Source of the DNA: Clostridium sp. DSM 17811
GTDB lineage: Bacteria > Bacillota > Clostridia > Clostridiales > Clostridiaceae
Reading direction: 5' to 3'
Length of the DNA: 50,743 nt
Assembly: GCF_018861905.1 (NCBI RefSeq)
Contig: NZ_JAHLDU010000024.1
Coordinates: 1 to 50,743 of the forward strand
Part shown: positions 1 to 50,743 of the stretch, piece by piece
Position numbering within the stretch: position 1 is the first letter of the stretch
Layout of the letters: each line of letters starts with the position of its first letter
Notes under the pieces: generated by a model
Databases searched by the model: none
What the model was told of the DNA's origin: nothing
What the model saw: the letters and a program-made list of their open reading frames with translations, nothing else
Position numbers and translations under genes: made by a program

Positions 1-105
1 GCCTGAAGGTAACACCCGTTCCCATACCGAACACGAAGGTTAAGCTTCAATGCGCCGATGGTACTGCAGGGGTGACCTTGTGGAAGAGTAGGTTGTCGCC
101 AGGTT
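1..105 (+). rRNA. rrf: 5S ribosomal RNA, 5' end cut by the window edge
   Basis: The stretch matches bacterial 5S rRNA: the conserved CCCGTTCCCATACCGAACAC block (loop B/helix III/loop C), then TTAAGC, a GCGCCGATGGTACTGC segment, GGAAGAGTAGG and the 3' closing CGCCAGG. About a dozen 5' bases (the start of helix I) lie outside the window. It marks the end of an rRNA operon transcribed rightward and is followed directly by a strong terminator. Confidence 0.95.
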
Positions 106-110
106 ATAAA

Positions 111-140
111 AAACACTAAGTTTACTTAGTGTTTTTATTT
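111..140 (+). terminator. rRNA operon terminator after the first 5S
   Basis: Perfect 10-bp stem AAACACTAAG / CTTAGTGTTT around a TTTA loop, followed by a T-rich run, six bases after the 5S end. Confidence 0.9.
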
Positions 141-188
141 TGTCCAAATTTAAATGAAGCTCGATTTTGAGAGAATATTTATATTCTC

Positions 189-306
189 ATCTGGTGATTA
201 TGGCCTGAAGGTAACACCCGTTCCCATATTGAACAGGTCTGTTAAGCTTCAATGCAACCATGGTACTGTAGGGGTGACCTTGTGGAAGAGTAGGTTGTCG
301 CCATGT
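189..306 (+). rRNA. rrf: Second, diverged 5S rRNA copy (possible pseudogene)
   Basis: A second 5S-like gene starts with the normal CTGGTGAT 5' end and keeps most of the sequence of the first copy. It differs in clustered places that should be invariant: ATACCGAACACGAAGG has become ATATTGAACAGGTCTG in the loop C/helix III region, GCGCCGATGG has become GCAACCATGG, and the 3' CCAGG that closes helix I has become CCATG. It sits after the terminator of the first copy, is preceded by a small hairpin (GAGAATA/TATTCTC, 171-188) and has its own terminator. It may be a duplicated 5S decaying under relaxed selection or a real sequence variant; the sequence alone cannot decide. Confidence 0.75.
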
Positions 307-310
307 TAAA

Positions 311-344
311 AAGAAACACTAAGTATATCTTAGTGTTTCTTTTT
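311..344 (+). terminator. Terminator after the second 5S
   Basis: 13-bp perfect stem AAGAAACACTAAG / CTTAGTGTTTCTT with a TATAT loop and trailing T run. The core of the stem is the same as in the terminator at 111-134, consistent with duplication of the 5S-plus-terminator unit. Confidence 0.85.
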
Positions 345-404
345 CGTGATAAGGAATAAGGATACTTAAGTTATCAATGTGATAAGTGAAAGGGGAAATT
401 ATAA

Positions 405-1532
405 ATGGCTGATCAAAGACTTAATAAACTTGCAAGGTTGCTTGTGAATTATTCGACTAAGGTTAAACCGGGTGATTTTGTATTTGTATCCTGTGATGAG
501 GTCGCAAGACCTTGGATGGTGGAGGTAGTAAAAGAGGCACTGAAGGCAGGTGCACATGTAGAAACTGTACTTACATCTACGGAGGTATCGGAAGTGCAAC
601 TTAAATATAGCAGTGAGAAACAACTGCTTGAGGAAAATTTAATTTTTAAAACAATGCTTGAAAAGGCAGATGTTTGGATCTCTGCGTGGGCAAGTAGAAA
701 TACAAAGGGATTTTCAGGAATTGATGTTGATAAACTTAAAATATCATCTAAAGGTGAAGCAAGTTGGAGAAAAATATATTCGCAGAAGATGGGTAATGGT
801 TCCTTAAGGTGGTGTGGTACACAATTTCCGACTTATGCGGACGCTCAGGAAGCTTCAATGAGCTTTAGCGATTACGAGGATTTTGTTTATGGCGCAGGAT
901 TACTAGATGCTAAAGACCCTGAAGCAGAATGGAAAAAGATAAGTGAAAAGCAAGATAGATGGGTTAATTACCTAGATACTAAAAAAGGTCTGCAGTTTAT
1001 TTCAGATGGAACGAATATTAAAGTAAATATATCAGGGAGAAAGTGGATAAACTGCGATGGTAAAGAAAATTTCCCGGACGGAGAAATATTTACTTCACCC
1101 GTTGAAGACGGGGTGGATGGAGTAATTACATTTAGCTTCCCAGGAATTTATATGGGTAAAGAAATTGAAGGAATAGTTTTAGAGGTTGAAAAAGGAAAGG
1201 TAATTAATTCAAAAGCAACAAAAGGCGAGGATTTACTTAAGGCACTTCTCCAAACTGATGAGGGAGCATGCAGTTTTGGTGAGGTAGCTATTGGCACCAA
1301 TTATGGTATTAGAAATTTTACAAGAAATATGTTGTTCGATGAAAAAATTGGTGGAACTGTGCATATGGCTATTGGTGATTCAATGCCTGAAGCAGGTGGA
1401 ATTAACAAATCTATTATTCATTGGGATATGCTTTGTGATATGAGAGATGGTGGAAAGATTTTTGCGGACGGTGAATTATTTTATGAAAATGGAATATTTA
1501 TTGAAGGCATATTGGAAAAATATAAATTATAA
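405..1532 (+). CDS. M29-family metallo-aminopeptidase (AmpS/PepS type)
   Basis: A 375-residue cytoplasmic peptidase that removes N-terminal amino acids from peptides, using a two-metal site. The length and C-terminal motifs fit family M29 (AmpS, PepS, aminopeptidase T): FGEVAIGTNYG with Glu293, GTVHMAIGDS with His320 and IHWDML with His339 and Asp341 correspond to the metal-binding residues of the family. There is no signal peptide. The ATG is preceded by AGGGG at good spacing. It is a single gene after the rRNA operon with its own terminator at 1592-1620, so it is probably monocistronic. Substrate preference cannot be read from sequence. Confidence 0.9.
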   Translation: MADQRLNKLARLLVNYSTKVKPGDFVFVSCDEVARPWMVEVVKEALKAGAHVETVLTSTEVSEVQLKYSSEKQLLEENLIFKTMLEKADVWISAWASRNTKGFSGIDVDKLKISSKGEASWRKIYSQKMGNGSLRWCGTQFPTYADAQEASMSFSDYEDFVYGAGLLDAKDPEAEWKKISEKQDRWVNYLDTKKGLQFISDGTNIKVNISGRKWINCDGKENFPDGEIFTSPVEDGVDGVITFSFPGIYMGKEIEGIVLEVEKGKVINSKATKGEDLLKALLQTDEGACSFGEVAIGTNYGIRNFTRNMLFDEKIGGTVHMAIGDSMPEAGGINKSIIHWDMLCDMRDGGKIFADGELFYENGIFIEGILEKYKL

Positions 1533-1591
1533 ATTAAGAGTAAAATAGGTTACAATATATACTACATTGGGGCATATGATAATATAAGAAA

Positions 1592-1620
1592 TAGAGGTAG
1601 CGCTTGCTATCTCTATTTTT
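1592..1620 (+). terminator. Terminator after the aminopeptidase gene
   Basis: Stem AGAGGTAGC / GCTATCTCT (one G-U pair) with a short loop, followed by ATTTTTAT. It lies between convergent genes. Confidence 0.8.
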
Positions 1621-1632
1621 ATAAACAATGAA

Positions 1633-2877
1633 TTAGTATATTTTATTAACTTTATATCCTTCTTTACCTAATGCATTTATAATGGCATCAACATGATCAT
1701 GACCATTTGTTTCTACAGTAATTTCAAGTTGGACTTGCATAAAGCGATCATTAGTTTTAAATTGATTGTGGTCTAGTTTAACTACATTAGCATTTGCGCT
1801 TGCTAGAATAGTTGAAACCTTGACTAATTCTCCAGGAATATCTGACATTTCTAAACTGAAGCAGAAGAGTCTTCCCCTTGAAACTAAACCTTTATCTATC
1901 ATTGAGGATATTGTAACAACGTCAATATTTCCACCGCTTAAAACGCAAGCTACTTTTTTACCTCTTTCTTTTATTTTCTTAAGTCCTGCAAATGATAAGG
2001 CACCAGAAGCTTCTGCAATAAGTTTGTGTTTTTCTAAAAGAAGAAGAAAGGATTCCATTATATCAAAGTCTGAAACAGTTACGATTTCATCTACGTAATT
2101 TCTGATGATTTCAAAAGATAGGTCTCCAGGTTTCTTTACAGCCACACCATCAGCTATAGTGCAAACTGTTTCAAGGTGGACGACTTTTTTACAGTCAATG
2201 GAATCTTTCATTGCTTTTGCACCTTCGGGTTCTACGCCTATTATTTTTATTTTTGGGTTCAAGGCCTTTGCTGCAAGTGCAATTCCTGCAATTAAGCCAC
2301 CACCGCCAACAGGTACAAGAATACAATCAATGTCTTCTATTTCTTCTACTATTTCGCAGGCTATGGTACCTTGACCATACATTACATCCAAATCATCAAA
2401 TGGATGCACAAAAACATAATTATGTTCTTTCTCTAATCTTTTTGCTTCTGTATAAGCTTCATCATAACAATCTCCGAATAAAACTACAGTTGCTCCATAG
2501 CTTTTTGTGGCTTCAACTTTAATAAGAGGGGTTGTTTTAGGCATCACTATGGTAGCTAAAATACCTAACTTTTGCGCAGAATATGCAACTCCTTGTGCAT
2601 GATTTCCAGCAGATGATGCAATTACCCCTCTTTTTCTTTCTGAGGGTGTTAAGCTGCATAACTTATTATAGGCTCCACGAAGTTTAAATGCGCCAGTTAT
2701 TTGTAGATTTTCAGGCTTAATATAAACCGAATTTCCAGACTCATTACTAAATACATCACTGTATATAAGACCCGTTTTTAAAGTCACACCTTTTAAATTT
2801 GCCTGCGCCTTTTGAATTTCTAAAAGATGATTTTCTAATGTCTGATTTGATAATGATTTTAATGCTGAGTTTTGCAT
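1633..2877 (-). CDS. ilvA: Threonine dehydratase (threonine ammonia-lyase) with ACT domain
   Basis: A 414-residue PLP enzyme that deaminates L-threonine to 2-oxobutanoate, the first committed step of isoleucine synthesis. The PLP lysine is Lys65 in TGAFKLRGAYNK, the phosphate-binding glycine loop is VPVGGGGLIAG near residue 190, and an ACT-like regulatory domain fills roughly residues 330-411. Length fits the short one-ACT type (about 400), which by sequence alone could be catabolic (tdcB) or biosynthetic. The Ile-type T-box upstream favours a biosynthetic role: transcription should rise when uncharged tRNA-Ile accumulates. No other ilv gene is nearby. RBS AGGAGG precedes the ATG. Confidence 0.92.
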   Translation of the reverse strand: MQNSALKSLSNQTLENHLLEIQKAQANLKGVTLKTGLIYSDVFSNESGNSVYIKPENLQITGAFKLRGAYNKLCSLTPSERKRGVIASSAGNHAQGVAYSAQKLGILATIVMPKTTPLIKVEATKSYGATVVLFGDCYDEAYTEAKRLEKEHNYVFVHPFDDLDVMYGQGTIACEIVEEIEDIDCILVPVGGGGLIAGIALAAKALNPKIKIIGVEPEGAKAMKDSIDCKKVVHLETVCTIADGVAVKKPGDLSFEIIRNYVDEIVTVSDFDIMESFLLLLEKHKLIAEASGALSFAGLKKIKERGKKVACVLSGGNIDVVTISSMIDKGLVSRGRLFCFSLEMSDIPGELVKVSTILASANANVVKLDHNQFKTNDRFMQVQLEITVETNGHDHVDAIINALGKEGYKVNKIY

Positions 2878-2923
2878 ATATAAGCCTCCTATGTTTTTAT
2901 TTATATTATTTTATAATAAAAAA

Positions 2924-3177
2924 ACTCGTCCTTGGATATAAATCCAAGGACGAGTGTTAATCGCGGTACCACCTTAATTGTATCTTTAAAAAAAGACACC
3001 TCTCTTTTCGGTTCGTTAAAACCTAAGCTTTTTATCGGGACTAACCGGCTTATCCTACTTTGTTCGGAAAAGCAGCTCTGGAGTGATTTGTAATTTTTAC
3101 TTAGTATCGACTCTCAGCGGACATCGATTCTCTGTAACATAAGTTTTAAAAATTATACTCTCCATCAACGCATCAAC
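2924..3177 (-). promoter_or_regulatory. T-box riboswitch, probable Ile specificity
   Basis: Reading the minus strand, a long structured leader contains stem I, the T-box core AAGGTGGTACCGCGA (2960-2975) that pairs with the tRNA acceptor end, and directly downstream a terminator hairpin ACTCGTCCTTGGAT / ATCCAAGGACGAGT (2924-2955) followed by eight T's. The 3' side of stem I reads AAATCACTCCAGAGC, where ATC followed by A sits at the usual specifier position, pointing to tRNA-Ile. This agrees with the downstream threonine dehydratase. T-box assignment is firm; the specifier codon is my reading of the loop. Confidence 0.93.
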
Positions 3178-3380
3178 AATATTCTTAATTTAAAAAGAAT
3201 CTTAACATTAAAATTAAGTAAAGTCAACAAAAAAATAAACTATAATAGACACAAAAAAATAAACTATAATAGATAACTTTGTATTTTTTATATAAATTAA
3301 TACAAATATAAAGGTTTATTTACAGTTATGAAGAAGATTGTAAGTATATGAAATAATAATAAGTTAAGGGGGTAATTAAA

Positions 3381-5378
3381 ATTAAGTCTAAAAAGTTAAA
3401 ACTTAACAGTATTCGTACTAAACTGATTATTAGTCTAGTATCGATTTGTATAATTCCATTAATTATACTAGGGCTTGGTTCTTATAGACAGTCAAAATCA
3501 ATTCTTAATAATAAATTAACGGTAACAAGTACACAAACACTTACAGAAATAAACAATGGATTATCTAATTACTTAAATGGATTTTCAAACATGCTTTCAT
3601 TGACATCAAATAATTATAATTTTATTAATGTTGATACAGGTAATAATATAAATTATATACCAGATTTATTAAAAGGCGTAACAGAGAGTAACAAAGATAT
3701 ACTTGATATATCTTATGGAACTACCACTGGCAAGTTTAATACATATCCTAATGACAAAATGCCTGCTGGTTATGATGCAACTGCTCAGGCCTGGTATAAA
3801 CAAGCTTTAGAGCATAAAGGTCAAGTTATAATAACCCCTGAATATATAGATAAAGGGACTAAAAAGAGTGTTATTACACTTGCAAAAACAGTAGAAAAGA
3901 ATGGAAAAGTGGTTGGAGTTGTAGAAATAGATTTAACATTAAACACACTTGCAGAGCAAATATCCACAAAGAAATTAGGAAATACAGGATATGTGTTTAT
4001 TTCGGAGGTTTCAGGTAAGGTTTTAGCTCACCCTGTAAAGAAACTTATTAACACAGATACGGCTTCTAAGTTACCGTTTTGGAATAACGCAAAGTCTCAA
4101 AATAGTGGGTTTGTTAATTATGATGATAATGGTTTAAAGAAATTTGGAGTATATCAAACAAATAAATTAACAGGTTGGAAGTTAGTGGCTACTTTAGATC
4201 AAAGTGAACTATCAAATGACACTAAGTCTATAATACATACAACTTTATTAATTATATTGATAATGGGATTAATCTCTATAGTTATGTCTTTAGTGTTAAG
4301 TAAGGGAATAGCTTATAATATTCATAATCTAAAAGATGTTTTTGCAAAGGCTTCAAATGGAGACTTAACGGTATCTATTAAAGCATCAACAAAAGATGAA
4401 TTTGAAGATTTAGCTATATCATTTAATTCTATGATAAAAAATATATCTGGAATTATGAACAATGTTACAAACTCATCAAAGACGGTAGCTGAAACCTCAA
4501 CGATTCTTGCAAGTATGTCGGAGGAGGTAACAGTTTCTATAGGTGAAGTTTCAAGTGCAATAGAGCAAGTGTCAATAGGCGCAACTCAGCAAGCTCAAAA
4601 TGCTCAAGATGGTGCTTTAGCGATGGACGATTTGTCAAATAGATTAGATAAAATTAGTAATAATTCAAATGAAATGGATAAAATTTCGACTGGGACTAAA
4701 GACTTAGGAGCAAAAGGACTGTCAATGATGGACACCTTAATTGAAAAATCAAATAAAACTAAATCATCAACTAAAGAAGTTAATGAAATAATACAAGATA
4801 TGAATGAGAGCACTAAGCAAATAAATGCTATTTCTGAGACATTAGTAAGTATTACAGAGCAAACTAATCTTTTATCGTTAAATGCAAGCATAGAATCTGC
4901 ACGGGCAGGTGAAGCAGGTAAGGGATTTGCCGTAGTTGCTGGAGAAATAAGAAAACTTGCGGAACAATCAAAAAGCTCAACAGAGGAGATTAAAGGGATT
5001 ATTGCTAATATTCAGAAAAAGTCAAACACAGCGGTAGATGCAATTAAATCAACTGAAACAGTAGTAAATGAACAGGATTTGGCGGTAGGTGAAACTAAAA
5101 ATATATTTAGTGAAATATTAAAATCAATTGATATCATGATTACTAAAGTTGAAGAGATAAAGATATCTATTGTTGATGTAAATAAGAAAAAACAATCTAC
5201 AGTGTTAGAAATTGAGAATATTTCATCTATATCAGAACAAACGGCAGCTGCGTCAGAGCAAGTATCTGCTTCGACTGAAGAAATAACAGCAACAATGGAG
5301 GATTTTGCAAAACATTCTAGTGAACTTAAAACATTATCTGAGAAATTAGATAATGAAATAAAGAAATTTAAAATATAA
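3381..5378 (+). CDS. Methyl-accepting chemotaxis protein with Cache sensor domain (probable ATT start)
   Basis: A transmembrane chemoreceptor of about 665 residues that should signal to CheA/CheW. Order: short basic N-terminus, TM1 about residues 12-32, an extracellular dCache-type sensor to about 285, TM2 about 287-310, HAMP, then a cytoplasmic signalling domain with the conserved hairpin tip [20 protein letters not shown]. The first in-frame ATG is at 3591 and would delete TM1 and part of the sensor. Upstream the frame stays open to a strong AAGGGGG (3366-3372) followed at 8 nt by ATT (3381), giving a typical receptor N-terminus, [19 protein letters not shown]. No ATG/GTG/TTG lies in the right place. 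ATT initiation is an inference; a base error in the assembly is the alternative. The ligand is unknown. Confidence 0.88.
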
Positions 5379-5541
5379 CAAAATTTATAAAAGATAGCTA
5401 TCCAAAAGTGATAGATGGCTTTTATATGAGATTAATCTATGAAAGTCTTGAAATATGATGTTATGATTGGTAAAATGAAAAGTAAATATAATATAATAGG
5501 GATAATGCTTATACTGGTGTTATTAAAATAGGAGTTTAAAT

Positions 5542-8106
5542 ATGAGTAATAAAAACATAAAAATTGTTGTAACAGGAGATATATGTATAAATTTTGTACA
5601 GAGGACAATATATCCGCAGAGCGATAAGGGGCTTAATTGGCAAACTCATTTGAATATGCATATTGCTGTTAAGCCAGGAGAAGCCTTACTTTTATCAAAA
5701 CTTGTAGCTTTATCAACTGGAGCATCTGTCATCTCACCACGGATGCCAGATTCAGCATTAATTAAAAGAGGTGAATTTCTTAGTTCTACTGCGGAACTTG
5801 AACGTTTCCCTATATTTGATGATGAAAATAGTAATGGAAAAGTTTATAGGATAAAGCGTCTTATGGGTTTTACTGGACCAGCATCTGGAAAACCCAGGTT
5901 ACTTCCGATTATTAACGATGATCCAAATGCAGACATAATTATATTAGATGATGAAAATAATGGATTTAATTCAAGTGAAGAATTTTGGCCTATAGCTTTA
6001 AAATCCTCTCAAGCAGTGCCAATAGTTTTGTATAAAATGAATAACCCTATTGATTCTAGTATACTCTGGAAACATCTTCAAAAAATGCATAATGAAAATA
6101 CTATAGTAATTATAAATGTTGATGATTTACGTTCTAAGGGCGTTAATATAAGTAAAAGTCTATCTTGGGAAAGAACAGCACAAGACTTTGTGTGGCAAAT
6201 TAATAACAATCCCAACCTTGCTTTTCTTGCTAATTGTCATCATCTTATAGTACCACTTGGTCTTGAGGGCGCAATCTACTATAGAACTGATGGTGTACCA
6301 GAAGTTAAATTGTATTTCATTCCATATGAATTTGAAGGTGGTTTTATTAAAGAATCTCAAGGCAAAATGTATGGGCTTACATCTTCTTTTGTTGCAGGTC
6401 TTGCAAGTGCTATAGTTTCGGGGATTCAAGAGAACGAGGAGTTAACAGAGTCAATAAATAGTGGTATAAGACAAGGTACTATTTCAGCTCAAAAATGTTT
6501 TATAGAGGGTTTTGGTGGGGATGTTTCTGAATCTCCATTTCCAAGTCCTGCTATATTTATTGAAAAGGAAGACGATTTTATACTTAGGGAGAATGTTCAG
6601 GATGTAATAGTGCCATCTTCACCTAATCCTAATTGTCGTGCTTGTTGGTATATTTTAAAGGATAAAAGTTCTACTAATCTAGAAGAAATAGCTTATGATA
6701 TTGTTAAAAATGGAGTAAAGAATGCACTTAAATTTATACCAATAGCGCAGTTTGGAAAATTAACTACAGTGGATAAGGCTGAAATAGAAAGCTATAGGAG
6801 TATTAAAAATCTTATGCTTGAGTATATCTCAACTAAAAATACAGTTAGACCACTATGCATTGCAGTCTTCGGTACTCCAGGGTCTGGAAAATCTTTTGGA
6901 ATACTTGAAGTAGCTAATAGCATTGCGTCAAATATAATCACTAAGCTTGATTTTAATTTGTCCCAATTTAGTACACCGCTTGATTTAGTAAACGCTTTTC
7001 ATAAAGTACGTGATATTGCACTACAAGATAAAATACCGCTAGTATTTTTTGACGAATTTGATTCTTTTATTGAAGGAAAACTTGGATGGCTAAAATATTT
7101 CTTGGCACCAATGCAGGATGGTATATTTAGAGAAGGGGATTCTATTCACCCTATTGGGAAAGCTATTTTTGTATTTGCTGGCGGAACGAGCAGTACATTT
7201 AAAGGGTTTTGTGGAGAAAACATTGAAAATGAAAAAGAACAAAAGCAGTTTTTACTTGAATTTAAAAGCGCAAAAGGTCCTGATTTTATAAGTAGGTTAA
7301 GAGGATATGTAAATATTCTTGGACCAAATCAAACTGATGATAAGAGGGATCAGTTATTTATAATTAGAAGAGCAATGCTTCTACGTTCACTGTTAGAGAG
7401 AAAAGTTCCTCATCTCATAAATGATAAAAAAGAGACTCAAATTGATAATGGAGTATTAAGGGCGCTTCTCAAAATACCAAGGTACAAGCATGAATCAAGG
7501 TCTATGGAAGCAATACTTGAAATGAGTATGTTAACTAATGCTACAAAATGGGAACAATCTGATCTACCATCTAAAGAACAGTTAAAACTACATGTAGATG
7601 AAGAACAATTTTTACGTCATTTAATGCATGATGCATTTTATAGTGAGAAAATTGAAAGGCTTGCGATGGCTATATATGAAAATAGCAGTAAGTTGGATGG
7701 AAATATTAAAATGACATGGCAGGATCTTAGTGAAGATTTTAAAAAGTTTAACCGTAATCAAGCTAAAGATATTCCTAATGCTTTACTTAAAATTAATTAT
7801 GATGTTGTTTCAGTTAAAGATAAACCGACATTTAATGAATTTACAATTAAAGAATTAGAAGTGTTAGCTGAAATGGAATATACACGACTATACCATCTTA
7901 AAAAAAGGAGTGGGTGGAAGTATGGAACAGTTAAAGATTATACGCTAAAAACTGATCCGACACTTGTCTCTTGGAATAAACTAATAGAAGATAAGAAGAA
8001 GAAATTATACCAAGTAGTTAAAATCTGGCCGGAAATATTGGCACAATCAAATTTTAAAATGGAAAGACTAGATTATATCTGTGAATGTGAGAGTAAGAAT
8101 AATTGA
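5542..8106 (+). CDS. Large AAA+ ATPase with PfkB-like N-terminal region and C-terminal RyR domain
   Basis: An 854-residue soluble protein. Residues 1-300 resemble a degenerate ribokinase/PfkB fold: a VVTGDICINF start, DIIILDDENNG, a late LIVPLGLEGAIYY strand and KMYGLTSSFVAGLASAIV where active kinases have a GAGD anion hole before FVAG. The catalytic Asp appears lost, so it may bind rather than phosphorylate a ligand. An AAA+ module follows: Walker A GTPGSGKS (444-451), Walker B LVFFDEFD (Asp504), a sensor-1-like FVFAGGTS and a candidate arginine finger in FISRLRG. The C-terminus (about 735-850) matches the bacterial RyR module: FNRNQAKDIPNAL, then LAEMEYTRLYHLKKRSGWKYG and LVSWNKL. There is no TM or signal peptide. 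The start follows GGAGTTTAAAT. It stands alone between a chemoreceptor and a kinase. AAA+ and RyR are well supported; the N-terminal reading is tentative and no function is known to me. Confidence 0.85.
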   Translation: MSNKNIKIVVTGDICINFVQRTIYPQSDKGLNWQTHLNMHIAVKPGEALLLSKLVALSTGASVISPRMPDSALIKRGEFLSSTAELERFPIFDDENSNGKVYRIKRLMGFTGPASGKPRLLPIINDDPNADIIILDDENNGFNSSEEFWPIALKSSQAVPIVLYKMNNPIDSSILWKHLQKMHNENTIVIINVDDLRSKGVNISKSLSWERTAQDFVWQINNNPNLAFLANCHHLIVPLGLEGAIYYRTDGVPEVKLYFIPYEFEGGFIKESQGKMYGLTSSFVAGLASAIVSGIQENEELTESINSGIRQGTISAQKCFIEGFGGDVSESPFPSPAIFIEKEDDFILRENVQDVIVPSSPNPNCRACWYILKDKSSTNLEEIAYDIVKNGVKNALKFIPIAQFGKLTTVDKAEIESYRSIKNLMLEYISTKNTVRPLCIAVFGTPGSGKSFGILEVANSIASNIITKLDFNLSQFSTPLDLVNAFHKVRDIALQDKIPLVFFDEFDSFIEGKLGWLKYFLAPMQDGIFREGDSIHPIGKAIFVFAGGTSSTFKGFCGENIENEKEQKQFLLEFKSAKGPDFISRLRGYVNILGPNQTDDKRDQLFIIRRAMLLRSLLERKVPHLINDKKETQIDNGVLRALLKIPRYKHESRSMEAILEMSMLTNATKWEQSDLPSKEQLKLHVDEEQFLRHLMHDAFYSEKIERLAMAIYENSSKLDGNIKMTWQDLSEDFKKFNRNQAKDIPNALLKINYDVVSVKDKPTFNEFTIKELEVLAEMEYTRLYHLKKRSGWKYGTVKDYTLKTDPTLVSWNKLIEDKKKKLYQVVKIWPEILAQSNFKMERLDYICECESKNN

Positions 8107-8129
8107 CTAACCTTAAGAAAATAGAATAG

Positions 8130-8187
8130 GGATCTGTAGAGGAGACATTTTTTTAGTGCTACTTCTGCAGGTCCTTTTATTATTTTT
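8130..8187 (+). terminator. Terminator after the RyR-AAA gene
   Basis: Long imperfect stem GGATCTGTAGAGGAG / CTACTTCTGCAGGTCC (several G-U pairs) followed by TTTTATTATTTTT. Confidence 0.75.
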
Positions 8188-8328
8188 ATTATATATAAAG
8201 CAAACATAAACATACTAAAATGTAACTTATTGTGTTAATATGGTATTATAGCATGTTTTTTAGAATATAAAATTATCGTTAGTATTAAAATATTGTTATG
8301 ATCTAATTATTAGCACAGATGGGGGATT

Positions 8329-9600
8329 ATGAATATGAGAAATGTATCTAGTATAGCAAAGCTAATTATTGCAAGCAATGAGTTTAACTTTAATGATATA
8401 GAAAAAACAGACCATGGTGCAGAACTAATTATTGCAAATAAAGAGTTAGCTTATCAAAGTGAAGAAAAGGCGGAACGAGCAGCAGAACTTGTAATTGCAA
8501 ATAAAGAATTAGCTTATCAAAGCGAGGAAAAAGCAGACAGGGCGGCAGAGCTTGTAATTGCGAATAAGGAATTAGCTTATCAAAGCGAGGAAAAAGCAGA
8601 CAGGGCGGCAGAACTTGTCATTGCAAATAAAGAGCTTACCTATCAAAATGAAGAGAAAGAAAAAAGGGCAGCGGAGTTAATTATTGCAAATAAGGAGCTT
8701 ACCTATCAAAATGAAGAGAAAGAAAAAAGAGCAGCGGAGTTAATTATTGCAAATAAAGAGCTTACCTTTCAAAATGAAGAGAAAGGTAAAAGAGCGGCAG
8801 AGTTAATTATTGCGAATAAAGTACAGGGAGAATTTCTTGTTAATATATCGCATGAACTTAAAACACCGTTAAATGTTATTTTTTCAACAGCTCAGCTATT
8901 TGATATGTATTGTAAGAACGGATCACTGGATGATAAAAAGGACAAAATAATTAAATATATAGAATCAATTAAGCAAAATTCTTATAGACTATCTAAGCTT
9001 ATTAATAACATAGTTGATTTATCAAAAATTGAAGCAGGATTCTTTAAATTGAATTTATCAAATAGTAATATAGTAACAGTTGTAGAAGAAATAGTGATGT
9101 CTGTAACTAGATTGACCGATAGTAAAGGTTTAAAAATCATTTTTGATACGGATGTAGAAGAAAAAATTATTGCTTGTGACACAGAAAAAATAGAGAGAAT
9201 AGTATTAAATCTTATATCAAATGCTATAAAATTCACGGATATAGGTGATGAAATATTTGTAGATATTAAGGATGGAAAGGAATTTGTTGAAATATCAGTT
9301 AAAGATAATGGTATTGGAATTGAAGAGAAGCATTTAGAAATGATATTTGATAGATTTAAGCAAGTAGATAAATCGCTTTCAAGAAATACGGAAGGGACTG
9401 GTGTTGGCTTAAGTTTGGTTAAGGCTATTGTAGAACTCCATGGTGGTAGCATAAAGGCACAAAGCGAATTTGGAAAAGGAAGTAAGTTTACAGTATTGCT
9501 ACCAACTGCAAAGATATCCCATGAAAGTAAGTTATATAATAGCAATGTCAGAAGTGAAAATGAAAATATACTAGTGGAGTTGTCGGATATTTATTCATGA
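8329..9600 (+). CDS. Soluble sensor histidine kinase with tandem 21-residue repeats
   Basis: A 423-residue HisKA/HATPase_c kinase with no membrane segment and no PAS or GAF domain. Residues about 31-165 are roughly six and a half copies of a 21-residue unit, AELIIANKELAYQSEEKAERA (three heptads, so a continuous coiled coil). Catalytic core: H-box NISHELKTPLNVI (His175), N-box NLISNAIKFTD near 295, G1 DNGIGIEEKH, G2 GTGVGLSLVKAIVELHGG. Similar repeats are known ahead of the HisKA domain in other kinases. There is no partner response regulator nearby, so it is an orphan; in clostridia orphan kinases often act on Spo0A, but nothing here shows that. Start ATG at 8329 (or 8335) after GGGGG. It is flanked by terminators on both sides. 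Confidence 0.92.
   Translation: MNMRNVSSIAKLIIASNEFNFNDIEKTDHGAELIIANKELAYQSEEKAERAAELVIANKELAYQSEEKADRAAELVIANKELAYQSEEKADRAAELVIANKELTYQNEEKEKRAAELIIANKELTYQNEEKEKRAAELIIANKELTFQNEEKGKRAAELIIANKVQGEFLVNISHELKTPLNVIFSTAQLFDMYCKNGSLDDKKDKIIKYIESIKQNSYRLSKLINNIVDLSKIEAGFFKLNLSNSNIVTVVEEIVMSVTRLTDSKGLKIIFDTDVEEKIIACDTEKIERIVLNLISNAIKFTDIGDEIFVDIKDGKEFVEISVKDNGIGIEEKHLEMIFDRFKQVDKSLSRNTEGTGVGLSLVKAIVELHGGSIKAQSEFGKGSKFTVLLPTAKISHESKLYNSNVRSENENILVELSDIYS
8419..8820 (+). repeat. 63-bp coding tandem repeat array
   Basis: Six and a half units of 63 bp encode the 21-residue coiled-coil repeat of the kinase. Units 3 and 4 are nearly identical in DNA, as are units 5 and 6, which suggests recent unit duplication. 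Because 63 is a multiple of three, gain or loss of units keeps the frame and changes the coiled-coil length by three heptads at a time. Confidence 0.92.
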
Positions 9601-9643
9601 TTTTATTTGCAAAACATTAATAGAAAATATGTCTAGCTAAAGT

Positions 9644-9670
9644 AACTCTGAGAATAACTCGGAGTTTTTT
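9644..9670 (+). terminator. Terminator after the repeat-containing kinase
   Basis: Stem AACTCTGAG / CTCGGAGTT (one G-U) with an AATAA loop and a run of T's. Confidence 0.85.
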
Positions 9671-9701
9671 ATGTTATTATGTACTAGGTAGAGGTGAGAT
9701 T

Positions 9702-10811
9702 ATGGAAAGTTGGATATTGATAAACAAATTAATAATACTAATTTGTGTGAGTAGTTTATTTGTAAAAGGAAGCTTTAATTATCTTTTTAGTAACTATATA
9801 GTGGTTATATCCTTACTAATTTATGTGATTATTAATGTATGCAAGGCTCTAGCTTCAAGTAGAGGACATAAACTTGTTTTTTTATGTATATCTGTTTTTG
9901 TACTTTTACTTTGTAGTTATCTTGTTACCCCTATATTTTTCATATTCTTACCAATAAACTTTTATGAAATATTTATAGGTGAAATAAAATTTGTATATAT
10001 TTTGAGTGGTTTAATAATGTCTGTTTTTATTATTAATGATAAGATTATGATATACGAATATCTCGGACCATCTTTAATTAGTCTAGTAGCATACTATTTC
10101 ATTTTAGAAAGTGAAAGAACAATAGAAAAACTTACTAAATGTAATGATTCTCTTAAAGAGAAAAACTATGAGTTGCGAGCAAAGTTAAATGATCAAATAG
10201 AATACAAAAAACAAATTATATATACATCGCAATTGCAAGAAAGAAATAATATTGCTCAAGAAATACATGACAAATTAGGTCATAGCATTTCAGGTAGTTT
10301 AATGCAACTAGAGGCGGCTAAACTTCTGGTGGACAAGGATAGTAATAAAAGCAAACTTATCATTCAAAATACAATAAATGTACTTAGAGAGGGTATGGAG
10401 AGAATAAGATTTACGCTTAAGAATATTAAACCAGAAGTTGAACAATTAGGTATAAATAAGGTTAAGTTACTTGTAGATGAGTTTAAAAATAAAGGAAAAA
10501 TCAATGCAAAACTGTATTATAGTAATGAGTTAGATAAGATAACATATATTGAGTGGAAAGTCATCTGTGACAACATGCAAGAGGTTTTTACCAATATAAT
10601 TAAATATTCACAAGCGAGCAATGTTAAGGTAAATGTGGAAGTTCTTAATACTTTAATAAAAGTAGAAATAAAGGATGATGGAATAGGATGTTTTAGAATA
10701 GAGAAAGGACTTGGGTTATCTGGGATAGAAGAAAGAACTATGAATCTAAATGGGAAAGTTATTTTTGATGGTTATAGTGGGTTTTCAGTAATTATGCTGT
10801 TCCCTATATAA
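9702..10811 (+). CDS. NarL-family membrane sensor histidine kinase (DesK/YvfT type)
   Basis: A 369-residue kinase. The first about 135 residues form several hydrophobic membrane helices with very short loops, so the signal is probably read in or at the membrane. A coiled-coil linker leads to a HisKA_3 dimerisation domain with EIHDKLGHSISG (His189) and a small HATPase_c domain with KDDGIGC and GLGLSGIEER. It should phosphorylate the response regulator that begins about 30 nt downstream. The order kinase, regulator, ABC-2 exporter resembles B. subtilis yvfTU-yvfRS and similar pairs that control export pumps. RBS GAGGTGA precedes the ATG. Confidence 0.92.
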   Translation: MESWILINKLIILICVSSLFVKGSFNYLFSNYIVVISLLIYVIINVCKALASSRGHKLVFLCISVFVLLLCSYLVTPIFFIFLPINFYEIFIGEIKFVYILSGLIMSVFIINDKIMIYEYLGPSLISLVAYYFILESERTIEKLTKCNDSLKEKNYELRAKLNDQIEYKKQIIYTSQLQERNNIAQEIHDKLGHSISGSLMQLEAAKLLVDKDSNKSKLIIQNTINVLREGMERIRFTLKNIKPEVEQLGINKVKLLVDEFKNKGKINAKLYYSNELDKITYIEWKVICDNMQEVFTNIIKYSQASNVKVNVEVLNTLIKVEIKDDGIGCFRIEKGLGLSGIEERTMNLNGKVIFDGYSGFSVIMLFPI

Positions 10812-10842
10812 AGAACAATGGGTGTGGAAGGATGGTGTTAAA

Positions 10843-11493
10843 TTGCCAATTAAGATTTTAATTGCTGATGATGATTCATTGATAAGGGAAGGTCTCAAAA
10901 TAATAATTGGGTTAGACGAAGAATTTATTGTAATGGGATGCGTGGAAAATGGACTAGAGGCAGTGGAATATTGTTTAAACAATCAAGTAGATGTTGCACT
11001 TTTGGATATAAGAATGCCAATACTCAATGGTGTAGAGGCCATAAAGGAAATTTCTTTAAAGACGAAAACTAAATGCCTTATTCTTACTACTTTTGATGAA
11101 GATGAATATATAAATGCAGCAATTCGCTATGGTGCCAAGGGATATATTCTTAAAAATAATTCTCCAGATAAAATTAAAGCTGCAATAAAGGTAGTAAACA
11201 GTGGTAATATGGTTATGCAGGAAGGTATAATAGATAAAGTGTTAAAAGGAAGAGATAGTGATAATAGTGATAATAGTGATAATAGTAGTAAGTTAGATAA
11301 GGATTTATTTACTAAAAGAGAGATGGAGATAATGCAGGCAATTGCTGATGGATTATCAAATAGAAAGATATCAGCAAGATTATTTATTTCAGAGGGTACT
11401 GTGAAAAACTACATTACATCAATTTTAAATAAAACTAGCCTTGAACATAGAACACAGATTGCTATTTATTATTTAAAAGGTGGGAATAATTAG
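10843..11493 (+). CDS. NarL/LuxR-type response regulator
   Basis: A 216-residue DNA-binding response regulator: receiver domain with phospho-acceptor Asp55 in ALLDIRMP and the Lys of ILKNN, then a LuxR-type helix-turn-helix (LTKREMEIMQAIADGLSNRKIS...GTVKNYITSIL). I choose TTG at 10843 because AAGGATGG sits at normal distance upstream and the protein then begins MPIKILIADDD; a GTG at 10822 would add seven residues that are not part of the receiver fold. The interdomain linker carries a (SDN)3 repeat encoded by three exact 9-bp units. Likely target: the ABC exporter operon starting at 11611. Confidence 0.92.
   Translation: MPIKILIADDDSLIREGLKIIIGLDEEFIVMGCVENGLEAVEYCLNNQVDVALLDIRMPILNGVEAIKEISLKTKTKCLILTTFDEDEYINAAIRYGAKGYILKNNSPDKIKAAIKVVNSGNMVMQEGIIDKVLKGRDSDNSDNSDNSSKLDKDLFTKREMEIMQAIADGLSNRKISARLFISEGTVKNYITSILNKTSLEHRTQIAIYYLKGGNN
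11257..11283 (+). repeat. Three perfect 9-bp tandem repeats in the regulator linker
   Basis: AGTGATAAT repeated three times, encoding Ser-Asp-Asn units between receiver and helix-turn-helix. In-frame slippage would only change linker length. Confidence 0.9.
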
Positions 11494-11521
11494 AATATGA
11501 CTTTTGTCATATCAAAAAAGT

Positions 11522-11555
11522 GACTTTCTATACTTATAGTGGAAGTCTTTTTTTT
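11522..11555 (+). terminator. Terminator after the response regulator
   Basis: Stem GACTTTC / GGAAGTC (with a G-U) followed by eight T's. It separates the two-component genes from the ABC operon. Confidence 0.8.
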
Positions 11556-11610
11556 ATATAATAAAAGTATAGAGATGATTAAATATAGAGAGTTTTAAGG
11601 GGGTATTATT

Positions 11611-12546
11611 TTGGATATTGTAAAAATAATGGGATTGACTAAAAAGTTTGGAGGTTTTACAGCAGTAGATAATATTGATTTTTCCATAAAAAAAGGGGAA
11701 ATATACGGTCTACTTGGACCTAATGGGGCAGGGAAGAGTACTATTATAAACATGATTTGTGGTTTAATAACAACAACAAAAGGTTCTATTGACATACTTG
11801 GAATAGATAATAAAAAAAATTCAACGAGTGCAAAGATGAATATTGGTGTAGTACCTCAAGACATAGCAGTGTATGAAGATCTAACTTGCTTTGAGAATGT
11901 AAAGTTTTTTGCAAGTCTTTATGGTATTAAAGGAAAACAATTAAATAAAAAAGCAATTGAAGCTTTAGAATTTGTAGGCCTAGAAGACAAAGCTAAGAGT
12001 TTCCCTGCCAGCTTTTCTGGGGGAATGAAAAGAAGATTAAATATAGCATGTGCGATTGCCCATACACCTAAGCTTTTAATAATGGATGAGCCAACGGTAG
12101 GTATAGATCCACAATCAAGGAATCATATACTTGAATCTGTAGTCAAATTAAATAAGCTTGGATGTACAATCATTTATACAACACATTATATGGAGGAAAT
12201 AGAAGCAATTTCTACGATGATAAGCATTATTGATCACGGAAAGGTTATTGTTTCGGGTACGAAAGAAGAACTCAAATCTATTGTTACAGACAAAAATACT
12301 GTCGAGGTTACAGTTATTGATGGCAAGGTAATAAAGGAAGAAGAGCTAAAGGAAATAAAGGGAGTTACAGGTGTTATAGTTAATGAAAACAAAATTAAGA
12401 TTGATAGTTTAAAGGAAATTAATAATTTAGATAAGATAATTTTATATTTCACAGATAATGTTATTCCTATTAGAAATATTGAAAATAAAGTGCCTGATCT
12501 TGAAACTGTATTTTTAACATTGACCGGTAGAAAGTTAAGGGATTAG
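11611..12546 (+). CDS. ABC transporter ATP-binding protein (ABC-2 exporter type)
   Basis: A 311-residue ATPase: Walker A GPNGAGKST (about 37-45), Q-loop VVPQDI, signature FSGGMKRRLNIA, Walker B LLIMDEPTVGID and switch His in YTTHYMEE. The C-terminal 80 residues form the extra domain common in drug and polyketide-antibiotic exporters (DrrA/CcmA-like). TTG start at 11611 behind AGGGGG. First gene of a three-gene operon with two ABC-2 permeases; the pump is probably induced by the adjacent NarL-type two-component system. The exported substrate is unknown. Confidence 0.93.
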   Translation: MDIVKIMGLTKKFGGFTAVDNIDFSIKKGEIYGLLGPNGAGKSTIINMICGLITTTKGSIDILGIDNKKNSTSAKMNIGVVPQDIAVYEDLTCFENVKFFASLYGIKGKQLNKKAIEALEFVGLEDKAKSFPASFSGGMKRRLNIACAIAHTPKLLIMDEPTVGIDPQSRNHILESVVKLNKLGCTIIYTTHYMEEIEAISTMISIIDHGKVIVSGTKEELKSIVTDKNTVEVTVIDGKVIKEEELKEIKGVTGVIVNENKIKIDSLKEINNLDKIILYFTDNVIPIRNIENKVPDLETVFLTLTGRKLRD

Positions 12547-12556
12547 AGGTGATAAA

Positions 12557-13681
12557 ATGAATATTATTTTTATAATTATAAAGGAAATAAAACATAGTTT
12601 TAGAGATAGAAAATCAATGGCAATGATGATACTATTCCCAATAGCATTAATAGCTGTGCTTAGCGCAGCATTTAGCTCAAGTTTTAATAGTTCTATTGAT
12701 ATTGGTACACCTAAAGTTTTATATAGTATTGAGGGAGCAGGTGATACCTCTGATAATTTTAGAAATGGCTTTATTGAAAAAGAAAAAGAGTTTAAAATAA
12801 AATTCATAAAAATGGATGATATAGATTCTGCTAAGAAAAAATTAGTATCTAAAGAGTATGACGCAATTATAGAAATGAAAAGTAATAATAGAATAGAGTT
12901 TTATAAGAGTGGACAAGAAACCCTTAAGGCTGGTGTAGTTGAAAGTATTTTATCCACATACGTACAAGAATTTAATGTGATTATGGATGTTAGTAAAGTA
13001 AATCCAAGTATAATCAATAGTTTGATAAGTGATAAAGGAACGAATTATTCTACAATAACTTCTCTTAATAAAGCAGTTCAGCCATCTTCTTTAGATTATT
13101 ATACAATAGCAGAAATAGCACTGATAATTATGTATTCAGGAATGACTGGACTTTTTGGAATTGCCAGTGAAAAAAATTCAAAAACTAGAGATAGAATTTT
13201 GATAAGTCCAGTTAAAAAATATGAGTTTCTTATAGGAAAAACAATAGGGGGAGTTATAGGTACAATTCTTCAAATTGCTATTGTTATTTTATTTAGCAAA
13301 TATGTTCTTCATTCAAATTGGGGAAACGATATATCTACTGTGTTATTGATTTTTATTTCCCAGATAATAATGGCGATAAGCATAGGTGTAGGACTTGGTT
13401 TTATTTTCAAAAACGAAAATGTGGCAAATGGAGTATTAAATTTCATGATACCCGTAATGGTATTCCTCGGGGGGAGTTATATGAGCGTAGATAGTTTTGG
13501 AAGTAAGACCTTTCAAGCAATAACCTATTTATCACCGGTAAGATGGGTTAATAGATCGATATTTGATGTGATTTATAATAATAATTATAGTAAGGTGCCA
13601 TATGCGATTATTATTAATATAAGCATAGCAGTAGTCTTTCTATTTATTTCTTCCTTGTTATTTAGAAAGGAGAATGTTTAA
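12557..13681 (+). CDS. ABC-2 type permease, first subunit
   Basis: A 374-residue membrane protein with one N-terminal helix (about 20-42), a soluble extracytoplasmic domain to about 175, and five to six C-terminal helices, the ABC2_membrane_3 layout. It begins 10 nt after the ATPase stop with RBS GAGGTGATAAA, and its stop overlaps the start region of the next permease, so the three are translationally linked. Confidence 0.9.
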   Translation: MNIIFIIIKEIKHSFRDRKSMAMMILFPIALIAVLSAAFSSSFNSSIDIGTPKVLYSIEGAGDTSDNFRNGFIEKEKEFKIKFIKMDDIDSAKKKLVSKEYDAIIEMKSNNRIEFYKSGQETLKAGVVESILSTYVQEFNVIMDVSKVNPSIINSLISDKGTNYSTITSLNKAVQPSSLDYYTIAEIALIIMYSGMTGLFGIASEKNSKTRDRILISPVKKYEFLIGKTIGGVIGTILQIAIVILFSKYVLHSNWGNDISTVLLIFISQIIMAISIGVGLGFIFKNENVANGVLNFMIPVMVFLGGSYMSVDSFGSKTFQAITYLSPVRWVNRSIFDVIYNNNYSKVPYAIIINISIAVVFLFISSLLFRKENV

Positions 13682-13682
13682 T

Positions 13683-14828
13683 ATGAGAAATTTATTTTTG
13701 CTGACACTTAATACATTAAAGATTACGTTTAGAAAAAAATCTAGTATTATAGTCTACTTAATTCTTCCAGTTATAATTGTTATTTTTGTTATGTCCGCTT
13801 ATTCATCAATGGATCCAAAGATAAGAGTAGGAATAAATAATAAAGCATTAAAGGGGGTAATATCTAAAGATTTTGTTGCTGATTTAAATCGGCAGGATAA
13901 ATTTAAAATCCAAGAGGTTAATGAAGAGGACATAAATAATTTTGTTGCAGAAGGTAAAGTTGATTGTGTAATTACAATACCTTTTGACTTTGACAAAGAT
14001 ATTTCAAATGGAACAATAGGGAAAATACAAATAACTTCAATTAAAGGCGAAGAGGCTACCTCTTGGGTTCAAAACTACGTTAATTATTATGTGAAAAGTA
14101 TCATAATGCTTGAAAAGGCATCTGGAAGAGATAAGGCAACATTTAATAAACTTTATAAAGGGTTTAAGGTTCAGACCCTTACAGTGCATAAAAATATAGT
14201 TAAGGAAGAATCCAGGGATAAATTAAAGACTGTTCAGAGTATAGGTTTTCTAATAATGTTAATGCTTCAAGGTGCCACTACAACTTCAGGTCTTATTTTG
14301 AAGGAGAAGAAAGAGAAAACCTACTTTAGAATATTTACAACTCCAGTTAGTAGCAGAATATATATTGGGGCAAATATACTTGCTAATATGTGCATAATGG
14401 TAACGCAATCAATTTTAGTAATATTTGCATCAAAGTATATTCTAAAATTAACTACTGGGGTACCTGATTTGCAGCTACTTTGCATACTCGTTTTGTTTGG
14501 ACTTGTTTGCGTAACGTTAGGGATTTTAGTAGTTGCTTTTTCAACCACGACAAAACAAGCAGGGACTATGGGTACATTAATAATAATTCCAACTTGTATG
14601 TTATCCGGATGTTTTTGGCCAATTGATCTGATGCCTAAATATATGCAGCAAATAGCCAACTTTTTACCACAAACATGGGCATTAGATGCCATTAGGCAGT
14701 TACAAAACGGAAAACCGTTTGTAGCTATTACTCCGCTACTTGGAATACTTGTAGCCTTTGCACTAGCATTTTTTCTAATTGCTATGTATAAGATGAAAAA
14801 TAATGAAAATGTTGAAAATTTCATATAA
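13683..14828 (+). CDS. ABC-2 type permease, second subunit
   Basis: A 381-residue paralogue of the preceding permease with the same layout: N-terminal helix, an external domain of about 130 residues, then a C-terminal membrane bundle with a conserved CMLSGCFWP segment and LPQTWALDAIRQL. ATG at 13683 is chosen because AAAGGAGA (13666-13673) is correctly spaced; the ATG at 13674 directly abuts that RBS. The two permeases probably form a heterodimer with the shared ATPase. Confidence 0.9.
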   Translation: MRNLFLLTLNTLKITFRKKSSIIVYLILPVIIVIFVMSAYSSMDPKIRVGINNKALKGVISKDFVADLNRQDKFKIQEVNEEDINNFVAEGKVDCVITIPFDFDKDISNGTIGKIQITSIKGEEATSWVQNYVNYYVKSIIMLEKASGRDKATFNKLYKGFKVQTLTVHKNIVKEESRDKLKTVQSIGFLIMLMLQGATTTSGLILKEKKEKTYFRIFTTPVSSRIYIGANILANMCIMVTQSILVIFASKYILKLTTGVPDLQLLCILVLFGLVCVTLGILVVAFSTTTKQAGTMGTLIIIPTCMLSGCFWPIDLMPKYMQQIANFLPQTWALDAIRQLQNGKPFVAITPLLGILVAFALAFFLIAMYKMKNNENVENFI

Positions 14829-14871
14829 TACGCTATAAAGTAAAATAACAACTACAATCATTTCCAATTTA

Positions 14872-14880
14872 TGGTATAAT
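14872..14880 (+). promoter_or_regulatory. Extended -10 promoter element
   Basis: TGGTATAAT is a perfect extended -10 (TGnTATAAT); no good -35 is visible, as is common for extended -10 promoters. A transcript would start near 14887, ahead of the putative leader peptide and terminator. Confidence 0.6.
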
Positions 14881-14886
14881 GAGTCG

Positions 14887-14980
14887 AGCAAGAAGCTTAG
14901 CAGGGTGAACAAGATGAAAATACTTTGTAAATTAAAGAGAAGTTAATGATGCTCTGGGGTATATCCTTGGAGCTTATTTT
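14887..14980 (+). ncRNA. Putative attenuator leader or small RNA upstream of the EVE gene
   Basis: A 90-100 nt unit between an extended -10 element and a terminator-like hairpin. It contains a mini-ORF (14914-14946, ATG to TAA, peptide MKILCKLKRS) with AGGGTG at good spacing, followed immediately by the hairpin GCTCTGGGG / CCTTGGAGC (14951-14973) and TTATTTT. The layout is that of a leader-peptide attenuator for the gene at 15068, or of a short independent RNA. No Rfam-type family was recognised. Confidence 0.4.
14951..14980 (+). terminator. Terminator-like hairpin in the EVE leader
   Basis: Stem GCTCTGGGG / CCTTGGAGC (G-U pairs allowed) followed by TTATTTT, five bases after the stop of a 10-codon ORF. 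Confidence 0.55.
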
Positions 14981-15067
14981 ACCTACTATACAAATGGCGA
15001 AAAGTGATTTTAATAGTCAATAAAAAAGTAATTATTACACATTAAAAAATAATTAGGAGTTGTTAAT

Positions 15068-15481
15068 ATGAATTATTGGTGGATAAATGCGAACCCTCAT
15101 GATGATAAAAATCCTTGGAGCTGGACAAAAAGCTTAGGAAGTGGCCAGATGGAAGAATGGAATTCAAAAAATGAACAAGGAGGGACTAGAAAATATTTTT
15201 CAAAGGTAAAGGTTGGAGATTTAGTTATTGGATATAATTCAGGAAAACAAAGAGAACTTGTGGCGCTCGGTAAAATAACGGGAGAAATGCATTTAAATAA
15301 AGATGGAATACAGGTAATCGATGTAATAAAAACTAAAGATATTCAGTTTCCTATAAGTATTGAAGAAGTAAGGCAAAATGATATTCTTAAAGATAAGTTT
15401 TCGAATGGTATAAAAGTCCGAGGTACAATTATATCGTTAACTAGAGAACAATATGACGAATTAATAAAAATGATAGTATGA
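15068..15481 (+). CDS. EVE-domain (PUA-like) protein
   Basis: A 137-residue stand-alone EVE-like domain. Hallmarks are the N-terminal YWWINANP strand, the W-rich PWSW segment, KVGDLVIGYNSG and the strand around VALGKITGEM. EVE domains belong to the PUA-like superfamily that reads modified bases in DNA or RNA; fused versions act as specificity modules of McrBC-type restriction enzymes and stand-alone versions are often of unknown function. There is no nuclease or GTPase next to it, so a defence role is only a possibility. RBS TTAGGAG precedes the ATG. A putative attenuator lies upstream. Confidence 0.8.
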   Translation: MNYWWINANPHDDKNPWSWTKSLGSGQMEEWNSKNEQGGTRKYFSKVKVGDLVIGYNSGKQRELVALGKITGEMHLNKDGIQVIDVIKTKDIQFPISIEEVRQNDILKDKFSNGIKVRGTIISLTREQYDELIKMIV

Positions 15482-15522
15482 AAATGATATAAAAAGAATT
15501 AAAGGCACTCAGAAATGGGTGT

Positions 15523-15563
15523 TATTTTTATGTTATAAATTTCTGATTTATAACATAAAAATA
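15523..15563 (+). repeat. Perfect 18-bp inverted repeat before the zinc-ribbon gene
   Basis: TATTTTTATGTTATAAAT and its exact reverse complement are separated by TTCTG. The hairpin lies between the EVE gene and the RBS of the gene at 15580. A weak CACTC/GGGTG stem just upstream may use its T-rich left arm as a terminator tail, so the element might be a composite terminator, an RNA hairpin near the RBS, or an operator. Confidence 0.85.
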
Positions 15564-15579
15564 GTTGAGGTGATTATAT

Positions 15580-15936
15580 ATGTTTAGAACTATAGTATGT
15601 AAAAATTGTGATAATAACAAAGTAACTATTGAAAAAGTTAGACAACAACTATACATAAAATGCTCGAACTGTGGAAGTATAATATTGCAAGCGATGCATT
15701 TAGAATATTGGGATAAGAGCGATATAAGTATATATAAGCTTAGAATTAATAATGGGAATGATAGGTTAATTGAGGCAGAAAAAATTACAAGAAATATTCA
15801 TAATGAGGAGAAGCAAATTTTAGACCAAAAGGAAATAAAGATTAGATTTATGTATATAAAAGAATATGAATACATAAGGCAACTCGAGAAGGACGAATAT
15901 ATGGAAATATGTTATTTAAAAACACAAATAAATTGA
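15580..15936 (+). CDS. Small zinc-ribbon protein of unknown function
   Basis: A 118-residue protein. The N-terminal half holds two CxxC knuckles, VCKNC (Cys7, Cys10) and KCSNC (about Cys28, Cys31), the pattern of a zinc ribbon. The C-terminal half is highly charged and predicted helical, rich in Glu, Lys and Tyr. There is no signal peptide or membrane helix. It begins with GAGGTGATTATAT before the ATG and directly follows an 18-bp inverted repeat. I do not recognise the family; DNA/RNA binding or protein-protein contact is plausible from the ribbon alone. Confidence 0.75.
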   Translation: MFRTIVCKNCDNNKVTIEKVRQQLYIKCSNCGSIILQAMHLEYWDKSDISIYKLRINNGNDRLIEAEKITRNIHNEEKQILDQKEIKIRFMYIKEYEYIRQLEKDEYMEICYLKTQIN

Positions 15937-15937
15937 A

Positions 15938-15980
15938 AAACAAATGGAGAAGTGAATTTGATTCACGTCTCAATTTGTTT
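15938..15980 (+). terminator. Hairpin after the zinc-ribbon gene
   Basis: Imperfect stem of about 18 pairs, AAACAAATGGAGAAGTGAAT with ATTCACGTCTCAATTTGTTT, but only a weak T-rich tail. Likely the gene's terminator. Confidence 0.55.
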
Positions 15981-16008
15981 GCTAATTTAAAATTAAACAT
16001 GTTATAAT
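15978..16008 (+). promoter_or_regulatory. Probable promoter of the sugar-sensing operon
   Basis: TGTTATAAT at 16000-16008 is a perfect extended -10; an imperfect -35-like TTTGCT lies 19 nt upstream. It is the only convincing promoter between the zinc-ribbon hairpin and the YesN-type regulator. Confidence 0.55.
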
Positions 16009-16075
16009 AAATACAATATAGAACAGTTATGTATATTATTATTTAATATGTATAGGTGGTACATTGGGGGAGAAT

Positions 16076-17689
16076 ATGTATAAACTAATTTTAGTTGATG
16101 ATGAAGAAGAAGTAAGAAATGGTATAATACAAAAAATAAATTGGGAGTTATATGGATTTACACTAGTGGGGGAAGCCGAAAATGGTAGAGAAGCTTTGGA
16201 AATGGCAGAAATATTTACTCCAGATGTAGTTATAACGGATATTAAAATGCCTTTTATGGATGGACTTCAACTTTCGGAGTTGTTAAAAAAAAGGTTTCCA
16301 ACAATTAAGATAATAATTTTAACTGGATTTGATAAATTTGAATATGCACGAAATGCTGTAAAGTTAAATGTTGTTGAGTATGCGCTAAAGCCTGTTTCTT
16401 CAAAAGAATTAATTGAGGTACTTTTAAGGGTTAAAGGGCAGATAGATGATGAGATGTTAAAAAAAGAGGATGTGGAAGTTCTTAAGGAATATTATATAAA
16501 GAGTTTGCCCATATTGAAAGAAAAATTTCTTACTTATTTAATTACTAGTAAGTTAAATAAGGAGGAAATACAAGAGGAAGTTAAAAATTATGATATTAAC
16601 TTAAATGGGAATCGATTTGTTGTAGCGGTTATAAATATTGATTACAAAGTTACACATCAAAACTTGAAAATGGATAACAGTAATGAAACAGATTTGACCA
16701 AATTCGCAGTCTTTAATATAATCGAAGAAATCGTTTACCAAAACCGGAGGGGTATTGTGTTTATGCATAATAATCTGATTGTATTAATTAGTCCATTTTT
16801 AGAAGAGGATAGGGATGGTATTTTTAATAAAATTCAATCTACACTTGAAGAGATAAGACAGAGTATAGAAAAGTATTTAGAAATTACGATTACAATCGGT
16901 ATTGGAACAATTGTAAATGAAGTATCAAGTATAGCTGATTCCTATCAGAATGCTATTTATGCATTAGATTATAGATTTATTATGGGTAAAAATCGAATTA
17001 TTTGGATAGAAGATATTGAGCCAGGTAGTAAAGAAAAAATAGTTTTTGATGAAATTATGGAACATGACCTTAGAAGCTCCATTAAAGTAGGAACAGAAGT
17101 AGAAATTATTAAAACAATAGATAATTTATTCTATCAACTTGTAGATGCAAAGGCTCCATTTAAACATTTTCAAATATATTTATTAGAAATTCTCACAACT
17201 ATAATTAAAACAGCGGAGAGTTTAAATGTAGATATGACATATGTTTTTGGAGAAAATTATAATTTATTTGTAGAACTATATGGATTTAATGATTTGAATC
17301 AGGTTAAGGATTGGTTTGAGTATATATCTATAAAAATAATGAACTATATTATAAAGGACAGGAAAGATAGTTGTACGCTTTTAGTTGAAAAAAGTAAGGC
17401 ATATATAAATAAATTTTATAGTGATAGTAGTATAAACATTAATAGTATTTGTAGTTATCTATATATAAGTCCAACTTATTTTAGTTTTATTTTTAAAAGA
17501 GAAACGAAAATGACTTTTATAAATTATTTAACGAAGACTAGACTGGAGGCTTCGAAGGATCTAATAAAGACCACAAAGATGAAGTCTTTTGAAATAGCAT
17601 ACAAAGTAGGATATGCAGAACCAAATTATTTTAGTTATTGTTTTAAAAAGCAATTTGGAATTTCTCCATCTGAGTATAGAAATAATTAA
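16076..17689 (+). CDS. YesN-type AraC-family response regulator
   Basis: A 537-residue regulator: CheY-like receiver (1-120) with Asp55 in VVITDIKMPFMDG, a long middle region of about 300 residues typical of YesN proteins, and a C-terminal AraC helix-turn-helix pair (about 440-535, including ISPTYFSFIFKRE and KKQFGISPSEYR). ATG at 16076 follows GGGGGAGA; a TTG at 16064 behind AGGTGG would add four residues and cannot be excluded. The partner kinase starts 35 nt after the stop. Likely target: the mglB promoter downstream. Confidence 0.93.
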   Translation: MYKLILVDDEEEVRNGIIQKINWELYGFTLVGEAENGREALEMAEIFTPDVVITDIKMPFMDGLQLSELLKKRFPTIKIIILTGFDKFEYARNAVKLNVVEYALKPVSSKELIEVLLRVKGQIDDEMLKKEDVEVLKEYYIKSLPILKEKFLTYLITSKLNKEEIQEEVKNYDINLNGNRFVVAVINIDYKVTHQNLKMDNSNETDLTKFAVFNIIEEIVYQNRRGIVFMHNNLIVLISPFLEEDRDGIFNKIQSTLEEIRQSIEKYLEITITIGIGTIVNEVSSIADSYQNAIYALDYRFIMGKNRIIWIEDIEPGSKEKIVFDEIMEHDLRSSIKVGTEVEIIKTIDNLFYQLVDAKAPFKHFQIYLLEILTTIIKTAESLNVDMTYVFGENYNLFVELYGFNDLNQVKDWFEYISIKIMNYIIKDRKDSCTLLVEKSKAYINKFYSDSSININSICSYLYISPTYFSFIFKRETKMTFINYLTKTRLEASKDLIKTTKMKSFEIAYKVGYAEPNYFSYCFKKQFGISPSEYRNN

Positions 17690-17724
17690 TAAAAAATTAT
17701 TAATAGCTAGGAGGAGGTGGAATT

Positions 17725-19488
17725 TTGAATAATAGGATTAAGAGATTTTTAAATAACCCATCTAAGACTGTAGTCTCTTCCTTTAAAGTAAGAGGGATAC
17801 AATTTATTATTACAATATCATTTACACTCATTACAGTATTTGCTATGCTTTTTGTTGGGATTTTGATTTACAATAAATCTTCAAATTTGCTTGAGAATAA
17901 CGCTACGTTAAGTACAAAACAATTAGTCAATCAAGTTAATTCTAATATTGAGTACTATCTAAAAAGTACTAAGGAAGTATCGAATTTATTAGAAAAAAAT
18001 ATTTATTTGAATGAAAACATTCCCAATAGTAAGTTACAAGATCAAATGAATGTAATACAAACTATTAGAGAAGATATAACCAGTGTAGCTGTGTTTTCAG
18101 ATAAAGGTGAACTTATAATTGGATCTCCATCATTAATATTAAAGGACAAAGTGAATATTATAAATCAGGATTGGTTTAAATCGGCAATAAATAAATCAGA
18201 AAACATAAAGTTTTCACTACCACATGTACAAAATCTATTTAATGGAAAACATGATTGGGTTGTTTCATTAAGCAGAGGTATATATTTTTATAGTGGGACT
18301 AAAAAAGTTCATGGTGTGCTTTTAGTTGATATGAATTATAGCACAATAGGTCAGCTATGCCAAAATATATCAATAGGGAAAAGAGGCTATATTTATATCG
18401 TTGATTCTGATAATAATATAATATATCATCCGCAACAACAACTAATTAACATTGGATTAAAGTCTGAGAAACGTGAAGATTATTTGGGTAGCTATATAGA
18501 AGATTCAGATGAAGGAAAAAAATTAGTTACAATTAAGACGGTCAATTATACAAATTGGAAAGTTGTAGCGGTAGCATATATGTCAGAAATATCTGATTTA
18601 AAAAAAACAGGTACAAACTTTATAGGCTGGATTTTGTTTGTTTGTATTATATTAGTTATATTTATATTTGGGTTTATTTCAGCTAAAATATCACATCCGA
18701 TAAAGCAACTTGAGGAATCAATGAAAAGAGTAGAAGAAGGAGAATTTAATATATACATTGATGTTAAAGGTGAAGATGAGGTGGAAAGATTAGCCACAGC
18801 ATTTAATTTGATGATTTCTAAAGTTAGGTATCTTATGGGACAAATAGTAATGGAACAGGAAGCAAAAAGAAAAAGCGAGTTAGATGCTTTGCAAGCACAG
18901 ATCAACCCACATTTTTTATATAACACATTAGATTCAATAGTATGGATGGCTGAAAATGGGAAAAATGACGGTGTAATAACAATGGTAACTGCTCTTGCTA
19001 AACTATTTAGGATAAGCATAAGTAGAGGGAGAAATATTATTACAGTTCGTGAAGAAATAGAACATGCAAAAAATTACTTGATAATTCAAAAGATTAGATA
19101 TAAAAATAAATTTAAGTTTGAAATTATAACGCAAGAGGAGGTTTTAGAGTATAAAACCACAAAGTTAATATTGCAACCTCTCATAGAAAACTCAATTTAC
19201 CATGGCATTGAGTATATGGTAGATGAAGGGTTTATAAGAATATCTGTTTCCATTACTAATGGTAAGTTGTTATATGAAGTATCTGATAATGGCCTTGGAA
19301 TTGACCCTGAAAAATTAAAGCATCTACTTGAGTATAGAGTGAAAACAGATAGCGGTTCAGGTGTTGGAGTTAAAAATGTGCATGAGAGAATTCAGATAAG
19401 ATATGGAATGGAATATGGGCTTGAAATACAAAGTGAAATTGAAGAGGGCACTACAATTAAAATCTGGCTGCCTCTTATAAAAGAATAA
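17725..19488 (+). CDS. YesM-type sensor histidine kinase with extracellular dCache domain
   Basis: A 587-residue kinase: TM1 about 30-52, extracellular dCache-type domain to about 290, TM2 about 298-320, HAMP to about 375, His_kinase domain with QINPHFLYNTLDSI (His396), and HATPase_c with LIENSIYHG, DNGLGIDPE and GSGVGVKNV. TTG start behind AGGAGGAGGTGG. It lies between its regulator and two membrane-anchored sugar-binding proteins, which may present a ligand to its extracellular domain. Confidence 0.93.
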   Translation: MNNRIKRFLNNPSKTVVSSFKVRGIQFIITISFTLITVFAMLFVGILIYNKSSNLLENNATLSTKQLVNQVNSNIEYYLKSTKEVSNLLEKNIYLNENIPNSKLQDQMNVIQTIREDITSVAVFSDKGELIIGSPSLILKDKVNIINQDWFKSAINKSENIKFSLPHVQNLFNGKHDWVVSLSRGIYFYSGTKKVHGVLLVDMNYSTIGQLCQNISIGKRGYIYIVDSDNNIIYHPQQQLINIGLKSEKREDYLGSYIEDSDEGKKLVTIKTVNYTNWKVVAVAYMSEISDLKKTGTNFIGWILFVCIILVIFIFGFISAKISHPIKQLEESMKRVEEGEFNIYIDVKGEDEVERLATAFNLMISKVRYLMGQIVMEQEAKRKSELDALQAQINPHFLYNTLDSIVWMAENGKNDGVITMVTALAKLFRISISRGRNIITVREEIEHAKNYLIIQKIRYKNKFKFEIITQEEVLEYKTTKLILQPLIENSIYHGIEYMVDEGFIRISVSITNGKLLYEVSDNGLGIDPEKLKHLLEYRVKTDSGSGVGVKNVHERIQIRYGMEYGLEIQSEIEEGTTIKIWLPLIKE

Positions 19489-19505
19489 GGCGGTGAGTAT
19501 GTATT

Positions 19506-20483
19506 ATGTTTAAAAAAAATAGTTCAATATTTATTTTGATTTTTATACTTCTTATCTCACCATTTTTATTTGGAATTGTGAATTTAAGCACAAAGAATCA
19601 TGATGATCCTAAAAAAATATCATTAATATTAAAAACACAAAATGGTGATTATTGGAAAAATGTTAGAATGGGTGCTGAAGTTGCTGCTAAAGAATTTAAT
19701 GTAAAGGTGGATTTTACGTCAACAAAAGATGAAACCGATATTGATGGGCAGGCAGGCCTTGTAAATGATGCTATTCAAAGAAAAACAGATGCTTTAATAT
19801 TGGCATTAGGTGACAATAATAAAATTGTAAATGTAACTGAAAAAGCTGTAAGTGTAAAAATACCTGTATTAGTCATAGATAATAAACTAAGTAGTAATAA
19901 AATAAATAGTTATATAGCTACAAATAATGTTAAAGCTGGAAAAATAGCAGGTGAAAAACTTATTTCTTTATCTAATGTAAATTCGAGAATTGCAATTATT
20001 AATTTTACTAAAGAATCAAGTAATAATAAGGAAAGAGAAGATGGGTTAATGTCGATAATCTCAAAACACCCGGAAATGAAGGTTGTATACAAGGAACCTG
20101 TTGCCCCCGATTCAGAGAGTGCATTGGTACTTACAAAAAAACTTATTTTAGGTGGTGAAAGGATCAATTCGATAATAGCATTAAATTATATAAGTTCTAT
20201 TGGAGTAGCACAAGCGATTGATGAATTGGGACTTGCAGGTAAAATAAATGTCATTACATTTGACAATACTCCAGAAGAAATAGAATATTTAGAAAAAGGA
20301 GTTATAGAAGCCATTGTTACTCAGAGTCCTTTTGGTATGGGGTATTTAGCTGTTAAGTATGCAGTTTTGACCGTGCAAGGAAAGAAAATACCAAAATATG
20401 TTGACACAGGGTTAGTCGTAATAGATAGGAATAACATGTATTTACCAAAATACCAAAAAATATTATTTCCATTCACACAATAG
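19506..20483 (+). CDS. Membrane-anchored periplasmic-binding-protein-like sugar sensor
   Basis: A 325-residue type-1 periplasmic binding protein (Peripla_BP_4, RbsB-like). The N-terminal helix (about 8-28) has no lipobox cysteine, so it probably stays as an uncleaved anchor. Family signs: SLILKTQNGDYWKNVRMGAE, DALILALGD, IPVLVIDNKL and VITFDNTPEE. It begins 17 nt after the YesM kinase and ahead of a second binding protein, not next to permease genes. This resembles the XylFII-LytS-YesN xylose sensor of C. beijerinckii, in which an anchored binding protein delivers the sugar signal to the kinase. The ligand is not evident. Confidence 0.85.
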   Translation: MFKKNSSIFILIFILLISPFLFGIVNLSTKNHDDPKKISLILKTQNGDYWKNVRMGAEVAAKEFNVKVDFTSTKDETDIDGQAGLVNDAIQRKTDALILALGDNNKIVNVTEKAVSVKIPVLVIDNKLSSNKINSYIATNNVKAGKIAGEKLISLSNVNSRIAIINFTKESSNNKEREDGLMSIISKHPEMKVVYKEPVAPDSESALVLTKKLILGGERINSIIALNYISSIGVAQAIDELGLAGKINVITFDNTPEEIEYLEKGVIEAIVTQSPFGMGYLAVKYAVLTVQGKKIPKYVDTGLVVIDRNNMYLPKYQKILFPFTQ

Positions 20484-20508
20484 ATATACATATATAGGGA
20501 GAAGTCTA

Positions 20509-21561
20509 ATGAAGAATATAAAAAAAAATATAATAGTTTTCATATTGATTAGCGTGGTTTTCATTTTTATATGGTATATATACAATAATGCTAGTTCAAA
20601 GGTCGGATATAAGACTGATCTTCCTAAAGTTGGTGCAGCTATTTATAAATATGATGATGAATTTATGTCTTATATATTAAATTCAATGGAGGATGAATCA
20701 TACGGGAAAGTTGCATTGAATGTAAATGATTCTCAAAATGATCAGAACATACAACTTAGGCAAGTAGATGAAATGATTTCAAATGGAGTACGGGCAATAG
20801 CAATAAATTTAGTGGATCCAAAAGCTGCACAAATTGTAATTAATAAAGCAAAAGCATGGGACTTACCTGTTATATTTTTTAACAAGGAGCCTGAATCATC
20901 AGTTTTAAACAGCTATAACAAAGCATGGTTCGTTGGTACAGATTCGAAGGAAGCTGGAATTTTGCAAGGAAAAATGATAGTTGATCTTTGGAATCAAAAT
21001 AAGAGTAAATGGGACAAAAATCATGATGGAAAGTTATCATATGTGTTACTTAAAGGTGAACCAGGACATCCAGATGCAGAGGCACGTAGCAAATATGCTT
21101 TAGATGAAATTAAAAAGGCAGGTATTCCTGTAGAAAAGCTTGATGAAGCAACTGCTATGTGGGATGCGGCAAAAGCTAAGGACAAGATGGATGCATGGAT
21201 ATCAAAATTTAATAATAAAATAGAATTTGTAATTTCTAATAATGATGTTATGGCACTCGGTGCTATAGATTCTTTAGAAAAAGCGGGATATTTATCTGGT
21301 AATAAGTTTATACCTGTAGTTGGAATAGATGCTATTCCAGCTGCTATTAAAAAGATAAAAGAAGGTAAAATGGTTGGTACAGTATTGAATGATGCCAATA
21401 GTCAAGGTAAAGCAATAATTGATTTAGTTGCAAATGTTGCAAAGGGTAAAAATATATTTAGCGGAACCTCCTGGAGGGGAAATAGTGATAAGTCTGTACG
21501 TATTCATTACGTTATCATAATTAAGGATAACGTTGATGAAGCAGAGCAAGCATATAAATAA
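20509..21561 (+). CDS. Membrane-anchored galactose/glucose-binding protein (MglB paralogue, probable sensor)
   Basis: A 350-residue protein with an N-terminal anchor helix (about 5-23) without a lipobox. The body is strikingly like MglB: calcium loop DKNHDGKLS, LLKGEPGHPDAEARS, the ligand-stacking Trp in ATAMWDAAKAKDKMDAW, SNNDVMALGA and VVGIDAIP. These are the residues that bind galactose or glucose and Ca2+ in E. coli MglB. A transport-type MglB with a lipobox follows as a separate gene, so this copy is more likely a fixed sensor for the YesM/YesN pair. RBS GGGAGAAG precedes the ATG. Confidence 0.87.
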   Translation: MKNIKKNIIVFILISVVFIFIWYIYNNASSKVGYKTDLPKVGAAIYKYDDEFMSYILNSMEDESYGKVALNVNDSQNDQNIQLRQVDEMISNGVRAIAINLVDPKAAQIVINKAKAWDLPVIFFNKEPESSVLNSYNKAWFVGTDSKEAGILQGKMIVDLWNQNKSKWDKNHDGKLSYVLLKGEPGHPDAEARSKYALDEIKKAGIPVEKLDEATAMWDAAKAKDKMDAWISKFNNKIEFVISNNDVMALGAIDSLEKAGYLSGNKFIPVVGIDAIPAAIKKIKEGKMVGTVLNDANSQGKAIIDLVANVAKGKNIFSGTSWRGNSDKSVRIHYVIIIKDNVDEAEQAYK

Positions 21562-21661
21562 TTACCCTATACCATTAAATGTAAAAACAACGTGGAATTT
21601 TAATATATCACAGTAGTATTTTGTATTAATATTAAATATTTTTGATGGTATTATTAAGTCA

Positions 21662-21675
21662 AGTCAACGTTTACA
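21662..21675 (+). promoter_or_regulatory. cre-like CcpA site upstream of mglB
   Basis: On the minus strand TGTAAACGTTGACT matches 13 of 14 positions of the cre consensus TGWAANCGNTNWCA. It lies 24 bp before the mglB start, where CcpA binding would block transcription. The preceding gene ends 100 nt upstream, and the region between is AT-rich without an obvious terminator. Confidence 0.7.
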
Positions 21676-21698
21676 TTTAGAAATCGGGGGGGAAATTC

Positions 21699-22742
21699 AT
21701 GAAAAAAGCAATTACAATGATTCTAGTATCAGCAATGGTTACTTCTATGTTAGCAGGTTGTTCAAGTGGGAGTAAAACTGCAACTACAACTACAAGCAGT
21801 GAGGTTAAAAGTGTGTCAATAGGATGTACAATTTACAAATTTGATGATACTTTTTTAACTGGTGTTCGTAATTCAATAACTGCAGCTGCAACTGCTGCTA
21901 AAGCAAAGGTGGAAATTGTTGATAGTACAAATTCATCTGCTACGCAAAATGAAAAAATAGAATTGTTTATTACTAAAAAAGTAAATTCACTAGAAATTAA
22001 TCCTGTTGATTCCGCATCCGCAGGTGCTATCATTACTAAGGCAAAGAGTGCTAACATTCCAGTTGTATTTTTTAACCGTATGCCATCAGCTTCTGATATG
22101 AATACTTGGGATAAGGTTTATTATGTAGGAGCAAAACCTGAACAGTCAGGAATAATGCAAGGAAAAATATTAGCTGCATATTGGAAAGCTAATCCAAAAG
22201 CAGACACGAATAAAGATGGAATTATGGATTATGTTATGATCACTGGTGAACCAGGACACCCTGATGCTATTGCCAGAACTAAAGCTTCAATAGCTGAAAT
22301 AGTTAAAGAAGGAATAAAAGTTAATTTGGTAGCTACAGATACTGGTATGTGGGACCGTGTTAAGGCACAAGATAAAATGCAATCAATTTTAGCCGCTAAA
22401 GGTAATAAAGTTGAAGCAGTACTCGCAAATAACGATGATATGGCTCTTGGTGCAATATCTGCATTAAAAGCTGCTGGATACTTTAAAGGCACTAAATATA
22501 TGCCAGTTGTTGGTGTTGATGCTACAGCTCCAGGAATTGCAGCTTTAGCTGATGGATCTATGCTTGGAACAGTATTAAATGATGCTAAAAATCAAGGAAT
22601 TGCTACTTTTAATATTTCAAAATTGCTAGCTGAAGGTAAAGTACCAACTAGTGAAAATGCTGGATATACATTAACAGATAAAAAATATGTATGGATAGAC
22701 TACAAACAAATAACTAAAGCAAATATGAGTGATGCTAAATAA
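21699..22742 (+). CDS. mglB: Galactose/methyl-galactoside ABC transporter substrate-binding lipoprotein
   Basis: A 347-residue lipoprotein with signal peptide and lipobox LAGC (Cys21), then a type-1 binding fold. MglB hallmarks: calcium loop DTNKDGIMD, GEPGHPDAIART, the stacking Trp in DTGMWDRVKAQDKM, NNDDMALGA, VVGVDATAPG and GTVLNDAKNQ. It delivers galactose, glucose or methyl-galactoside to MglAC. RBS GGGGGGG precedes the ATG. First gene of mglBAC and probably repressed by CcpA through the cre upstream. Confidence 0.95.
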   Translation: MKKAITMILVSAMVTSMLAGCSSGSKTATTTTSSEVKSVSIGCTIYKFDDTFLTGVRNSITAAATAAKAKVEIVDSTNSSATQNEKIELFITKKVNSLEINPVDSASAGAIITKAKSANIPVVFFNRMPSASDMNTWDKVYYVGAKPEQSGIMQGKILAAYWKANPKADTNKDGIMDYVMITGEPGHPDAIARTKASIAEIVKEGIKVNLVATDTGMWDRVKAQDKMQSILAAKGNKVEAVLANNDDMALGAISALKAAGYFKGTKYMPVVGVDATAPGIAALADGSMLGTVLNDAKNQGIATFNISKLLAEGKVPTSENAGYTLTDKKYVWIDYKQITKANMSDAK

Positions 22743-22859
22743 ACTTATATACTTATAAATTATTAAATGTTTGTAAATAAACTAAAGTGCAATAGAAATT
22801 TATTGTACTTTGGTTTATTAATGAGATTATCTATTTTAATGTATACAGGGGGTGTTAAA

Positions 22860-24374
22860 ATGATGGAAGATAATTATTTGCTGGAATTAAATAACATATC
22901 CAAAGAATTTCCTGGTGTAAAGGCATTAGACGATGTAACGATGAAGGTCAGTCCTGGAAAAGTACATGCGCTAATGGGCGAAAATGGTGCTGGCAAATCT
23001 ACTCTTATGAAATGTCTTTTCGGTATATACACACAGGATTCTGGACAAATATTATTAAATGGCCAAAATGTAGTAACAAATAGTTCAAAGGATGCTCTAA
23101 ATCTTGGAATTGCAATGATTCATCAAGAGATTCATCCTGTTAAATTTAGAAATGTAATGGAGAATATGTGGCTTGGACGGTTGCCAATGCATGGAATTGG
23201 ACCTTTTCAATTAGTAGATGAGAAAAAAATGTACAAAGATACTAAAGAACTTTTTAAAAAACTTGGACTAGATATTAATCCTAATACAATAGTGGAAAAT
23301 TTATCGGTTTCTACAGTTCAACAGATGGAAATAGCAAAGGCGGTTTCTTACAATGCAAAAGTTATAATTATGGATGAGCCTACATCATCTCTTACTGAAA
23401 CTGAAGTAGGACATTTATTTAGAATAATTCGTGATTTACAAAAGACTGGTGTTGCTATAATTTACATATCACATAAAATGGAAGAAATTCTTCAAATTTC
23501 AGATGAAGTATCTGTAATGAGAGATGGAAAAATGATAGGTACTTGGGAAGCTAAGGAACTAAGTATTGATATGATAATTAAAAAAATGGTTGGACGTGAT
23601 TTAACTAATAGATTTCCAGAAAGAAAAAATGTACCTGGAGAGGAAATATTAAGGGTTGAAAAATTTACTTCACCATTTCCAAGATCATTTAAAGATGTTT
23701 CTTTTAATTTAAGAAAGGGTGAGGTACTTGGTGTAGGCGGACTTGTTGGAGCTCAAAGAACAGAAGTTATGGAAGCGGTTTTTGGTCTTAGAAGTTTGGA
23801 GTCAGGCAAAATTTTTATAAATGATAAAGAAGTTAAAATTAAGTCGCCAATGGACGCAAAAAAGCATAACATGGCTCTACTTACCGAGGAACGTCGTGCG
23901 ACTGGCATATTTCCAGTACTATCAATTTTGGAAAATATTGTTGTCGCAAATCAGTCAAAATATTTGAGTAAAGTGAAGATTTTAGATGACAAATTGCGTA
24001 AGGATGATTCGAATAAGAGTATAAAGCAGTTAAATATTAAAACACCTTCATTTAGAGAACTTATACAAAATTTATCTGGTGGTAACCAGCAGAAAGTTTT
24101 ACTAGCAAGGTGGCTTCTTACAGTGCCAGAGATATTGATTCTTGATGAACCAACACGTGGTATTGATGTAGGGGCAAAATTCGAGATTTATACAATTATT
24201 ACTGAACTTGCAAATCAAGGTAAAAGTATTATAATGATATCTTCTGAAATGCCTGAACTTTTAGGTATGTCTGATAGAATAATGGTAATGTGTGAGGGGC
24301 ATCTTTCGGGTATTATCGATGGAAAAGATGCTACAGAGGAAGCAGTAATGGGACTCGCTAGTAAGTATATGTAA
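22860..24374 (+). CDS. mglA: Galactose/methyl-galactoside ABC transporter ATP-binding protein
   Basis: A 504-residue double ATPase of the sugar (RbsA/MglA/XylG) class. The first half has Walker A GENGAGKST and Walker B VIIMDEPTSSLT; the second half lacks a canonical Walker A (GGLVGAQRTE), as is normal for this class, but has the signature LSGGNQQKV and Walker B ILILDEPTRGID. I place the start at ATG 22860, after CAGGGGGTG; an upstream in-frame ATG at 22767 would add 31 residues unlike the family and has no RBS. Second gene of mglBAC. Confidence 0.95.
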   Translation: MMEDNYLLELNNISKEFPGVKALDDVTMKVSPGKVHALMGENGAGKSTLMKCLFGIYTQDSGQILLNGQNVVTNSSKDALNLGIAMIHQEIHPVKFRNVMENMWLGRLPMHGIGPFQLVDEKKMYKDTKELFKKLGLDINPNTIVENLSVSTVQQMEIAKAVSYNAKVIIMDEPTSSLTETEVGHLFRIIRDLQKTGVAIIYISHKMEEILQISDEVSVMRDGKMIGTWEAKELSIDMIIKKMVGRDLTNRFPERKNVPGEEILRVEKFTSPFPRSFKDVSFNLRKGEVLGVGGLVGAQRTEVMEAVFGLRSLESGKIFINDKEVKIKSPMDAKKHNMALLTEERRATGIFPVLSILENIVVANQSKYLSKVKILDDKLRKDDSNKSIKQLNIKTPSFRELIQNLSGGNQQKVLLARWLLTVPEILILDEPTRGIDVGAKFEIYTIITELANQGKSIIMISSEMPELLGMSDRIMVMCEGHLSGIIDGKDATEEAVMGLASKYM

Positions 24375-24395
24375 TAGTCAGGGGGGGTAAGGGAA

Positions 24396-25400
24396 ATGGA
24401 AATAACTAAAAAGAAAAATATAGGTGCTTTTTTTAAACAAAATGCTATATATGTTGTTTTAGTAGTATTAATAATAGGTATTGCTGTAAAGGACCCACGA
24501 TTTATTTCACTTAGCACTGCTAAGGATATTTTGATTCAAAGTTCCACAAGAGTTATAATTGCACTTGGAGCTTGTTTTGCAATTCTAACAGCTGGAGCTG
24601 ATCTTTCAGCAGGACGTGTGGTAGGTCTTGCAGCAGTTATATCTGCTTCAATGATTCAAGCGGCTGATTATACAAGTAAATTTTATCCGAATTTAGGTCA
24701 TTTGCCAATGGTAGTTCCTATTTTAGCAGGTATTTTAGCTGGAGGTATAGTTGGTCTCTTAAATGGTTTTATAGTATCGAGGTTTGAGGTACCACCATTT
24801 ATAGCAACACTTGGAACAATGGTTATTGTTTATGGAGCAAACTCAATTTATTTTGATCTTCCTCCAAATAAATCACAGCCGATAGGTGGTCTAAGGGCTG
24901 ATTTTACTGCACTTGGAACACAATCATTTTTAGGAATTCCATATGTAATAATTATAGCAATTATAGTTACATTAGTAATCTATGTTGTTTTAAATAAGAC
25001 AAAGCTTGGTAAAGATGTATATGCTATAGGTGGAAATAGAGAAGCTGCGATAGTTTCAGGTATTAATGTAAAAAAATGTTTGCTTTGGATATATGTAATA
25101 GCAGGTGTACTTTATGGTATAGCTGGTGTTCTTGAAGCGGCGAGAACTGGTGGAGCTACAAATAATTATGGTAACGGTTACGAACTAGATGCAATCGCGG
25201 CTTGTGTTGTTGGTGGCTGGTCAGTTGCTGGTGGTGTTGGTACTGTGCCGGGTATTGTAGTAGGTGTACTTATATTTAGTGTTATTAATTACGGACTAAC
25301 ATTTATAGGGGTTAATCCATATTGGCAACAAATAATAAAAGGTTTAATTATAGTATCAGCAGTTGCAGTCGACATAAGAAAATACATTCGTAAGAAATAA
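24396..25400 (+). CDS. mglC: Galactose/methyl-galactoside ABC transporter permease
   Basis: A 334-residue BPD_transp_2 membrane protein with eight to ten hydrophobic helices. Conserved permease segments include TAGADLSAGRVVGLAAV, PPFIATLGTMVIVYG, YAIGGNREAAIVSGINV and ELDAIAACVVGG. It follows mglA by 21 nt with a GGGGGGTAAGGG RBS and ends at a strong terminator, closing the operon. Confidence 0.95.
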   Translation: MEITKKKNIGAFFKQNAIYVVLVVLIIGIAVKDPRFISLSTAKDILIQSSTRVIIALGACFAILTAGADLSAGRVVGLAAVISASMIQAADYTSKFYPNLGHLPMVVPILAGILAGGIVGLLNGFIVSRFEVPPFIATLGTMVIVYGANSIYFDLPPNKSQPIGGLRADFTALGTQSFLGIPYVIIIAIIVTLVIYVVLNKTKLGKDVYAIGGNREAAIVSGINVKKCLLWIYVIAGVLYGIAGVLEAARTGGATNNYGNGYELDAIAACVVGGWSVAGGVGTVPGIVVGVLIFSVINYGLTFIGVNPYWQQIIKGLIIVSAVAVDIRKYIRKK

Positions 25401-25443
25401 AGAAAATTTTATTAATTATATTTATATAAAAATAACTTAAAAA

Positions 25444-25490
25444 AAGTCATGGGATATTTCAAAATAAGAAATATCCCATGACTTATTTTA
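25444..25490 (+). terminator. Terminator of the mglBAC operon
   Basis: Perfect 17-bp stem AAGTCATGGGATATTTC / GAAATATCCCATGACTT with an AAAATAA loop, then ATTTTAG. Confidence 0.9.
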
Positions 25491-25583
25491 GCTTAAATAT
25501 TGGACAAGTAGTAACTGATGTTTTATCATATAGATAGAACATAAAATTTTTTATTAAATAAGAACTAAAGAGGAGATTAAAAC

Positions 25584-26375
25584 ATGAAAAAAGTAATATT
25601 TTTTGATATAGATGGTACATTAATTGATTGTACAAGAGGCATTACACAAATCACGAAGGAAGTTGAAAAATCTATTAGAAAATTACAAGCTGAGGGTAAT
25701 TATATCTTTATTGCAACTGGTAGACCATATGCGTTTATAAGTGAAGAATTATTAAAATTTGGTTTTGACGGTTTTGTGTTTACTAATGGTGCACAAGTAG
25801 TAGTTAGAGAAGAATTAATTTACAAACAGGAAATTAAGAAAGATGTTGTAGAAACAATAATAAATAATTTTGAGAAATTTAATATTGAGTATATATTGGA
25901 AGGTGAAAAATATTCATATATGAAGAGTGAATGTGAAGATTTATATGCATATTATGATAGTTTTCATATATCAAGGAAGTATATAAAGAACGAGTACAAT
26001 ATTAGTGATATTGATATTGATATTTATAAAATGGAGATGTTATGCAAAAGTAAAGAGGCAGAAGAATATTGCCTATCATTACAGGGTAATGAATTTGATT
26101 GTAACCATAATATATCAAGTAATATTTTTGAAGTTTATTCTAGTAGGGAAACAAAAGCATCTGGAATAATGAGAGTACTCAATCATTTAAATATTCCTGT
26201 AGAAAATAGTTATGCATTTGGGGATGGTATAAATGATATAGAAATGTTAGAGTCAGTTGGATGTGGTATTGCTATGGGAAATGCAAGTGAAAAGGTTAAA
26301 AGTCACGCTAAAAAGGTAACATGTGATGTTTTAGATGATGGAATAGCAGTAGGAATAGAAAAATTTATAAACTAA
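25584..26375 (+). CDS. HAD-superfamily Cof-type phosphatase
   Basis: A 263-residue haloacid-dehalogenase-like hydrolase of the Cof/IIB group. Motif I is FFDIDGTLIDC (Asp8, Asp10), motif II is IATGRPYAF, motif III Lys probably in ETKASGIMR, and motif IV is FGDGINDIEML followed by GIAMGNA. These enzymes dephosphorylate sugar phosphates and similar small molecules; the substrate cannot be predicted. It is a single gene after the mgl terminator and converges with the LytR-type gene; the two stop codons lie seven bases apart within one hairpin. Confidence 0.92.
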   Translation: MKKVIFFDIDGTLIDCTRGITQITKEVEKSIRKLQAEGNYIFIATGRPYAFISEELLKFGFDGFVFTNGAQVVVREELIYKQEIKKDVVETIINNFEKFNIEYILEGEKYSYMKSECEDLYAYYDSFHISRKYIKNEYNISDIDIDIYKMEMLCKSKEAEEYCLSLQGNEFDCNHNISSNIFEVYSSRETKASGIMRVLNHLNIPVENSYAFGDGINDIEMLESVGCGIAMGNASEKVKSHAKKVTCDVLDDGIAVGIEKFIN

Positions 26376-26382
26376 ATTTTTC
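26358..26382. terminator. Hairpin spanning both convergent stop codons
   Basis: GAAAAATTTA / TAAATTTTTC, a perfect 10-bp stem with a TAAAC loop. It includes the stop codon of the HAD gene and touches the stop of the reverse-strand LytR gene; it may end transcription in both directions, though it is AT-only apart from the closing G-C pair. Confidence 0.5.
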
Positions 26383-27158
26383 TATATACCAAGTAGTTGC
26401 TTTAATTTGTGAACATTGCTTCTACTTACAGGGACTTCAGTTTTTTTAAGATCATTAATAACTAATTTATAAGTCCCGTGAAACCATGAGTACAATTCAT
26501 TGATTTTATCTATATTAACAAGATAACTTCTGTGAACTCTGAAAAAATTAGTTCTGGCTTCAATTTTGCAAAGAGTATAATTTGTAAAGTAGCTTTTATC
26601 ATATGTCTTAACATAGGTTCTTTCATCTTCTGTATAACAATAATATATCATGTTAACATCTATTAGTTTAATAATGCCATTTTCTACGCAAGGAATTCTT
26701 TTTAAATTTATATCAACTTTATTTAAGTTATTGATCAGTTCACTAATTATATTGACAACATCATTTTGATCTTGTTTATTAGCTATATATTTTTCCTTTA
26801 AATGATTAATAGTTGTTGCGATGCGATCTTCATCAAAGGGTTTGAGTATATAATCGAATGCCTGTATTTCAAAAGCTTCTATGGCATGCATGTTGTAGGC
26901 AGTCACAAATACAATGTCTATTGCTTTATTGTCATCCTTTATATGTCTTGCAAGTTCCATTCCGTTGCCAAGGGGAATATTTATGTCCAAAAATGCAACG
27001 TCAAAGGTAACATCATTTATTAGATCTATTGCCTCAATATTATCATACGCAATACCGATAACCTCAATAAAGTTATACTGGGAAAGAAGATATTCAAGCT
27101 CCGATGCTGAGGGCATTTCATCTTCAACAATAATGCATTTTATTTTGTACACTTTCAT
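26382..27158 (-). CDS. LytTR-family response regulator (BtsR/YpdB-like)
   Basis: A 258-residue regulator: receiver domain with the phospho-acceptor Asp in VAFLDINIPLGNG and Lys in YILKPFDEDRI, then a LytTR DNA-binding domain (about 150-255, with YVKTYDKSYFTNYTLCKIE and FFRVHRSYLVNID). Start ATG 27158 overlaps the end of the kinase gene in a GTGATG context; a GTG at 27161 or 27152 is possible. It forms a pair with the LytS-type kinase and probably activates the divergent cstA-type gene at 29017, as BtsSR and YpdAB do for pyruvate transporters in E. coli. Confidence 0.93.
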   Translation of the reverse strand: MKVYKIKCIIVEDEMPSASELEYLLSQYNFIEVIGIAYDNIEAIDLINDVTFDVAFLDINIPLGNGMELARHIKDDNKAIDIVFVTAYNMHAIEAFEIQAFDYILKPFDEDRIATTINHLKEKYIANKQDQNDVVNIISELINNLNKVDINLKRIPCVENGIIKLIDVNMIYYCYTEDERTYVKTYDKSYFTNYTLCKIEARTNFFRVHRSYLVNIDKINELYSWFHGTYKLVINDLKKTEVPVSRSNVHKLKQLLGI

Positions 27159-28792
27159 CACCCCTTTGGTATTATTATTTTTATTCTTGTTCCTTCATTG
27201 TAAACACTTTTAATATCTACTCCATACTGTGGGCCATACAAAAGTATAAGTCTATCGTTTACATTTTTAAGACCAATACCAGGCCATTTTGTTATTACTT
27301 CTTTATACTTTTGGGGATTCATTCCGACACCAGTATCGGTTACTTCAAATATAATATCGTTAGATGTATCTTCAGCATTTATAAAAACAGAGCCCCCATC
27401 TTTTTTACCATGAATTCCATGCTTTATTGAGTTTTCTACTAGGGGCTGAAGTAAGAATACAGGTATTTTAAAATTTAATATTTCTAGAGGGATGTTAAAA
27501 TACACCTTAAGTCTTGGTCCGAACCTTGCTTGTTCTATGTGAACGTATGACTTAATTAATTCAATTTCTTCATTTAATGTTACAAAATCATCATCCCTTT
27601 TTAGAGTTTTCCTAAAATAGTTTGATAAGTCTAGAATTAAATCTTTTGCTTTCATTGGATCTGTTCTACAAAAGCAGGATATAGTATTTAGCGCATTAAA
27701 GAAAAAATGTGGATGTATTTGAGCTCTTAGTGATTTAAGCTCAGCCGCTTGGACACCTTCTGCTAATTTATTTAACGTGTAAAGTTCAATTTGCATAGAA
27801 AGTAGGCTTCCTAGTTCTTGGCAGAATTCGATAAAATAAGAGTCTAAATCCTTTTCACTTTTCACTTTTAATCCTAGTATACCTTCAAATTTATTTTCAT
27901 TTATCATTAGTGGAACACAGTAAAATACCTCATCTTTAAATTTATCCTTAAATTTAATAACTTTAGAGCTATTTTGCGAAAATACAGAACCTAAATTATG
28001 CGATAACAAAATTTCGGATAAAGACTCTCCACAGTAAGAGAGAAGTGTCTTTTTATCAGCTATAAATACACCTTTCACAATACCAATTTTATATATTATT
28101 TTTACTATTTTATCTGCGGTGTTTTTACTTAAGCCTAATCTCATGTAAAATAGAGTCTGTTTAGAAATCGCAAGTACTCTCTGTGCTTGTATTGCTCCGG
28201 CTCTTGCATTTTCGATTTTTATTCTGTTTATTATGTCCAAAAAGATTGCAACACCAAGAGAATTTACTAATATCATAGGGAATGCTATTACTTTTTCTAA
28301 GGCGAGACTTTGATAAAAAGGTTTTGCTATTAATAGTATTAATAACATCTGAAATGTTTCAGCAATAAAGCCACCAATAAATGCTGTCTTAATGCTAAAA
28401 TTTTTATCCTTTAAATATAGTCTAATAAGTCCACCTGTAAGGCCCTCGATAATAGTTGCAACTGAGCATGCAGCCGCTGTAAAGCCACCTAAAGTATAAC
28501 GATGTATTCCTGCAATAGTTCCAACAATAATTCCAACAATAGGTCCGCCCATCATTCCGGCGACAATAGCTCCAATAGGCCTAGTATTTGCAATAGCGTG
28601 AGGCTGAATATCAACACCAATATAGGTCCCAAGTATTGATAATATGCTAAAAAACATTATCATAATTATTTTATCTTTAAGATTTATACTATCTTTAATT
28701 AAGTTCTTAAATGTGTTCGAATGGCTGAATATATATGCTGTTAGAGCAACAAGTGACATTCCCTCCATTAGTTGTAAATATAATATATAAAT
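27158..28792 (-). CDS. LytS-type sensor histidine kinase (5TM-5TMR_LYT), probable ATT start
   Basis: About 544 residues: five to six N-terminal membrane helices of the 5TMR_LYT type (about 1-200, with PIGAIVAGMMGGPIVG and FTAAACSVATIIEGLTGG), a GAF-like region, the His_kinase motif AQIHPHFFFNALNTI, and HATPase_c with LVENSIKHG, DTGVGM and GIGLKNV. The first ATG (28768) has no RBS, and ATG 28759 directly abuts a GGAGGG. Upstream the frame is open to ATT at 28792, which has AAGGATG six nt before it and yields IYILYLQLMEGMSLVALTAY, aligning with the LLLLQQM start of BtsS. The sensed ligand is likely pyruvate by analogy. Confidence 0.88.
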   Translation of the reverse strand: MYILYLQLMEGMSLVALTAYIFSHSNTFKNLIKDSINLKDKIIMIMFFSILSILGTYIGVDIQPHAIANTRPIGAIVAGMMGGPIVGIIVGTIAGIHRYTLGGFTAAACSVATIIEGLTGGLIRLYLKDKNFSIKTAFIGGFIAETFQMLLILLIAKPFYQSLALEKVIAFPMILVNSLGVAIFLDIINRIKIENARAGAIQAQRVLAISKQTLFYMRLGLSKNTADKIVKIIYKIGIVKGVFIADKKTLLSYCGESLSEILLSHNLGSVFSQNSSKVIKFKDKFKDEVFYCVPLMINENKFEGILGLKVKSEKDLDSYFIEFCQELGSLLSMQIELYTLNKLAEGVQAAELKSLRAQIHPHFFFNALNTISCFCRTDPMKAKDLILDLSNYFRKTLKRDDDFVTLNEEIELIKSYVHIEQARFGPRLKVYFNIPLEILNFKIPVFLLQPLVENSIKHGIHGKKDGGSVFINAEDTSNDIIFEVTDTGVGMNPQKYKEVITKWPGIGLKNVNDRLILLYGPQYGVDIKSVYNEGTRIKIIIPKG

Positions 28793-28854
28793 TCACATCC
28801 TTATTTTATCTTATAATTAAATTATAGCTGAAAAAAAATAAAATACAAATTAAA

Positions 28855-28868
28855 TGATAACGATTTTA
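28855..28868 (+). promoter_or_regulatory. Weak cre-like site upstream of cstA
   Basis: TGATAACGATTTTA matches 12 of 14 positions of the cre consensus and keeps the central CG. Position upstream of the activator sites fits catabolite control of a starvation gene, but the match is modest. Confidence 0.35.
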
Positions 28869-28891
28869 TGAATACTATTCAAAGTAACTAT

Positions 28892-28921
28892 TGTACACTT
28901 AGACCATTAAATGTTACACTT
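28892..28921 (+). promoter_or_regulatory. Candidate LytTR operator: direct repeats 21 bp apart
   Basis: Two TACACTT direct repeats (28894-28900 and 28915-28921) are exactly 21 bp apart. LytTR regulators such as BtsR and YpdB bind two direct repeats with this two-turn spacing upstream of -35. They lie between the divergent lytSR-type pair and the cstA-type gene. Confidence 0.6.
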
Positions 28922-28963
28922 CACCGCAAATATATTTACGGTGAATAAGCGTAGCAATATAAT
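28920..28963 (+). promoter_or_regulatory. cstA promoter with overlapping 26-bp palindrome
   Basis: TTCACCG...CGGTGAA forms a 26-bp palindrome (28920-28945) with a single mismatched pair. Its right half overlaps a -35-like TTTACG (28935-28940), followed after 17 bp by a perfect TATAAT (28958-28963). The palindrome could be a repressor operator or a second regulator site. Confidence 0.6.
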
Positions 28964-29016
28964 ATAGTTACATTAATTATTTGATTTATAAATATATTTT
29001 GAGAGGAGTAAGTGTT

Positions 29017-30807
29017 ATGAATTCTATTGTATTAGTAATCGTTGCCGCTCTTGTTCTTATTATTGCTTACAGAACCTATGGTGCTTTTATAGCCGCTAAG
29101 GTTTTGGTTCTGAATGAAAAAAATAAAGTGCCATCGGAGGTACATAATGATGGCAGAGATTTTATACCAACCAATAAATGGGTGTTGCTAGGACATCATT
29201 TTGCAGCTATTGCAGGTGCAGGACCACTTATCGGACCAGTTCTTGCAGCACAGTTTGGATACTTACCGGGAACTCTATGGATATTGATCGGCGCAGTAGT
29301 TGGCGGTGGTGTTCATGATATGGTGGTATTATTTGCATCTGTTAGACATGATGGTCAATCAATAGCTCAGCTTGCTAAAATTTACTTTGGTAAGAAAATG
29401 GGTTTGGTTACATCTATTGCAGTTCTATTTATACTTATAATAACAATGGCAGGTCTTGGTATTCCAGTTGTTAATTCATTGTTCAATAGCCCATGGGGTA
29501 CATTTACAGTTGGGTTCACAATACCAGTAGCTATGTTCATAGGAATTTATATGAAATATATAAGACCAGGAAAAATAGCAGAGGCTACTGTAATTGGAAT
29601 GGTTCTTATTATGGTAGGGGTTATTGGAGGACCATTTATTCAACATACAGCATTTGGACAATTTTTAACTTTTGATGCTAAACAAATGTCTATTATACTT
29701 GCTGTATACGGTTTCTTTGCAGCGGCACTTCCGGTTTGGCTTTTATTGTTACCTAGGGATTATTTAAGTACTTATATGAAACTTGGAGTTATAGGTGCAC
29801 TTGCACTCGGAATAATTATAGTAAGACCAGTACTCCAAATGCCAGCAATAACTCAATATGTTCATGGTGGTGGTCCAATTATTCCAGGAAAAGTATTCCC
29901 ATTCCTGTTTATAACAATAGCTTGCGGTGCTTTATCGGGATTTCATGCACTAATTAGCTCAGGAACTACGCCGAAGCTTATAAAAAATGAGAAAGATATA
30001 CTTCCAATAGGATATGGGTGCATGCTAATAGAAGCGTTTATAGCTTTAATGGCTTTAATTGCAGCTTCAGTACTTCCAACAGCAGATTATTTTGCAATAA
30101 ATTCACTACCAGCAGTATTTGATAAACTTAACATGATACCAAAGGAACTTCCAATGCTCTCAGGAATGGTTGGAGAGCAGTTAGCAGGAAGACCAGGTGG
30201 ATCGGTATCACTTGCAGTAGGTATGTCATATGTATTTTATAAAATTCCAGGATTAACTAAATTAATGGCTTATTGGTATCATTTCTGCATTATGTTCGAG
30301 GCATTATTTATATTAACAACAATAGATGCTGGAACTAGAATAGGAAGATACTTATTACAAGATTTAGCAGCTTCGATATATAAACCGTTTGCTAAAAAGA
30401 ATTCTTGGGGTAATATAATATTATTTAGTGCTTTAATGTCATTTTCATGGGGATATCTTCTTTATACAGGAAATGTATCAACCATTTGGCCATTATTTGG
30501 TGTTGCAAACCAGACACTTGCAGCAATAGCATTTGCAATTGGTACTACATTTTTAATTAAAAATGGTAAACAAAAGTATATGTTGATTACAGTTTTGCCA
30601 CTGATATTTATATCGGTTACTACATTTACAGCAGCTATAGAAAATATATTCAATAATTATATTCCACAAAATAAAATAGTACTTGCGGTTATGTCAACTA
30701 TATTAGTTATTATGCTTGCAATAATATTATTTGAAAGCGTTAAAGTATGGATCGTAGAATTAAAAAAGAACAAGGATGTCATGAATAAAAAAGAAATTAC
30801 TGAGTAA
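29017..30807 (+). CDS. cstA: CstA-family transporter (carbon starvation/pyruvate, BtsT-like)
   Basis: A 596-residue membrane protein with about 16 hydrophobic segments and the CstA motifs HFAAIAGAGPLIGPVLAAQ, GGGVHDM, ACGALSGFHALISSGTTPK and TIDAGTRIGRYLLQD. CstA and BtsT take up pyruvate (and in some cases peptides) during carbon starvation. ATG at 29017 follows GAGAGGAG at good spacing; an upstream in-frame TTG at 28981 has no RBS. It is divergent from the LytS/LytR pair, which fits the known BtsSR-BtsT and LytSR-type arrangements. Confidence 0.93.
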   Translation: MNSIVLVIVAALVLIIAYRTYGAFIAAKVLVLNEKNKVPSEVHNDGRDFIPTNKWVLLGHHFAAIAGAGPLIGPVLAAQFGYLPGTLWILIGAVVGGGVHDMVVLFASVRHDGQSIAQLAKIYFGKKMGLVTSIAVLFILIITMAGLGIPVVNSLFNSPWGTFTVGFTIPVAMFIGIYMKYIRPGKIAEATVIGMVLIMVGVIGGPFIQHTAFGQFLTFDAKQMSIILAVYGFFAAALPVWLLLLPRDYLSTYMKLGVIGALALGIIIVRPVLQMPAITQYVHGGGPIIPGKVFPFLFITIACGALSGFHALISSGTTPKLIKNEKDILPIGYGCMLIEAFIALMALIAASVLPTADYFAINSLPAVFDKLNMIPKELPMLSGMVGEQLAGRPGGSVSLAVGMSYVFYKIPGLTKLMAYWYHFCIMFEALFILTTIDAGTRIGRYLLQDLAASIYKPFAKKNSWGNIILFSALMSFSWGYLLYTGNVSTIWPLFGVANQTLAAIAFAIGTTFLIKNGKQKYMLITVLPLIFISVTTFTAAIENIFNNYIPQNKIVLAVMSTILVIMLAIILFESVKVWIVELKKNKDVMNKKEITE

Positions 30808-30820
30808 ATGTTTATTGCAA

Positions 30821-30868
30821 AATTAAGGTACAGCTTTTATTAGAAGCTGTACCTTAATTTTATTTAAT
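30821..30868 (+). terminator. Terminator after cstA
   Basis: Perfect 16-bp stem AATTAAGGTACAGCTT / AAGCTGTACCTTAATT with a TTATTAG loop and a T-rich tail. Confidence 0.9.
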
Positions 30869-30967
30869 AGAAATAGGGTATTTAAAGTGTTAGTATTAAT
30901 TAACTTGGTATATAATAATGTTATTAGATAGAGAATTAGTTAAAATAAATTACTAGGAGTGCTTAAG

Positions 30968-32131
30968 ATGGAAGACTTAAAGAAAGCAATTGATGAAATA
31001 GTTAAACAAGATATTATAAAGGTAGTTATTAGCAATAAAATTAATAAGGATGTAGAATATAATAAAATAACATTTGTATTGAAGGAAGATGATGAAAAAC
31101 AATATTACCAAATAGAAAAAACGACTGATAAACAAGTTTTTCATGAAAATATTAACGTTGATATTTTAGAGGAAAAGCTTTTGGAATATGTACAAGGGAA
31201 ATATAAACAACTTGATGCTTGGGCTGGTACTACAACCTTTGATTTGAAAATATCTAAAAAAGGTAAGGTTCATTTGGGACACAAAATGAGTGACAATGAA
31301 AAGCTTACAAGCAAGGGTCATAATAAAGAAAAAAATTATATTCTTAAAGAGGGTATGATAATAAAGCCTCTTATAGATTTAGGGATTTTCACAAAAGAGG
31401 GCAAGGTTGTTAATTCAAAATATGATAAATATAAGCAAATAAATAGATTTGTTGAAGTTATTGATGATGAAATTAAAAATAACGATTATAAGGAACTTAC
31501 TATAATAGATTTTGGATGCGGCAAGTCTTATTTAACATTTGTATTATATTATTACTTTGTTGAAATTAAGAAAATTAATGTGAAAATGATAGGACTTGAT
31601 CTTAAAGAGGATGTAATCGGAAAATGTAACGAGATAGCAAAAAGATATAATTATGAAAATTTGAGGTTCGAGCTAGGAGATATAAATGGCTTTAAATATG
31701 AAAATAAGGTTGATATGGTAATTACATTACATGCATGTGATACTGCTACTGATTATGCTTTGTACAATGCAATAAAGTGGAATAGTGAAATGATCTTTTC
31801 TGTTCCTTGCTGCCAACATGAATTTAATAGTCAAATTAAAACGGAATCATTAGCTATACTAACAAAGTATGGAATAGTAAAGGAAAGAGTTTCCGCACTT
31901 ATGACAGACGCAGCGCGTGCAAATCTTCTTGAATGCTCCGGATACAAAACACAACTTTTAGAATTTATAGATATAGACCAGTCTCCCAAAAACATATTAA
32001 TTAGAGCAACAAAAGCTAATATACCTTTAGAGATAAAAGAAAAGGCTTTGTCCGAAGTAAATGAGTTAATGACTTCATTTAATTTAAAACCAACATTATA
32101 TGATCTATTAAGGAAGGATAATTTAATATAA
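30968..32131 (+). CDS. Class I SAM-dependent methyltransferase
   Basis: A 387-residue protein. The N-terminal 150 residues are a lysine-rich domain I do not recognise; the C-terminal part is a Rossmann methyltransferase with motif I IIDFGCGKSYL (about 178), MIGLDLKED for the acidic loop binding the ribose, VDMVITLHACDTATDYAL and SVPCCQHE. The HACDTATDYA and CCQHE motifs are shared with the Methyltransf_32/GSTCD-like group, mostly unstudied and suspected to act on RNA. ATG 30968 follows AGGAG at 8 nt; the GTG at 30959 overlaps the RBS. Confidence 0.85.
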   Translation: MEDLKKAIDEIVKQDIIKVVISNKINKDVEYNKITFVLKEDDEKQYYQIEKTTDKQVFHENINVDILEEKLLEYVQGKYKQLDAWAGTTTFDLKISKKGKVHLGHKMSDNEKLTSKGHNKEKNYILKEGMIIKPLIDLGIFTKEGKVVNSKYDKYKQINRFVEVIDDEIKNNDYKELTIIDFGCGKSYLTFVLYYYFVEIKKINVKMIGLDLKEDVIGKCNEIAKRYNYENLRFELGDINGFKYENKVDMVITLHACDTATDYALYNAIKWNSEMIFSVPCCQHEFNSQIKTESLAILTKYGIVKERVSALMTDAARANLLECSGYKTQLLEFIDIDQSPKNILIRATKANIPLEIKEKALSEVNELMTSFNLKPTLYDLLRKDNLI

Positions 32132-32188
32132 TTATCATAATGATAGTCTAAGAGGAATACCTAAATTAGGAAGGTAGATGATGTTAAG

Positions 32189-32992
32189 GTGTTAACAATA
32201 TATGCGGTATCGGATTCTATAGGAGAAACAGCAGAACTTGTAGCAAAATCAGTAGAAAGTCAGTTTCCAAGTAGTATTATAATAAAAAGAGTACCATATA
32301 TTAAGACAGCTGAAGATGTTAATAAATTTATTAGTAAAATAGAAGATAATTCTAAAGCAATGATAATTTCAACTATTATTATGGTAGATGTGAAGGAATT
32401 CCTAGTCCAAAGATGTGTAGAAAAAGGGGTATTCATATCAAATATTTTAGGACCAGTTATAGGTCTTGCATCCAAGTTATTAAACAAACAGCCAGAATAT
32501 ATTCCCGGGGCAATATGGAATATGGATAAGGAATATTATAAAAGAATAGAAGCTATGGAATTTGCTATTCAGTTTGATGATAGTCGCGATTATAATGGAA
32601 TAAAGCTTGCGGATGTAGTTCTCATTGGGGTTTCAAGAACTTCAAAGACCCCATTATGTATGTATTTAGCTAATAAGGGAGTAAAGGCTATAAATATACC
32701 TTTAGTGCCTGAAGTCCCTGTTCCAGAAGAATTGTATAATATTCCAGGAAGAAAGATTATAGGTCTTACAATAAATCCTTTTGAGCTTATTGAAATTAGG
32801 AAACATAGAATGGATAAATTTAGTGGACTTAATTCTAGTTTTCAATATTCTAATGACGCAAGAATACTAGATGAATTAGATTTTGCTGAAAAAATAATGA
32901 AAAAGACAAGGTGTTTAACTATCGATGTTACTAAAAGAGCTATAGAGGATACAGCGTTAATTATTATGAAGAGCATAGGGAGTACTAAATAG
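32189..32992 (+). CDS. Pyruvate, phosphate dikinase regulatory protein (PDRP, DUF299)
   Basis: A 267-residue bifunctional kinase/pyrophosphorylase that switches pyruvate, phosphate dikinase (or PEP synthetase) by ADP-dependent phosphorylation and Pi-dependent dephosphorylation of a threonine. Family marks: N-terminal VSDSIGETAELVAKS, the P-loop-like GVSRTSKTP (about 147-155) and C-terminal KKTRCLTIDVTKRAIEDTA. Start GTG 32189; nearby ATGs are out of frame, and AGGAAGG lies upstream at a rather long distance. No ppdK gene is present in this window. Confidence 0.93.
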   Translation: MLTIYAVSDSIGETAELVAKSVESQFPSSIIIKRVPYIKTAEDVNKFISKIEDNSKAMIISTIIMVDVKEFLVQRCVEKGVFISNILGPVIGLASKLLNKQPEYIPGAIWNMDKEYYKRIEAMEFAIQFDDSRDYNGIKLADVVLIGVSRTSKTPLCMYLANKGVKAINIPLVPEVPVPEELYNIPGRKIIGLTINPFELIEIRKHRMDKFSGLNSSFQYSNDARILDELDFAEKIMKKTRCLTIDVTKRAIEDTALIIMKSIGSTK

Positions 32993-33053
32993 TTAATGTA
33001 AAATTTTTATACTATGAAGGCTACAACAACTAATTATCTCTAGAGGTGGTAAA

Positions 33054-34157
33054 TTGATAGAATTAAATGTTTATGAATTTGGAGCTATAGGAAATGGAAT
33101 AATAGATGATACGTTAGCTATTCAAAGTGCAATAAAATATTGTTTTGATAATAATATAGATAGATTAAAGTTTGAAAATGAAAAAGTTTATCTATGTAAT
33201 AAAGAGATTGTGTTATACGGCAAAAATTTAATTGTTGATGGTAACAACTCAATAATTAAGAGAACTACAGATTTTATGGGTGTTTTTGGGGCTGTATTAA
33301 ATGTATATGGGTTAACGCCTAATTTAAGCTATCCATTACTTGGAAAGTATATAGGTAAGATAATTCCTGCGCAAAGTATTGTTATCAAAGATTTAAGTAT
33401 TTATTGTGCAGAGAAAATTTCTAGTTCTACCTATATAAATGGAGTAGCTGTATGTAATGCCAAAAACATAACTTTAGAAAACATTATAGTTACAAATGCA
33501 CCACAAACAGCTTACGCCATTGTTTCATCTTCCATTAACAATGAAAATTTAATAATTGATAATGTAACACTAGATAGTTGTTTATCAAGAAATAGTAAAA
33601 AACATTCATTTAGGCTTAGTGCAATAAAGGACAGCAATATATTTAATGCAAAAATGATTAATTGCTTAGCACTAAATGTTATAGAAAAAGAGTCTGGGTA
33701 TAATGCAAAAGGTAGAAAGGTACATTTAATATGTAATGTGTCCTCAAATAATGTTGGTTGTTATAAGATTATAATTGATTCTTGTCATTTTGATTGTAGT
33801 GGTGAAGTCTATATAGTTCAAAATTGCACTAATATAATAATTCAAAACTCACAATTATTTGGTGGGCTAGAGATATATAATCCTAATAAAATGATAAGTA
33901 ACAATATAGTTATAAAAAATAATGAATTTAATTATATTTCGAACAACAATATTTATAAAACACCATTATTATTATGTAATATAAAAAATATTAACATTAC
34001 AGGAAATGTATTTAATGATCATTTAAAGGAAATACTAGATGAATATAATATACGTATATATGGTTGTGAGGATATTATTTTTAAAGAAAACTATAATTTT
34101 AATTTGTTAATAAAAATTAACCATATAGTGGATAAAAATACATTAAGCAAAGCGTAG
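33054..34157 (+). CDS. Right-handed beta-helix protein (pectate-lyase-3-like)
   Basis: A 367-residue protein that opens with VYEFGAIGNGIIDDTLAIQSAI, the usual entry of Pectate_lyase_3/GH28-like and phage tailspike beta-helices. It continues with repeated strand-turn coils rich in Asn and Ile (for example NITLENIIVTNAP, NIIIQNSQLFGG, NIVIKNNEF, NINITGNVF). No signal peptide, anchor or surface-layer domain is seen, so it is either cytoplasmic or released in another way. Catalytic residues cannot be assigned. TTG start behind GAGGTGG. It may be carbohydrate-active or a phage-derived remnant. Confidence 0.78.
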   Translation: MIELNVYEFGAIGNGIIDDTLAIQSAIKYCFDNNIDRLKFENEKVYLCNKEIVLYGKNLIVDGNNSIIKRTTDFMGVFGAVLNVYGLTPNLSYPLLGKYIGKIIPAQSIVIKDLSIYCAEKISSSTYINGVAVCNAKNITLENIIVTNAPQTAYAIVSSSINNENLIIDNVTLDSCLSRNSKKHSFRLSAIKDSNIFNAKMINCLALNVIEKESGYNAKGRKVHLICNVSSNNVGCYKIIIDSCHFDCSGEVYIVQNCTNIIIQNSQLFGGLEIYNPNKMISNNIVIKNNEFNYISNNNIYKTPLLLCNIKNINITGNVFNDHLKEILDEYNIRIYGCEDIIFKENYNFNLLIKINHIVDKNTLSKA

Positions 34158-34211
34158 TTGATATTTATTATTAATTAGTATATAATGTTAATAAAGAAAG
34201 GGAGTCTTTTT

Positions 34212-35159
34212 ATGAGAACAAAAGGAAATAAAATATCCATTATTGGAGCTGGATTTGTAGGGTCAACTACTGCATTTGCTCTAATGAATGGAGGACTTGC
34301 AACTGAAATTGTAATTGTAGATATAAATAAGAATAAAGCTGAGGGCGAGGCAATGGATTTATCGCATGGTGTTTCCTTCGTAAGGCCAATAGAGATAACT
34401 TCAGGAGAATATTCGGATACAAAAGATTCAGATATAGTAATTATTACAGCGGGGGTTGGTCAAAAGCCAGGTGAAACAAGGCTTGATTGTATTTCTAAAA
34501 ATTTAAAAATATTTCAAAGCATAGTCCCGGAAGTTGTAAAATTTAGCCCAAATTCTATATTATTAGTAGTGTCAAACCCTGTTGATATATTGACTTATAT
34601 AACTTATAAGTTATCAGGTTTTCCAAGTAATAGAGTAATTGGTTCTGGTACTGTACTTGACACATCAAGATTTAAATACTTGCTTAGTAAGCATTTTGAA
34701 ATTGATGCAAGAAATATTCATACCTACATAATGGGTGAACATGGGGATTCGGAAATTGCAGCATGGAGTATAACTAGTATTGCAGGTATGGATGTTGATG
34801 AGTTTTGTTCTACATGTCCTAATAAATGTGATGGAGAGCTGAAGTATAATATATATAAGGAAGTAAAGGAAGCGGCTTATACTATTATCCAAAAGAAGGG
34901 TGCAACTTATTATGCTGTTGCCCTAGCTATTAAAAGGATAGTTGAAGCAATATTAAGTAATGAGAATTCTATTCTTACGGTATCATCTCTATTAAAAGGT
35001 GAATACGGAATTGATGACATTTATATGGGAGTGCCAACAGTTGTAGGTAGAGAGGGAGTAAAAAAAATATTAGAGGTTAGACTTAGTGAGGAAGAGAATA
35101 AAGAGCTTTTGGAATCTTCGAAGGTACTTAAGGAAGTTATAAAAGACTCAAAAATATAA
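34212..35159 (+). CDS. ldh: L-lactate dehydrogenase
   Basis: A 315-residue NAD-dependent enzyme that reduces pyruvate to L-lactate. Motifs: NAD loop [12 protein letters not shown], the substrate loop GQKPGETR where Gln marks lactate rather than malate dehydrogenase, VSNPVD, DTSRF with the Arg that binds the carboxylate, and active-site GEHGDSE (His). ATG 34212 after AAAGGGAG; the in-frame ATG at 34185 lacks an RBS. It is monocistronic with a terminator at 35195. Confidence 0.96.
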
Positions 35160-35194
35160 GACTAAATGTAAGTTATAACTGACATCTAGTTAAA

Positions 35195-35248
35195 AACGTC
35201 ATATAAATATTAACTTAAAAGAAGTGATATTTATATGGCGTTATTTTT
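35195..35248 (+). terminator. Terminator after ldh
   Basis: 16-bp stem AACGTCATATAAATAT / ATATTTATATGGCGTT (one G-U) and then ATTTTTG. Confidence 0.85.
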
Positions 35249-35631
35249 GTTAACTCTTATATAAAAAATTATAACAACATTTAATAAGTGTTATATATTT
35301 TAAAAATGGGAAAATTATTATTCGAATAAAAGAAAATATACATTGAATTTATAAAAAAATATGATATAATATTAAATATAACACAACTGACATACAAGTA
35401 TATTAGAATGGTAGTGTGACGATTGCTAATGAAATGGAAAGAAAACCTTATTAAATTTACTTGTTGTAAAAGTAGAATTATTTTTTAAATTAACGTGTAA
35501 ACGATATCTATAATGGGTTGAATATAGGATAGTAATAATAGTGGTATTTAAATATATAGTCGGATTAAACAATTGGCGACTATGCAATATCGTTGAAAAA
35601 AAATTAACGAATAGAGAGGATGATAATAGAA
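35249..35631 (+). promoter_or_regulatory. Upstream region of the fructuronate-reductase gene, with promoter
   Basis: This 380-nt AT-rich stretch holds no credible ORF. It has an extended -10 promoter, TGATATAAT at 35362-35370 with TTGAAT 15 nt further upstream, and then a leader of about 250 nt containing a cre-like site. No known riboswitch was recognised in the leader. Confidence 0.5.
35496..35509 (+). promoter_or_regulatory. cre-like CcpA site in the fructuronate-reductase leader
   Basis: TGTAAACGATATCT matches 13 of 14 positions of the cre consensus TGWAANCGNTNWCA, with the central CG intact. It lies downstream of the probable promoter, so CcpA would act as a roadblock. Confidence 0.65.
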
Positions 35632-37233
35632 ATGGAAAAATTAGAGTTAAGTAAGTTAAATATAAAAAAAGATGAATTATGGAAAAAAGCAGGAATAGAA
35701 CTTCCCAAATTTGATTGTGATAAGATGTCAGATTTAACAACAGAAAATCCTACATGGGTGCATTTTGGAGCAGGAAACATATTTCGTGGATTTATTGCAA
35801 CTTTGCAACAAACGTTATTAAATAATGGAATTGCAGATACGGGTATTGTTGCAGTTGAGGGATATGATTATGAAATTATAGATAAAATTTATACTCCTTA
35901 TGATAATCTAAGTTTACTTGTAACTATGAAACCGGATGGAAGTTTAGATAAAAAAGTCATTGGAAGTATAGGTGAAAGTTTAGGGTGTGATTATTCAAGG
36001 GAAGATGAATGGGAACGTCTACAAAAAATATTCAAAAAACCATCTTTAAGTATGGTAAGTTTCACTATAACAGAAAAAGGGTATAGTTTAAAAAACATTT
36101 CAGATAAAGATGTAGAAGATGGACTAAAACATCCGAGGAGCGTTATAGCTAAAGTTGCATCTCTCATGCATGAAAGGTATAAAAGTGGCGAATTGCCTAT
36201 TGCACTTGTAAGTATGGATAACTGTTCACATAATGGTGAAAAACTCTATAAAGCAATAAATACAATTGTAGAAAAATGGGCTAACAATGGTTTGGTTGAG
36301 AAAAACTTTCTAAAGTATATCAATAATCCAGATAAAGTATCATTTCCATGGAGCATGATAGACAAAATTACACCAAGGCCCTCGGATAGTGTTAAAAAAA
36401 CATTGAATTTATCTGGGTTCGATAGTACCGATATAGTTATTACAAAAGGTAATACTTATATTGCACCTTTCGTTAATGCAGAAGGACCACAATATCTTGT
36501 ATTAGAAGATAGTTTTCCAAATGGACGGATGCCACTTGAAAAGGCTGGTGTATTTTTCACTGATAGAGAAACTGTGGAAAGGGTAGAAAAAATGAAGGTG
36601 TGTACTTGCTTAAATCCACTTCATACAACGCTTGCGATTTTCGGATGTTTACTTGGATTTAATCTTATTGCAGATGAAATGAAAGATCCAGCTTTAAAGA
36701 AGCTAGTGGAGAATATTGGATATATTGAAGGGATGCCAGTGGTTGTTGATCCTAAAATATTTAATCCAAAAGATTTCATTAAAGAAGTAATTGAGGTAAG
36801 ACTTCCCAATCCATATATACCAGATACTCCACAAAGGATAGTATCAGATACTTCTCAAAAAATTGGAATAAGATTTGGCGAAACAATTAAGTCTTATATG
36901 CAAAGAGAAGATTTAGAACCCAAAAATCTTAAATATATTCCTCTTGCTATTGCTGGCTGGTGCAGGTATTTGATGGCAATAGACGATAATGGTGAGAAAA
37001 TGGAGTTGAGCCCAGATCCATTATTAACTACACTTAAAACTTATGTTTCAGACATTAAGTTAAATAGGTCGGAAAAAGTAGGTAATAAATTAAAACTTAT
37101 ACTTTCTAATGAAGAAATATTTGGGGTTAATCTATATAATGTAGGACTTGGAGAAAAAGTAGAAAACTATTTCAATGAAATGATAAAAAGTACAGGTTCT
37201 GTAAGGTTAACACTTGAAAAATACGTGGATTAA
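35632..37233 (+). CDS. uxuB: Mannitol-dehydrogenase-family enzyme, probable fructuronate reductase
   Basis: A 533-residue polyol-dehydrogenase-family protein: NAD-binding VHFGAGNIFRGF, the domain linker region DKITPRPSD, and the catalytic stretch with LNPLHTTLAIFGCLL. Length and the N-terminal LSKLNIKKDELWKKAGI extension fit UxuB-type fructuronate reductases (D-fructuronate to D-mannonate with NADH) rather than mannitol-1-phosphate dehydrogenase. Tagaturonate reductase is the alternative. ATG 35632; the ATG at 35620 overlaps the GAGAGGA RBS. No other hexuronate gene is nearby, which is unusual. Confidence 0.8.
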   Translation: MEKLELSKLNIKKDELWKKAGIELPKFDCDKMSDLTTENPTWVHFGAGNIFRGFIATLQQTLLNNGIADTGIVAVEGYDYEIIDKIYTPYDNLSLLVTMKPDGSLDKKVIGSIGESLGCDYSREDEWERLQKIFKKPSLSMVSFTITEKGYSLKNISDKDVEDGLKHPRSVIAKVASLMHERYKSGELPIALVSMDNCSHNGEKLYKAINTIVEKWANNGLVEKNFLKYINNPDKVSFPWSMIDKITPRPSDSVKKTLNLSGFDSTDIVITKGNTYIAPFVNAEGPQYLVLEDSFPNGRMPLEKAGVFFTDRETVERVEKMKVCTCLNPLHTTLAIFGCLLGFNLIADEMKDPALKKLVENIGYIEGMPVVVDPKIFNPKDFIKEVIEVRLPNPYIPDTPQRIVSDTSQKIGIRFGETIKSYMQREDLEPKNLKYIPLAIAGWCRYLMAIDDNGEKMELSPDPLLTTLKTYVSDIKLNRSEKVGNKLKLILSNEEIFGVNLYNVGLGEKVENYFNEMIKSTGSVRLTLEKYVD

Positions 37234-37252
37234 TTAAGAAAATATAATATAG

Positions 37253-37292
37253 TGAGCCATTATCAATAATCTGATAGTGGTTCATTTTATTT
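37253..37292 (+). terminator. Terminator after uxuB
   Basis: 13-bp stem TGAGCCATTATCA / TGATAGTGGTTCA with two G-U pairs, then TTTTATTTG. Confidence 0.8.
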
Positions 37293-37392
37293 GATATAAA
37301 ACAAAATAAAATATTTATAGGTTGTCTTTAGTATAATAATACATCATAAGGACATAATTTAAGTCAAATACTCTGAAAGGAATGGTGACCTT

Positions 37393-38166
37393 ATGATCTT
37401 TAATCAAGTAGAAATATGTGGGGTAAATATTTCAAAATTACCGGTATTAGATGAAAAACAAATGCAGGAGTTACTATTTAGGATACAAAATGGAGAATAT
37501 GAATGTAGAGAGAAATTTATTGAAGGAAATCTTAAATTAGTGTTAAGTGTGATAAAGCATTTTAGCAACAGAGGTGAAAAGGTAGAAAAATTATTTCATG
37601 TAGGTTGTATTGGTTTAATGAAGTCGATTGATAATTACGATCTAAGCCGAGACGCTAGGTTTTCAATATATGCAGTTTCAATGATAATCGAAGAAATAAG
37701 AAGGTATTTAAACCATAATAATTCAATAAGATTAAGCGAATATTTAAAAGATATTGCATATAAGGTATTACAAGTTAGAGACAGATTAGCGAAACAAGAC
37801 AATATAGAGCCTACTATATCTAAAATAGCCAAGGAACTTGAATTAACTAGTGAGGACATAGTATTAGCTTTAGATACTATTCAAGAGCCTATATCGTTAA
37901 TTGAACCAATTTATTATCAGGACGTGGATGAAATTTGCGAAATGAATAAAAAACAAGACAACAAAAACTTAGAGGATAGTTTTCCAAATAACATATCAAT
38001 TAGAGAATCAATGAAAAAATTAAATGCTAGGGAAAAATTAATTGTAAATTTAAGGTTTGTTAATGGAAAAACTCAAATGGAAGCGGCGAGTGAAGTAGGC
38101 ATATCAAAAGAGCAAGTAGCTATGATAGAAAAAAACGCATTAAAACATCTGAGAAGGCATGTATAG
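37393..38166 (+). CDS. Diverged sigma-G-like sporulation sigma factor
   Basis: A 257-residue sigma-70-family protein of the SigF/SigG/SigB class. It opens with the signature of sigma G (VEICGVNISKLPVLDEKQMQELL, then GNLKLVLSVIKHFSNRGE) and has the same length. Several usually fixed positions are changed: RFSTYAVPMIIGEIRRYLRDN of typical SigG reads RFSIYAVSMIIEEIRRYLNHN here, and the region 4.2 recognition helix has ISKEQVAMIEKNAL instead of ISQAQVSRLEK. It is not beside spoIIGA-sigE, where clostridial sigG normally sits. Most likely it is a second, specialised SigG paralogue with altered promoter choice. RBS AAAGGAATGG precedes the ATG. Confidence 0.85.
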   Translation: MIFNQVEICGVNISKLPVLDEKQMQELLFRIQNGEYECREKFIEGNLKLVLSVIKHFSNRGEKVEKLFHVGCIGLMKSIDNYDLSRDARFSIYAVSMIIEEIRRYLNHNNSIRLSEYLKDIAYKVLQVRDRLAKQDNIEPTISKIAKELELTSEDIVLALDTIQEPISLIEPIYYQDVDEICEMNKKQDNKNLEDSFPNNISIRESMKKLNAREKLIVNLRFVNGKTQMEAASEVGISKEQVAMIEKNALKHLRRHV

Positions 38167-38278
38167 GATTTTCTTTGAAAATCCTATTTTAAATAGGTCA
38201 TTTTGTATAAATACTTTATTTTTAAGGCAAACAGTAGTAGTATTAGTTATAAAAATTTATACTCTAGGAGGCATATAT

Positions 38279-39238
38279 ATGGTAAACACAGTATTTTTAA
38301 ATTTAGCAAAACTTAACTTTGACAATAAACTAGATTTTTCGTCGATAACTAAACTGAGCACTTTCACAAAATATGATGAAAATATAAATGAAAAAATTTT
38401 AGAGCGAGTTAAAGGCCAAACTATTATAATTACGAAGGAATTACCTTTGAGTGGTAAATTAATATCAGAGTTCCCGTCCTCTGTTAAACTTATATGCGAA
38501 GCTGGGACAGGCTATAACAATATTGATATTGCTTGCGCAAGAAAAAAAGGTATTACAGTTTGCAATGTTCCAAGCTATAGCACACAAGCAGTTGCAAATC
38601 TAGTAATTACCTACATATTAAATTTTAGTTCTTCATTAATACAACAACAAATTATGCTCAAAGAAAAAAACTTCGATAATTTTAATAAACATTTACAGTT
38701 GCCACATTTTGAACTTCAAAACAAAACACTTGGAGTCATCGGTGGATATGGTGCTATTGGACGTGAGGTTATAAAAATTGCCTTAGCAATAGGGATGAAT
38801 ATTATTATATATAGTCGATCAGAGCAATCATGGGAGAATCCAAATGTACACTTTGCTTCACTTGAAGAATTGCTCAAACAGAGTGATTTTGTATCGATTA
38901 ACTGCCCTTTAACAAAAGATACATTACACCTAATTAATAAGGATAGGCTTAAGTTAATGAAGTCTTCGGCCTTTATAATAAACACATCAAGGGGATCAAT
39001 AATAAAAGAAACTGATTTAATAAAATCTCTGCAAAATGGTGATATTGCAGGAGCTGCGCTAGATGTTCAGGACCCTGAGCCACCAGAAATTAATAATCCC
39101 TTGTTTGATATGGAAAATGTAATTTTAACTCCACATATAGGGTGGAGACGTTTTGAGTCTAGGCAAAGATTGATTGAACTCATGGCGGGTAATATAGAAT
39201 CATTTATAAAGGGAAAACCAATTAATGTTGTAAATTAA
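38279..39238 (+). CDS. D-2-hydroxyacid dehydrogenase, probable glycerate dehydrogenase/hydroxypyruvate reductase
   Basis: A 319-residue NAD(P)-dependent dehydrogenase: catalytic Arg region INTSRGSII, dinucleotide loop GVIGGYGAIGREV, the Glu in DPEPPE and the catalytic His in TPHIGWRRFESR. The HIxW context is typical of glycerate dehydrogenase (HprA) rather than SerA, and there is no ACT domain. ATG 38279 follows CTAGGAGG; the longer in-frame reading from 38159 overlaps the sigma-factor gene and has no RBS. It follows that gene by about 110 nt. Confidence 0.9.
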   Translation: MVNTVFLNLAKLNFDNKLDFSSITKLSTFTKYDENINEKILERVKGQTIIITKELPLSGKLISEFPSSVKLICEAGTGYNNIDIACARKKGITVCNVPSYSTQAVANLVITYILNFSSSLIQQQIMLKEKNFDNFNKHLQLPHFELQNKTLGVIGGYGAIGREVIKIALAIGMNIIIYSRSEQSWENPNVHFASLEELLKQSDFVSINCPLTKDTLHLINKDRLKLMKSSAFIINTSRGSIIKETDLIKSLQNGDIAGAALDVQDPEPPEINNPLFDMENVILTPHIGWRRFESRQRLIELMAGNIESFIKGKPINVVN

Positions 39239-39245
39239 AAATGAC

Positions 39246-39292
39246 ATATAAAGGCTGACATCATTTTTACGGTGTCAGCCTTTATATTTATA
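39246..39292. terminator. Bidirectional terminator between convergent genes
   Basis: 15-bp stem ATATAAAGGCTGACA / TGTCAGCCTTTATAT. T-rich on the right and A-rich on the left, so it can serve both the dehydrogenase and the reverse-strand small gene. Confidence 0.88.
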
Positions 39293-39294
39293 GA

Positions 39295-39471
39295 TTAATG
39301 AAAATTATTTTCTTTTGTGATGTTATTAGTTACAAATTCCTCTAATACACTCATTATTTGTCCTTTGCTTAATGTGTTATACCAATCCATTCTTTCGACG
39401 CAAGTTGAGTCCATCATATCTTTATTGTAAAAATTATCGCCTTTTTTAATCCTTATAAATATCTGCTTCAT
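39295..39471 (-). CDS. Small 58-residue protein of unknown function
   Basis: A short reverse-strand ORF with an excellent RBS (AGGAGG, seven nt before ATG 39471) and a strong terminator just after its stop, so it is very likely expressed. The protein starts MKQIFIRIKKGDNFYNKDMM, is charged and soluble, has one Cys and no signal peptide or membrane helix. I do not recognise it. Upstream on the minus strand CATAATA (39500-39506) fits the -10 of sigma F/G promoters, but no good -35 accompanies it, so sporulation expression is only a guess. Confidence 0.7.
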   Translation of the reverse strand: MKQIFIRIKKGDNFYNKDMMDSTCVERMDWYNTLSKGQIMSVLEEFVTNNITKENNFH

Positions 39472-39735
39472 TGTTATCCTCCTACTAAAATAATTAATTT
39501 ATTATGGGTGCATAAATTTTTTTATAAAGTTCTTTTTATTTCAAATATGCCCATTTTAAAATATCTTATTCTTAGTTAGGATAATAAAACAATAAAACAA
39601 TAAAATTATTAATTTGTTTAGTAACTCTATATCATTCATTATGACACCTCTTAATTTTATTACATGATATACTTAAGCAATTGACAAATATAAAAATGTT
39701 GCGCAAAATATAATAAATAAGCGGGGGTGAAAACA

Positions 39736-41766
39736 TTGAAATCTATAGGAATTGTTACAAACACTAATTCTCAAGTTGCAATATTTCTAAAAAAAAATAT
39801 TGAAGAAATATATAAGGATTTCGTTATAATAAATAGCTATTTTTTAGATGAATTAATAAATAAGGATGAAATAACTGACGATGTTGTATTAGTTATGTTG
39901 CATGAGAAGGCATTAGAAATAGAGAAATATGTTAAAAATAGAGAAAACATAATAGTTATTGCTAGAACTATTAAGGAAAATGAGGTATATAAAATATTTA
40001 ACATTCAAAAGGGAAGAAATGTTCTTGTGGTTAATGATAATAAAGAAACAACATTAGAAACAGTATCATTACTTTATAGAATAGGTGTAAATAATATCCA
40101 TTTAATACCTTTTGATAAAGCAAAAAATTATGAAGATATTAAATGTGCAATAACACCAGGGGAATCTCATAGGGTACCAGAATACATTGAAAAAATTATA
40201 GATATTGGTAATAGATGCATTGATGTATCTATATTTATTAATATAATTTATAAATTAAAGCTAAATAGCAAGCTGATAAATACTAGACTATTCAAGTATT
40301 CTAAGGAAATTGTAAATTTAGACAGCGGCATTAATGAAAAGTATAGGGAACTCTCTGTAAAGAATAAAGAACTAGACACCGTTATAAATATGTCTAGAGA
40401 AGGAATCCTTCTCATAGATACAGAAAATATAATTGTTTTTTATAATAAAGCCTTTGAAAAAATATTTAATCTTAGAGGCAATCATATAAATTGTAATATG
40501 AGAGATATTTTAGATGAAAACTTAGCAGATATTCTTAAAAAAGAACTTGTGAAGAATGAATTAGTGGAGTTTAAAGATAAGTTTTTAGTTATAAATAAGG
40601 AGATCATTGATTATTATGGAGAGAAGAAAGCCTGCTATATTAATGTAAATGAAGTTACGTACTTAAAGCAACTAGAAGAAAATTTGTCTGATAAGTTAAA
40701 AACCAAAGGTCTAATAGCTAGATATGATTTTAATTGCATTAAAACAAATTCAAGCGTTATGCTGGAATGCATTACTTTGGGTACTAAGATTGCAGGCTCA
40801 GACTTGACAGTACTTGTTACTGGGGAGAGCGGAACAGGAAAGGAACTCTTTGTTCAATCAATCCATAGTTCGTCTCATAGAAAGAATAGACCATTTGTTG
40901 CTATTAACTGTGCTGCCGTTCCAGAAAGCTTGCTTGAAAGTGAACTGTTTGGATATGACGCTGGTTCTTTTACCGGAGCACTGAAGAATGGGAAAGCAGG
41001 TTTATTTGAACAAGCAAATAATGGCACCATCTTTTTAGATGAGATTGGCGACATGCCCCTTTCACTTCAGGCAAGATTACTTAGAGTGCTTCAAGAAAGA
41101 CAAATTATGAGAATTGGTTCTCAAAAGATAATAAATATTAATATAAGAGTTATTGCTGCAACTAACAAGAATTTAATTAAGTTAATAGAGCAAGGGAAAT
41201 TTAGGGAAGATCTCTTCTATAGAATTAATGTTCTCCCTATTAATATCCCTCCAGTTAGAGACAGAAAAGAAGACATAATAGCTTTAATAAATTATTTCAT
41301 TGGAGAAGAAAAAAACATACAACTTTCAGATGAAGTAACAAATATATTTTTAAGCTATCCTTGGCCAGGTAATATAAGGGAAATACAAAATGTAGCTTCA
41401 TATATTGCACTAATGAGCGATTCAGTAGTAAAAACAGAAAATTTGCCCTATTACATAGTTAATTATGGCTTAGATTTTAGCAAAGAGCTTTCATTTCTTG
41501 AAAGTAAAAATAGTCTTCTAAATGCTATAGAAGTTCTAAAAATTATAAAAAAACAAAATAGTTTAAATTTAGGAGTTGGAAGATGTAGCATTGAAGAAAG
41601 CTTAAAATTAAAAAATATAATTTTAAGTGAAGCAGAAGTAAGAAGGATTATGAGTATTTTGAATAAATTAGCAATAATATCTTCAAGCAGAGGCAGAACG
41701 GGTAGTAAAATAACAATAAAAGGGAATACTTTTTTAAATTGGGTGATTAATAGGTTAACTATATAA
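39736..41766 (+). CDS. Sigma-54-dependent transcriptional activator (PrpR-like N-terminus, PAS, AAA+)
   Basis: A 676-residue enhancer-binding protein. Residues 1-195 resemble the PrpR_N sensor region; a PAS domain follows (about 215-320, with [22 protein letters not shown]). The AAA+ sigma-54 interaction domain has Walker A GESGTGKE, a GSFTGA loop in place of the usual GAFTGA, Walker [11 protein letters not shown] and the [13 protein letters not shown] segment. The C-terminus lacks a typical Fis-type helix-turn-helix and looks winged-helix-like ([18 protein letters not shown]...GSKITIKG). TTG 39736 is nine nt after GGGGG; GTG 39727 abuts the RBS. A -24/-12 promoter and an amino-acid catabolic operon follow, as for the CdsR regulator of cysteine degradation in C. 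difficile. Confidence 0.93.
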
Positions 41767-41814
41767 CCTATTAATCCTATAAAACATCCCTAAACTTAAT
41801 ATCTATATAGAAAA

Positions 41815-41828
41815 TGAATTACAATTCA
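41815..41828 (+). promoter_or_regulatory. Candidate activator binding palindrome upstream of the -24/-12 promoter
   Basis: TGAATTACAATTCA is a 14-bp inverted repeat about 80-90 bp before the -24 element, the usual distance for an enhancer-binding-protein site. AT-rich DNA yields such palindromes by chance, so support is limited. Confidence 0.35.
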
Positions 41829-41904
41829 ATTTTTTTTTATAAAAATGGTGAATTTAACTACAAGGTACATTAAAATAAATAATAATTAATGTTTTACTTA
41901 TGTG

Positions 41905-41920
41905 TGGCATAGAACTTGCT
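41905..41920 (+). promoter_or_regulatory. Sigma-54 (-24/-12) promoter
   Basis: TGGCATAGAACTTGCT matches TGGCACGNNNNTTGCW with invariant GG at -24 and GC at -12 and the exact 16-nt layout. It lies 31 bp before the gamma-glutamyl hydrolase start and just downstream of a sigma-54 activator gene. Confidence 0.92.
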
Positions 41921-41951
41921 AGTATAGTTTTATAGAATGGAGGTGAGTTTA

Positions 41952-42686
41952 ATGAAAAAACCTATTATTGGAATACTCGGAAATTTACTCATTATGGAAA
42001 ACGGCATGTTCCCAGGCATAGAGAAATCCTATGTAAACAATGACTATATTGAATCTGTACTTTTAGCTGGCGGAGTACCTCTTATTATACCTGTTAATAG
42101 TGATGAGGATGTTATTAGAACCCAAATAGATTTGAGTGATGGGATAATTATTTCTGGTGGGTATGATGTTAATCCTATAGAATATGGAGAGGAACCATCT
42201 CAAAAATCTGGTTTTATTTATCCAAAGGTAGATGAATTTTATTTAAAGGCTGTAAAATATGCTATTGATAATGGTAAATCAGTACTTGGAATTTGTAAAG
42301 GCATACAAATATTAAATGTGCTTTATGGCGGGACTATTTACCAAGACTTATCTGAGCTAGATGGATGTTATATAAAGCATATGCAGAGTTCAAAACGAGA
42401 TGTACCAACGCATTCTGTTTATATTAAGGAAGATTCTATTTTAGTTAATATTTTAGGTGATAAAGTATTAACCAATAGTTTTCATCATCAATGCTTAAAG
42501 AACGTTGGACATGGATTTAAGGTTACTGGCACTTCAAAAGATGGTGTAATTGAAGCTATAGAAGGTGACCAAGCTCCCTTTGTGTTAGGCGTACAATGGC
42601 ATCCTGAAATGATGATGAAAAGTTCACAAGCAATGCTTAACATATTTAAGGAATTAGTAAAAGAATCAAAGAAAGGGAGGCTATAA
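41952..42686 (+). CDS. Gamma-glutamyl-gamma-aminobutyrate hydrolase family protein (PuuD-like)
   Basis: A 244-residue class I glutamine-amidotransferase-like hydrolase (peptidase C26). The nucleophile is in LGICKGIQILNVLYGG, and the catalytic His-Glu pair is in GVQWHPEMM. Such enzymes cleave gamma-glutamyl amides, for example gamma-Glu-GABA in putrescine breakdown. ATG 41952 after GGAGGTGAG; ATG 41937 overlaps the RBS. First gene behind the sigma-54 promoter; a permease begins three nt after its stop. The neighbours suggest a gamma-glutamyl-amino-acid substrate, not specifically GABA. Confidence 0.9.
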   Translation: MKKPIIGILGNLLIMENGMFPGIEKSYVNNDYIESVLLAGGVPLIIPVNSDEDVIRTQIDLSDGIIISGGYDVNPIEYGEEPSQKSGFIYPKVDEFYLKAVKYAIDNGKSVLGICKGIQILNVLYGGTIYQDLSELDGCYIKHMQSSKRDVPTHSVYIKEDSILVNILGDKVLTNSFHHQCLKNVGHGFKVTGTSKDGVIEAIEGDQAPFVLGVQWHPEMMMKSSQAMLNIFKELVKESKKGRL

Positions 42687-42689
42687 AAA

Positions 42690-43991
42690 ATGAATGACAA
42701 GAAAAAATTTGGTCTTTTCAGTATTGTTCTTCTTGGAATTAATGGGGTTATAGGATCTGGAATATTCTTATTGCCAGGCAAGGCTATGAAAATAATGGGT
42801 CCAGGAAGTTTGTGGGCATATGTATTTGATATGTTTCTAGTTTTATCCATGGCTTTATGTTTCGCAGAGACAGCTGGTATGTTTGAAAAAAATGGAGGTC
42901 CCTACATTTATGCTAAAGAGGCCTTTGGAAATTTTGTAGGTTTTGAAGTTGGAATTATGAAATGGGCTATAAGTATAATTGCTTGGGCAACTATGGCAGT
43001 TGCATTTGCTACCGCTTTATCAGCTATTTGGCCACAAGCGGCAGTTGGAGCCACAAAAAATATTGTTGCCGTTAGCATTTTAGTAGGTCTCGGAATTATA
43101 AACATTTTAGGTGTTCAAATTGCAAAGTATATGAATAATATCATTACTGTTGGCAAGCTTATTCCATTAATACTTTTTGCAGCTATTGGAATATTTTTTA
43201 TTAAAGGATCAAATTTTACTCCTATATTTCCACACGGAGCTTCTGGGTCAACCTTTGGTGCTGCAGCAATATTAATATTTTATGCTTTTACAGGGTTTGA
43301 ATCTATTGCTGTTGCAGCTGAGGATATGGAAAATCCCCAAAAAAACATACCAATTGCCATAATTATTACTATGTGTCTTGCATCAGTAATTTACATAATG
43401 ACTCAGGCTGTTGCTATCGGAACTTTAGGACCTAATTTAGCTAAGAGTGTTACTCCAGTCGCAGATTCAGCAAAAACATTTCTAGGATCTTTTGGTGGAA
43501 CATTAGTAACTGCAGGAACACTTATATCTATTGGAGGAATAAATATTGCAGCCTCCTTTATTACCCCACGATCTGGGGTTGCCCTTGCCGAAAACGGATT
43601 AATGCCTAATATTATTGCTAAAAATAGTAGATTTGGAACTCCCTATATAGCAATTATTATTACAGTTGTTCTTGCATCTTTAATTGCACTAACTGGTAGT
43701 TTCACTCAATTAGCTGCAATAAGTGTTGTATCAAGATTTGCTCAATATATTCCCACTTGTCTTGCTGTAACAGTACTTAGAAAAAAGAGACCTGACTTAA
43801 AGAGTACTTTTAGAGTTCCTTTTGGACCAGTATTGCCTACACTTTCGGTGCTAGCTAGTATTTGGCTGTTAAGCAAAGCAACAAAAATACAAATAATTTG
43901 GGGACTTGGTGCATTACTTATTGGTGTTCCATTATATTTTATAATGAAGCATTTAGATTCTAATAAAATCAATAAAACACAAACTATGTAA
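42690..43991 (+). CDS. APC-family amino acid permease
   Basis: A 433-residue transporter with 12 hydrophobic helices. The N-terminal GINGVIGSGIFLLPGKA is the conserved helix-1 unwound segment of APC permeases; FYAFTGFESIAVAAEDMENPQKNIP marks helix 6 and its following loop. The RBS (GGGAGGCTATAAAA) overlaps the end of the hydrolase gene, so the two are translationally coupled. It probably imports the amino acid or peptide that the other operon enzymes degrade. Confidence 0.92.
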   Translation: MNDKKKFGLFSIVLLGINGVIGSGIFLLPGKAMKIMGPGSLWAYVFDMFLVLSMALCFAETAGMFEKNGGPYIYAKEAFGNFVGFEVGIMKWAISIIAWATMAVAFATALSAIWPQAAVGATKNIVAVSILVGLGIINILGVQIAKYMNNIITVGKLIPLILFAAIGIFFIKGSNFTPIFPHGASGSTFGAAAILIFYAFTGFESIAVAAEDMENPQKNIPIAIIITMCLASVIYIMTQAVAIGTLGPNLAKSVTPVADSAKTFLGSFGGTLVTAGTLISIGGINIAASFITPRSGVALAENGLMPNIIAKNSRFGTPYIAIIITVVLASLIALTGSFTQLAAISVVSRFAQYIPTCLAVTVLRKKRPDLKSTFRVPFGPVLPTLSVLASIWLLSKATKIQIIWGLGALLIGVPLYFIMKHLDSNKINKTQTM

Positions 43992-44080
43992 ATAGCAAGA
44001 TATAGGTATTTAAAGAATTTTCATTGCCAAAGCCTCAGGTACCGTCCATAAATATACATTACAAACGAGGAGGTAGCATA

Positions 44081-45139
44081 ATGAAGGAAATAGATTTATT
44101 AAAAAACCTAATTAGGTATAATAGCTGTACTATAGAAAAATCAAATGAACTTTTAATATACTGCAAGGAATGGCTTTTAGAAAACAATTTACCATGTAAA
44201 ATATTTGAAAATAATGGGTGCAAATTTCTAACTTCTTCAATTGGAAGTGGAGATAAAACTTTAGTATTCAACGGTCATTTGGATGTAGTTTCAGGTGAAG
44301 AAGAGCAATTTTCTCCGTATATAGAAGGTGATAAACTGTTTGGAAGAGGTTCTTCTGATATGAAGGCAGGAGTATGTGCTATGATGATTGCTATGTCAGA
44401 ATTAAGGGATGAGGGCCCTTCTTGCCGGGTAATGCTTCAGCTAGTTACAGATGAAGAAACCGGTGGCGAGAATTGTTCGAAATTCTTATCTACAAATAAG
44501 TTCTTAGGAGATTTCATTTTATGTGGCGAGCCTACTCAATTAAACATTGGAGTTCAAGCAAAAGGAATTCTTCAATTAGATCTAGAATTTCACGGTGTTT
44601 CGGCTCATGGAAGTAGACCGTGGCAAGGTATTAATGCTATATCCAGTGCCTATGAATCATTTAATAAAATAAGAAATCTTCCTTTTACAAAAGAAAGTAC
44701 TGAACTATATGAAGGCCCCTCCATAAATTTAGCTAAAATATCAGGTGGCGAAGTTTATAATAAAGTACCCGACTATTGCAAGATGAGCCTGGACATAAGA
44801 TTCCTTCCTACACAATCTGCAGAAGAAATTGTTAATCAAATAAAAAAAGTGGTAGATTGTAATATACTAATACATGCAACGGGGGACCCTGTAAAAACTG
44901 ATATAAATGACAGATCAGTTTTATTATTAAGAGAAATCACCTTAAAACACACAAAATCCCAATGCAAATTATTTGGGCAACACGGTTCATCAGATACAAG
45001 GTTTTTCTCAAAATACAATATACCTGCTGTAGAATTTGGACCTTGTGGAGAGAAATGGCATGGTGACGGCGAATATGTTTTGATAAGTTCTGTTATAAAA
45101 TATAAAGAAATTTTAGTAGACTTTGCTAAGAATTTCTAA
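44081..45139 (+). CDS. M20-family deacylase/peptidase (ArgE/DapE type)
   Basis: A 352-residue metallohydrolase. Metal site motifs are FNGHLDVVSG (His, Asp), GRGSSDMKAG (bridging Asp), TDEETGG (catalytic and metal Glu) and EFGPCGEKWHGDGEYV (last His). A small dimerisation domain lies in the middle (VSAHGSRPWQG). ATG 44081 is preceded by GAGGAGG; the longer reading from 44024 starts in untranslated sequence. Within the sigma-54 operon it could remove an acyl or gamma-glutamyl group from an amino acid. The substrate is not determined. Confidence 0.9.
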   Translation: MKEIDLLKNLIRYNSCTIEKSNELLIYCKEWLLENNLPCKIFENNGCKFLTSSIGSGDKTLVFNGHLDVVSGEEEQFSPYIEGDKLFGRGSSDMKAGVCAMMIAMSELRDEGPSCRVMLQLVTDEETGGENCSKFLSTNKFLGDFILCGEPTQLNIGVQAKGILQLDLEFHGVSAHGSRPWQGINAISSAYESFNKIRNLPFTKESTELYEGPSINLAKISGGEVYNKVPDYCKMSLDIRFLPTQSAEEIVNQIKKVVDCNILIHATGDPVKTDINDRSVLLLREITLKHTKSQCKLFGQHGSSDTRFFSKYNIPAVEFGPCGEKWHGDGEYVLISSVIKYKEILVDFAKNF

Positions 45140-45218
45140 GGTCCAAGTATGGCCTAAACAACTACAATCATTTATATCAAGACCCAAACGAATCAAATTA
45201 TACAAGGAGAGTAACAAA

Positions 45219-46496
45219 ATGAAAAATAGTGATTTGATTTATAAAACTTATTTACAGATTTTAAAAGAAGAGATGGTACCTGCAATGGGATGTACTGAAC
45301 CAATTTCAATTGCATATGCATCGGCAAAAGCTAAAGATGTATTAGGTCATACGCCTGATAGAACTATTGTAGAAGTGAGCGGCAACATTATTAAAAATGT
45401 TAAAAGTGTTATAGTTCCAAATACAGGTCATTTAAAAGGAATTGCTGCTGCAGCAGCAGCTGGTATTATAGCAGGCAACCCTGAAAGAAAGCTAGAAGTT
45501 ATTTCAGATGTATCTAATGAAGATAAAGAAAAAATTAAAGAATACTTATCTACTTTTCCTATAGAAGTTAAACTTGTAGATACGCCATTTATATTTGATA
45601 TACAGATAACTGTATTTTATAAAGAAACATATGTAAAAGTAAGAATTGTAAACTATCATACCAATATTATTTTAATTGAAAAGAATGGTGAGATACTTTA
45701 TCACAAAGAATCAACATCATCAAAAGAAGAAGGTCTTAGTGGTAAAGAATTACTAAACGTAAAAGATATTGTTGATTTTGCAGATTCTGTTGATATAAAA
45801 GATATAGAAGATATTATTGGTAGACAGATTGAATATAATTCAAAAATCGCAGAAGAAGGATTAAAAAATAGTTATGGTGCCAATATAGGAAGTGTTCTAA
45901 TTTCAACATATGGCTCTGATGTTAAAATAAGAGCAAAGGCGAAAGCAGCTGCAGGGTCAGATGCCAGAATGAATGGATGTGAACTACCTGTCATTATCGT
46001 TTCTGGTAGTGGTAATCAGGGAATGACAGCTTCACTACCTGTCATTGAATATGGTAATGAATTAAAGGTTTCAAAAGAAAAGCTTTATAGAGCTTTGGTT
46101 ATTTCAAATTTAGTTACAATACATCAAAAGACTGGTATAGGAAGACTTTCAGCTTATTGTGGCGCTGTTTGTGCCGGCGCTGGAAGTGGAGCAGGCATTA
46201 CTTACTTATATGGAGGAGGGTATCGAGATATTTCTCATACAATTGTTAATGCATTATCAATAGTTTCTGGAATAATTTGTGATGGTGCCAAAGCATCATG
46301 CGCGGCTAAAATTGCTACAGCTGTAGATGCTGGAATTCTAGGCTATCATATGTTTAAAGAAGGGCAGCAGTTTAAGGGTGGCGATGGTATTGTGAAAAAA
46401 GGTATTGAAGCTACTATATCAAATGTAGGTAAACTTGCAAAAGAAGGAATGAAAGAAACAGACAAGGAAATCATCAAAATTATGATGGAAGATTAA
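45219..46496 (+). CDS. L-cysteine desulfidase / serine dehydratase alpha-like protein (CyuA/YhaM, UPF0597)
   Basis: A 425-residue iron-sulfur enzyme. It opens with the family signature EEMVPAMGCTEPISIAYASAKA and ends with YCGAVCAGAGSGAGI and GIICDGAKASCAAKIA, whose cysteines match the ligands of the [4Fe-4S] cluster of cysteine desulfidase. The reaction is L-cysteine to pyruvate, ammonia and sulfide. ATG 45219 follows AAGGAGAG; the frame upstream to 45123 is noncoding spacer. Last gene of the sigma-54 operon, with a terminator at 46495. It indicates that the operon feeds cysteine (or a related amino acid) into pyruvate. Confidence 0.92.
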   Translation: MKNSDLIYKTYLQILKEEMVPAMGCTEPISIAYASAKAKDVLGHTPDRTIVEVSGNIIKNVKSVIVPNTGHLKGIAAAAAAGIIAGNPERKLEVISDVSNEDKEKIKEYLSTFPIEVKLVDTPFIFDIQITVFYKETYVKVRIVNYHTNIILIEKNGEILYHKESTSSKEEGLSGKELLNVKDIVDFADSVDIKDIEDIIGRQIEYNSKIAEEGLKNSYGANIGSVLISTYGSDVKIRAKAKAAAGSDARMNGCELPVIIVSGSGNQGMTASLPVIEYGNELKVSKEKLYRALVISNLVTIHQKTGIGRLSAYCGAVCAGAGSGAGITYLYGGGYRDISHTIVNALSIVSGIICDGAKASCAAKIATAVDAGILGYHMFKEGQQFKGGDGIVKKGIEATISNVGKLAKEGMKETDKEIIKIMMED

Positions 46497-46528
46497 AAGG
46501 TAGAGACTTTTTTTAGTCTCTACCTTTT
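46495..46528. terminator. Terminator of the sigma-54 operon
   Basis: Perfect 14-bp stem AAAAGGTAGAGACT / AGTCTCTACCTTTT with a T6 loop; it lies between convergent genes and looks usable in both directions. Confidence 0.9.
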
Positions 46529-46589
46529 AATTTGAATTTTTCATAATAAGATAAAATTATTTATCGTTCTATATTGAAAATGGAATTTG

Positions 46590-48452
46590 TTAACAAGCAA
46601 GAAGGTGTATACTTCTTAAATATTTACAAGTGTAGGATATAATATCGCGAATTCTATATAATTCACTTTCTTTATTGCGTGTTCTCCATATTTTTGTAAA
46701 ATCATAGAACCACACTTCAAGATTTTCAGCGAGATCTCTTGGCGTGAATACTGTATTTATTTCATTCGTACCATATTCATTCTTTAGTAAGTTTAAGAAA
46801 AAGCTATCTACTAACTGAATTGCTCTCGCTGAGACAATAAATTCTTGCAGATCAAATGTGTTTATGCGTACCTTATTAGATAATCTAGTGAACTTATCTT
46901 CTATTTCGCAAGCTAGGTTATACCCCTCTAAAATCTTTTTCCAATCAAGATCGCGCAAACTCTTTTTAATATCTAAATCATTCTTAAAATGTTCTTTCCA
47001 TTCAACTAGTTCATACCATCCCACAACTTGATTCTTTGATAATTGATTAAGTAGTGAAACAAGTTTAAGTGAGTCATCGCCATACTCTATTATAGATATG
47101 GCTTTATATACATTTTCAAAGTCTTTTTCTCCGTCTGGATTCCATGATAAAGAGGCTGCGTAAGCCATGCCAGGAATTGAGGTGCTTAAAAAATTTATAT
47201 GACCAAAGTCACCCCAGTCAGTATTTAGAACGCCAGTTGCACCATATTTTACACCATAGGCTACCATTCTTTTTATATTTTCAAAACCTTTATCAACTTT
47301 ATTCACTAGTTGATTCCAACCCCATACACCTGGGCATACGTATTGCTCCATACCTGATTCGGTTATTGCCTTTGTTCCATCTTCTTTGGCATTTTCATTG
47401 TAATCCCAATTAAGACAAATGGCATCCTTACTTATATTACTTAAAAGTTCGGGATGATGTAAAATCACATCCCCCCAAAACATAACTCGCTTGCCTTTTT
47501 TCTTTACTATGTCTATTACTTTGTTCAAAAATTCAACGTATAACATTCCAACTCCAACCTCATCAGCGCGGGCTTTGCTTTTTCCCTTACCTAATTCAAA
47601 AGTTTCATCACAACATATATTGAATGTGTTTGAACTAAATAGAGGGATATACTGCATTAGCATTTTTTCAACAAGCTTTATGCTACCTTCGTTAGTTGTA
47701 TCAAGTGTGTGTGAATTCATTCTATGCTCAAAGGAATATTCCTCTCCCTCGCTGTTTTCTAGTTCACAAAATTCATTGAAAGATTTTGATCTAAGCACTT
47801 CGTACATGTGACCGAATGTAGATAATGAAGGAATTAGCTCAACATGTCTTTTGTTACAATACTGGTCTAGTATTAAAATTTCTTCGGATGTTAGTGGATC
47901 TTTGTCCATCCAAATTTCACTCATGCCCTTGAATGCAAAAGTGTGCTCTATATATAATTGTAACTGATTTATTTTATAAAAAGACGCCCTATCAACTAGC
48001 TCCATAAGCATTTTAAGTGTTGGTACTTTGCCCCTTGTAACATCATGATAGAATCCACGATTAGAAAAGTAGGGTTCATCATCAATTTTAAGTTTTGGGA
48101 GTAAAGCCCCATTTTGTCTTATAATTTGTCTTAATGTCTGTACTCCATAAAATATGCCTATGGAAGTAGCACCACATATTTCGATGCGGTTACCATCAAT
48201 AGTTAAGCTGTAAGCCTCTTTTGGACCTGATGTTTTTTTTAATGTAATTATAACTTTATTGCTATTACAGTCAAAAGCCTTATTTATTAATAAGTTGAAG
48301 CCTAATTGCTGCTTAATTTCATCTTGTAATAAAATAGCAGCATTTAGGTCATCGAAACTACAGAGAGAATCTAAGACTATCTCTGTATCTCTTTTAAGCT
48401 GCAATGTACCTTCTTTTATATCTAAATGTTTTGGACTTGGTATTAAAAACAT
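46590..48452 (-). CDS. Glycoside hydrolase family 20 (beta-N-acetylhexosaminidase-like)
   Basis: A 620-residue enzyme that should release terminal beta-linked N-acetylhexosamine. An N-terminal GH20b domain (about 1-130) precedes the TIM barrel with YHDVTRGKVPTLKMLMELVD, LIPSLSTFGHMYEV and the catalytic Asp-Glu pair in ICCDETFELGKG. The C-terminal 200 residues are helical. No signal peptide is visible, so it likely acts inside the cell on imported oligosaccharides. ATG 48452 is eight nt after GGGG; GTG 48461 overlaps that RBS. It is a single gene with no transporter or GlcNAc gene next to it. Confidence 0.9.
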   Translation of the reverse strand: MFLIPSPKHLDIKEGTLQLKRDTEIVLDSLCSFDDLNAAILLQDEIKQQLGFNLLINKAFDCNSNKVIITLKKTSGPKEAYSLTIDGNRIEICGATSIGIFYGVQTLRQIIRQNGALLPKLKIDDEPYFSNRGFYHDVTRGKVPTLKMLMELVDRASFYKINQLQLYIEHTFAFKGMSEIWMDKDPLTSEEILILDQYCNKRHVELIPSLSTFGHMYEVLRSKSFNEFCELENSEGEEYSFEHRMNSHTLDTTNEGSIKLVEKMLMQYIPLFSSNTFNICCDETFELGKGKSKARADEVGVGMLYVEFLNKVIDIVKKKGKRVMFWGDVILHHPELLSNISKDAICLNWDYNENAKEDGTKAITESGMEQYVCPGVWGWNQLVNKVDKGFENIKRMVAYGVKYGATGVLNTDWGDFGHINFLSTSIPGMAYAASLSWNPDGEKDFENVYKAISIIEYGDDSLKLVSLLNQLSKNQVVGWYELVEWKEHFKNDLDIKKSLRDLDWKKILEGYNLACEIEDKFTRLSNKVRINTFDLQEFIVSARAIQLVDSFFLNLLKNEYGTNEINTVFTPRDLAENLEVWFYDFTKIWRTRNKESELYRIRDIISYTCKYLRSIHLLAC

Positions 48453-48785
48453 ATTGTGCACCCCTAAATTTTGTTTGATTATGACTCTTTACGTTATACC
48501 ATATTGGATGAAAAATCAATAGCCTCAAAGAGAATAATAAAATTATCAAAATAACGAGTATAAAGTGAGGTTAATGTTAAAATCACTTACGTCTTATATA
48601 TGTAAATAAAATACTGGAATTCTAATAAAATATCTTAATATGGATTTTATTTATTGCTAATAGCTATAGTAATGGTGTAAAATATATTGAATGATGTTAG
48701 CTTTGGAATGATTAAATTAGCGAAGTTTGTTACTTCGTTGAATAATATTTAAGGATTAGATAGCAATAAATTAAGGGAGGTTATA
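48453..48785 (+). promoter_or_regulatory. Divergent intergenic region before the LysP-type permease
   Basis: No ORF or recognised riboswitch. A plausible promoter (TTGCTA 48654-48659, TAAAAT 48678-48683, 18-bp spacer) is followed by a 5' leader with a small hairpin AGCGAAGT / ACTTCGTT near 48719-48740 that lacks a T run. The GH20 promoter must lie on the other strand, but no clear match was seen. Confidence 0.4.
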
Positions 48786-50243
48786 ATGAGTGAAGTAAAG
48801 ACAAATGAATTAAAAAGAGGACTAAAGTCTCGTCACCTTAACATGATTGCTATTGGTGGAGCAATAGGAACAGGACTGTTTTTGGCTTCGGGCGGAACAG
48901 TAAGTGAAGCGGGTCCAGGTGGAGCGTTAGTAGCATACACCGTTATAGGAATAATGGTATATTTTTTAATGACAGGGCTTGGTGAGATGGCTACATTTAT
49001 GCCAGTTACTGGTTCGTTTGAAACATATGCATCAAGATTCGTTGATCCAGCATTAGGATTTGCGTTAGGTTGGAATTATTGGTATAACTGGGCAATTACC
49101 GTTGCGGTTGAAATGGTCGCAGGAGCTATGATTATGAAATACTGGTTTCCGGGTGTGCCGGCACTTGTTTGGAGTATTTCTTTCCTAGTATTATTATTCG
49201 GGTTAAATATGCTTTCTGCTAAGGCTTATGGAGAATCAGAATTTTGGTTTGCGGGTATCAAAGTTGTAGCGGTTCTAGTGTTTTTGGCAGTTGGTGTCGC
49301 AATGATTTTTGGAATAATTGGGGGACATCATATTGGGCTTTCAAATTTTACGTTTCTAGATCCTAAAAGTGGTGCTAAAGGACCATTCCCATTTGGGTTT
49401 AAAGGTATATTAATGGTTTTCTTAATTGCAGGGTTCTCTTTTCAGGGAACAGAACTCGTTGGTATTGCTGCTGGTGAAAGTGAAGATCCAGAAAAAAATG
49501 TACCTAAAGCAATTAATAGTGTATTTTGGAGAATTATAATATTCTATTTAGGGGCAATATTTATTATCAGTGCATTGATACCTTTTACACAAGCTGGAGT
49601 TACAACAAGCTCTTTTACCACTATTTTTGAAAGAGCAGGTATTGCTGGAGCTGCAAGTATAATGAATGCTGTGGTTTTAACATCAGTGCTTTCATGTGGT
49701 AATTCTGGAATGTATGCGGCTAGCCGTATGTTATACGCAATGGCAAGGGAGGGAAGGGCACCAAAGGCTCTTTCTAAAGTGAATTCTCGCGGTGTTCCTA
49801 TAAATGCATTATTACTTACTACATTAGTAGCCTCTGCATCTTTTTTAGTAGGTTTATATGCGCAAGAAACAGTATACATGTGGTTAGTTGCAGCTTCGGG
49901 ACTCGCTGGATTTATAGCATGGGTAGGAATTGCAGTATGTCACTATCGCTTTCGAAAAGCATTTGTAGCGCAAGGAAAAGATATGAACTTATTAAAATAT
50001 AAAGCAAAATTTTTCCCGTTTGGACCAATTCTTGCACTAGTATTATGTGTTATTGTTATATTAGGACAAGGAGTAACTTATTTTACGGCTGATTCAATCG
50101 ATTGGAAAAATGTTATTGCATCTTATATTGGATTACCTTTATTCTTAGCTTTATGGATAGGATATAAGGTGAAGTATAAAACTAAGGTTGTGAATCTAAA
50201 GGAAGCTAGTTTTAGTACGGAGCCAATACAACACGAAAAATAA
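48786..50243 (+). CDS. Amino acid permease, LysP/GABA-permease type
   Basis: A 485-residue APC (amino acid transporter AAT) protein with 12 helices. Helix 1 has the LNMIAIGGAIGTGLFLASGG signature and helix 3 GWNYWYNWAITVAVEM; FSFQGTELVGIAAGESEDPEKNVPKA is the family motif after helix 6. Length and the N-terminal LKRGLKSRHLNM point to LysP-like lysine or basic amino acid permeases, but substrate prediction inside this family is unreliable. RBS AAGGGAGG. Monocistronic, followed by a strong terminator. Confidence 0.92.
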   Translation: MSEVKTNELKRGLKSRHLNMIAIGGAIGTGLFLASGGTVSEAGPGGALVAYTVIGIMVYFLMTGLGEMATFMPVTGSFETYASRFVDPALGFALGWNYWYNWAITVAVEMVAGAMIMKYWFPGVPALVWSISFLVLLFGLNMLSAKAYGESEFWFAGIKVVAVLVFLAVGVAMIFGIIGGHHIGLSNFTFLDPKSGAKGPFPFGFKGILMVFLIAGFSFQGTELVGIAAGESEDPEKNVPKAINSVFWRIIIFYLGAIFIISALIPFTQAGVTTSSFTTIFERAGIAGAASIMNAVVLTSVLSCGNSGMYAASRMLYAMAREGRAPKALSKVNSRGVPINALLLTTLVASASFLVGLYAQETVYMWLVAASGLAGFIAWVGIAVCHYRFRKAFVAQGKDMNLLKYKAKFFPFGPILALVLCVIVILGQGVTYFTADSIDWKNVIASYIGLPLFLALWIGYKVKYKTKVVNLKEASFSTEPIQHEK

Positions 50244-50282
50244 TTTTTAATTATATAGTCTTTAATTATAATGTAGATTAGC

Positions 50283-50320
50283 AAAAAGGTTGCAATGATA
50301 ATTCATTGCAACCTTTTTTG
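50283..50320 (+). terminator. Terminator after the LysP-type gene
   Basis: Perfect 15-bp stem AAAAAGGTTGCAATG / CATTGCAACCTTTTT with an ATAATT loop and a T run. Confidence 0.92.
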
Positions 50321-50491
50321 TTGACCATTGGCATATTATTTATAATATATTTTAAATATTACAAATATTAAAATCATTTTACCATGCGTATCCGAATGCG
50401 ATATATTGAAGTATTTAGACCTATATATAGAAATATAGAGCTAATCTTGTTAGAATCTATTTATGTTAAAAGTAACATTATATATATATGA

Positions 50492-50511
50492 TAGAATACT
50501 CCTTGTCGTCA
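50492..50511 (+). promoter_or_regulatory. Possible upstream rRNA promoter P1 (partly decayed)
   Basis: TAGAAT (50492-50497) is followed after seven nt by GTCGTCA, exactly as the -10 of the strong promoter 120 bp downstream is followed by GTCGTCA. No good -35 is seen at 16-18 bp, so it may be a weak or decayed copy. Confidence 0.45.
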
Positions 50512-50588
50512 CATAGAAGTGGCACACTAAACTAACTGACAATTACAATTTAATGAATTTTAAATAAAAATTTATTTTAAAGAAGTAG

Positions 50589-50617
50589 TTGACAAAATAA
50601 GAAAAACCTAGTATTAT
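50589..50617 (+). promoter_or_regulatory. Strong rRNA operon promoter P2
   Basis: Perfect -35 TTGACA (50589-50594), 17-bp spacer and -10 TATTAT (50612-50617). Transcription should start near 50624-50626, in front of the rRNA leader. Confidence 0.9.
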
Positions 50618-50625
50618 AGTAGAAG

Positions 50626-50743
50626 TCGTCAGATGATGACAAAGCAAATTGGTCTTTGAAAATTAAACAGAGAAATAGGTAAAGAAATGAAATAATATTT
50701 TATTTTAACCAGTCAATTACTTTAGTAAAAGTAATATTTAGTC
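50626..50743 (+). other. Leader of an rRNA operon (16S begins beyond the window)
   Basis: The sequence after P2 contains GGTCTTTGAAAATTAAACAGAG, typical of the region shortly before clostridial 16S genes, and a small stem ATTACTTT / AAAAGTAAT near 50713-50732 that may belong to processing. No 16S sequence is reached before the window ends. Confidence 0.75.

Follow-up and report, generated by a model that had tools for sequence, protein, structure and literature searches.

The gene at positions 5542 to 8106 on the plus strand of the 50,743-nucleotide stretch analysed here (the window) encodes an 854-residue protein in which a PfkB-like region, an AAA+ ATPase module and a tandem pair of RyR units follow one another; all features of this gene given below are on the same strand. 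The first-pass annotation had proposed this three-part order from the letters, and profiles and motifs bore it out. The open reading frame starts with ATG, occurs in one copy in its own genome, and is real and strongly constrained. A literature search found no paper describing a pseudo-PfkB/AAA+/RyR architecture, and the protein had no matches at E≤1 to NCBIfam profiles and matched no family at E≤1 among the PADLOC defence profiles.

We tentatively favour, at slightly less than an even chance, a reading in which the product is a remodelling ATPase of the AAA+ type that stands alone and comes from a family engaged in TIR/ADP-ribose signalling. The motor would be flanked in front by a catalytically dead PfkB-like domain and behind by an exchangeable sensor slot, whose occupant is swapped or decaying. 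In relatives with the full set of ligand residues, the tandem RyR would bind an ADP-ribose-type signal, for example a TIR product, and the motor would then be switched. Stepwise loss of the RyR pocket would have taken place in the large clade of stand-alone, Clostridium-type proteins, and in the window copy the pseudo-PfkB domain or a protein partner may have taken over control of the motor. With RyR, another domain or nothing in the slot behind one AAA+ core, and with ligand residues that persist in few members (one of which lies in a TIR locus) but are missing from the others, the family offers a natural test of the bacterial RyR domain as an ADP-ribose sensor. It would also illustrate the loss of an immune-type sensor from a motor that remains under selection.

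The tandem RyR tail and its ligand positions

An RyR domain had been predicted at the C-terminus. Pfam RyR (PF02026) matched the window protein with E=4.9e-6, its 27.1 bits lying slightly under the cut-off of 27.4 when this protein is taken alone, and the family was above cut-off in 17 of the 24 genomes searched. A profile of the RyR regions of 13 relatives retrieved ryanodine-receptor structures from the PDB with E=1.1e-24, and none of 14 control genomes contained an RyR domain. The prediction therefore stood, with a revised extent. The domain proper, supported by PF02026, the PDB profile search and the alignment described below, covers about residues 768-846 (unit 2; 7843..8079), and the stretch NRNQAKDIPNAL that had been assigned to it belongs to a degenerate unit 1 at about residues 698-767 (7633..7842). 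The two units matched each other by hhalign at 96.75% (E=3.2e-10), a score reached by none of 200 column shuffles, and three relatives gave second, weak PF02026 matches (E 0.0019-0.0026) at the place of unit 1. Judged from these matches, the tail consists of two tandem units rather than one, which is also the arrangement in ryanodine receptors. The pairing and the profile matches to R12 structures recall the R12 tandem repeat of these receptors, which are calcium channels of animals; on the other hand, the window protein has no channel, its unit 1 is strongly degenerate and its ligand residues are gone. A 154-residue open reading frame consisting of the tandem RyR tail alone (L074, 7914-8378) was found in genome G006 alongside two full copies.

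A recent preprint reports that RyR domains of phages sense the cyclic ADP-ribose signals used in immunity and break them down (PMC13232231). The same source describes RyDEP (gp78 of phage DyoEdafos) as dimeric and assigns its ADP-ribose contacts, on the basis of a structure and mutants, to H75, W78, H100 and D117 (PMC13232231). Of the 30 cores that bear RyR, 26 were aligned with RyDEP; L060, L061, L062 and L147 were omitted because their RyR is truncated or decayed. RyDEP and the phage RyR-domain sponges share the PF02026 domain with our protein: the alignment to unit 2 is free of gaps from the H75 place to the D117 place, and a GW.YG motif is common to both. RyDEP is a single domain of 138 residues, whereas here two tandem units follow an AAA+ motor and each of the four contacts is changed, to Y780 (7879..7881), L783 (7888..7890), D805 (7954..7956) and L822 (8005..8007), respectively. 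Across the 26 cores, H75 was kept in 24, W78 in 20, H100 in 10 and D117 in 3. Three members (L031, L063, L148) carry the full set, and two, the window copy and its nearest relative L047, carry none. Since all four contacts are replaced, gating of the window protein through an RyR-held nucleotide, as first proposed, is probably not applicable, and the RyR pair therefore most likely serves as a tail for structure, oligomerisation or protein binding.

The alternative that fares best is that the pocket has been re-specialised rather than lost, with the replaced residues fitting a different small ligand and the protein still gated by a metabolite. The altered pocket may indeed bind another ligand. 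dN/dS of unit 2 was 0.06-0.34 in the 10 of 12 pairs that gave a value. In 9 of these 10 it exceeded the value for the AAA+ module (0.01-0.15), yet it was below 1 in all of them, which indicates that the unit is still under purifying selection; the GW.YG motif and the pattern of helices surrounding the pocket are also retained. In addition, the preprint reports that six of eight RyDEP homologues tested by its authors bind without cleaving (PMC13232231). However, the contact positions differ freely within the clade (H/Y; W/L/R/S; D/N/H/Y; many residues at the D117 place). Some members, namely the four omitted from the alignment, have a truncated or deleted RyR. Free variation together with truncation and deletion is unlike a new shared specificity, and we therefore regard re-specialisation as rather unlikely and continue with a pocket lost from the window lineage.

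Exchange of the C-terminal domain and the TIR-linked locus

Among 48 aligned cores, 30 bear RyR, 16 have another C-terminal domain and 2 have no C-terminal domain. This set leaves aside three stop-interrupted copies (L005, L008, L014), L028 and L030/L074 (fragments), L050 and L160, as well as L186 and L187, which came from the search of the window's class. The replacement domain begins with RIGITGH, and a pattern cut it out of 13 of the 16 cores (L139, L154 and L155 were missed). All 13 matched the front domain of a gene that, in G355 and G242, adjoins a TrkA/RyR channel gene, with BLAST E values of about 1e-13 to 1e-20 and 99.15% by hhalign (0 of 100 shuffles). TIR genes flank the G242 locus on both sides (E 2.6e-21 and 2.6e-18), and the G355 locus includes a DUF4062 gene. 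Pfam assigned no family to the replacement domain, and the channel-adjoining gene that shares it matched SLATT_1 weakly, without reaching the cut-off (E=0.0084).

By eye we took the RIGITGH-type domain to resemble SLOG. We did not retain the name, as Pfam gave no family and hhalign against the LSDAT region of L070 gave 0.06%. L070 itself (8014-10608, minus strand) combines a RelA/SpoT domain, a weak LSDAT match below cut-off and RyR in one protein. Other arrangements of RyR were also seen. In G452, where the core carries the other C-terminal domain, a stand-alone RyR protein of 95 residues (L088, 1492-3263, minus strand; 105.8 bits) adjoins a gene that has TPR-S and weakly matches a cyclase. 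L071-L073 are proteins of 578-592 residues with RyR at the end and, by eye, an HD-like motif; in L071, Pfam recognized RyR only.

In a tree of the AAA+ module, the 27 RyR cores without the full contact set formed one group (98/99), as did the 16 cores with the other C-terminal domain (100/100). The three full-set members require two changes on this tree, on which L031, L032 and L149 sit on long branches, and the tree appears compatible both with a single origin of these members and with separate ones. Read by eye, it places the loss of D117 across the whole stand-alone group and has W78 lost more than once. In its ancestral form the slot probably sensed a signal of the ADP-ribose type, and the window lineage appears to have lost the RyR pocket while its motor stayed under selection.

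At the level of the family, the gating proposal is partly supported by the three full-set relatives. Two of them have another RyR gene next to them, separated from the core by a TIR gene in one case, and the third lies near a SIR2 gene. In G269, a TIR gene (PF13676, E=1e-12) is situated between the RyR gene and the core; all three are encoded on the same strand, separated by 66 and 41 bases, and in the RyR protein (PF02026, E=5.7e-8) a membrane stretch was recognized by eye. In G592, a contig ends at the start of the core, which is overlapped by the 3' part of a comparable RyR gene. In L031, from Methylobacterium sp. FF17, a SIR2-annotated gene lies 1.4 kb from the core on the opposite strand, with a transposase between. 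The TIR link of the full-set relatives comes from one locus, G269. The adjacency there of TIR, an RyR membrane protein and the core RyR gene is reminiscent of Thoeris, which couples TIR to an ADP-ribose-sensing effector; in contrast to Thoeris, there is no ThsA, and the window copy has no TIR among the scanned neighbours and no ligand residues. A more specific version of our reading, which we consider somewhat unlikely, is that the family constitutes a signalling machine not described before, arranged as in G269, in which TIR would make an ADP-ribose signal that the RyR membrane protein and the pseudo-PfkB/AAA+/RyR motor read through the same sensor. The clostridial stand-alone proteins, the window copy included, would then be the motor set free, with its pocket dead.

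The neighbours of the window gene are, by Pfam, a methyl-accepting chemotaxis protein (MCP) gene and a histidine kinase gene. The MCP gene (3591-5378) is without the first 82 residues of the copy in L047 (677 residues; 94% identical over the rest), and the histidine kinase gene (8329-9600) carries an N-terminal array of 63-base (21-residue) repeats at 8400-8821, which is length-variable, with 6.7 copies in the window and 4.4 in L047. Around the stand-alone cores the commonest neighbour cluster was a chemotaxis-type MCP, present in 7 of 23 loci at a distance of up to three genes; MCPsignal, with 6 members, was the top Pfam family among the 91 neighbours lying up to two genes away in 27 loci. 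The earlier remark that no effector gene lies next to this gene is supported, no partner gene being conserved among the homologues, and in the loci surveyed the neighbours give no pointer to what the motor would remodel. PADLOC matches among the 91 neighbours were scattered, with at most two members per family among the 25 of 83 families listed, and rare TIR or SIR2 genes could lie outside these. An active defence-island context was dropped.

Another possibility is a role as a defence effector: the protein would work in trans with TIR, or with another enzyme that consumes NAD, encoded elsewhere in the genome, and would still be gated by a signal. The common orientation of the three genes in G269 and a patchy occurrence are consistent with this. 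Matches were found in 20 of 148 genomes of relatives (own genome counted) and in 13 of 391 genomes of the window's class, some of them RyR-only or broken. Corresponding counts were 11 of 398 phylum-wide (6 with a core, own genome counted, and 5 RyR-only), 9 of 73 for G269's order, and 18 of 63 for G452's class (16 with a core); these genome samples overlap. The window copy has neither the contacts nor a conserved neighbour, however, and we regard an effector in trans as unlikely. Distant relatives occur on two plasmid records. Carriage by phages or viruses was discarded, as no match was found among 50,697 phage records, and none of 600 viral stretches fitting a pattern codes for a relative.

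The AAA+ motor and the PfkB-like front

The AAA+ module covers about residues 395-697 (6724..7632). Its assignment had been made from the motifs GTPGSGKS and FFDEFD, and this was confirmed. Walker A lies at residues 444-451 (6871..6894) and Walker B at 502-507 (7045..7062), and K450, D504 and E505 are invariant in the 48 aligned homologues, as are R585 (7294..7296), a candidate arginine finger, and R653 (7498..7500), a candidate sensor-2 arginine. Pfam AAA matched the protein with E=0.0032, below its cut-off. In hhalign the best partners, named by eye, were of Lon type (94.5%) and of ClpB type, and the AAA+ group is not settled because a CDC48-like protein also reaches 92.8%, the margin over other AAA+ groups being slight. 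The likeness to Lon- and Clp-type ATPases consists of these best profile matches and of a conserved R653 in a sensor-2-like place; unlike them, our protein has no protease domain and has unique flanking domains. In distant cores the only PADLOC match was mad8 (E 0.007-0.025), extending across the ATPase, and mad8 membership was rejected on account of these weak ATPase matches. The ATPase motifs are intact, and the activity would be ATP-driven remodelling.

Stop-interrupted copies in the relatives G010, G818, G942 and possibly G759, together with repeated decay of RyR, raise the possibility that the gene is a relic heading to loss, without present function. A dN/dS of 0.01 for the AAA+ region between the window copy and L047, and motif residues invariant in 48 of 48 homologues, speak against this, and we consider it improbable.

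The N-terminal region, here residues 1-345 (5542..6576), had been described as reading like a ribokinase fold whose GAGD motif is gone. Pfam gave no PfkB or ribokinase match at E≤1 and a PDB sequence profile search of the region found nothing at E≤10, so that this identity was retained only through profile-profile tests. Against a profile of 31 PfkB members the N-terminal profile scored 37.9, a value reached by none of 150 column shuffles (13.6±2.1, maximum 20.2); the reversed profile scored 16.3. The hhalign probability for the same comparison was just 41.6%, and single-sequence PfkB comparisons gave low probabilities, 6% at best. A profile of 45 N-terminal regions was also compared with 391 sequences, comprising 380 neighbour ORFs and 11 labelled PfkB-type proteins. 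The top three were PfkB proteins, two labelled (ranks 1 and 3) and one an unlabelled control that is itself a PfkB with GAGD (rank 2). Other labelled proteins ranked 7, 10, 19, 21, 24 and 42, and the last three 75, 356 and 361. Taking these profile results together, we consider the region PfkB-like with moderate confidence.

The alignment spans the second half of the domain only, and in it GLTSSF (residues 278-283; 6373..6390) takes the place of GAGDAF, with S281 at the catalytic Asp, in agreement with the loss originally noted. In this column the 48 cores have Ser in 27, Thr in 13, Ala in 6 and a gap in 2. The relatives in G269 and G592 have a shortened front. The PfkB-like profile could be taken to favour an active kinase for sugars or nucleosides, joined to an ATPase with a regulatory role, but in contrast to the PfkB/ribokinase family the Asp is missing in all 46 homologues with a residue at its place, and we regard this as highly improbable.

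A promoter scan gave a count expected by chance (16, versus 17.8 in shuffles). Elsewhere in the window, a T-box leader (2943-3177, minus strand) lies upstream of the gene at 1633-2877, an EVE-domain gene is present at 15068-15481 (E=7.3e-9), and the contig starts with two copies of 5S rRNA, at 1-104 and 190-306.
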